Source of the DNA: Geothrix sp.
GTDB lineage: Bacteria > Acidobacteriota > Holophagae > Holophagales > Holophagaceae
Length of the DNA: 42,034 nt
Direction of reading: 5' to 3'
NCBI GenBank assembly: GCA_031292655.1
Contig: JARLGO010000222.1
Span: forward strand, 90,042 to 132,075
Shown here: one piece after another, positions 1 to 42,034 of the stretch
Position numbering within the stretch: the stretch's first letter is position 1
Layout of the letters: the number at the start of each line of letters is the position of its first letter
The notes under the pieces: model-generated
The model's database searches: none
Seen by the model: only the letters and a program-made list of their open reading frames with translations
Told to the model about the DNA's origin: nothing
Translations under genes and position numbers: made by a program

Positions 1-370
1 TGTATCTGTCCAGCACGCCCAGCAGCGCGTCCTGCGCCTCGTTGACGATGGATTGCAGCCGGCACATCCCGCCGATGGCGCAATATTCCCCGGCCTGACA
101 CTCGACCAAGGCCAGCTCCGGCTCCAGCGCGCGCACCACGTCGCCCAGCCCGATCTCCGATGCCGGACGGGCGAGACGCATGCCGCCATTGCGGCCGCGA
201 ATCGTCTCGATCAACCCCGCCTGGCCGAGCTTGTGCACGACCTTGGTCATGTGGCTCTCGGAAATCTGGTAGGCCTGGGCGATCTCGGCGATCATCCCCA
301 GCTTCTCGGGCCGCAGGGCCAGATAGATGAGGGTTCTGAGGCCGTAATCAGTAAAGCGCGTGAGATGCAT
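1..370 (-). CDS. nsrR: Rrf2-family transcriptional regulator, NsrR-like (partial, runs off left edge)
   Basis: Reverse-strand translation from ATG at 370: MHLTRFTDYGLRTLIYLALRPEKLGMIAEIAQAYQISESHMTKVVHKLGQAGLIETIRGRNGGMRLARP...VECQAGEYCAIGGMCRLQ. Rrf2 winged helix with C-x5-C-x5-C Fe-S ligands; adjacent to hcp. Confidence 0.85.
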   Translation of the reverse strand, partial: MHLTRFTDYGLRTLIYLALRPEKLGMIAEIAQAYQISESHMTKVVHKLGQAGLIETIRGRNGGMRLARPASEIGLGDVVRALEPELALVECQAGEYCAIGGMCRLQSIVNEAQDALLGVLDRY

Positions 371-400
371 GGCGCACCCTAGCGCCGCCCGGCATATGCC

Positions 401-1411
401 TCAACTCTGCACCCGCTCGGCGAAGATATGCGCCTCCGGCACAGCACGCTCCCGCGCCACGGCGATGACGGCATCCAGCATCTTCGGCGGGCCGCAGACA
501 TAGATGTCGGGACTGTCGGCGGCATCGGCCAGATACGCCTCCAGCGCCTGCGCCGCCGTGCCGGTAAAGCCGCCCCAGCCCGGGCCGGGGTGCCAGACGC
601 TCAGCGTCACGCCCAGCTGCGGCAGGGTGGCGCGCAACTCGTCGAGTTCCACCGTCAGCAGCTCATCCTCGCGGTTGGCGCCGTAGATGAGATGCACAGG
701 CTGCGGGTCCTGGAAATCCGCCATGTGGCGCAGCATGGAGAGAATCGGCGCCATGCCGCAACCGCCGCCCACCAGGCAGCGCGGGCGGGGGCTTGCCTCG
801 TCCAGCACGAAATGCCCAAGCGGGCCGCGCACGTTCAGCGTATCTCCCACCGCCGCGCGCTCGCTCAGCCAAGTGGAAAACGCCCCGCCCGGCAGCAGGC
901 GGATGATGAAGTCGAGCCGCCCATCCCAGTTCGGCAGATTGGCCAGGGAGTAGGCGCGGCGGATCTCCGTGCCGGGGATCGTCAGTTCCATGTACTGGCC
1001 GGGGGTGAAATCCGCCCCTGCGCCCAACGCCGCATCCGGTTGCAGCCGCAGCGTCAGCGCCACGGCACCGGCCCCGGCCGGGCCCATTGCCTCGATGACC
1101 GCCTCGCGCACCGGAATCTTGTGCCGCCCCACCTGGGCATCGGTGCAGGGGAGCTGCACGGTCACATCGCCATGGGGCTGGCAACGGCAGAGCAGCACCC
1201 CGCCCGGCCCGGCAGGCAAAGCCGAGGCGCTGTGCGGCCCCATCTCATATGCGCCCTCCAGCACATGGGCCTGGCACAGGCCGCAACTGCCCTCATGGCA
1301 CATCGCGGGCGGGTACAGCCCCGCCGCCTCGGCCGCCGCCAGCACATCCTGGCCCTCGGCGCAGGGAAACTCCAACCGCGCCGCGTCGCGCGTCACCAAT
1401 GTCACGGTCAT
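401..1411 (-). CDS. 2Fe-2S ferredoxin/FAD/NAD(P) oxidoreductase, putative Hcp reductase (Hcr-like)
   Basis: N-terminal C-x4-C-x2-C [2Fe-2S] motif (CHEGSCGLC), RAYSLAN FAD motif, GGGCGMAP and YVCGPPKML NAD-binding motifs; next to hcp. Confidence 0.85.
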   Translation of the reverse strand: MTVTLVTRDAARLEFPCAEGQDVLAAAEAAGLYPPAMCHEGSCGLCQAHVLEGAYEMGPHSASALPAGPGGVLLCRCQPHGDVTVQLPCTDAQVGRHKIPVREAVIEAMGPAGAGAVALTLRLQPDAALGAGADFTPGQYMELTIPGTEIRRAYSLANLPNWDGRLDFIIRLLPGGAFSTWLSERAAVGDTLNVRGPLGHFVLDEASPRPRCLVGGGCGMAPILSMLRHMADFQDPQPVHLIYGANREDELLTVELDELRATLPQLGVTLSVWHPGPGWGGFTGTAAQALEAYLADAADSPDIYVCGPPKMLDAVIAVARERAVPEAHIFAERVQS

Positions 1412-1467
1412 CGAACTTATCCTTGCAGAAGCAGGGCGGCCCGGAACCTCCGGGCCGCCCCTGGCCC

Positions 1468-3144
1468 TTACGCCGCTTGGCGGTTGAGGGAGGCCGCGAT
1501 ATCCGCGTCCGCCGTGGTGACCGGCAGCACGCCGAACTTCTCCACCAGCACGTTCAACAGCGCGGGGGTGAGGAAAGCGGGCAGGCTCGGCCCGAGGCGC
1601 ACATTGCGCACGCCAAGTGCGAGCAGGGTCAGCAGCACGGCGGCAGCCTTCTGCTCGAACCAGGAGATGACCAGCGAGAGCGGCAGGTCATTCACCCCGC
1701 ACTCGAAGGCGTTGGCCAAAGCCAGCGCGATCTGGATGGCGGAGTAGGTGTCGTTGCACTGGCCGATATCGAGCAGGCGCGGCAGGCCGCCGATGGTGCC
1801 GAAATCATGCTGGTTGAAGCGGTACTTGCCGCAGCCCAGGGTCAGCACCACCGCGTCCTTCGGGGCGTGGTCGGCGAAGTCGGTGTAGTAGTTGCGGCCC
1901 GGGGCCGCGCCGTCGCACCCGCCGATGAGGAAGAAGTGCTTGATCGCACCGCTCTTCACGGCATCGACCACGGTGCCCGCCACGCCCAGCACGGTATCCC
2001 GCGCAAAGCCGACGAGGATGGTCTTCTCCGGGGCGGTCTCGGCAAAGCCCGGCATCGCCAAAGCCGCCTGCACCACCTGGGCGTAGTCGTCGCCCTTGAT
2101 GTGGCGGATGCCCGGCCAGCCCACCGGCCCAGTGGTGAACAGGCGGTTGCGGTAGCCCGGCTGCGGCTCGATCAGGCAGTTCGAGGTCATCACGATCGGG
2201 CCCGGGAAGGCGGCGAATTCCGTCTGCTGGTTCTGCCACGCGCCGCCGTAATTACCCACGAGGTGCGGATAGGCGTGCAGCTTGGGGTAACCATGGGCGG
2301 GCAGTACCTCGCCATGGGTATAGACGTTGATGCCCTTGTCCTTGGTGGCTTCCAGGATGTTGTGCAGGTCGCGCAAATCATGCCCCGAGACCAGGATGGC
2401 CTTGCCCGCCACCGGGGTGGTGCGCACGGCGGTGGGGGCCGGGGCGCCGAAATTGCCGGTATTGGCGGCGTCCAGCACTTCCATCACGGTGAAGTTCAGG
2501 CGGCCGAGGGCCAGCGACTCTTCCAGCAGGGCGTTGATGTCCACCGGCTCGGTGGCCAGGAAATCCAGCGCATGGGCGATACCCGCGTAGATCTCCTCCT
2601 TCGCCTGGCCCAGAACCTCGGCGTGGTGGGCATAGGCGGCAACGCCCTTCAGCCCGTACAGCACCAGCGAGCGCAGGCCGACCACATCCTCGCCCACAAC
2701 CTCAACGCCAGCGCGCACCGAAGCAATTTGCGCCTGGGCCAGCAGACCCGGAAGCGAATCCGCCGGGGCGAACCGCGCCGGACCGGACAACTGCCCCGGC
2801 ACCTTGCCCGCCTTGGCGGCGTCGGCCTCGTAGGCATCGCGCAGACGGTCGCGGATCCGCGCCGCCTCGGCGATCAGCTCCTGGAACACCGCGCGGTTGA
2901 AGTTCACATTGGTCAGGGTGGTGAACAGGCCGTACATGATGAAGCTGTCCGCCGCCTGGTCCGGCTGGCCGAGCTTGTGCAGCCGCGTGCTGTACTGGCC
3001 CAGGCCCTTGAGCTGGTAGATCAGCACGTCCTGCAGATCGGCGGTGGTTTCGTCCTTGCCGCACACGCCCTTGGCGCTGTGGCACCCGGCAATGCCGTCG
3101 GTCCGCGCGGTCTGTTCACACTGGAAGCAAAACATTTGGTTCAT
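1468..3144 (-). CDS. hcp: hydroxylamine reductase / hybrid cluster protein
   Basis: [33 protein letters not shown]-terminal cluster motif, [30 protein letters not shown]. Start placed at the MNQMF methionine (3144). Confidence 0.95.
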
Positions 3145-3188
3145 TCCTGAAAATGGTGGCCCTGACGCGGCGAGGCCTCCGACCGCAT

Positions 3189-3211
3189 AAGGTGAATTGC
3201 ATCTGAACCTT
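3189..3211. promoter_or_regulatory. 23-bp imperfect dyad (AAGGTGAATTG C ATCTGAACCTT), candidate NsrR-type operator for hcp
   Basis: 11-1-11 arrangement with AAGGT/ACCTT termini; partial match to the E. coli NsrR consensus; lies between the FNR-like box and hcp, beside an nsrR-like gene. Confidence 0.4.
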
Positions 3212-3227
3212 TGTTTGCTGACCGTCC

Positions 3228-3241
3228 TTGACATGGATCAA
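3228..3241. promoter_or_regulatory. FNR/CRP-family box TTGAC-ATGG-ATCAA upstream of hcp
   Basis: 9 of 10 match to the FNR consensus TTGAT-N4-ATCAA, in the hcp/minC intergenic region. Confidence 0.65.
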
Positions 3242-3391
3242 AGGTTAGGAAAACCCTGGACATGAATCCTTGACCTGAATCGCCCCGCCTGCTTATCGGA
3301 CTCATAAAATGCCCCTTTATTTTCCAAAAACGCTTGCCAGCAGGCCGAAGTTTTTGAACCGCTCGCGGGCGCGGCGGCAGGGGCTGCCCCC

Positions 3392-4120
3392 TTGCCGGTG
3401 ACCGCCGCCACCCCGGCGCTGCCGCAGCTTCGCATTCGCGGGCGCAGTTTCATGTGCCTGATTCTAGCCCCCGAACCGCCACTGGACGCCTGGTTCGCGG
3501 CGCTCGACGACCAGCTCCGCCGCGCCGCCGGCTATTTCGTGAACAAGCCCATCGTGGTGAATCTGGCCGTGGCGCAGGAGGCCGGGGGCAAGCTGGACGA
3601 AATCGTCGCGGCACTTGAGGCGCGGGGGCTTTATATTATCGCCGTGGAAGGGCTGAGCCCCGACGAGCTGGCCGGCACGCGCTGGGCCGGGCTGCCGGAT
3701 TTGCGCCAGAAGCCGCAGGACCGCGAGGATGTGGGCGGCAAGCTCATCGAGATCCCCGACGACCCGCTTCCCGCCCCCTCAGTTCCCGCCGTCACCTCCC
3801 TGCTCATCGACCGCCCGGTCCGCTCCGGCCAGTCGATCATCTTCGAGGAAGGCGACGTCACCATCATCGGGCCGGTCTCCTCGGGGGCCGAGGTCATCGC
3901 GGGCGGGTCCATCCATATCTATGGCGCGCTGCGGGGGCGGGCCATCGCCGGGCTGCGGGCGGGGGCCAATGCGCGCATCTTCTGCCATAAATTCGGCGCG
4001 GAACTCGTGGCCATCGACGGTGTGTACGACACGCCCGAAAGCTGGAGTGCGGCCTTTAATAATCGCGCGGCGCAGGTCCGACTCGAGGACGGCGTGCTTA
4101 ACATTGCACCACTGGCATGA
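3392..4120 (+). CDS. minC: septum site-determining protein MinC
   Basis: C-terminal beta-helix motif VRSGQSIIFEEGDVTIIGPVSSGAEVIAGGSIHIYGALRGRAIAG; precedes minD and minE. Exact start uncertain (TTG 3392 or GTG 3398). Confidence 0.93.
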   Translation: MPVTAATPALPQLRIRGRSFMCLILAPEPPLDAWFAALDDQLRRAAGYFVNKPIVVNLAVAQEAGGKLDEIVAALEARGLYIIAVEGLSPDELAGTRWAGLPDLRQKPQDREDVGGKLIEIPDDPLPAPSVPAVTSLLIDRPVRSGQSIIFEEGDVTIIGPVSSGAEVIAGGSIHIYGALRGRAIAGLRAGANARIFCHKFGAELVAIDGVYDTPESWSAAFNNRAAQVRLEDGVLNIAPLA

Positions 4121-4155
4121 ACGCGCCGGACAATCAGGAAGGAGCTGTAAATCGC

Positions 4156-4977
4156 ATGTCGAAAGTTGTTGTGGTCACCTCGGGCAAGGGCGGTGTCGGC
4201 AAGACCACGACCAGCGCCTCTCTCGGCGCGGCTCTGGCCCAGGCCGGCCAGAATGTCGTGGTCGTGGATTTCGACGTCGGCCTGCGTAACCTCGACCTCG
4301 TGCTCGGCGCCGAGCGCCGCGTGGTGTTCGACCTTGTGAACGTCGTGCAGGGCGATGCCAAGCTGGCCCAGGCGCTTATCAAGGACAAGCGGGTGGATAC
4401 GCTCTCCCTCCTCGCCGCCTCGCAGACCCGCGACAAGGACGCGCTGACCGAGGAAGGCGTGAAATCCGTCATCGACGAGCTGCGCACGAAGTTCGACTGG
4501 ATCATCTGCGACAGCCCGGCGGGCATCGAGAAGGGCGCGATGCTGGCCATGCGCTTCGCCGATGTCGCCGTGGTGGTGACCAACCCTGAAGTCTCCTCGG
4601 TGCGCGATTCCGACCCTATCATCGGCATGCTGGACTCCAAGACCTTGCGCGCGGAAAACGGCGAGACCTTCGAGAAGCACCTGATGCTGACGCGCTACAA
4701 CCCGGCCCGCGCCGCCAAGGGCGAGATGCTGGGCGTGGACGACGTGCTGGAAATCCTGGCCATTCCGCTGCTCGGCATCGTGCCGGAAAGCCCGGACGTG
4801 CTGAACGCCTCCAATCTCGGCTGCCCGGTCACGCTGCACAACCCCGCCTCCACCGCCGCCAAGGCCTATGCCGACGCCGCCAAGCGCCTGCTCGGCGAGA
4901 CGGTGGAGATCACCACCCCCGCGCTGGAGAAGCAGGGCCTGCTCGGCCGGTTGTTCGGCCGGAAGGCGGTGGCATGA
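4156..4977 (+). CDS. minD: septum site-determining protein MinD
   Basis: [28 protein letters not shown] deviant Walker A; C-terminal amphipathic helix [11 protein letters not shown]. Confidence 0.97.
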
Positions 4978-5240
4978 GCATCTTCGACATCTTCACCCGC
5001 AAGCGTTCCGCCCCGGTGGCGCGCGAGCGCCTGCAACTGCTGCTGGCACATGAGCGCGCCCTCACCGGGCGGGCCGACCTCGCGGCCATCCTCCAGGAGG
5101 AGATCCTGGCGGTCATCGCCAAGCATATCGCCATCGACCGCGAGAAGGTGAATGTGAAGCTCGACCGCAGCGATCAGGTCTCCACCCTCGAGATCGACAT
5201 CGAGATGCCGCAGAACGTGGTAAAGGCGAAAGCGAGCTAA
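4974..5240 (+). CDS. minE: cell division topological specificity factor MinE
   Basis: Overlaps the minD stop by 4 bp; [16 protein letters not shown]...[22 protein letters not shown]. Confidence 0.95.
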
Positions 5241-5253
5241 CAGCCTGTATGGC

Positions 5254-5389
5254 AGGCTGCAGAAGTTCGCTCTGGTGAGTTGGATAGCCGTGTTTCACGA
5301 GCACCGGAGCGGAGCGTACATCAGGTACGTGAGCACCGGAGCACAGCGAAACGCGGCTAGGCAACCGCCAGAGCGGACTTCTGCAGCCT
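5254..5389. repeat. Nested palindromic repeat, copy A (related to 16780-16888)
   Basis: Outer arms aggctgcagaagttcgctctgg / ccagagcggacttctgcagcct; inner arms tagccgtgtttc / gaaacgcggcta; innermost cgtac/gtacg; two copies of GAGCACCGGAGC. Confidence 0.9.
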
Positions 5390-5459
5390 GTCACGGCATA
5401 GGGGGGCTGCGTTGGCTCCCCTTCCCCGCCCGCCCAAAATTTGCCACATTCGGCGCATC

Positions 5460-5894
5460 ATGCGCCTGCACGCCTCCTGTGCCGCCCGACAAATGCCGGA
5501 TGGTGACGACGCCTTATTGCTGCTCGGCCCTGCCGGGGCCGGCAAGTCGGACCTGTTGCTGCGCCTGATCGACCGCGGCTTTGCCCTGGTGGCCGACGAC
5601 CAGGTGCTGGTGGAAAACGGCCTCGCCCGCGCGCCCGAGGCCCTGGCCGGACTGCTGGAAGTGCGCGGACTCGGCATTTTCCGCCTGCCTTATTTGCCCC
5701 AGGCCCGGCTGCGCCTTGTCATCCAGCTTGGCGTGCAGCCCGAACGCCTACCCCTCCCCCGCCGCCATGCGGCTCTGGACCTGCCCGAGATTACCCTCGA
5801 CCCGGCCCTGGCCTCCGCGCCCGAGCGCGCCGCCCTGGCGCTCGAAGTCGCCTGCGGGCGCATTACCCAGCTTGTTGGCGCCTTCAGCGCATGA
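5460..5894 (+). CDS. hprK: Short alphaproteobacterial HPr kinase/phosphorylase domain protein (HprK)
   Basis: LLLLGPAGAGKSDLLLRLIDRGFALVADDQV Walker A plus GLLEVRGLGIFRLPY; C-terminal kinase domain only. Confidence 0.88.
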   Translation: MRLHASCAARQMPDGDDALLLLGPAGAGKSDLLLRLIDRGFALVADDQVLVENGLARAPEALAGLLEVRGLGIFRLPYLPQARLRLVIQLGVQPERLPLPRRHAALDLPEITLDPALASAPERAALALEVACGRITQLVGAFSA

Positions 5895-6790
5895 ATTCTC
5901 CGCTGCCCAAGCTGCAGATCGTGCTGGTCACCGGGCTATCCGGCGCGGGCAAGCAATCAATTTTACGTGTTCTGGAGGATCTCGGCTTCGAGACCGTGGA
6001 CAATCCGCCGCTCGACACCCTGGTCACGCTGGCCACGCGTGCGGAGAAGAACCTCGCCATCGGCGTCGATGCCCGCTCGCGCGGTTTCGCGGCGGAAGCG
6101 GTGCTGGATGCGCTGTATCAGCTTCGCCAGCACGCCAATCTCAGCCCGTCTCTCATCTTCGCCACCGCCAACGAGGACTCGCTGCTGCGCCGCTACTCGG
6201 AGACGCGCCGCCGCCACCCGCTGGCGCAGTCGGGCGCCATTGCCGAGGGCATCGCGCTGGAGCGCCAGCTCACCGCCCCGCTGGCCCGCGCCGCCGACTG
6301 GCTGGTGGATACCTCGCGCCTCCCCTTGCCCCGGCTGCGCGCGCTCATCGAGCAGCATTTCGGCGAAACCTCGCCGGGGATGGTCATCTCGCTGGTGTCC
6401 TTCGCCTATCCGGGCGGGCTGCCGCCGGAAGCAGATCTGGTGTTCGACGCCCGATTCCTGCGCAATCCGCATTACGATCCCGCCCTGCGCCCCCTCTGTG
6501 GCCGCGACCCCGAGGTGGGGAATTTCATCGAGCAAGACCCTGATTTTTCGATATACTTCCAAAAAGTCGCGGATATCGTTGAATTTTTGCTTCCACGCTT
6601 CGTGCAAGAAGGAAAAAAATATGCAACAATCTGTATCGGATGTACCGGCGGACAACATAGATCTGTTTACATGATCGAAAAACTTAGCACCCATCTGGCC
6701 AATCTCGGCTGGCGCGTCGGCGTAACGCATCGCGAGGCCGCCCGCTTCGCGACCGCCAGCGCGACGCCGGAAATATCGGCGAAGGAATGA
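5891..6790 (+). CDS. rapZ: RNase adapter protein RapZ (YvcJ family)
   Basis: LVTGLSGAGKQSILRVLEDLGFETVDNPP; CIGCTGGQHRSVYMIEKL. Confidence 0.95.
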   Translation: MNSPLPKLQIVLVTGLSGAGKQSILRVLEDLGFETVDNPPLDTLVTLATRAEKNLAIGVDARSRGFAAEAVLDALYQLRQHANLSPSLIFATANEDSLLRRYSETRRRHPLAQSGAIAEGIALERQLTAPLARAADWLVDTSRLPLPRLRALIEQHFGETSPGMVISLVSFAYPGGLPPEADLVFDARFLRNPHYDPALRPLCGRDPEVGNFIEQDPDFSIYFQKVADIVEFLLPRFVQEGKKYATICIGCTGGQHRSVYMIEKLSTHLANLGWRVGVTHREAARFATASATPEISAKE

Positions 6791-6800
6791 GCCTCTCCAC

Positions 6801-7217
6801 ATGATCGGTATGGTCCTTGTTACCCATGGAACGCTTGCCACCGCGCTGCGCGAAGCCATGGAGCATGTTGTCGGCAAGCAGAAGAATCTTGCCACCGTCT
6901 GTATCGAGTCAGACGCGGAATTCGAGGGCCAGCGGGCGGAAATCGCCCGGCGCATGGCGGAGGTGAACACCGGAGACGGCGTGATCCTGCTCACCGACAT
7001 GTTCGGCGGCACGCCCAGCAACCTCGCCATGTCGATGGCCGCGCAGCCAGGGGTGGAAATCATCGGCGGCGTGAACCTGCCGATGCTAGTGAAACTGGCC
7101 AAGATCCGCGGCCAGGAAACCCTGCCCGAGGCCGTGGCCCATGCCGAGGCCGCCGGGAAGAAGTACATCTGCAACGGACACGAGCTGCAGGCCCCCGCCT
7201 GCCGCGCCGCGGAGTAA
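6801..7217 (+). CDS. PTS EIIA component, mannose family
   Basis: MIGMVLVTHGTLATALREAMEHVVG (active-site His); ILLTDMFGGTPSNLAM; followed by HPr and EI. Confidence 0.92.
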   Translation: MIGMVLVTHGTLATALREAMEHVVGKQKNLATVCIESDAEFEGQRAEIARRMAEVNTGDGVILLTDMFGGTPSNLAMSMAAQPGVEIIGGVNLPMLVKLAKIRGQETLPEAVAHAEAAGKKYICNGHELQAPACRAAE

Positions 7218-7221
7218 GCCC

Positions 7222-7503
7222 ATGAGCGGCGCGATGATTTCCGTTGACGTCGGCATCGTCAACAAGCGCGGCCTGCACGCGCGTGCGGCTGCCAAGCTCG
7301 TGAACCTTGCCGAGCAGTTTTCCGCCAGCGTGGAGGTTGCCAAGGACGGGCAATCCGTCTCCGCGCGGTCGATCATGGGTTTGATGATGCTGGGGGCTGG
7401 AATCGGCAGCACGGTGCGCCTCTCCGCCGAGGGGTTCGACGCGAAGGAAGCGCTTGATGCCATCGCCGCGCTGATCGAGGCCGGCTTCCATGAAACAGAC
7501 TAG
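7222..7503 (+). CDS. ptsH: Phosphocarrier protein HPr
   Basis: VNKRGLHARAAAKLV active-site His and VSARSIMGLMMLGA regulatory-Ser region. Start placed at MSGAMIS. Confidence 0.93.
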   Translation: MSGAMISVDVGIVNKRGLHARAAAKLVNLAEQFSASVEVAKDGQSVSARSIMGLMMLGAGIGSTVRLSAEGFDAKEALDAIAALIEAGFHETD

Positions 7504-9268
7504 GCGCGGCAAGGAACAAATCTTCACCGGCCATCCGGTCTCGCCTGGCATCGGCATCGGCCCGGTGCATGAGGCACTGGAGCCGGACCTCGTCGTTTCC
7601 ACCAAGAAACTCACCGCCGCCGAGGTCGCGCCCGAACTGACGCGGCTGGACGAAGCCGTCGCCCGCTCGCGCCACCAGCTACAGAAGCTGAAGAACCGGC
7701 TGGCGGCACTGCCTGAGGATTCGCAGGCCGAAATCTCGCCGCTGATGGATGTGTACCTGCACATGCTCGGCCCCTCGCGGCTGATGCGCGGGATCAAGTC
7801 GCGCGTGCAGGACGACCTGCTTTGCCCGGAGGCGGCGGTGCATGCCGAGGCCGAGGCACAGGCCGAAGCGATTCTGGCCCAGCCGGGAGCGGACAAGGCC
7901 GGGCGCAACCGCCGGGCCGATGAAGTGCGCGAGTTGGGCCGCCGAATCTTACGCAACCTCACGCGCCAGCCTTTCCGCAGCTTCGCGGCCCTGCCCCAGG
8001 GCAGCGTACTGGCCGCGCAGGACCTGCGCCCGGCCGATGCCGCGCTGATTCAGCCCAGCCGCTTCGCAGGCATCGTCACCACCGAAGGCGGGGTGGAGGG
8101 CCATACGGCGGTGATGCTCCGCGCCCTTGGCCTGCCCGCCGTGCTGGGCGCCGAAGGCGTGCTGGACGCCGCCGAACCCGGCAGCCTCGTCATCGTCGAT
8201 GGCGACACGGGCGAGATCACCCTTAACCCGACCAAATCCAGCCTGGAGGCGGCGCGCAAGAAGCTCTCCGCCCAGGCCCGCGCCCGCCGCGCGCTGGCCC
8301 GGCTGCAACGCCTGCCCGCCACCACCAAGGACGGCACGCCGGTGGAGCTGCAAGCCAATCTGGAACTGCCATTCGAACTGGCGATGATCGCCGAGTCGGG
8401 CGCGCATGGCATCGGGCTGCTGCGCTCGGAGTTCATGTTCATGAACCGTGAGGTCGCGCCCGACGAGGACACCCAGGCGCGCATCTATCAGGACATCGTG
8501 GAAGCCATGGATGGCGACCCAGTGACCATCCGCGTACTGGATTGGGGCTCGGACAAGGAGGTGGAAGCCCTCTCGCGCTACCTGCCGGAAACACCCGAGG
8601 CGAATCCGGCGCTCGGCCTGCGCGGCATCCGCCTGCTGCTGCGTTACCCCACGCTGCTGGAAACCCAGCTCGCCGCGATTCTGCGCGCCGCCGCCCACGG
8701 CCCGGTGCGGATCATGCTGCCCATGGTCAGCGTGGCGGCCGAGGTTCAGGCTACGCGGGAGGTGCTCATCCGCGTCTGGCGCCGGCTGAAGCGCCGCAAG
8801 AACATCTCGCTGCCCGACACCTTGCCGCCGCTTGGCATCATGGTGGAAACCCCGGCGGCCGCGCTGGCCTCCCCGGTGCTGGCCCAGCATGCGGATTTCT
8901 TCTCCATCGGCACCAACGACCTTACCATGTACACGCTGGCGGCGGATCGCAGCCTGCCCGCCGGGATGAAGCTCTACGACCCGCTGGAACCGGCGGTGCT
9001 GCGGCTCATCCACCTCACCTCCAACTTCGCGGCTCAGGTGGGCATTCCCGTTTCCATCTGCGGTGAGCTGGCCGGACGGCCCTATGCCGCGCCGCTGCTG
9101 CTGGGGCTGGGCATCCGCCAGCTTTCCATGCACGGCAACACCGTGCCACTGGTGAAAAAGGCGATCCGCGCCAGCAACCTCGCCGCCTGTCAGCGCTTGG
9201 CGGAGGATGCCCTCGCCTCGCCCTCGGCCGATGCGGTGCGCGCCCTGCTGGCCGACGCCGAAGCATAA
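7490..9268 (+). CDS. ptsI: Phosphoenolpyruvate-protein phosphotransferase (EI)
   Basis: GIVTTEGGVEGHTAVMLRALGLPAVLG (His domain), GIGLLRSEFMFMNR, IRVLDWGSDKE, FFSIGTNDLTMYTLAADR. Confidence 0.95.
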   Translation: MKQTRRGKEQIFTGHPVSPGIGIGPVHEALEPDLVVSTKKLTAAEVAPELTRLDEAVARSRHQLQKLKNRLAALPEDSQAEISPLMDVYLHMLGPSRLMRGIKSRVQDDLLCPEAAVHAEAEAQAEAILAQPGADKAGRNRRADEVRELGRRILRNLTRQPFRSFAALPQGSVLAAQDLRPADAALIQPSRFAGIVTTEGGVEGHTAVMLRALGLPAVLGAEGVLDAAEPGSLVIVDGDTGEITLNPTKSSLEAARKKLSAQARARRALARLQRLPATTKDGTPVELQANLELPFELAMIAESGAHGIGLLRSEFMFMNREVAPDEDTQARIYQDIVEAMDGDPVTIRVLDWGSDKEVEALSRYLPETPEANPALGLRGIRLLLRYPTLLETQLAAILRAAAHGPVRIMLPMVSVAAEVQATREVLIRVWRRLKRRKNISLPDTLPPLGIMVETPAAALASPVLAQHADFFSIGTNDLTMYTLAADRSLPAGMKLYDPLEPAVLRLIHLTSNFAAQVGIPVSICGELAGRPYAAPLLLGLGIRQLSMHGNTVPLVKKAIRASNLAACQRLAEDALASPSADAVRALLADAEA

Positions 9269-9274
9269 AGCCCC

Positions 9275-10543
9275 ATGAGCACGATCTTCGCTCCCATCAC
9301 CGGGCGCGGCGGTGCTGTCACCGTGCTGCGCCTCTCAGGTCCCGCCACGTTAACCATCGTACAGGCGCTGGCCGGGAACCTGCCCGCGCCGCGCCGCGCC
9401 AGCCTGCGCCCGCTAGCGCATGAAGGGCGGCGGCTGGATGAGGCTCTGCTCGTCACCTTCCCCGCCCCGAACAGCTTCACCGGCGAGGACGTGGCCGAAA
9501 TCTCCCTGCATGGCGGCCGCGCCGTGCTGGCTGCTGTGAGCGAGGCGCTTGCCATGCTGGGTGCCCGCCCCGCCGAGCCGGGCGAATTCTCCCGCCGCGC
9601 GCACCAGAACGGCAGGATGGATTTGCTCCAGGCCGAGGCGATGGCTGACCTGATCGCCGCCGAGACCGAGGCGCAGCGCGCCATGGCGCTGGAGAGCATG
9701 ACCGGCCTTTCCGCCGCCTGCCTGATCTGGCGCGAAGAGCTCCGGCAGATCATGGCACGGCAGGAAGCGTTGATCGACTTCCCCGATGAAGACCTGCCCC
9801 CCGAGGTGGAGGCGGCACTGCTTTCCGGCATCATCGCCCTGCGCGATGAAATGCGCGCCGCCCTGAGTGCCGCCCCGGCGGCGGAGCGGCTGCGCGAAGG
9901 GCTGGAATTCGTCATCCTCGGCGCGCCGAATGCGGGCAAATCCACCCTGCTCAACGCGCTGGCGGGCGAGGAAATCGCCATCGTCTCCGATATTCCCGGC
10001 ACTACGCGCGACGCGGTGGGTGTGCGCGTCGATCTCGGCGGCGTGCCGGTGCATATCACCGACACCGCCGGGCTGCGCGAGACGGAGGATGTGATAGAGG
10101 CCGAGGGCGTGAAGCGCGCCAAGGCACGGGCGGCGAAGGCGGATTTCCTGCTGCTCGTGGCCGCACCCGGCGAGGCCTTCCCCGAAGCGCCTGCGGGTAT
10201 TCCCGCCTTAAGGCTGCGCACCAAGTCCGATCTCGCCCATGCGGAGGACTTCGCCGTTTCGGCCAAAACCGGACAGGGCATGGCCATGCTGCGCGAAAAA
10301 CTGGCGGCGGCAGCGGCGGCATTGACCGACACCAAGGGCGCGGCGGCCCTGGCGCGGCCACGGCAGATCGCCTGCGTGCGCGATACCGAAGTGGCACTGG
10401 ATGCGGCGCTTCACGTGGAGGATCCGGAACTGCGCGGCGAGGAGCTGCGCAGTGCGGCTCAGGCGCTGGCGCGGCTGGTGGGCGTCATCGGCGTCGAGGA
10501 GATTCTCGACGCCGTGTTCTCGGGCTTCTGTATCGGAAAGTAG
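9275..10543 (+). CDS. mnmE: tRNA uridine-5-carboxymethylaminomethyl modification GTPase MnmE
   Basis: FTGEDVAEISLHGG; GAPNAGKSTLLNALAGEEIAIVSDIPGTTRDAV; C-terminal FCIGK. Confidence 0.97.
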   Translation: MSTIFAPITGRGGAVTVLRLSGPATLTIVQALAGNLPAPRRASLRPLAHEGRRLDEALLVTFPAPNSFTGEDVAEISLHGGRAVLAAVSEALAMLGARPAEPGEFSRRAHQNGRMDLLQAEAMADLIAAETEAQRAMALESMTGLSAACLIWREELRQIMARQEALIDFPDEDLPPEVEAALLSGIIALRDEMRAALSAAPAAERLREGLEFVILGAPNAGKSTLLNALAGEEIAIVSDIPGTTRDAVGVRVDLGGVPVHITDTAGLRETEDVIEAEGVKRAKARAAKADFLLLVAAPGEAFPEAPAGIPALRLRTKSDLAHAEDFAVSAKTGQGMAMLREKLAAAAAALTDTKGAAALARPRQIACVRDTEVALDAALHVEDPELRGEELRSAAQALARLVGVIGVEEILDAVFSGFCIGK

Positions 10544-10548
10544 GCGGC

Positions 10549-11724
10549 TTACTTCGCCGCCGCGAGCGGGTTCACGCCCAGCGCCGCCAGCCCGGCCCAG
10601 CATGTGGCACTTAAGGCGGGGCGGCGGTAATACGCGAAGATTTGCGCCGGCACGCCCTGGCGCAAGGACGGCCCAACCGTCAGCCCCGTGGCCAGGCTGG
10701 GCGAGATGGTCGCGTACACATAGCCTTCTGGCGAGGTGTTCTGCGCCACCGTGGCCAGGAAGCTTTGCGCGTAGGAATCATGGCCCATCTGCTGGAGTGC
10801 CAGCGCGGCAAAGGCCGTGCCTTCCAGCCAGATACCGTCGCTGGCGTCGGAAAACCCAATGCCGGGGCCGCGTTGCAGCGAGCCGATGGCGTTCAGCGCC
10901 GAGGTCTCGCTGCCCAAGCCCGCGAGATAGGGCCAGATTCCGGCATCCGCCGCGTCCAGATGGTCCACCGCGCCATCCGCCCCCGTCCCGGAATCGAAAC
11001 GCCCGGTGGTGAGGTTGAACATGCTCCGCACGAAGGCCGCCGCGTGCGCCGAATCCTCCTTACGGCCCAGGGCGCGGAAGGCGGCGGCCAGATCGACATT
11101 CTGCTCCGTGCTGCACCAGGTGAGCTGGATCTGCGCCGGGTCGTAGCCATACAGCCCGCCGTAATAACCCGAGGGTGCGCGCAATTGCTGGTCGAGGAAA
11201 TTCCCGGCCCGGTTGGCGGGGGTGGTCATGCCCAGAGCGGCCCAGAGGAGCATCGCCCAGGCGAGCGGGCCGCTATCGGTGCCCACCTGATACGGATCCT
11301 CGTCCCAGCGCTGGGATTTGGCTTCCCAGAATCCGGCCAGCTTGGCGGGTTGCGCCATCACCCCGGCCTGATAGCAGTTGCGCAACCGGCCATCGGCGAA
11401 TTTGCGGTCATGCTCCTGGGCGATCTGCAATGCCGTGGCGATGCGCTTCGCCTCGTCCGTATGCCCTGCGGCCAGCAGCAGCAGCCCGGCCAGGGCGTTG
11501 TCGTACACATACGCGGCGTTGGCCTGGGTAAGATCGAAATCCCCCCCAGCCGAACCGGCCTGTACCAGATAGGAATTGAGCAGCACCGGGCCATCGCCCA
11601 GTGCCGCCATTTGTCCCAGCACCGCCCGCACGCAGGCGGTACCCAGGTCGTCGGCCCGCGCAAGGCGGGGCAGCACCATGGCTGCCCCAACACCGGCGAG
11701 CAGTCCACGGCGGCGGAACATCAC
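10549..11724 (-). CDS. Exported alpha/alpha-toroid (six-hairpin glycosidase-like) protein with Tat-like signal
   Basis: N-terminus MMFRRRGLLAGVGAAMVLPRLARA (twin-Arg-like leader); repeated helical Trp/Tyr/Gly-rich segments (QANAAYVYDNALAGLLLLAAG, DAADAGIWPYLAGLG). Confidence 0.55.
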   Translation of the reverse strand: MMFRRRGLLAGVGAAMVLPRLARADDLGTACVRAVLGQMAALGDGPVLLNSYLVQAGSAGGDFDLTQANAAYVYDNALAGLLLLAAGHTDEAKRIATALQIAQEHDRKFADGRLRNCYQAGVMAQPAKLAGFWEAKSQRWDEDPYQVGTDSGPLAWAMLLWAALGMTTPANRAGNFLDQQLRAPSGYYGGLYGYDPAQIQLTWCSTEQNVDLAAAFRALGRKEDSAHAAAFVRSMFNLTTGRFDSGTGADGAVDHLDAADAGIWPYLAGLGSETSALNAIGSLQRGPGIGFSDASDGIWLEGTAFAALALQQMGHDSYAQSFLATVAQNTSPEGYVYATISPSLATGLTVGPSLRQGVPAQIFAYYRRPALSATCWAGLAALGVNPLAAAK

Positions 11725-12422
11725 TCCAGGATTTCCGCCAGCAGTTCCGTGGTGCGCCCGTTGGCGATGACCGCCGCGCGGGCATCGTAATGCACGCCGT
11801 TAACGCGCGCGAAGGCATGCTGCACGCCGGGATAGATAAAGGCATCCACCCACTCATTGTCTTCCAGCGCATCGAGCAGGCGCTCCTGCGCTTCGGCGGG
11901 GAAGAACTCGTCCTTCTCAGCGATGTGCAGCATCAGCGGCGAAGCGATGTTGTCGAACTCGGGCGCCAGATTATCCAGCCCCACGCCGTAATAGGAGACG
12001 TTCACGTCCGCATCGGAGCGCGTGGCCATCAGCAGCGCCAGCCGCCCGCCCAGGCAGAAGCCCATGGTGCCGGCATTGCCGTTGCTGCGGGGCAGCTTGC
12101 GCGCTGCCGCCAGCGCCACCTTCAGATCTTCCACGCCCTTGTCCTGGTCGAAGCCGTTCAGCAGCTCGAAGGCCTGCTTCCACTCGGCTTCGGACTTGTC
12201 GGTGAGGTTCACGCCCGGCTTCTGGCGCCAGAACAGATCCGGCGCGATGGCGATGAAGCCCTGTGCTGCGAGTTCCTCACCCGTGGCGCGCAGGGCGTCG
12301 TTCACCCCGAAGATCTCCTGGATCAAGACAACCGCGCCAACCTTCTCGGTGCCCTTGGGTTCCCACACATAGGCGGTGAACTCGCCCGCGCCGTCCGCGG
12401 CCTTCAGCTTGATCTCGTGCAT
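11721..12422 (-). CDS. Dienelactone hydrolase family protein
   Basis: VVLIQEIFGVNDALRATGEELAAQGFIAIAPDLF; GTMGFCLGGRLALLMA; FIYPGVQHAFAR. Confidence 0.93.
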   Translation of the reverse strand: MHEIKLKAADGAGEFTAYVWEPKGTEKVGAVVLIQEIFGVNDALRATGEELAAQGFIAIAPDLFWRQKPGVNLTDKSEAEWKQAFELLNGFDQDKGVEDLKVALAAARKLPRSNGNAGTMGFCLGGRLALLMATRSDADVNVSYYGVGLDNLAPEFDNIASPLMLHIAEKDEFFPAEAQERLLDALEDNEWVDAFIYPGVQHAFARVNGVHYDARAAVIANGRTTELLAEILE

Positions 12423-12446
12423 AGCGTTCTCCCTGTTGGAACTGCG

Positions 12447-13568
12447 CTATACATAATACTCCTGGAGCGGCGCGAAACCATTAAAGTTCTGGCTCGCATA
12501 GGTTGTCACATATGCGCCCGTGTCGTGGATGAGCACGCGGTCGCCGGACTTCAGGTCAAGCGGCAGGTGATAGGGCGTCTTTTCGTAGATCACGTCCACA
12601 CCGTCGCAAGAGGGGCCGGCCAGCACGACCGGACCAGCCTGCCCGTTGCCGGCGGTGATGCGGTAGCGGATCGCCTCGCCCTCGGTCTCGGCCAGCCCGC
12701 CATAACGGCCAATGTCCAGATACACCCAGCGGCGCGCATCGGCTTCCATGCGGCGGCACACCAGCACCACCTCGGCGGCCACCACACCGGCATTGCCGAC
12801 CATCGAACGGCCGGGCTCGATCAGAATCTCCGGCAGGTCGTTACCGAAATGCTCGACCATCGCGTCCATGATCGCGGTGCCGAAGGCGTCGGCCTCGGGC
12901 ACGTCGGAGAGGTAGCGGATCGGGAAACCGCCGCCGAGATTCAGCATCTTCAGCTCCACGCCCGCGGCCTTCAGGTCGGTGAACAGCATCGCCACCTCGG
13001 CGATCGCCGTCTCATAAGCCACCGTGCCGGTCTGCTGGCTGCCGACATGGAAGGACAGCCCATGCGGCGCCAGCCCCAGGCCAGGAGCGGCGAGCAGCAG
13101 CTCCTTGGCCTTGTCCAGCGTGGTGCCAAACTTCTTGGAGAGCGGCCATTCCGCGCCCTCGTTGTTCACGGCGATGCGGCAATACACCTTGGCGCCGGGC
13201 GCGTGCGCGGCGATCTTCTCCAACTCCTCGATGGAATCGAAGGCATAGAGCGGCACGCCGAGCTTGTGCGCGGCGGCGATGGCGGAGGGCTTCTTCACCG
13301 TGTTGCCAAAGGAAATGGCGGAGGCAGGCGCACCGGCGGCGAGGCACATCTCGATCTCGGGCAGGGAGGCGGCATCGAAGCAGGAGCCGCGCGCGGTGAG
13401 CAGGTCGAGGATCTGGGCGGCCGGATTCGCCTTCACCGCGTAATAGATCTTCGCGGCGGGCAGAGCGCGGCGCAGCGCGGCGTAATTCTCCGCCACGCGG
13501 TCGAGGTCCAGAACCAGGCACGGGGTTGCCGGCTGGGTATCAAGAAACGAAGCGATTTTGGGAGTCAT
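12447..13568 (-). CDS. PLP-dependent ornithine/lysine decarboxylase (Orn/DAP/Arg decarboxylase family 2, fold III)
   Basis: IYYAVKANPAAQILDLL (PLP Lys), LNLGGGFPIRY, ILIEPGRSMVGNAG, GPSCDGVDVIYEK. Start placed at MTPKIASF. Confidence 0.9.
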   Translation of the reverse strand: MTPKIASFLDTQPATPCLVLDLDRVAENYAALRRALPAAKIYYAVKANPAAQILDLLTARGSCFDAASLPEIEMCLAAGAPASAISFGNTVKKPSAIAAAHKLGVPLYAFDSIEELEKIAAHAPGAKVYCRIAVNNEGAEWPLSKKFGTTLDKAKELLLAAPGLGLAPHGLSFHVGSQQTGTVAYETAIAEVAMLFTDLKAAGVELKMLNLGGGFPIRYLSDVPEADAFGTAIMDAMVEHFGNDLPEILIEPGRSMVGNAGVVAAEVVLVCRRMEADARRWVYLDIGRYGGLAETEGEAIRYRITAGNGQAGPVVLAGPSCDGVDVIYEKTPYHLPLDLKSGDRVLIHDTGAYVTTYASQNFNGFAPLQEYYV

Positions 13569-13577
13569 CGCCCTCAT

Positions 13578-13800
13578 CCTTTCTCTGAAATGTCCGTCTG
13601 TTGAGGCGGCGGACATGGTTACAAAACGGTCCAACGAACCAGCCGACTTCCAGGTTCCCCCAGTCGTGCTGCCAGAACGCTTGACGCCGTTGCGTAACCG
13701 GAGACCGGCAGAGGCACGTACGTTGCTGCGTGGGGCGCGGAATAGGGCCATCGCCCCCGGGGTGCAAGACTTATTTTCACCCCGCCGCAAATTGTCACGG
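13578..13800 (-). ncRNA. Candidate speF-type leader RNA upstream of the decarboxylase (boundaries approximate)
   Basis: Minus-strand leader contains ...CTGGGGGAACCTGGAAGTCGGCTGGTTCGTTGGACCGTTTTGTAACC... followed by the hairpin ATGTCCGCCGCCTCAACAGACGGACAT. Placement matches the alphaproteobacterial speF element; motif recognised from memory only. Confidence 0.5.
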
Positions 13801-13850
13801 AGTGCAACTTGGCCTGCCCAAACGGGCATGCCATCGCTATTGTAACAGAC

Positions 13851-14567
13851 ATGGAAACGCTGCCGCATATCCTCATCGTCGATGACGACCGTGAAATCCG
13901 TGACCTTCTGGCCAAGTTCCTGGAGCGCCAGCGCCTGCGCGTGACCACCGCGCGGGATGCCAAGGAGGCGCGCCGGGCCTTTGTGAATGGGCATTACCAG
14001 CTCGTGGTGCTGGACCTGATGCTCCCCGGCGAGGGCGGGCTGGACCTGGCCCGCTGGCTCCGCGCCGAAACCAACGTGCCGATCATCATGCTCACCGCCA
14101 TGGCGGAGGAGACGGACCGCATCATCGGGCTGGAGCTGGGCGCGGATGACTACGTAACCAAGCCCTTCAACCCGCGTGAGCTGCTGGCGCGCATCCGCGC
14201 CGTGCTGCGCCGGACCAGCGATTCCGAGGAACGCACGCCCGAGCACGCCAAGACCTACCGGTTCTCCGGCTGGTCGCTGGAAACCGCGCGCCGCCGCCTG
14301 CTGGACCCGGCCGGGGTGGAGGTCTCCATCACCGGCGGCGAGTACGATCTGCTGGTGGCGCTGCTCGACCGCCCCAACCGCGTGCTGACGCGCGACATGC
14401 TGCTCGACCTGCTGCGCGGCCGCCAGGCCGGGCCGTTTGACCGCGCCATCGATGTCGCCGTCTCCCGCCTGCGCCGCAAGCTGGAGGATGACGGGCGCAA
14501 CGCCCAGCTCATCAAGACCGTGCGCGGCGGCGGCTACGTGCTTTCCACGCCTGTCGAACGGCTTTGA
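13851..14567 (+). CDS. OmpR/PhoB-family response regulator
   Basis: METLPHILIVDDDREIRDLLAKFL receiver, VLDLMLPGEGG phospho-Asp, winged helix DVAVSRLRRKLEDDGRNAQLIKTVRGGGYVL. Confidence 0.93.
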   Translation: METLPHILIVDDDREIRDLLAKFLERQRLRVTTARDAKEARRAFVNGHYQLVVLDLMLPGEGGLDLARWLRAETNVPIIMLTAMAEETDRIIGLELGADDYVTKPFNPRELLARIRAVLRRTSDSEERTPEHAKTYRFSGWSLETARRRLLDPAGVEVSITGGEYDLLVALLDRPNRVLTRDMLLDLLRGRQAGPFDRAIDVAVSRLRRKLEDDGRNAQLIKTVRGGGYVLSTPVERL

Positions 14568-16063
14568 GGTTCCTCGCTCTGCCCCACAGCCTGGCGCGGA
14601 GGATGATCCTCTTCCTGCTGACGGGCTTCGCGGTCATCCAGCTCTTCGGGCTGCTGATTCACACCGTGAACCAGGTGCATCTGCAACAGCTGGAGGAGGA
14701 GCAGGAATTCGCGACCCGCGCCGTCATCATCTACCGGCACATCGCCATGGCGGCACCCGAGGACCGCGATGCCCTGCTGGCCAGGGAACCGCTGCCCACG
14801 AACGACAAGGCCAGCCTCTCCTCGCTGCCGCCCATCGCCAACACGTTCAGCATGCCGATGAACGCGCGCAACGCCATCCGCGCCGCGATCTTCGATTACG
14901 GCGTTCCCCCGCAGCTGCACCCGCACGGGCTGGTGCTGCGCATGCAGGGGTTTCCGCCACGCTTCATCATCAGCTTCGGCCTGCCGGATAATTCATTCTT
15001 CCCCGGCCCGCCGCCCTTCCCGCAGAATGGAGGACAGCCCTTCCCGCAAAATGGAGGCCCCCCCTTCCCGCAGAATGGCGGGCCGCCCTTGTTTGGCCTG
15101 GGCCCGCCGGAGCTAGGGATGCCCGAGCTGTCATTCATGATGCCGCCGACATCATGGCTCACCATCACCTCCACCCTGCCGCCGCCTGCCCCGTGGCGTT
15201 CGCCAGGCTTCGCCACTGCCTTCATCGTGATGACGCTGCTCGGCGGGGTGATGATTACCTGGGCGGTGCGGCAATTGCTTCAGCCGGTGAAAACCCTGGC
15301 CGCCGCGGCCGAGGCGCTGGGGCGCGATGTCGTCAACGCCCCGCCGCTGCCCGAGAAGGGACCGTCCGAGATCGTCGTCGCCGCCAAGGCCTTCAACACC
15401 ATGGCGGCGCGGGTGCGGCGCTTCGTCGAGGACCGCACCTTCCTGCTCACCGCCATCGGGCATGACCTGCGCACGCCGATCACCCGGCTCAAGCTGCGCG
15501 CCGAGTACATGGAGGATGACGAGCAGAGGACCAAGATGCTGGCGGATCTCGACGAGATGGAGGCGATGGTCGCGGCAACGCTGGCCTTCAGCCGGGACGT
15601 GACCACCACCGAGAAGGTGGCGCGGATCGACCTCGCCAGCCTGCTGCGCACGATTCTGGACGACGCCGCCGATGGCGACCCGGACCACGCCACTGCGCTG
15701 AACTATGCGGGGCCGGAGCATCTGCCGGTGAACGCCCGCCCCCTGGCGCTGAAGCGGGCTCTGACCAATCTCGTCGGCAACGCGCTGAAATATGGCGATG
15801 CCGCGCATGTCACCCTGCACCCGCCCGCCAAGGGCGTGTTGCGTCTCGACATTGAGGACCAAGGCCCCGGCATCCCCGCCGCCGAGATGGAGCGCGTGTT
15901 CGAGCCCTTCCGCCGCCTGGAGACCAGCCGCAACCGCGAGACCGGCGGTTCCGGGCTTGGGCTGTCCATCTGCCGCAACATCATCCGCGCCCATGGCGGG
16001 GATGTGAGCCTGACCAACCTGCCCGAGCGGGGCTTGCGCGTGAGCGTGACCCTCCCGGTTTGA
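14564..16063 (+). CDS. Membrane sensor histidine kinase (HAMP, HisKA, HATPase)
   Basis: Two hydrophobic segments, AIGHDLRTPITRLKLRAEYM H-box, NLVGNALKYGD N-box, DQGPGIP, GSGLGLSICRNI; overlaps the response regulator stop. Confidence 0.94.
   Translation: MRFLALPHSLARRMILFLLTGFAVIQLFGLLIHTVNQVHLQQLEEEQEFATRAVIIYRHIAMAAPEDRDALLAREPLPTNDKASLSSLPPIANTFSMPMNARNAIRAAIFDYGVPPQLHPHGLVLRMQGFPPRFIISFGLPDNSFFPGPPPFPQNGGQPFPQNGGPPFPQNGGPPLFGLGPPELGMPELSFMMPPTSWLTITSTLPPPAPWRSPGFATAFIVMTLLGGVMITWAVRQLLQPVKTLAAAAEALGRDVVNAPPLPEKGPSEIVVAAKAFNTMAARVRRFVEDRTFLLTAIGHDLRTPITRLKLRAEYMEDDEQRTKMLADLDEMEAMVAATLAFSRDVTTTEKVARIDLASLLRTILDDAADGDPDHATALNYAGPEHLPVNARPLALKRALTNLVGNALKYGDAAHVTLHPPAKGVLRLDIEDQGPGIPAAEMERVFEPFRRLETSRNRETGGSGLGLSICRNIIRAHGGDVSLTNLPERGLRVSVTLPV
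15011..15082 (+). repeat. Three tandem 24-bp repeats encoding PFPQNGG(Q/P) in the kinase periplasmic domain
   Basis: ccgcccttcccgcagaatggagga / cagcccttcccgcaaaatggaggc / ccccccttcccgcagaatggcggg. Confidence 0.9.
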
Positions 16064-16121
16064 TGATTTCCCTGGCGCGGGCTGTTGCGTTACAACGCGC
16101 GCGCCAGCATTCGAGGACCAA

Positions 16122-16736
16122 ATGGGCGAAAACGCCAGGGCAGGACTAGGTTTACCAACGGGCTTCCCGCAACGCTTGACGCGCCCGCTCATCGCTATCG
16201 ACGGCCTGCCCTGCGCGGGCAAGACCACGCTCGCCATGCGGCTGCAACAGGCCCACGGGTTCGAGTGCCTGCATGTGGACGAATTCCTGCGCCCCGAGGA
16301 GGAATGGCGCGGCTGCCAGCCCGCCTTCCCGTTCCCCTATCTCCGCTACGAGGAATTCCTGCAGGCGGTGAGCGACCTCGCCGAACTGGGGGCGTGCAGC
16401 TACCACCCGTTCGACTGGACGACGCTGCAAGTCTCCACCACGCCGCGCCAGATCACCACGCTGCGCCCGGTGATCGTGGAGGGCATCTCCGCCCTGGTGC
16501 CGCTGCTGGAGCCCTATTACGGGCTGAAAATCTTCATCGACAGCGACCGCAACAGCATCCTCGACATCGCGCCCAAGCGCAGCCTGGGCATATGGCTGCG
16601 CGAATGGCGGGAAATCTTCCTGCCCAGCGTGGACATGTACATGCTCACCCACCCGGAGCGGCGGGCCGACATCATCATCCCCGGCCGTGGCAGCCGGGGC
16701 AAAAATGCTGAAATGATCTACGCTCTCAAGGATTAA
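16122..16736 (+). CDS. Uridine kinase-like P-loop NTPase
   Basis: LIAIDGLPCAGKTTLAMRLQQ Walker A, CLHVDEFL, VIVEGISAL, IFIDSDRNSILDIAPKR. Confidence 0.75.
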   Translation: MGENARAGLGLPTGFPQRLTRPLIAIDGLPCAGKTTLAMRLQQAHGFECLHVDEFLRPEEEWRGCQPAFPFPYLRYEEFLQAVSDLAELGACSYHPFDWTTLQVSTTPRQITTLRPVIVEGISALVPLLEPYYGLKIFIDSDRNSILDIAPKRSLGIWLREWREIFLPSVDMYMLTHPERRADIIIPGRGSRGKNAEMIYALKD

Positions 16737-16779
16737 CCGGAATATGGTTAATAATTATAACAACACGTTTACGTATCAA

Positions 16780-16888
16780 AGGCTGTTTCAGAAGTCGCTC
16801 TGGTGAGTCGTCCAGGGGTGATTTTTGAGCACCGGAGCGCAGAAAATCACCCCTGGACGGCCGCCAGAGTAGACTTCTGAAACAGCCT
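16780..16888. repeat. Nested palindromic repeat, copy B (related to 5254-5389)
   Basis: Outer arms aggctgtttcagaagtcgctctgg / ccagagtagacttctgaaacagcct; perfect 17-bp inner arms cgtccaggggtgatttt / aaaatcacccctggacg around loop ttGAGCACCGGAGCGcag. Confidence 0.92.
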
Positions 16889-16889
16889 C

Positions 16890-18761
16890 TCAGCCTTCCG
16901 CCTCTTCCAGCGCCGTATGCGCCTCCAGCCAGCTATGCTCGGCGGCGTCGATCTCGCGCTTCACCACAGCCAAACGCTGCGTCACCTTCGTCAGCTCCGC
17001 CGTCTTGGCCTGGGTGTAGATCTCCTCGCTGGCCAGCCGCGCTTCCAGGCTTTCCTTTTCCGTCAGCAGCTTCGCCAGAACCTGCTCCGCCGTCTTGGCG
17101 GCCTGGCGCAGCGGGGCGAGCTTGGCGCGCGCCTCGGCCCGCGCGGCCTTGTCGTTCTTCTTGGCGTCCACTTGCTGTTTTGCCGCCGGGGCGGCGCGCT
17201 CGCTCATGGTGGCGGCATAGGCGGCGAGATCGCCCTCGAACGGCGTGACCTTGCCATTCGCCACCAGCAGCAGCCGGTCGGCCACGAGGTCCACCAGATA
17301 CGGGTCATGCGAGATCAGCACCACCGCACCTTCGAAGGCGGTGAGGGCTTTCACCAGCGCATCGCGGGCGTCGATGTCCAGATGGTTGGTCGGCTCGTCC
17401 AGCAGCAGCAGATGCGGGGCATCGCGGGTGGCGAGCGCCAGCAGCAGCCGCGCCTTCTCACCGCCCGACATCGCGCCCACCTTGGTGTTCACACGGTCGG
17501 CATCCAGCCCGAAGCGCGCCGCCTGGGCGCGGATCTGCGGCGGCAGGGCCTTGGGCAAGGCGCGGGCCAGATGGTCGTAGGGCGTGTCATCCGGCACCAG
17601 ATCATCCTCCTGGTGCTGGGCGAAATAGCCGATGCGCAGGCCCTTCACCCGGAACTCCCGCCCGCGCAGGGCTGAGAGGCGCCCGGCCAGCAGCTTCGCC
17701 AGGGTGGATTTGCCGTTACCGTTCTGGCCGAGCAAAGCGATGCGGTCTTCCATGTCGATCCGCAGCGACACGCCGGTGAGGATTGGCTTGCTATCGTAGC
17801 CGATATCCACGCCATCGAGCTGTAGCATGGGCGGCGGCAGCGCCTCCGGCGAGGGGAAGGAGAATTCGGTGGCGTGATCCTCGACCACGGACTCGATCTG
17901 CGGCAACCGCTCCAGCGCCTTGATACGGCTCTGCGCCTGACGGGCCTTGGAGGCCTTGGCGCGGAAACGGTCCACGAAGGACTGCATATGCGCCCGCGCC
18001 TCGGCGGCTTTTTCCGCCGCGCGGGCCTGCTGCAAGGCGCGCTCGGTCTTGATGCGCACGAACTCCGCGAAGCCGCCCGGGGTGAGGGTCAGCTTGCCCC
18101 GGTCCAGATGCACGATGGCCTCCGCCGCATGGTCGAGCAACTGGCGGTCATGGCTGACGAGCAGGATGGCGCCGGGGAATTTCTGCAAATAGCCTTCCAG
18201 CCAGAGCGTGGCTTCGAGGTCCAGGTGGTTGGTCGGCTCGTCCAGCAGCAGCAGGTCGGGCTCGGAGAACAGCACCGCCGCCAGCGCCACGCGCATGCGC
18301 CAGCCGCCGGAATAGCTGGACATCGGGCGGGCTTGCCATTCCTCGTTGAAGCCTAGCCCGGCCAGGATGGAGGCGGCGCGGGAGGGCGCGGAGTCCGCCT
18401 GGATGGCGAAGAGGCGCTCATGGATTTCCGCCAGGCGCTCGGCCGGGGTTTCCGGGTCCTCGGCCGCGGCCAGCAGCTCGGCGCGCTCGGTATCGGCGGC
18501 CAGCACCACATCCAGCGGCGTGATGTCCCCGCCCGGGGCCTCCTGCGCCACATAGCCCAGCCGCACCCGGTTGCCGAGGCGGATGGTCCCGCCATCCGGG
18601 CGCAGCACACCGGCGATGAGTTTCAGCAGCGTGGACTTGCCGGCCCCGTTGCGGCCGATCAAGCCGATACGCCGCCCGTCATCCACCATCAGGCTGGCAT
18701 GTTCAAGCAAAGGCCGTCCGGCGATGCTGTAGGAAAGGTCTTCCAGGCTCAAAACGCTCAT
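16890..18761 (-). CDS. ABC-F family ATP-binding protein
   Basis: Two ABC cassettes ([32 protein letters not shown]), signature motifs [13 protein letters not shown] and [12 protein letters not shown], no transmembrane region, coiled-coil C-terminus. Confidence 0.93.
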
Positions 18762-18853
18762 GCGCGAACCTCTATAGCCTGTGCCGGGGCTTGCCCAGCC
18801 TTGCCCGCCCCGCTATTGGCCGCGCAACATTCACAGCAGCAGGTAGAGACACC

Positions 18854-19276
18854 ATGGCCATCGAACGCACCCTTTCCATCATCAAGCCGGACGCCACCCG
18901 CCGCAACCTGACCGGCAAGATCAACGCCAAGTTCGAAGAGAACGGCCTGATGATCGCCGCCACCAAGCGCCTGCAGCTCACCCGCGCCCAGGCCGAGGCG
19001 TTCTACGCCGTGCACGCCGCCCGTCCGTTCTTCAACGATCTGGTCGAGTTCATGATCTCCGGCCCGGTGGTCGCGCAGGTGCTGGTTGGCGAGGGCGCCA
19101 TCCTGAAGAACCGTGACATCATGGGCGCCACCAACCCGGCCAACGCCGCCGCTGGCACCATCCGCGCCGAATTCGCTGAGTCCATCGAGGCGAACTCCGT
19201 GCACGGCTCCGACAGCGCTGAAGCCGCCGCGCAGGAAATCTCCTTCTTCTTCGCCGAGATCGAGATCGTCGCCTAA
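18854..19276 (+). CDS. ndk: Nucleoside diphosphate kinase
   Basis: [51 protein letters not shown]. Confidence 0.98.
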
Positions 19277-19309
19277 GGCGACGCATAAGAAGCTTTTAGA
19301 AGTTTTTGG

Positions 19310-19339
19310 TGCCGCTTTCCTCAGGGAAGCGGCATTTTT
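19310..19339 (+). terminator. Rho-independent terminator after ndk
   Basis: gccgctttcctcagggaagcggcattttt: GC stem followed by a T-run. Confidence 0.85.
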
Positions 19340-19340
19340 G

Positions 19341-20258
19341 TTACCGGCCGGTCCACTTCGCTTCGTAGATTTTCGCGCCCGGCGGAGGCACGAAGTTCTT
19401 ATCGGCCTCAGCCTCGGCCAGACGCAGTGAATTCAGGCCGATGATCAGCGCTGCCGTGTTCATCATCCCCGGTGGAATCCACTGGATCAGCCCGCCCAGC
19501 ATCTGGTCATACATTGCTGAAATCGTTGGAAACAACCGCCCACACAGCGTGTAAAACGGGTATAAATCCTGGCTGCTGAGGGCGATGGTGGAACTGACCG
19601 CGATCTGTGGGAACATCACCAGAAACCCGGTGGCGGCGCGGACCAGATAGCCGAACCGCGCCTCCGGCTTGGGGCGCGGGTCCAGCACCATCAGCCAGAA
19701 CAGCAGCCCGCCGAGCAGGCAGGAGATGTTCATCACCGCGTAGAGCAGCGGGTTGAGCATGGCGGCGAAATGCACAGCCGGGATGAGCCAGAGATCGGTG
19801 CTGGCCAGAAAGACCAGCGTGGCGGGCACGGGGTGGCTAAGCCAGCGCAGCCGCGCCCAGGCGGCGCGGGCGACGCGCACCACCCAGCCGGGTGCGCCGA
19901 GGGCCAGGACCTCGCCCATCCAGCCGATGGCGATGCCGAAGGGGGCCGCCATGCCCAGCGTGACGGCCTGCACGCGGTTGAGGAAGAACATGTGCTGGGA
20001 GACGTATTCGAAATGCGTCTGCAGCACGAAATAGATGCCCGCCAGCCCGGCCAGGAAGAAGCCCTGCCGCACCCGGCCCGGGCGGCGCTCCGGCGCGATG
20101 CGCCGCATGCCGCGCCAGTACCAGAGCAGGGTGAGCCAGCAGCCGAGGAATACCGGTGCGTTGAAGACGAACGGGAACAAATAAGGCAGATGCGCCGGGA
20201 AGGCCCGGCAGGCGCCCCCTACGGCCAGGGCCAGCAGGAGGAGCAGCAACTCACCCAT
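19341..20258 (-). CDS. Cytochrome c oxidase assembly factor CtaG-like (caa3_CtaG) membrane protein
   Basis: Multi-pass protein with VLQTHFEYVSQHMFFLNRVQAVTLGMAAP and FAAMLNPLLYAVMNISCLLGGLLFWLMVLDPRP, typical of the caa3_CtaG family. Confidence 0.75.
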   Translation of the reverse strand: MGELLLLLLALAVGGACRAFPAHLPYLFPFVFNAPVFLGCWLTLLWYWRGMRRIAPERRPGRVRQGFFLAGLAGIYFVLQTHFEYVSQHMFFLNRVQAVTLGMAAPFGIAIGWMGEVLALGAPGWVVRVARAAWARLRWLSHPVPATLVFLASTDLWLIPAVHFAAMLNPLLYAVMNISCLLGGLLFWLMVLDPRPKPEARFGYLVRAATGFLVMFPQIAVSSTIALSSQDLYPFYTLCGRLFPTISAMYDQMLGGLIQWIPPGMMNTAALIIGLNSLRLAEAEADKNFVPPPGAKIYEAKWTGR

Positions 20259-20742
20259 TCAGCTTGTCCATGGGCACGCCCGCCAGGGCGCGGCTGGTGC
20301 GGATGGTTTGCAGCGTCTGCACCTTGGCGACGTTCTGAGCATTTGTGAGCCTTGTGGTGAGCTGGTTCTCATGCGCGGCGTCCCGCGCCACGAGGCGGAG
20401 TAAAAAATCCCCGCCGCCACGGATCATGTGGCACTCGCGCACCTCGGGCCAAGTGGCCACCAGGGTCTCGAACGCCTCCAGCACCGCCAGCTTCTGGCTC
20501 TCCAGCCCGACGATGACGAAGAACGAGATCTGCCAGCCGAGCTTCAGCGCGTCCGTCTGCGCGTGATAGCCCTGGATGTAGCCAGCCTCCTCCAGCCGGC
20601 GCACGCGGCGCAGGCAGGGCGGCGGCGAGATGCCCGCGCGGCGCGCCAGCTCCACATTGGTCATGCGGCCATCGGCCTGGAGCTCGGCGATGATTTTCCG
20701 GTCGATCTCGTCGAGGCTGAAGGCTTCGGTCTCGGTCTGCAT
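20251..20742 (-). CDS. Lrp/AsnC family transcriptional regulator
   Basis: LDEIDRKIIAELQADGRMTNVELARRAGISPPPCLRRVRRLEEAGYIQGYHA plus RAM domain. Confidence 0.95.
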   Translation of the reverse strand: MQTETEAFSLDEIDRKIIAELQADGRMTNVELARRAGISPPPCLRRVRRLEEAGYIQGYHAQTDALKLGWQISFFVIVGLESQKLAVLEAFETLVATWPEVRECHMIRGGGDFLLRLVARDAAHENQLTTRLTNAQNVAKVQTLQTIRTSRALAGVPMDKLNG

Positions 20743-20850
20743 GGAATCCCAATATCTGACTCTGGTGGCGCGTAATATAATTGCGCAGGTGGTTTTGGCT
20801 ATGGGGGTAAGCGGTTGACAGCCCGGCATGGCGGGATGAGGCTCCGCGCC

Positions 20851-22218
20851 ATGTACGATGTAGTGGTGGTGGGCGGCGGCGTTGTTGGCTGCGCGGTGGC
20901 GCGGCGCTTCGTGCTGGAAGGCGCGAAGGTGGCGCTGCTGGAAAAGGGCGCGGACATTCTCTCGGGCGCCAGCAAGGGTAACAGCGCGATCCTGCATACC
21001 GGGTTCGATGCGCCGACCGGCAGCCTGGAACTGGCCTGCATGCAGGCTGGCTACGCGGAATACATGGACATCCGCGCCAAGCTGGGCCTGCCGGTGCTGG
21101 AGACCGGGGCCGTGGTGGCCGCCTGGAACGAGGAGGAGCTGGAGAAGCTCCCCGGCATTGTGCAGACAGCCCATGCCAATGGCGTGACCGATGTGCGCCA
21201 GATCAGCCGCGAGGAAGTGCTGGCGCGGGAGAAGCAGCTCTCGGCGCATGTGCTGGGCGGGGTGCTGGTGCCGCATGAGCATGTCATCGACCCCTGGAGC
21301 GCGCCCTTGGCCTATGTGCTGCAGGCCTTGATCAATGGCGGCGAGGTGCGGCGCAATACCGTGGTGCTCTCCGGGCATTTCGCTAATGGCGCATGGCGGC
21401 TGGAGACCAATACCGGCCCGGTGGAATGCGCCACGGTGATCAACTGCGCCGGGCTGTATGGCGATATCCTCGACCAGCGCCTGACCGGCGGGGAGGTGTT
21501 CACCATCAAGCCGCGCAAGGGGCAGTTCGTGGTGTTCGACAAGGCGGCGGCGAAGCATCTGCGAACAATCCTGCTCCCAGTACCTACAGAGCGGACCAAG
21601 GGGATTGTGATTACGCCCACGGCATTCGGCAATCTGCTGGTGGGGCCGACAGCGGAGGAACAGGACTCGCGTGACCGCGCCGCCGTGGATGAGGCCACCT
21701 TGCGCATGCTGGTGGACAAGGCGGTGGAGCTGATCCCGGCGCTGGACGGCATGGGGGTGACGGCGGTGTATGCGGGCATCCGCCCCGCCACCGAGCGCAA
21801 GGAATACCGCGTGCGCCACGAGCCGGAGCGCAATTACATCGTGCTCGGCGGCATACGCTCGACCGGACTGACCGCCGCCCTCGGGCTCGCCCGCCATGCC
21901 TGGAAGCTCTACGCCAGGATGCATGAGCGGCTGACCAACCCGATCTGGCCGCAGGCGCCGAGGCTGGCGGAGCATTGCCCACGCGACTGGCAGACACCGG
22001 GCTATGGCGAGATCGTCTGCCATTGCGAGATGGTGACGCAGCGCGAGATAGAGGCCGCGCTGACCGGCCCCCTGCCCGCGCAGGATTATGGCGGGCTAAA
22101 GCGGCGCACCCGCGTTGGAATGGGCCGCTGCCAGGGCTTCTACTGCAATGCCCGGGTGGCGGAGATGACGGCGGGGCGCTTCGCCAATCCGCTGGCCGTG
22201 GGGGGCACGCATGATTGA
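20851..22218 (+). CDS. FAD-dependent glycerol-3-phosphate dehydrogenase-type oxidoreductase with C-terminal BFD-like [2Fe-2S] domain (GlpA-like)
   Basis: MYDVVVVGGGVVGCAVARRF Rossmann motif, GASKGNSAILHTGFDA, C-terminal IVCHCEMVTQREIEAAL...GRCQGFYC. Confidence 0.88.
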   Translation: MYDVVVVGGGVVGCAVARRFVLEGAKVALLEKGADILSGASKGNSAILHTGFDAPTGSLELACMQAGYAEYMDIRAKLGLPVLETGAVVAAWNEEELEKLPGIVQTAHANGVTDVRQISREEVLAREKQLSAHVLGGVLVPHEHVIDPWSAPLAYVLQALINGGEVRRNTVVLSGHFANGAWRLETNTGPVECATVINCAGLYGDILDQRLTGGEVFTIKPRKGQFVVFDKAAAKHLRTILLPVPTERTKGIVITPTAFGNLLVGPTAEEQDSRDRAAVDEATLRMLVDKAVELIPALDGMGVTAVYAGIRPATERKEYRVRHEPERNYIVLGGIRSTGLTAALGLARHAWKLYARMHERLTNPIWPQAPRLAEHCPRDWQTPGYGEIVCHCEMVTQREIEAALTGPLPAQDYGGLKRRTRVGMGRCQGFYCNARVAEMTAGRFANPLAVGGTHD

Positions 22219-23410
22219 TGTGGCGATCATCGGCGGTGGACCGGCTGGTGTGGCAGCGGCACTGGCGCTGAAGGCGCGCGGCGTGCGGCAGGTGGCCATT
22301 CTGGAGCGTGAAAGCGTGCTGGGCGGGGTCCCGAAGCATTGCGGGCATCCGCCATTCGGCTTGCGGGAGTTCAAGCGGCTGCTCACCGGCCCGGCCTATG
22401 CGCGCCGCCTTGCCGCCGCCGCCGAGGCTGCCGGCGTGGAAATTCTGCTCCGCCATTCCGTGACGGCGCTGAAGCCGGGCGGGGAGCTGGAGGTGGTGAC
22501 GCCGGAGGGGCGGAGCACGCTCAACGCGCGCCGCGTGCTGCTCGCCACGGGGGCGCGTGAGGCGCCGCGCTCGGCCCGGCTGGTAGGCGGAGACAGGCCG
22601 CTCGGCGTGCTGAACACCGGTGCGTTGCAGGCTTATGTGCATTTGCAAGGGCTGGTTCCCTTCACCCGCCCTGTGGTGGTGGGCACGGAACTGGTGGGGC
22701 TTTCGGCCCTGGCCACCTGCCGCAGCCATGGCATCCATCCCGTGGCGGTGGTGGAGGAAGGCAACCGCGCCGTGGCACGCTGGCCGCTCGGACTGCTCCC
22801 TCGGCTGCTGCGTATTCCGACCTATTACAACGCCGGGATTGAGGAGATCCTTGGTCATGGGCGCGTGGAGGCGGTGCGGCTGCGCGATGGCCGGGAGATC
22901 GCCTGCGATGGCGTGTTGCTGACCGGGCGGTTTTTGCCCGAGGCCAGTCTGGCGCGGCTCAGCCATCTGGCGGTGGATGGCCGCAGTGGCGGTCCTGAAG
23001 TGGACCAGTATGGCCGCTGCTCCGATGGCGCTTATTTCGCCGCTGGCAATCTGCTGCGGCCCATTGAAACCGCCGGGTGGAGCTTCCGCGAGGGCGCGGC
23101 GATCGCGGAGTATATCGCCGACGATCTGGCGGGCGGGCTGCCATCCACCGAGGACGAGATCACGCTCGTCGCCGGGGAGGGCGTGAAATTCGTGGTGCCG
23201 CAGCGTCTGGCCCGGGTGGCGCCGCTGCGCGGGCGGCTGCAATTGCGGGTGGACCGGCCCATCTCCGGCCAGCTTCGCGTCAGTTCCGAAGAGGCCGTGC
23301 TGTATAAGCGGCGCATCTCCACACGGCCGGAGCGGCGTATTCTGCTTGATCTTGGCGAGATGAAGCCGCCGCGCGAGGCAAGGCAGCTCCTGGTGGAAAT
23401 CGTCTCGTGA
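22211..23410 (+). CDS. NAD(P)/FAD-dependent oxidoreductase (HcnB/GlpB-type)
   Basis: MIDVAIIGGGPAGVAAALALKARG; VLLATGAREAPRSARLVGGDRP; YFAAGNLLRPIETAGWSFREG; overlaps the preceding ORF by 8 bp. Confidence 0.85.
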   Translation: MIDVAIIGGGPAGVAAALALKARGVRQVAILERESVLGGVPKHCGHPPFGLREFKRLLTGPAYARRLAAAAEAAGVEILLRHSVTALKPGGELEVVTPEGRSTLNARRVLLATGAREAPRSARLVGGDRPLGVLNTGALQAYVHLQGLVPFTRPVVVGTELVGLSALATCRSHGIHPVAVVEEGNRAVARWPLGLLPRLLRIPTYYNAGIEEILGHGRVEAVRLRDGREIACDGVLLTGRFLPEASLARLSHLAVDGRSGGPEVDQYGRCSDGAYFAAGNLLRPIETAGWSFREGAAIAEYIADDLAGGLPSTEDEITLVAGEGVKFVVPQRLARVAPLRGRLQLRVDRPISGQLRVSSEEAVLYKRRISTRPERRILLDLGEMKPPREARQLLVEIVS

Positions 23411-24801
23411 GTGTCGTCGCCATCGACCAGGGCACGACGAGCACGCGCGCTTTGCGGCTGGAGGATGGGCAGGCGCGCATCGTGCATGCCGTGCGCCATG
23501 CGCAGCACCATCCGCATGGCGGCTGGGTGGAGCATGACCCGGAGGAGCTGCTGGGGAATATCCGGGAGTGCTTGCAGGCGGCGGGACGGGCCGAGGCCAT
23601 CGGCATCGCCAACCAAGGGGAGAGCTGCCTGGCCTGGGACAAGGTGACCGGCAAGGCGCTGAGCCCGGTGATCGTGTGGCAGGATAACCGGACGGCGGGG
23701 GAGATCGAGGCGCTGCGCGCGGTTGGGGCGGAGGCCGAAACGCTGGCCCGGGCCGGGCTGCCGCTGGATGCGTATTTCTCCGCCAGCAAACTTTCCTGGA
23801 TTTTGCGCGAGATTCCTGAAGCTCGCGCAGCGCTGGCCGCCGGACGGCTGCGGCTGGGCACCACGGATGCGTTTTTCCTCGACCGCCTGACCGGGGTGTT
23901 CGCCACCGATGTCACCACCGCGTCGCGGACCTCGCTGATGAATCTGGCGACCGGGCAATGGGATGCGGAGCTGTGCCGGATTTTCGGCGTGCCTATGGAG
24001 ACGCTGCCGGAAATACGGGACACGGCGGGGGAGTTCGGGGCCATTGGCGGGGTGCCGGTGCGGGCCTCGGTGGTGGACCAGCAGGCGGCGCTGTACGGCC
24101 ATGGCTGCCGAGCGCCGGGAGATGCGAAGATCACCTTCGGCACCGGGGCGTTTACACTTGCCGTGACGGGCGAGGAGATTGTGCGCGCCCCCGAGCAGGG
24201 ACTGCTGCCCACCGTGGCGTGGCGTAAGGCGGGGGTGAGCACCTATGCGGTGGATGGCGGCGTGTACGATGCTGGGGCCGCCGTGGAATGGGGGCAAAGG
24301 CTGGGGCTGTTCGAGTCCTTCGCCGAGTTGGACGAGTTCGAGGCCCCGCCTGCGATTTCCCGTGGGCTGGCGTTTGTGCCGGCGCTCTCGGGGCTGGCCT
24401 GCCCGCATTGGGACCGCTCGGCGGCGGCGTTGTGGATTGGCATGAGTGCCGCAACGACGAAGCGGGACATGGCCCAGGCGCTGCTGGAGGGGATCGCGCT
24501 GCGCACGGCGGAGGTGGTGAGCGCGATGGATGCGCGCGTGGCCATTGGCGGGCGGATTTCGGTGGATGGCGGGCTGACGCGCAGCCGGTATTTTGTCCGG
24601 TTTCTGGCGAATGCATTGCAGCGGGAAGTGGCCTGCCCGGAGTTTGACGAGTTGACGGCGTTTGGGTGTGCGGCGCTGGCGGCGGGTGGGGATGTGGCGC
24701 GGCCTGGGGCAGTGCGGGCGGTGGGGCCGGATATTGCGGATGTTGCTGGCTGGCACTCGGCTTTTGCCGAGGCTGTGGGGCGGGCGAAGGGGTGGCGGTA
24801 G
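23407..24801 (+). CDS. FGGY-family carbohydrate kinase, glycerol kinase-like
   Basis: SVVAIDQGTTSTRALRLEDG; GIANQGESCLAWDKVTGKALSPVIVWQDNRT; ALSGLACPHWDRSAAALWIGM; overlaps the preceding ORF by 4 bp. Confidence 0.88.
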   Translation: MSVVAIDQGTTSTRALRLEDGQARIVHAVRHAQHHPHGGWVEHDPEELLGNIRECLQAAGRAEAIGIANQGESCLAWDKVTGKALSPVIVWQDNRTAGEIEALRAVGAEAETLARAGLPLDAYFSASKLSWILREIPEARAALAAGRLRLGTTDAFFLDRLTGVFATDVTTASRTSLMNLATGQWDAELCRIFGVPMETLPEIRDTAGEFGAIGGVPVRASVVDQQAALYGHGCRAPGDAKITFGTGAFTLAVTGEEIVRAPEQGLLPTVAWRKAGVSTYAVDGGVYDAGAAVEWGQRLGLFESFAELDEFEAPPAISRGLAFVPALSGLACPHWDRSAAALWIGMSAATTKRDMAQALLEGIALRTAEVVSAMDARVAIGGRISVDGGLTRSRYFVRFLANALQREVACPEFDELTAFGCAALAAGGDVARPGAVRAVGPDIADVAGWHSAFAEAVGRAKGWR

Positions 24802-24852
24802 AAGAACAACCGTCTTTTTATTTTCAACCAAGCATTAAGGACACATTTGAAA

Positions 24853-25050
24853 ATGCCCCAAACATGGCACTCAGCCGATGCTGAAGAATTCACCTGCAAA
24901 CATTGTGGCGCTGTCTATTCAAAAACAATCCATAGACTTCCTGCCCATGACAAGGATTTTGCCACTTGCGAAGTCTGCAAAAACCAGATGGATAGCTGGA
25001 ACTCGACTGAAATTCCGACCTACACGCTGATTAAAGCCCCCTCAGCATAA
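24853..25050 (+). CDS. Small (65 aa) zinc-ribbon protein
   Basis: MPQTWHSADAEEFTCKHCGAVYSKTIHRLPAHDKDFATCEVCKNQMDSWNSTEIPTYTLIKAPSA: paired CxxC knuckles; own terminator downstream. Confidence 0.75.
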   Translation: MPQTWHSADAEEFTCKHCGAVYSKTIHRLPAHDKDFATCEVCKNQMDSWNSTEIPTYTLIKAPSA

Positions 25051-25059
25051 GCATAATGT

Positions 25060-25087
25060 ATTTTGGGCGGCTCTCGCCGCCCAAAAT
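25060..25087. terminator. Bidirectional terminator between the zinc-ribbon ORF and ALDH
   Basis: attttgggcggc-tctc-gccgcccaaaat: perfect 12-bp stem with A/T flanks between convergent genes. Confidence 0.85.
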
Positions 25088-25098
25088 ATTGATGCAGC

Positions 25099-26526
25099 TT
25101 AGTTGCCGTACCCAACGATACCCTTGATCTCAAGGAAGTCGTGCAGCGCGAAATCGGCGTATTCGCGCCCGTTGCCGGACTGCTTGTACCCGCCAAAGGG
25201 AGCGAAAAAGTCCAGGTCCGGGTAGTTGATGTACACGGAACCGGCACGCATTTCAGCGGCGACTTCGCGGGCCTTGTTCAGGTCCGCGCTCTGTACGTAA
25301 GCCGCCAGACCGTACACGGTGTCGTTGGCGATCTCGATCGCTTCTTCCAGCGTGTCGTAGGGGATGATCGAGAGCACCGGCCCGAAGATCTCCTCCTTCT
25401 CGATGGTCATGCCGGGCTTCACGTTACCGAACACGGTCGGCTTGGCGTAGTAGCCGGTTTCCAGCCCCTCGGGCTTGCCGAGGCCGCCGCAAGCCAGCGT
25501 CGCGCCTTCATCGATGCCCGCCTTGATCAGGCGCTGCACCTTGTCGAACTGGAGTTGGCTGACCAGCGGGCCGAGGACCGTGGTGGATTCCCACGGGTTG
25601 CCGGGGGTTTGCTTGGCGGCTTCGTCGGCGGCGATGCGCAGGGCCGCGTCATGCAACTCGCGCGGCACCAGCATGCGGGTCGCGGCATCGCAGCTCTGGC
25701 CGGTGTTGATGAAGCACGCGCCGATGCCCTTGCGCACCGCGTCGTCCAGATCAACATCCGGTAGCAGGATGTTGGCGGATTTGCCGCCCAGCTCCTGGCA
25801 GACGCGCTTGACGGTGGCGGCGGCCTCGCGCGCCACGATGGTGCCAGCGCGGGTGGAGCCGGTGAAGGACATCATATCCACATCCGGGTGCTCGGCGAGC
25901 TTCTGGCCGACATCCGGCCCGGTGCCGTTGACGAGGTTGAACACGCCCGGCGGCACGCCCGCCTCGTGCATCACCTCGGCGAAGATGATGGCGTTAATCG
26001 GGGCGATCTCGGAGGGTTTCAGCACCACGGTACAGCCCGCCGCGATGGCCGGGGCCACCTTGCAGACGATCTGGTTCAGCGGCCAGTTCCAGGGGGTGAT
26101 GAGGCCGCAAACGCCGATCGGCTCCAGCACCACGCGGGTGGTGCCACGGGTCTCGAAGAACTCGAAGGTTTCGAGCTTGTCGATCAGCGCCTGGAAATGC
26201 CCCTGGCCGACCCAGACCTGCGCCTCCTTGGAGAAGGAGAGCGGCGCGCCCATCTCGCGGGTGCAGGCCTCGGCGATGTCGTTATAGCGCTTGTTGTAGA
26301 TCTCCAGGCAACGCTTCAGCAGGTCCAGGCGGTACTGCTTGGTGGTCTTGGAGAAGGTCTTGAACGCGGCCTTGGCGGCGGCGACGGCCTTGTCCACATC
26401 GGCGCTGGAACCGCCGGAGATTTCGGTGAAGGGCTGCTCGGTGGCGGGGTCGATGACGGGGATGGGGTTCGGCACCACCGGGTCCACCCACGCGCCATTG
26501 ATGTAGAATTTCAGATTGTTTGACAT
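25099..26526 (-). CDS. NAD-dependent aldehyde dehydrogenase
   Basis: GLITPWNWPLNQIVCKVAPAIAAGCTVVLKPSEIAP; SFTGSTRAGTIV; CQELGGKSANILL; FINTGQSCDA. Start placed at MSNNLKFYING. Confidence 0.95.
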   Translation of the reverse strand: MSNNLKFYINGAWVDPVVPNPIPVIDPATEQPFTEISGGSSADVDKAVAAAKAAFKTFSKTTKQYRLDLLKRCLEIYNKRYNDIAEACTREMGAPLSFSKEAQVWVGQGHFQALIDKLETFEFFETRGTTRVVLEPIGVCGLITPWNWPLNQIVCKVAPAIAAGCTVVLKPSEIAPINAIIFAEVMHEAGVPPGVFNLVNGTGPDVGQKLAEHPDVDMMSFTGSTRAGTIVAREAAATVKRVCQELGGKSANILLPDVDLDDAVRKGIGACFINTGQSCDAATRMLVPRELHDAALRIAADEAAKQTPGNPWESTTVLGPLVSQLQFDKVQRLIKAGIDEGATLACGGLGKPEGLETGYYAKPTVFGNVKPGMTIEKEEIFGPVLSIIPYDTLEEAIEIANDTVYGLAAYVQSADLNKAREVAAEMRAGSVYINYPDLDFFAPFGGYKQSGNGREYADFALHDFLEIKGIVGYGN

Positions 26527-26578
26527 TCCAACTCCTCCTGGTCTGGCAAGAGTATCCGCCCAATGGCCGCCCGGGATA

Positions 26579-26619
26579 TTGACCGGGGAACACAGAGCCG
26601 CCCTGTGTTCCCCGGTCAA
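26579..26619. promoter_or_regulatory. Perfect 17-bp inverted repeat (hairpin or dyad) in divergent intergenic region
   Basis: ttgaccggggaacacag-agccgcc-ctgtgttccccggtcaa; no T-run. Confidence 0.7.
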
Positions 26620-26672
26620 CCTGAAAACGGGCAAAACGTGCCAGCCTGTCAGCCTTACAGAAGGAGACGGAC

Positions 26673-27677
26673 TTGCAGACCGCTAAACAGCCCATCGTGC
26701 AACTTGAAGGTGTCGCCAAATCCTATGGCGGCGCGGTGGCGCTAGCGCAGCTCGACCTCACCGTGTATGCGGGCGAATTCTTCACCCTGCTCGGCCCGTC
26801 TGGCTCGGGCAAGACCACCACGCTGCGCCTGATCGCGGGGTTTGAACGCCCGGATACGGGTAAAATCATGCTCGATGGCGAGGATGTGGCCAACCGCCCG
26901 CCTTTCGAGCGTGCCGTGAACACCGTGTTCCAGGATTATGCGCTGTTCCCGCATCTCACGCTTATCGAGAACGTGGCTTACGGCCTGCGGGCGAAGAAAA
27001 TGCCCAAGGCCCAGGCGCATGCCGAGGCCGAGAAGGCGCTCGCCGCCGTGCAACTGGCCGATTATGGCGGGCGCAAGCCCACGCAACTCTCGGGCGGGCA
27101 GCGCCAGCGCGTGGCGTTGGCGCGCGCCATGGTGAACAAGCCGCGCGTGCTGCTGCTGGACGAGCCGCTCGGCGCGCTGGATTTGAAGCTGCGGCACCAG
27201 ATGCAAATCGAACTGAAACGCTTGCAACACGAAACCGGCATCACATTTATCTACGTGACGCATGACCAGGACGAGGCGCTTTCGATGAGCGACCGTATCG
27301 CGGTGTTCTCCAAGGGGAGGATCGAGCAGATTGGTTCGGCGTTCGATTTGTACGAGCGCCCAGCCAGCGTGTTCGTCGCGGATTTCGTCGGCAGCTCCAA
27401 TCTGCTGGGCGGCGATACGCTGCTGCGCCCGGAAAAGATCCAGCTTCTGCCTGCGGGTTCCGCGGCGCCCGAGGGGTTCGCCATCGGCGAGGGCATTGTG
27501 CGCGAGGCGACGTATCTGGGCGCGGTGACGCGCTATCAGGTGGCGCTGGCGGATGGCACGCTGCTGCATGTGATGGAAAGCAATACGCGCCCAGTGGGCG
27601 AGCGCCTGCGTCTGGCCGCGGGCGATGCCGTGCTGGCGGCTTGGCCGCACGATGCAGCTCGAAAGATCGGCAACTAG
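26673..27677 (+). CDS. ABC transporter ATP-binding protein, polyamine-type (PotA-like)
   Basis: LGPSGSGKTTTLRLIAGFERPDTG, LSGGQRQRVALARAM, LLLDEPLGALD, C-terminal TOBE-like region. Apparent TTG start with AAGGAG upstream. Confidence 0.92.
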   Translation: MQTAKQPIVQLEGVAKSYGGAVALAQLDLTVYAGEFFTLLGPSGSGKTTTLRLIAGFERPDTGKIMLDGEDVANRPPFERAVNTVFQDYALFPHLTLIENVAYGLRAKKMPKAQAHAEAEKALAAVQLADYGGRKPTQLSGGQRQRVALARAMVNKPRVLLLDEPLGALDLKLRHQMQIELKRLQHETGITFIYVTHDQDEALSMSDRIAVFSKGRIEQIGSAFDLYERPASVFVADFVGSSNLLGGDTLLRPEKIQLLPAGSAAPEGFAIGEGIVREATYLGAVTRYQVALADGTLLHVMESNTRPVGERLRLAAGDAVLAAWPHDAARKIGN

Positions 27678-27688
27678 GGAGAGGTAAG

Positions 27689-28837
27689 ATGCAGGATTGT
27701 ATGAAAAAGACGATCGCGCGGGTGGCGCTGGGCCTGTCCGTGTCGCTGCCTTTCGTGCAGGGCGCGGCGGCGGTGGAGCCGTTGCAGTCCATCGGCAAGG
27801 GCGAAGGCGTGGTCAACGTCGTTGCCTGGGAGGGCTATGCCCAGGATGACTGGGTGAAGCCGTTCGAAGCCGCCACCGGCTGCCAGGTGCACGCCAAATA
27901 CGCTGGCTCCTCCGACGAGATGGTGGCGCTGATGCGCTCAGGCGGCGGCAGCCAGTACGATGTCGTTTCCGCCTCGGGCGATGCCACGCTGCGGCTGATC
28001 TACGGGCACAACGTGCAGCCCATCAATGTCGCGCTCATCCCGGCCTGGAAGAATTTCATTCCGCAGTTGCAGGGGCCGGATTTCAACACGGTGAAGGGCG
28101 TGCATTACGGCGTCTCCTACGAATGGGGCCCGAACACGCTGCTCTATTCCACCAAGACCTTCCCCACCGCGCCGACCTCGTGGTCCGTGATTTACGACGC
28201 CAAGTACAAGGGCCAGGTGACGGTGCCTGACAACCCGATCCAGATCGCCGATGCGGCGCTGTATCTGTCCAAGACCCAGCCTTCGCTCGGCATCACCGAC
28301 CCGTATGAGCTGAACCAGACGCAGATGGACGCCGTGGCGGCGCTGCTGAAGTCCCAGACCGGGTTGATCAAGAAGTATTGGGCGCTGGCCTCGGACGAGA
28401 TCCAGCTCTTCACCTCGGGCGATGCCGTGGTGGGCGCGGCTTGGCCGTACCAGACCAACACGCTGCAAGCCTCCAAGGTGGCGGTGGCGGATACCATTCC
28501 GGCGGAAGGTGCAACCGGCTGGGCCGATACCTGGATGGTCTCGGCCAAGGCCCCGCACCCCAACTGCGCCTATGAGTGGATCAACTGGGTGACGACGCCG
28601 AAGGTGCAGGCCCAGCAGGCCATCTATTTCGGCGAGACCCCTGCCAATACGCTGGCCTGCAAGGAGATGGACGCGCAGCAGCCCGGCTCCTGCGCGCAGT
28701 ATCACGCCAACGCCCCGGCCAGCTATTTCGACTCCATCAAGTTCTGGAAGACCCCGCTGCCGGATTGCGGCAACGGCAAGCACGACTGCCTGGACTACTC
28801 CGCCTGGCAGCGTGAGTGGCAGAGCATCAAGGGCTGA
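27689..28837 (+). CDS. ABC transporter substrate-binding protein, polyamine-type (PotD-like)
   Basis: Signal peptide MQDCMKKTIARVALGLSVSLPFVQGAAA, VNVVAWEGYAQDDWVKPFEAATGCQV; lies between the ATPase and permease genes. Confidence 0.9.
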   Translation: MQDCMKKTIARVALGLSVSLPFVQGAAAVEPLQSIGKGEGVVNVVAWEGYAQDDWVKPFEAATGCQVHAKYAGSSDEMVALMRSGGGSQYDVVSASGDATLRLIYGHNVQPINVALIPAWKNFIPQLQGPDFNTVKGVHYGVSYEWGPNTLLYSTKTFPTAPTSWSVIYDAKYKGQVTVPDNPIQIADAALYLSKTQPSLGITDPYELNQTQMDAVAALLKSQTGLIKKYWALASDEIQLFTSGDAVVGAAWPYQTNTLQASKVAVADTIPAEGATGWADTWMVSAKAPHPNCAYEWINWVTTPKVQAQQAIYFGETPANTLACKEMDAQQPGSCAQYHANAPASYFDSIKFWKTPLPDCGNGKHDCLDYSAWQREWQSIKG

Positions 28838-28839
28838 CG

Positions 28840-29712
28840 ATGCGGCGTTTTCTCTCCGCGTTCGGCTGGCGGCATGAGGGGGCGGCGAATGCCGCCCTGC
28901 TCGGCCTTCCGGCTGTCTGGTTCGCCTGCTTGTATCTGGCCGCGATCGGCGCGCTGTTCGTCACCTCCTTCTGGACGGTGGACAGCCTGAGCGGCGACCT
29001 GATCCCCGGCTTTTCCTTCACGAATTTCCAGCAATTGCTGGCCGACCCGACCTACACCAAGATCGGCCTGCGCACGATCGGCATCGCCGCCGCCGTCACG
29101 ATCACCGACATCGTGCTCGCCTGGCCCGTGGCCTTTGCCATGGTGCGCCTTGCGGGGCCGAAGCTGCGCGCCGCGCTGATGGCGATGGTGATGGTGCCGC
29201 TCTGGTCGAGCTATCTGGCCCGCGTTTACGCCTGGAGGCTGATTCTGGCGCATGACGGGCTGCTGAACTGGGCGCTGGCCGAGATCGGCCTGCCGGGGCT
29301 GCACATTGGCTACAGCAACTGGGCCATGTGGATCGTGTTTTCCTATCTCTGGCTGCCGTTCATGATTCTGCCCGTGGCTGCGGCGGTGGAGCGGATTCCG
29401 CCGAGTCTGCTGGAGGCCTCGGCCGATCTGGGCGAGCATGGCCTTGCCACCTTCCGCCGCGTGATCCTGCCCATGGCGCTGCCGGGCATGGTGGCGGGGG
29501 CGATCTTCACCTTCTCGCTCACGCTCGGCGATTACGTGACGCCCATGCTTGTCGGCGGCGAAGGCTCCGACTTCATCGGCAATGTCGTGTACTCGAATGT
29601 TGGCGTGACCAATAACATCCCCTTCGCCGCCGCTTATGCCGCGCTGCCGCTGGGGGTCATGGCCGTGTTCCTGCTTATCGCACGGCGGATGGGGGCCTTC
29701 GATGCGCTCTGA
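28840..29712 (+). CDS. ABC transporter permease, polyamine-type (PotB-like)
   Basis: Hydrophobic; EASADLGEHGLATFRRVILPMALPGMVAG (EAA loop). Confidence 0.92.
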   Translation: MRRFLSAFGWRHEGAANAALLGLPAVWFACLYLAAIGALFVTSFWTVDSLSGDLIPGFSFTNFQQLLADPTYTKIGLRTIGIAAAVTITDIVLAWPVAFAMVRLAGPKLRAALMAMVMVPLWSSYLARVYAWRLILAHDGLLNWALAEIGLPGLHIGYSNWAMWIVFSYLWLPFMILPVAAAVERIPPSLLEASADLGEHGLATFRRVILPMALPGMVAGAIFTFSLTLGDYVTPMLVGGEGSDFIGNVVYSNVGVTNNIPFAAAYAALPLGVMAVFLLIARRMGAFDAL

Positions 29713-30487
29713 GTTCTGGATCTGGGCGGCGGTGGCCGCGATCATGGGGTTTCTGTTCATCCCCATCGTCATCATCATCGCCTATGCCTTTTCGGCGGCG
29801 CCCATTCCCTCCTGGCCGATCACCGGCTTCGCGCTGCACTGGTTTAGCGATACGTGGAACGACGACGCGATCCGCCAAGCGTTGACGCTGTCGGTGGAGG
29901 TTGCGGCGCTGGCCACTGTCTCGGCCATCCTGCTCGGCACGTTGGCGGCCATGGCCGTGGCGCGGATGAAATCCGTCGCCAAGGAGGCGGTGAGCTTCAT
30001 CGCCGTGCTGCCCATCGCGCTTCCCGGCATTCTCACCGGCATGGCGCTGGCCTCGTATTTCGCGTTCTGGGGGCTCAATCTCTCGTTCTGGACGATCGTC
30101 GCCGGACACGCCACGTTCTGCGTCGTCATCGTCTATAACAACGTGATCGCGCGGTTGCGGCGCATGCCGCGCTCACTCACCGAGGCTTCGGCGGATCTGG
30201 GCGCGGATGCGTTCCTCACCTTCCGCCGGGTGCAACTGCCGATGATGGCGAGCGCCATCGGGGCCGGGGCGCTGCTGGCCTTCGCTCTGTCGTTCGACGA
30301 GGTGATCGTCACCACCTTCACCGCCGGGGCGCAGAACACCCTGCCGCTCTGGATCTTCGGGGCCATCCGCCTGGGGCAGAAGCTGCCGGAGGTGAATGTC
30401 GTGGTGTTCGCCATCATCCTGTTCACCGCCGTGCCGGTGCTGCTGGCACAGAAGCTGATCGGCGAGTCCGGGCGGGTTGCGCGTTAG
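29702..30487 (+). CDS. ABC transporter permease, polyamine-type (PotC-like)
   Basis: Hydrophobic; EASADLGADAFLTFRRVQLPMMASAIGAGALLAFALSFDEVIVTTF. Confidence 0.92.
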   Translation: MRSEFWIWAAVAAIMGFLFIPIVIIIAYAFSAAPIPSWPITGFALHWFSDTWNDDAIRQALTLSVEVAALATVSAILLGTLAAMAVARMKSVAKEAVSFIAVLPIALPGILTGMALASYFAFWGLNLSFWTIVAGHATFCVVIVYNNVIARLRRMPRSLTEASADLGADAFLTFRRVQLPMMASAIGAGALLAFALSFDEVIVTTFTAGAQNTLPLWIFGAIRLGQKLPEVNVVVFAIILFTAVPVLLAQKLIGESGRVAR

Positions 30488-30558
30488 GCTCGCCGGGATT
30501 ACGCTGCGGCCCGTCAGGGAAACGCGACTCACACCGCAAATAACAGCGGAGTCCAACG

Positions 30559-31584
30559 ATGGGTCAGCTTACGGTTCAGGCACAGGTGTCGTCGGTGGCG
30601 GCCTCTGGGCTGCTGCCGTTTTTAGGGGGAATCGGGGCCGACGCGGACCGCGTCATGGGCCCTTCGGGTATTGACGCCTGGCGGCTGAGTATGGTCGCCG
30701 AAGGCAGCATCTCGCTCGCCGTCTATGTGGAAGTGATGGAGCGCGCCGCGAAGCTCTCGGGGCGCGGCGATTTCGGCCTGCGCTACGGCGCGCAATTCCC
30801 CGCCGAGCAGCACGGGCTTGTGGGCGACATCATGCTCTGCGCCCCCAGCGTGGGCACGGCGCTGCGCCAGTTCGTGGATCTGTTCCCGCTGCACCAGGAA
30901 GCCAGCGAGGTGCGGCTGCAAGCCGAGGGCGGGCTGCTGCGGCTGGAATACCGGATCATCGACTGGCGGATTTTCGAACGGCGGCAGGATGCGGAGCTGT
31001 CCCTCGCCATGTTCCAGAACCTGCTGCGCCGGGCCTATGGCGAGCATTTCGCGCTGGAGGAAGTGCATTTCGAGCATCCGGTGCCGGAATCCACCGCTGC
31101 GCATGCCGAGGTGTTCCATGCCCCGGTGTTCTTTGGCCAGCGAACCAACGCGCTGGTGTTCCGCCCGGGCGATCTGCGCCGCCCCATGCCAGGGGCCGAC
31201 GCCGCCAGCTTCGCGCGGCTGACCGCCGAGGCGTTCCTGCGCCGCCTGCCGCGCGGGCGCGTGCCGCTGAGCGAGCGGGTGCGGGCGGAAATCCGCTCCC
31301 GCCTGCCGGAGGGCTCGCCGCCGCTGGAGGATGTGGCCGAGGCGATGGGGCTGGCGCGCTGGACGCTACAGCGCCGGCTCAACGATATGGGGCTGACCTA
31401 TGCCGGGGCGGTGCAGGATGTGCGCCGCGTGCTGGCGGAGAGTTATCTGCGGTTTCCGCATCTGTCGCTCTCCAGCATCGCGCAGTTGTTGGGCTATGCG
31501 GAGCTCAGCCCGTTCTCGCGCGCGTGCAAGAGGTGGTTCGGCGCGTCCCCGGAACGGATCCGCGCCGAGTGGGAGGCGGATTAG
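30559..31584 (+). CDS. AraC-family regulator with N-terminal Arabinose_bd-type domain
   Basis: C-terminal HTH: LEDVAEAMGLARWTLQRRLNDMGLTYAGAVQDVRRVLAESYL...SIAQLLGYAELSPFSRACKRWFGASPERIR. Confidence 0.93.
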   Translation: MGQLTVQAQVSSVAASGLLPFLGGIGADADRVMGPSGIDAWRLSMVAEGSISLAVYVEVMERAAKLSGRGDFGLRYGAQFPAEQHGLVGDIMLCAPSVGTALRQFVDLFPLHQEASEVRLQAEGGLLRLEYRIIDWRIFERRQDAELSLAMFQNLLRRAYGEHFALEEVHFEHPVPESTAAHAEVFHAPVFFGQRTNALVFRPGDLRRPMPGADAASFARLTAEAFLRRLPRGRVPLSERVRAEIRSRLPEGSPPLEDVAEAMGLARWTLQRRLNDMGLTYAGAVQDVRRVLAESYLRFPHLSLSSIAQLLGYAELSPFSRACKRWFGASPERIRAEWEAD

Positions 31585-32759
31585 ACGATCCCGTCCGCGC
31601 GCAGGGCCGCGATTTCGTCTGAAGAGAGGCCGAGTTCGGCGAGTACTTCGTCGGTGGCCGCACCCAAAGCCGGGGGCTGGCGGGTGTCGTCGGCCGGGGT
31701 GCGGGAGAAGCGCATCGGGTTGGCCACGGCGCGCATCCCATCGCCCAGATCGCGGAAAATGCCGCGCTCCTGAACCTGCGGATCGTCGTCGAGATCGGAG
31801 AAGCGGTTGATCGGCCCGCCGGGAACGCCTGCCGCTTCCAGGGCCTCGCACCATTCCTTGGTCGTGCGGTTGAGGAGCAACTCCTCCAACAGCGGCACCA
31901 GCACGGCGCGGTTGCGCACGCGCTGCGGGTTGGTGGCGAAGCGGGGATCCTCGGAGAGGTGCGGCGCGCCGGCGAGCTTCACGAAGCGGGCGAACTGGTC
32001 GTCATTGCCCACGGCGAGGATGAGATGGCCGTCAGCGGTGGGGAAGACCTGATACGGCACGATGGAGGGATGCGCGTTGCCCAGCCGCGTCGGCTGCTGG
32101 CCGGAGACGAGATAGCTGGAAATCTGGTTCGCCATGGTGGCGATCTGCACGTCGAACAGCGCGAGGTCGATATGCTGGCCCTTGCCGGAGCGGCCACGTT
32201 CCACCAGCGCCGCCAGCACCGCCGTGGCGGCGTACATGCCGGTGAACACGTCCACCACCGCCACCCCCGCCTTCATCGGCTCTCCATCCGGCACGCCGGT
32301 CACGCTCATCAGCCCGCCCATGCCCTGCATCAGGAAGTCATACCCCGCGCGATGGCGGTACGGGCCGGTCTGGCCGAAGCCGGTGATGGAGCAATAGACC
32401 AGCTTGGGGTTGAGGGCGCAGAGATGCTCCGGCCCCAGCCCGAGCTTGGACAGCCCGCCGAACTTGAAATTCTCCAGCACCACGTCGCTTTCTGCGGCGA
32501 GGCGCTTGATGAGAGCCTGCCCGGCGGGCTTGCCCATATCGATGGTGACGGATTTCTTGCCCCGGTTGGCGCAGAGGAAATAGGCGCTCATCCCGCTCTC
32601 CGGCACGAAGGGCGGCCCCCAGGCGCGGGTGTCATCCCCCGCGCCCGGACGCTCGACCTTGATCACCTCGGCCCCGAGATCCACAAAGACCTGACCGGCC
32701 CAGGGGCCAGCCAGAACGCGGCTCAGGTCGAGAACCTTGATGCCGGAAAGCGGGCCCAT
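31581..32759 (-). CDS. CaiB/BaiF family CoA-transferase (likely glutarate CoA-transferase type)
   Basis: MGPLSGIKVLDLSRVLAGPWAGQVFVDLGAEVIKVERPGAGDDTRAWGPPF; next to glutaryl-CoA dehydrogenase. Confidence 0.93.
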   Translation of the reverse strand: MGPLSGIKVLDLSRVLAGPWAGQVFVDLGAEVIKVERPGAGDDTRAWGPPFVPESGMSAYFLCANRGKKSVTIDMGKPAGQALIKRLAAESDVVLENFKFGGLSKLGLGPEHLCALNPKLVYCSITGFGQTGPYRHRAGYDFLMQGMGGLMSVTGVPDGEPMKAGVAVVDVFTGMYAATAVLAALVERGRSGKGQHIDLALFDVQIATMANQISSYLVSGQQPTRLGNAHPSIVPYQVFPTADGHLILAVGNDDQFARFVKLAGAPHLSEDPRFATNPQRVRNRAVLVPLLEELLLNRTTKEWCEALEAAGVPGGPINRFSDLDDDPQVQERGIFRDLGDGMRAVANPMRFSRTPADDTRQPPALGAATDEVLAELGLSSDEIAALRADGIV

Positions 32760-32761
32760 GC

Positions 32762-33943
32762 TCAGAACGCGGCCAAGCCGGTGATGGCGCGGCCCAGGAT
32801 GAGGGCATGCACGTCATGCGCGCCCTCATAGGTGTTCACCGTCTCCAGGTTCACCATGTGGCGCATCACGTGATACTCGTCGGCGATACCGTTGCCGCCA
32901 TGCATGTCGCGCGACTGGCGGGCGATATCCAGCGCCTTGCCGCAGTTGTTGCGCTTGAGCAGGGAGATCATCTCCGGTGCTGCCTCACCGGCATCGAGCA
33001 GGCGGCCTAGTTGCAGGGCGCTGTGCAGGCCCAGGGTGATCTCGGTCTGCATGTCGGCGAGCTTCTTCTGGATGAGCTGCGTGGCGGCCAGCGGGCGGCC
33101 GAACATCTTGCGGCCGAGCGTATAGTCGCGCGAGGCGTGGAAGCAGAACTCGGCGGCGCCCAGCACGCCCCAGGCGATGCCGTAACGGGCGTTGTTGAGG
33201 CAGGAGAACGGACCGCGCAGGCCCTTCACGTTCAGCATCGCGTCATCCGGCACGAACACCTCGTCCAGCATGATCATGCCGGTGATGGAGGCGCGGAGGC
33301 TGAGCTTGCCCTCGATCTTCGGCGCGGTGAGGCCCTTGGCACCCTTTTCGATGGTGAAACCGCGGATGTCGCCGGCATCGTCCTTGGCCCAGACCACGAA
33401 CACATCCGCGATCGGGGAGTTGGAGATCCAGGTCTTGGAGCCGCTGATCAGGTAGCCGCCATCGACCTTCTTGGCGCGGGTGCGCATGGAGGCGGGGTCG
33501 GACCCGGCATCCGGCTCGGTGAGGCCGAAGCAGCCGACCTTCTCGCCGGTGGCCAGCCTGGGCAGCCAGTGCCGCTTTTGTTCCTCGCTGCCATAGGTGT
33601 AGATGGGCCACATGACCAGGCTGCCCTGCACGGAGGCGAAGGAACGCAGGCCGGAATCGCCGCGCTCCAGCTCGTACATGAGGAGGCCGTAGGCGACGTT
33701 GGAGACCCCCATGCAGCCATATTCCTCGGGCAGCGAGGGGCCGTAGAAGCCCAAGGCGCCCATCTTCGAAATGAGGTGCTTGGGGAAGGTCTGGTCCTGG
33801 GCATGCTTCTCGATGATGGGGAGGACTTCGGCGTTGACGAACTTGCGGGCGGATTCGCGAATCATCCGCTCCTCGTCCGTGAGCAGGCCCTCCAGGCCCA
33901 TGTAGTCGGTGATGTGGGTGAAGGTGGCGTAGGCGCCAGCCAT
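32762..33943 (-). CDS. gcdH: Glutaryl-CoA dehydrogenase-type acyl-CoA dehydrogenase
   Basis: [107 protein letters not shown]. Confidence 0.92.
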
Positions 33944-34141
33944 GGGGACCTCCTGTGCCCTGAAGCCTCGGGCGGATGGCGGGATCTCTGAACGGCGCTG
34001 CGGCAGCGCGCCGCGGCCAGTCTACCGCCGCGTCAAAACACAGCGACGGAGCCAGTCCCCTCCAGGCCGCCGAAAGGTGTCATGCCGGGGATCGCCTTGA
34101 CGAAGTGGAAACCCCGAGCCCAGGGGAGCCCCCGCCATGGA

Positions 34142-34729
34142 TCATTCCCCGTCCAGCAGCCGGTTTCCGGTGGCGTGGGGCACTTCATGGCAGTGCCGGC
34201 AGCGGGCCTCGTAGGCTTCGGCTGCGCCCACCAGGACCTGGCCGCCGGTATGCACCAGGCGCTGGGTGCGGCCCGCCAGGGCCCCGCAGACCATGCAGAT
34301 GGCCTGGAGCTTGGTGACGAATTCCGCCTTCGCCAGCAGCAGGGGCATGATGCCGAAGGGCTCGCCGTTGGAGTCCAGATCCAGGCCGGCAGCCATGACG
34401 CGCACCCCCCGGTTGGCCAGGTCCTCGACGAGGGGGAGGAGCCCCTCGTCCATGAACTGCACTTCATCCAGGGCCACCACCTCGACGTCCGGATCCAGCT
34501 GCCGGGCCAGCTCCGCGGTGCTCTCCACGGGTATCGCCTCGTGCTTGCGCAGGCTGTGGCTGGCGATGGCGGACACGTCGTAGCGGTCGTCCAGGGCGGG
34601 CTTGAACACCTGCACCTTCTGCTTGGCGATGATGGCCCGCTTGATGCGCCGGATGAGTTCTTCCGACTTGCCAGAAAACATGGGACCGCAGATCACCTCC
34701 AGGGAACCCTGGCGCTGGAGCATGAACAT
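34142..34729 (-). CDS. tdk: Thymidine kinase (type II, zinc-binding)
   Basis: [53 protein letters not shown]...CRHCHEV. Confidence 0.95.
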
Positions 34730-34734
34730 CGGCC

Positions 34735-35898
34735 TTACCTTTTGTGGGGGGGGTCAGGAGTGGGGGCGGCCGCCGGGACCATGGGATCGGGGTACTTCGT
34801 GAGGTCCGCGACGGGGTTCTTCCCGTCCAGGGGCCGGCCCAGATCCCTGGCGAGCAGGACGCCGCCATCCCTCCGGGAGGCCATCCGGAGCGCCCAGGCC
34901 TGCCGGAGCCGGGTCGGCCCCTCGGGCACCACCCGCACGTCCACGGGCTGGAGGCTGGCCAGCCCCATGTTCATCGATCCGCGGTGATGCGGCACGTACA
35001 GCAACAGGGGCACCAGGAAACCCACGGCCACCAGGGGCCACAACAACCGGCTGGGCTCCCAGTCCTGGGGCGCCTGGTGGGCCTTTCCGTCCATGACCCA
35101 GGGGCGGACCACCTTCGGCGCCTTCCCCGTGATGGGTTCCAGCAGCCCGGCTTCGAGAAGATCGGCGACGGCCTTGCAGGTATCCAGCTCCTCGTAGCGG
35201 CTGACCTGGATGATGTCCTTGATGCTCTCGGGATGTTCGAAGTAGGAGAGGACCATCTCCTGCTCGTGCGTGAGCCCCGAGGATCCGTGCGCCACCTGCC
35301 CCTTGCCATCCAGGAGCGACGAGACATCCCGGTCGATGTCGAGGTGCAGCGCCTGGGCCTTCGCCGACCTTGCGAGCGGCACGTCCATGCCCGGCAGGCG
35401 CCGTTCGACTTCCGGCCATTCATCCTGGATGCGCGCGGCCTCCATCAGCACCGTGTCCACGGGAATCGGGACGAAATGGTCCCGGTCCAGATCCGGAGGC
35501 AGCATGGAATCAAAGCGGTAGTCGCCCTCCACCCACCGGAAGGTCCGGTGCAGGATGGCCGTGGCCTGGCTGAAAAGGGCGTCCTGCAGATCCGACGGAT
35601 TGACCTTCCCGCTTTCCAGCAGCAGCGTGCCCATGCGCTTGAGGGTCTGCCGCTGCACCTGGACCATGGCCAGGAGCTCCTCTCCCGTGAGGCGCCCCAG
35701 CCTCACCAGCATCGTGCCAAGCCGATCCTCCATGCGGATCTGGTTCGAATCGCAACCGACGATCTCGCCATTCTCGAAAAAGACCTTGATGAACTCCTGG
35801 CCCTGGGAAAGCACCAGGGTGCCGTTCTTCCCCTGGATCTTGATCATGTTGAAGAGGGAGAAGAGGTCGAAGTCGCGGAGGGATCCTTCCAGTGCCAT
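34735..35898 (-). CDS. DUF4388 (PATAN)-domain protein with C-terminal transmembrane segment
   Basis: [71 protein letters not shown]; hydrophobic [18 protein letters not shown]. Confidence 0.8.
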
Positions 35899-35899
35899 C

Positions 35900-37771
35900 T
35901 CAGGCCCTCCTCAAGATCAGCTTCAGCCAGGAGCGGAGGTAGAAGAGGCCCACGAGGATCGCGCCTAGCGCCAGCCAGATGGACATGGGATCCGCCATGA
36001 TCTCGCCGGGGTAGCGCACGGAGCGGCCCGTCGCGAGGACCATGCCCACGGCCAGGCAGAAGGGCAGGAATTCGATGAAGCCCTCCCGGGTCTCCCCCAG
36101 GAAGGCCAGATCGCAACCGGGCAGCAGCACGATGAGAGTCTTGTGGATCCACCGCGTGGACCGCTGATGGGCCGCCACTTCATCAAGTTTCTTCCTGCGG
36201 TTCTCCGTGTGGAGCCCGTCCCGGAGGACAAAGAGGTGATGGCACTTCTGGCAGACCTCATGATCGGGGCTGTCCGTGGTGTGGAACGGTTCCCCGCAAC
36301 GGACGCACTGGGTCGGATGGGCCATGCGGACGCTGGCCCTGACCCGCGCGAGGAAGGCGACGAGCCCCAGGATGGGCAGCAGCAACGCCACCAGGAAGGC
36401 CGGCTCCGTGAGGTGGGTCTCCGTTCCCTTGCTTTCCCCCGCCGCCTCCACCAGGGCCCGCACCCGCTCCGGTGTATCGGGAAGGGGCATCGGATAGGTC
36501 CGGGCATCCGTCTGGGCGTCATTCAAGGCGATCAGCAGCGCGTAGTCGGCGGGGGCGGCGGCCTGGGCTTCCTCTTGTTTCGTGGCGCCCCGGGCCGTGT
36601 CGAGGCGGCTGAAGGCGAGGATGCTCTGGTTCAGCAGCACCTCCATCTTGGGCCCGGCCTGGAGTGCCAGCTCGAAGGACTTGTCCGCCCCTGCCTCATC
36701 TCCGGACTGGAACAAGGCGACGCCCAGGTTGTTGAGCACCGCAGCCTGGTCCGGATGCCTCCCCACCAACTCCTGGAAGGTCCCCGCGGCGGCCTTCCAG
36801 TCCTGGTTCTGCAGCTGGGCCCACCCGGTGAGGAAGGCCCGATCCGAGGGAGGGAGCAGACGAACCGTGGCCGGGGAGATGGGCTGTACCTGGGGTTGCA
36901 GCTGCAGGGTCAGAATGCTCGGCAGGGGTTCCCTGGCGGCCCAGGGTTCCAGGGCGGCCAGGGCGGGATGGACGAGCTGCATCAGCAGGATGAGTGCCGT
37001 CACCTTCACTTCCGCCGCGAGCAGGAACGGCGCCATCAGGAAGAGCCAGACCATGGCGGCGACCATCGGATCCAGTCCCAGCAGGACGGGGCCGGCCAGG
37101 ATCAGGGCCCCGAGGGCGGCGGCCATGATGGGGGAAACGCCCCGGCGCTCCAGGGGTTCTTCCCACAGGTGCCGAAGGGCATTCCGGTACCGGAGCCCCA
37201 TGGTCAGAGCCCATCCCCAGAGAAGGAGGGTCGCAGCCAGCCTGAGCATGCCGAGATGCTGGATCAACCAGAGCCAGCGGTGGGCCGGATGAAGGACGCG
37301 CAGCCGAGTGAGCCGCAAAAGGTCCGGGAAGCCCCAGAACCAGCCCTGGATTCCCTGCTGCCGCATGAGCATGATCCGGGTCCCCAGCAGGGTTGGATGG
37401 TCCGGCGCCCAGCGCTCGACCGCCTGGAGCCCTTCCAGGCCCAGGGTCGCCTTTCCGTTCATGCCCTGCTGCCGGGCCCACAGGGTCACGGCCTCCACGA
37501 GCGGCGCCACATCGAGGGTGGAGTAGGTGCGGCGGAACGCCTCCACCTCCAGCTGGGCGGCCCGGACGGCCTTCGCATCCCCCCGGTCGAGGGCATCCAT
37601 CAGGTGCTGGACGCGGTGGCTGAGGGCGATGGCGGGAAGGGACCCGACGGAGGCGGGAGCGGCCGAAACAGGGGCCTTCTCGGCGGGGACGGGAGCCTTG
37701 GCTGGAGCGGCAGAAGCCAGAGCTGCCGCGAAGACCAGGAAAGCGATCCGGAGGGGCCGCAGGCATTCCAT
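35900..37771 (-). CDS. Signal-peptide, multi-TM, TPR and zinc-ribbon membrane protein
   Basis: MECLRPLRIAFLVFAAALASAAPAKA leader, several hydrophobic stretches, TPR (AAVLNNLGVALFQSGDEAGADKSFELALQ), C-terminal CVRCGEPFHTTDSPDHEVCQKCHHLFV, then further TM segments. Confidence 0.7.
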   Translation of the reverse strand: MECLRPLRIAFLVFAAALASAAPAKAPVPAEKAPVSAAPASVGSLPAIALSHRVQHLMDALDRGDAKAVRAAQLEVEAFRRTYSTLDVAPLVEAVTLWARQQGMNGKATLGLEGLQAVERWAPDHPTLLGTRIMLMRQQGIQGWFWGFPDLLRLTRLRVLHPAHRWLWLIQHLGMLRLAATLLLWGWALTMGLRYRNALRHLWEEPLERRGVSPIMAAALGALILAGPVLLGLDPMVAAMVWLFLMAPFLLAAEVKVTALILLMQLVHPALAALEPWAAREPLPSILTLQLQPQVQPISPATVRLLPPSDRAFLTGWAQLQNQDWKAAAGTFQELVGRHPDQAAVLNNLGVALFQSGDEAGADKSFELALQAGPKMEVLLNQSILAFSRLDTARGATKQEEAQAAAPADYALLIALNDAQTDARTYPMPLPDTPERVRALVEAAGESKGTETHLTEPAFLVALLLPILGLVAFLARVRASVRMAHPTQCVRCGEPFHTTDSPDHEVCQKCHHLFVLRDGLHTENRRKKLDEVAAHQRSTRWIHKTLIVLLPGCDLAFLGETREGFIEFLPFCLAVGMVLATGRSVRYPGEIMADPMSIWLALGAILVGLFYLRSWLKLILRRA

Positions 37772-37782
37772 GCTGATCCTCC

Positions 37783-38076
37783 TCACGCCGATCCCTTCGG
37801 CAGGCCCTGCGATTCCGCGGCCGGCTTGAGGTCCATCACGCGCATGCGCAGCTGGTAGAGGATCTCGTCCAATTGGGAGGTCTCCGCATCGGTCCGCGCT
37901 CCCTCGGTCTTCTCCTTCAACACGCTGAGAAGATCCACATAGAACCTCGCCACCACGGGATTCGCGGGAGGCGCCTCCTTCACCAACGGGTGCGGTACGC
38001 CCATCGACAACAGGGCCTGCTCGGTCAAGAGGTGCATCAGGGCCGTCAAGGATGCTTCCGGCACCGCTGGGTTCAT
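37783..38076 (-). CDS. DUF1844 family protein
   Basis: ASLTALMHLLTEQALLSMGVPHP...NPVVARFYVDLLSVLKEKTEGARTDAETSQLDEILYQLRMRVMDL matches the DUF1844 pattern. Confidence 0.75.
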   Translation of the reverse strand: MNPAVPEASLTALMHLLTEQALLSMGVPHPLVKEAPPANPVVARFYVDLLSVLKEKTEGARTDAETSQLDEILYQLRMRVMDLKPAAESQGLPKGSA

Positions 38077-38259
38077 GGGCTACCTCAAACACTTTCAGGA
38101 CTTGTCTGCCGGGAAGCCTACCACAGCCCGACTTTCCCTGCATCGGCTGGGAATCGCGGCCCCATCAAAGGCCAAAGTGCCGCGCTGGAGCCTTTTGACA
38201 AAAAGCACTCGGCACTGGATCAGCGCTGTGGAACGATGGATGGGTTTGGAGGAAGACCC

Positions 38260-39282
38260 ATGCGACGCCTCATCCTCGCCCTTGCACTCCCTGCCGTCTG
38301 CCTGTCGATCCAGGCGGAGACCACCGGCCGCATCAATGGGAAGGTCGTCGACAAGGCCGGCAAGGCCATCCCCGGAGCCAAGGTCAATCTCAAGCGAACG
38401 GACATGAACTGGAGCAAGGATCTCTTCCCGGACAAGAACGGGAATTTCCTCCAGGTGGGCCTGGAGCCAAGGGAATACATCCTGACCGTCTCCGCCCCAG
38501 GCTACGTCGATTACGTGGAACAGCCCATCAAGATCCCCCTGGCGGATGTCCTCATCCGGAACGTCACCCTGCTGACGACGGCCGAGGCTCGCACCCAGGC
38601 CGTGGCCGGGGGGGCCAAGGTCGCCCCGGAAGATCCCGCCGTCGCCCTGGATTTGGAGGGACGCGAGACGTTCAATGGGGCCATCCCGCTCTACAACGAG
38701 GGCAAGTTCGGGGAAGCCCTCCCCCAGGTCGAGAAGGCCTACAAGACGCTCACCGAGGCCAAGGACAAACTGAAGGACGAGCAGGCCAGGGCCGATCTGG
38801 CCCCCGAACTGCTGAAGATCGAGCGGGTGTTGGGCATTTGCATCGCCCGGGCCGGCGCCAAGAGGGAAGAGGCGGAACCCTACCTCCTCAGGGCCTTGGA
38901 ACGGAATCCCAAGGATGAAGCGGTCATCCACAGCCTCATCGAAACCAGCAAGGCCAAGGCCGACAAGGCCGCCGAGCAGAAGTACCGCGACATGCTGGAG
39001 ACGCTCCACGGACCGAGTCCCGACGCGGCCTACAACAAGGGGGTGGAGGCCTTCAACGCTGGCAATGCCAAGGAGGCCAAGATCCACTGGCTCAAGGCCC
39101 TGGAGATCTCGCCGACCTATGCGGAGGCGCATTACATGCTGGCCATGGTCGATTTCGGCGACAACAACCTCAAGGGCACCAAGCAGCACCTCCAGAAGTA
39201 CCTGGAGCTGGCCCCCAACGGGAAGAATGCCGGCACCGCCAAAGAGATGCTGAAGGATCCCTCCCTCAAGAACATCAAGTAG
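38260..39282 (+). CDS. Secreted carboxypeptidase-regulatory-like/TPR protein
   Basis: Signal peptide MRRLILALALPAVCLSIQA, GRINGKVVDKAGKAIPGAKVNLKRTD, C-terminal TPRs (FNAGNAKEAKIHWLKALEISPTYAEAHYMLAMVDF). Confidence 0.8.
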   Translation: MRRLILALALPAVCLSIQAETTGRINGKVVDKAGKAIPGAKVNLKRTDMNWSKDLFPDKNGNFLQVGLEPREYILTVSAPGYVDYVEQPIKIPLADVLIRNVTLLTTAEARTQAVAGGAKVAPEDPAVALDLEGRETFNGAIPLYNEGKFGEALPQVEKAYKTLTEAKDKLKDEQARADLAPELLKIERVLGICIARAGAKREEAEPYLLRALERNPKDEAVIHSLIETSKAKADKAAEQKYRDMLETLHGPSPDAAYNKGVEAFNAGNAKEAKIHWLKALEISPTYAEAHYMLAMVDFGDNNLKGTKQHLQKYLELAPNGKNAGTAKEMLKDPSLKNIK

Positions 39283-39283
39283 T

Positions 39284-39340
39284 CACCTGCGCCAAAAAGG
39301 AAGGGCCCCGGCCGGGGCCCTTCCTTTTTGGCGTCAGGTG
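39284..39340. terminator. Bidirectional terminator between convergent genes
   Basis: cacctg + perfect 22-bp arms cgccaaaaaggaagggccccgg/ccggggcccttcctttttggcg + t + caggtg, with A5/T5 tracts. Confidence 0.9.
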
Positions 39341-39344
39341 AAGA

Positions 39345-40121
39345 TCACGTCAATTCGAGGCTGATGGGGCAGTGGTCGGAGCCCAGCACGTCGGCGTGGA
39401 TGCGGGTGTCCTTCACGCGGTCCAGCAGGGGGCGGCTGGCCAGGAAGAGGTCGATCCTCCACCCCACGTTCCGCTCCCGGGCGCCGCCCCGGGCGGTCCA
39501 CCAGGTGTAGAGGCCCGGCACGCCGGGATTCCGCTCGCGCAGCACATCGGCAAGGCCGGCGGCGAGGTAGAGCTTGAAGTCCTCCCGCTCCTCCGGCGTG
39601 AACCCCGGATTCTTGGTGTTGTCCTTGGGCCGGGCCAGATCGATCTCCTCCGGGGCCACGTTCATGTCCCCGGTGAGGATCACCTGGTCCCCCGCCGCGT
39701 GGTGCTTGGCCACGATGGCGGCCAGGTCCCTGGCGAATTGGCGCTTGAAGGGCAGCCGCACCAGCCCCTGGGAGGCATTTGGAAAGTAGCCCGCGATGAA
39801 GACAAGTTTGTCCTTTCGCGAAATCGACATCCGCCCTTCAGCGTCATAGCCCTCGATCCCCAGGCCCTTGGCATGGCTCCAGCCCAGGTCCTTCTTCGAA
39901 AGCGTCGCCGACCCGGCGTAGCCCTTCTTGCTCGTGGCGGGGAACCAGCAGACCTCGTAGGCGCTCTCGATCTGGCGGCGCACGGCCAGGTCCACCTCCT
40001 CCCATTCGCAGCGGATCTCCTGGAGGTTGAGCACGTCCGGCTCGGCCTCCTCCAGCCAGTCCATGAACCCCTTCTTCAGGACCGAGCGGAAGCCGTTCAC
40101 ATTCCAGCTGTAGAAGCGCAT
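39345..40121 (-). CDS. xthA: Exodeoxyribonuclease III
   Basis: MRFYSWNVNGFRSVLKKGFMDWLEEAEPDVLNLQEIRCE, LTGDMNVAPEEIDLARP, RIHADVLGSDHCPISLEL. Confidence 0.95.
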   Translation of the reverse strand: MRFYSWNVNGFRSVLKKGFMDWLEEAEPDVLNLQEIRCEWEEVDLAVRRQIESAYEVCWFPATSKKGYAGSATLSKKDLGWSHAKGLGIEGYDAEGRMSISRKDKLVFIAGYFPNASQGLVRLPFKRQFARDLAAIVAKHHAAGDQVILTGDMNVAPEEIDLARPKDNTKNPGFTPEEREDFKLYLAAGLADVLRERNPGVPGLYTWWTARGGARERNVGWRIDLFLASRPLLDRVKDTRIHADVLGSDHCPISLELT

Positions 40122-40131
40122 GAAACCCCCC

Positions 40132-40491
40132 TCAGGGCACCAGCTTCTCATAGGCGCTGGCATCGAATCCAATGATCACCCCTTTGGGATGCACCAGGAT
40201 GGGCCGCTTGAGCAGGTTGTTGTCCTGCACCATCAACGCGATGGCTTCCGCCTGGGTGAGCCTGCGATCCTTCAGGCCGAGTTCCCTGTACTTGGGACTC
40301 TTGGCACCCAGCATGGGCGTGGGGTCCGTCGGCAGCAGGCGCTCCAGCTCGGCGGCCTCCAGGGGCCTTTTGAAGTAGTCTCGGATCTCCACGTCGAGGC
40401 CCAGCGCCTCGAGTTTCGCCTTGGCGTTGCGGCAGGTGGTGCAGCTCGACTTCATCCAGAGGACGGGTTTCACGGGGGGAGACACCTTCAC
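40132..40491 (-). CDS. ArsC/Spx/MgsR-family protein
   Basis: VLWMKSSCTTCRNAKAKLEALGLDVEIRDYFKRPLEAAELERLL (CxxC), NNLLKRPILVHPKGVIIGFD. GTG start at 40491 with GGAGG upstream. Confidence 0.85.
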   Translation of the reverse strand: MKVSPPVKPVLWMKSSCTTCRNAKAKLEALGLDVEIRDYFKRPLEAAELERLLPTDPTPMLGAKSPKYRELGLKDRRLTQAEAIALMVQDNNLLKRPILVHPKGVIIGFDASAYEKLVP

Positions 40492-40829
40492 AGTTCCTCC
40501 ACGAACCGGTCCAGCAGCCGGTCCGTCCGCCAGCGCAGCAGGCCGATGAAGAGGAAGGCCGACCACCCCTTCATGCGCCCCTCGAGCCGAAGATGCGCGC
40601 CCTTCGGATCAGGGGTGAGCGTCAACGATCCGGATTCCTCGGCTCCGCCCACCGTGCGGGACCAGCGGAGGATCAGCCGGTCGGCGGTCCCTTCCGGCGC
40701 GGCCCAGACCCTCAGGGCGCGCAGGCTCCGGAAGGCCTGGGGGGACTCCCGGCGCAGCCGGCCCTCGACGTGTTCGTAGGGGGCGTCCGTGAGGAGCTCG
40801 GCCTCGAAACGGAAGACGGGGTGTTTCAC
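40488..40829 (-). CDS. Conserved hypothetical protein (113 aa), possibly SRPBCC-like
   Basis: ORF joined to its neighbours by short overlaps (40488/40491 and 40826/40829); alternating beta-like pattern; family uncertain. Confidence 0.55.
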   Translation of the reverse strand: MKHPVFRFEAELLTDAPYEHVEGRLRRESPQAFRSLRALRVWAAPEGTADRLILRWSRTVGGAEESGSLTLTPDPKGAHLRLEGRMKGWSAFLFIGLLRWRTDRLLDRFVEEL

Positions 40830-42034
40830 TTCACCAGGAACCCGGGCTGGGCGTCATCCTGGGGCGCCACCAGGTAGGGCTTGCTGGCGTTGTCGCTGGC
40901 CGCCAGCAGCATGCCGTGGCTTTCGATGCCCATGAGCTTCCGGGGCGCCAGGTTCGCCACCACCACCACCAGGCGGTTGAGCAGGTCGGCGGGCTCGTAG
41001 GCCTTGCCGATGCCCCCCACGATGGTGCGCTGCTCCAGGCCGATGTCCACCTTCATCCGGATGAGCTTGTCGCTCTTGGGCACGCGCTCGGCTTCCAGGA
41101 TCTTTCCCACCCGCAGATCGACCTTGAAGAAGGCGTCCGCGTCCACGGTCTCGCGGATCTCGGGCACGTCCAGATTCGGCTTGGTTGCGGCGGGCGCCAC
41201 CTCAGTCTCGATTTCGTTCAATTCCTTCTCCTTGTCGATGCGCTGGAACAGGGGCTTGGGATCGCCCACGGGGCCGATGGCGGGACCGTCCAAGGCGAAG
41301 CCGTGGAAGGTGGTCTCGGCGACCTGGGTGGCGTGGCCGAGGGATTCCCACAGGGTCTGGGCCAGCTCGGGCATCACCGGCGCCACCAGCAGAGCCGCGG
41401 CGCGCAGGGCCCGGTAGAGGTTGGCCAGCACGGCATCCAGTTTGGCGTCGTTGGCGGGGTCCTTGACCAGCTTCCAGGGCTCGGCCTTGACGATGTAGCC
41501 ATCCAGGGTGCGCAGGTAGGTCCACAGCGCCTCCAGGGCGCCGTGGAAGTCATTGCCCCGGGCCTTCTCCAGGTAGTCCGGGAAGACCGCCAGCAGCTGG
41601 TCGGCCATCTCCTGGTCCAGGGCGTCCAGGACCGTCGGCATGGGCACCAGGCCCCCGCGATAGCGCTGGATCATGCTGATCGTGCGGGAGGCCAGGTTGC
41701 CCAGGCCATTGGCCAGGTCGGCGTTGAGACGGTCCATGAACCCCTCGAAGCTGAAAGCCCGGTCATGCCCCACCTGCATCTCGCGCATGAAGAAGAAGCG
41801 CAGGGCGTCGTTGCCGAAGCGCAGCAGCGTGTCCGGGCGCACGACGTTGCCCCGGCTCTTGGACATCTTGTCCTCGCCCATGAGCCACCAGCCATGGGCC
41901 AGGATGGTCTCTGGCAGGAACATGCCCGCCGCCATGAGGAAGGCGGGCCAGTAGACCGCGTGGAAGCGCAGGATGTCCTTGCCCACGATCTGCAGGTCCG
42001 GCGGCCAGCTGTTGGCCGGGCAACCGGACAGGTA
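40826..42034 (-). CDS. metG: Methionyl-tRNA synthetase, C-terminal part (runs off right edge)
   Basis: EDKMSKSRGNVV (KMSKS), VGKDILRFHAVYWPAFLMAAG, C-terminal tRNA-binding domain KVDLRVGKILEAERVPKSDKLIRMKVDIG. Frame stays open to 42034. Confidence 0.95.
   Translation of the reverse strand, partial: YLSGCPANSWPPDLQIVGKDILRFHAVYWPAFLMAAGMFLPETILAHGWWLMGEDKMSKSRGNVVRPDTLLRFGNDALRFFFMREMQVGHDRAFSFEGFMDRLNADLANGLGNLASRTISMIQRYRGGLVPMPTVLDALDQEMADQLLAVFPDYLEKARGNDFHGALEALWTYLRTLDGYIVKAEPWKLVKDPANDAKLDAVLANLYRALRAAALLVAPVMPELAQTLWESLGHATQVAETTFHGFALDGPAIGPVGDPKPLFQRIDKEKELNEIETEVAPAATKPNLDVPEIRETVDADAFFKVDLRVGKILEAERVPKSDKLIRMKVDIGLEQRTIVGGIGKAYEPADLLNRLVVVVANLAPRKLMGIESHGMLLAASDNASKPYLVAPQDDAQPGFLVK

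Follow-up and report, generated by a model that had tools for sequence, protein, structure and literature searches.

Copy B, a palindrome at positions 16779-16889 of the 42,034-nucleotide stretch analysed here (the window), is very probably a non-autonomous MITE of the IS5 family (IS1031-like) that inserted into the stop codon of an ABC-F gene and later lost its apex. All features by which IS5/IS1031-type MITEs can be tested are found, namely matching ends, a TNA duplication, the lack of a transposase gene and dispersed copies. New with respect to the known elements of this type is the interior, which is conserved, strand-specific and compensating, and is common to copies with different-looking ends. 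MITEs are usually regarded as decayed IS remnants; in these elements selection on the interior is suggested by the conserved core, by pervasive compensatory change that extends to the transposase-binding ends, by strand-specific folding and by the oriented preference for stop codons. In the proposed mechanism an IS5 transposase supplied in trans would recognise the GAGGCTGTTTCAGAAGTCGC-type ends of copy B and insert it at the TCA/TGA that forms the ABC-F stop codon; the duplication of these three bases would leave the gene intact, and the apical hairpin would later be deleted between two direct copies of GAGCACCGGAGCG. We infer both the mobilisation by this particular IS5 group and the place of the apex deletion in this order of events.

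Extent and anatomy of the element

Copy B forms a near-perfect 111-bp palindrome on the plus strand, whose exact limits, 16779-16889, replace the boundaries of 16780-16888 given in an earlier note on this DNA, and it folds into one hairpin (DNA energy -50 kcal/mol, z = -13), with none of 200 shuffles folding equally well. It is bordered on the left (16776-16778) and on the right (16890-16892) by the target-site duplication TCA, the right copy of which, read on the minus strand, also serves the ABC-F gene as its stop codon TGA, leaving a gap of 0 nt rather than the 1 nt stated before. The left terminal inverted repeat (AAGGCTGTTTCAGAAG, 16779-16794, plus strand; family consensus GAGRCYGTTTCRGAARTTCGC) and the right one (16874-16889, minus strand, reverse complement GAGGCTGTTTCAGAAG) give ends of the IS5/IS1031 type, AAGGCTG...CAGCCTC. 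The left end opens with A instead of the G of the family, and the right repeat starts with GAGGCTGTTT, the same as in an IS5-family IS found in Mesorhizobium (L308). Further inwards lie GAGTC (16805-16809, plus strand), which conforms to the CcrM-type methylation site GANTC and occupies a family column, and the inner arms CGTCCAGGGGTGATTTT (16809-16825) and AAAATCACCCCTGGACG (16843-16859), both given on the plus strand, which pair perfectly over 17 bp, as already described, and have no other occurrence in the window. Between the arms the family alignment and the covariance model place the residual core GAGCACCGGAGCGCAG (16827-16842, plus strand), one of two direct copies. The motif shared with copy A that had been taken for a loop is, in copy B, the remnant after loss of the apex and of one GAGCACCGGAGCG copy.

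Copy A (about 5253-5390, plus strand) is the sister element at full length, in which both core copies are present, as is the apical hairpin CGTACATCAGGTACG. A covariance model of the family, trained with copy A and with copy B left out, matches only A and B in the window, the latter with 42.5 bits (E = 6e-12), so that the similarity of the two scaffolds, noticed earlier, far exceeds chance. Relative to this model copy B lacks exactly 32 positions, all at the apex, and one short copy resembling it occurs in an Acidocella MAG (L130 = L307). Members of the family measure 111-142 bp, carry no transposase gene and are dispersed; in full members two GAGCACCGGAGCG motifs flank a small apical hairpin, which copy B lacks. 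From left to right a full element consists of the end GAG[AG]C[CT]GTTTC-GAAATTCGCT, a CTGG helix, GAGTC, the variable arm, GAGNACCGGAGCGSAG, the hairpin CGTAC..GTACG, TGAGCACCGG(A)AGCGCAG, the second arm, GGCCGCCAG, AGTAGA and the right end. Of 42 aligned elements 40 have GAGTC at the same column; it is present in B and not in A. Dam controls IS10, and by analogy it may be conjectured that CcrM controls transposition of the element via GANTC. Since copies are numerous, checkable against empty sites and easily cloned, strand use, transposase recognition and any CcrM control can be tested directly.

Insertion sites and the IS5 partner

The ABC-F family ATPase gene (16890-18761, minus strand; best hit NF007921, with NF000355 above cut-off) converges with a gene for a uridine-kinase-like P-loop protein (16122-16736, plus strand; weak family matches), and beyond copy B lies an AT-rich, terminator-like region with a ATTAACCGGAATATGGTTAAT hairpin (16732-16752). 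In the closest relative found (L336; ABC-F 91% identical) the ABC-F stop leads straight into the homologous AT-rich region with TTAACCAT..GGTTAAT, indicating that this region pre-existed and that copy B is missing there. Copy A is missing as well in the closest relative (G335), in which its site spans 35 bp as compared with 185 in the window. On the ABC-F gene the insertion probably had a near-neutral effect, the 3'UTR having gained one more hairpin ahead of the native terminator-like one. Elsewhere in the window (15011-15090) three 24-bp tandem repeats (CCGCCCTTCCCGCAGAATGGAGGA) lie within a histidine kinase gene.

The source of the contig (C375) affects how copy numbers can be read. RapZ of the window is about 40% identical to RapZ of 36 genomes of the same genus, and about 40% identical to a second RapZ on another contig of the assembly, which resembles the assembly's own genus; the ABC-F protein, by contrast, reaches 91%, 76% and 71% identity to genomes in the family of a Rhodovastum MAG (Acetobacteraceae). 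Judged by these identities, the contig is mis-binned and derives from an Acetobacteraceae-like bacterium. This accounts for there being just two copies in the nominal genome and makes a copy count across the window's own assembly meaningless.

The insertion polymorphism among relatives that the earlier note had envisaged is thus seen at the sites of both A and B, and it recurs at the HU-gene loci of Mesorhizobium, where 29 of the 30 loci fetched lack an insert before the stop codon. The nearest empty loci (L219, L220) read ...GCGC-TTA-GTTGACTG or ...CCGC-TTA-GTTGACTG, and the filled locus of the same species (L164/L218) reads ...GCGC-TTA-[GAGACTG...CGGTCTC]-TTA-GTTGACTG, so that the pair represents an insertion with duplication of TTA. 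An identical TNA on both sides is found in 23 of 54 copies with recognisable ends, where about 0.02 would be expected. Insertion at 5'-TNA-3' with a 3-bp repeat has been described for the IS1031 subgroup of IS5 (PMC12016507).

An autonomous IS with matching ends exists in Mesorhizobium (L308/L309). It is 906 bp long, with the ends GAGGCTGTTTGGAAAATC / GAGTCGGTTTGGAAAATC and duplications of TTA or TAA, and its transposase scores 236 bits against the IS5-family model NF033580 (cut-off 110). The right end of the Mesorhizobium element, GAGACCGTTTGGAAACTC, matches the IS end GAGGCTGTTTGGAAAATC; this partner, the best one, was recovered by searching for the element ends, and for the window's own species the terminal repeats were compared with the family consensus only. 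For that organism, represented here by the mis-binned contig, no IS5 copy came to light whose ends are identical to those of B, which counts against the MITE reading. Among IS5 copies with DUF4096 (PF13340) in several genomes most gave no detectable terminal inverted repeats in the scan, and one (L260) has GAGCCTG ends and a TAA duplication.

Paired arms, strand asymmetry and orientation

In 42 aligned elements 93.4% of the cells pair and 24 of 42 pairs have changed on both sides, with all measures of pairing and covariation above 500 of 500 shuffles and above every slid control, counts that are not probabilities because the aligned elements are related by descent. The proposal that conserved borders and core together with variable but paired arms reflect a maintained structure is thereby borne out. 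It had also been claimed that the inner arms of B are unrelated to those of A, but the two sets occupy the same columns of the family alignment, and the arms of A and B are homologous and have diverged by compensatory changes. The arm of copy B together with GAG agrees at 18-19 of 21 positions with Acidocella/Acetobacteraceae copies. The copy nearest to the B arms (L372: CGTCAAGGGGGGATTTTT / AAAATCCCCCCTTGATG, flanked by TAA/TAA) differs from the left arm of B at two positions (A to C, G to T), both compensated on the right. From these paired differences and the family columns it follows that the arms are passed on by descent and change in pairs.

How the arms stay paired is a separate question, and it is conceivable, though the less favoured possibility, that they are matched by palindrome correction at the DNA level (template switching at a cruciform) instead of by selection, the element being otherwise inert. 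Such a process is compatible with the MITE reading, and the strong covariation of terminal repeats and inner arms alike would agree with it. Correction without strand preference, however, predicts equal numbers of A.C and G.T imperfections, whereas the imperfect pairs in variable columns comprise 99 G.T and 23 A.C. The strands also differ in folding: the GAGCACCGG (plus) strand folds better than its complement in 54/54 full copies (RNA parameters; mean 17 kcal/mol), in 53/54 model-drawn copies from four genomes, in 35/39 copies of other subfamilies and, after removal of the core, still in 52/54, although the copies are related and the effective sample is smaller than these counts. The direction of the neighbouring genes has no effect on this difference, so that the asymmetry belongs to the element and not to the host mRNA.

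Insertion is strongly oriented as well. Among 54 copies, 26 have their right end exactly on the stop codon of a neighbouring minus-strand gene, but in only 2 does the left end fall on the stop of a plus-strand gene, and L-R- gene arrangements outnumber L+R+ by 62 to 17; a second sample gave, in the same order, 37 vs 7 and 20 vs 7. Because ORF calling was mechanical and orthologous loci are included, the p-values are indicative only. Since TNA includes TGA and TAA, stop codons are natural and harmless targets, but the TNA target by itself does not account for the direction of insertion. Ordinary MITE biology accounts neither for this orientation bias nor for the strand-asymmetric conserved interior, and both count against the MITE reading, as does the deviating first base of the left end of copy B.

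The exact abutment of 26/54 elements on stop codons and the great stability of the hairpin could also be taken to mean that it serves the ABC-F gene as a terminator or as an RNA element of the 3'UTR and is kept by selection on the host mRNA; a 3'UTR or terminator role had earlier been thought probable for copy B. This is unlikely, since the element is missing at the closest relative's ortholog and its core motif was found in none of the fetched Acetobacteraceae orthologs 3' of the called stop (calls were mechanical, and some are wrong). Copy B sits between the stop codon and the native hairpin, which is older and also present in the element-free relative. It has no U-tract directly after the full hairpin: on the minus strand there is no T-run after the full stem, and a search for intrinsic terminators gave only 6-pair partial matches inside the arm. 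The better-folding strand, moreover, is opposite to the ABC-F mRNA, and is the same whatever the gene context. Nothing in the window reached the Rfam gathering threshold, and below it almost only miRNA models appeared, as is typical of any long hairpin.

Strand-specific folding at the level of the element and oriented insertion would likewise be expected of a REP/RAYT-like single-stranded mobile element (IS200/Y1 type) with the plus strand as the transposing ssDNA hairpin, but the terminal inverted repeats and the 3-bp TNA duplication point to a DDE (IS5) mechanism acting on double strands and an IS5 partner with matching ends exists, which makes this improbable to a still greater degree. That the arms arose by capture of host sequence and its duplication as an inverted repeat, as had been suggested from their variation among copies, can practically be dismissed and is not needed to account for them, since they align column by column across genera and the nearest matches of the B arm, which has no other match in the window, are other members of the family.

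Distribution of the family and related repeats

Returning to the IS5-type MITE, relatives of copy B were found in at least 116 genome-contig stretches, mostly of Mesorhizobium, Devosia, Acetobacteraceae, Acidocella and Inquilinus, the few matches outside these main groups looking like chance, as well as in 49 viral-collection contigs and on plasmids of Sphingobium, Mesorhizobium, Shinella, Rhizobium, Bosea and Legionella. The eight carrier genomes hold at least 7-81 copies each (as lower bounds, 81 in Inquilinus, 43 in the Rhodovastum MAG, 42 and 8 in two Devosia genomes, 26 in Mesorhizobium, 19 and 7 in two Acidocella MAGs and 9 in another MAG), and the model found none either in the window's closest relative or in four further genomes from the Acetobacteraceae family. 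Of 142 genomes drawn evenly from the class, 14 gave a match under strict filters. The copy on a Legionella adelaidensis plasmid (L037:1512-1607) is full, with apex and compensating arms, and lies outside the Alphaproteobacteria.

A second class with the same core has ends such as GGTGTGTTGAGATTCAGG...CCTGAATATCAACACACC (L385-L402 in Mesorhizobium; L031, L035 and L036 in Sphingobium and Shinella) and is probably moved by another IS group. The outer arms of the Sphingobium type at first seemed locus-specific, but are more likely other terminal repeats. Quite tentatively, these elements may form an alphaproteobacterial MITE superfamily, with at least one Legionella plasmid copy, in which one hairpin module is combined with different terminal repeats. 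In this view the module would function in single-stranded form, as RNA or ssDNA of the GAGCACCGG orientation, on behalf of the element itself, and the element would insert at stop codons in a fixed direction, with the functional strand antisense to the host gene.

IS5-family, IS1031-type ISs and their MITEs share with this family terminal repeats starting with GAG, the 3-bp TNA duplication (PMC12016507) and an IS5 transposase as partner, whereas the elements described here have no transposase, measure 111-142 bp and consist internally of a conserved compensating hairpin instead of IS sequence. The CIR elements (Caulobacter CcrM-associated intergenic repeats) are similar in being intergenic alphaproteobacterial repeats of about 110 bp with a conserved GANTC, but they are described with two hairpin arms and a linker, with GANTC at or near a terminal loop and no terminal inverted repeats (PMC2229807), which sets them apart from a single end-to-end hairpin with terminal repeats and GANTC near the outer helix. 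Other bacterial MITEs, such as RUP, which is thought to be mobilised by IS630, Correia/NEMIS and ERIC (PMC2229807, PMC10969869), resemble the family in size (100-200 bp), terminal repeats, target-site duplication, long stem-loop, intergenic position and an IS with the same ends as presumed mobiliser, and differ in their ends, hosts and core. The resemblance to the RIME / ABC mosaic elements of rhizobia is one of description only, these being palindromic mosaics that lie between genes in Rhizobiales. A text search of the literature for the core sequence returned no relevant paper.

Several further variants were observed. In eight viral-collection contigs (L042, L048, L049, L061, L064, L066, L076, L083) elements with differing arms follow the same conserved gene end (...DAIKLLKF); these contigs may be gene transfer agent clusters, and long retention at this site would suggest a function there. 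A subfamily (L099, L102, L116, L134, L165, L192) has an additional hairpin, GTTCTACTGCG..CGCAGTAGAAC, within the second half of the core, and in Mesorhizobium (L087, L113, L131, L145, L149, L218) the apex harbours further palindromic repeats of rhizobia (GCGCATGATCC..., GGACGCGC...), one palindrome having inserted into another. At about position 2690 of L156, what we take to be an IS110-type transposase gene, going by its resemblance, starts inside the apex of an element, as if the hairpin were the target.
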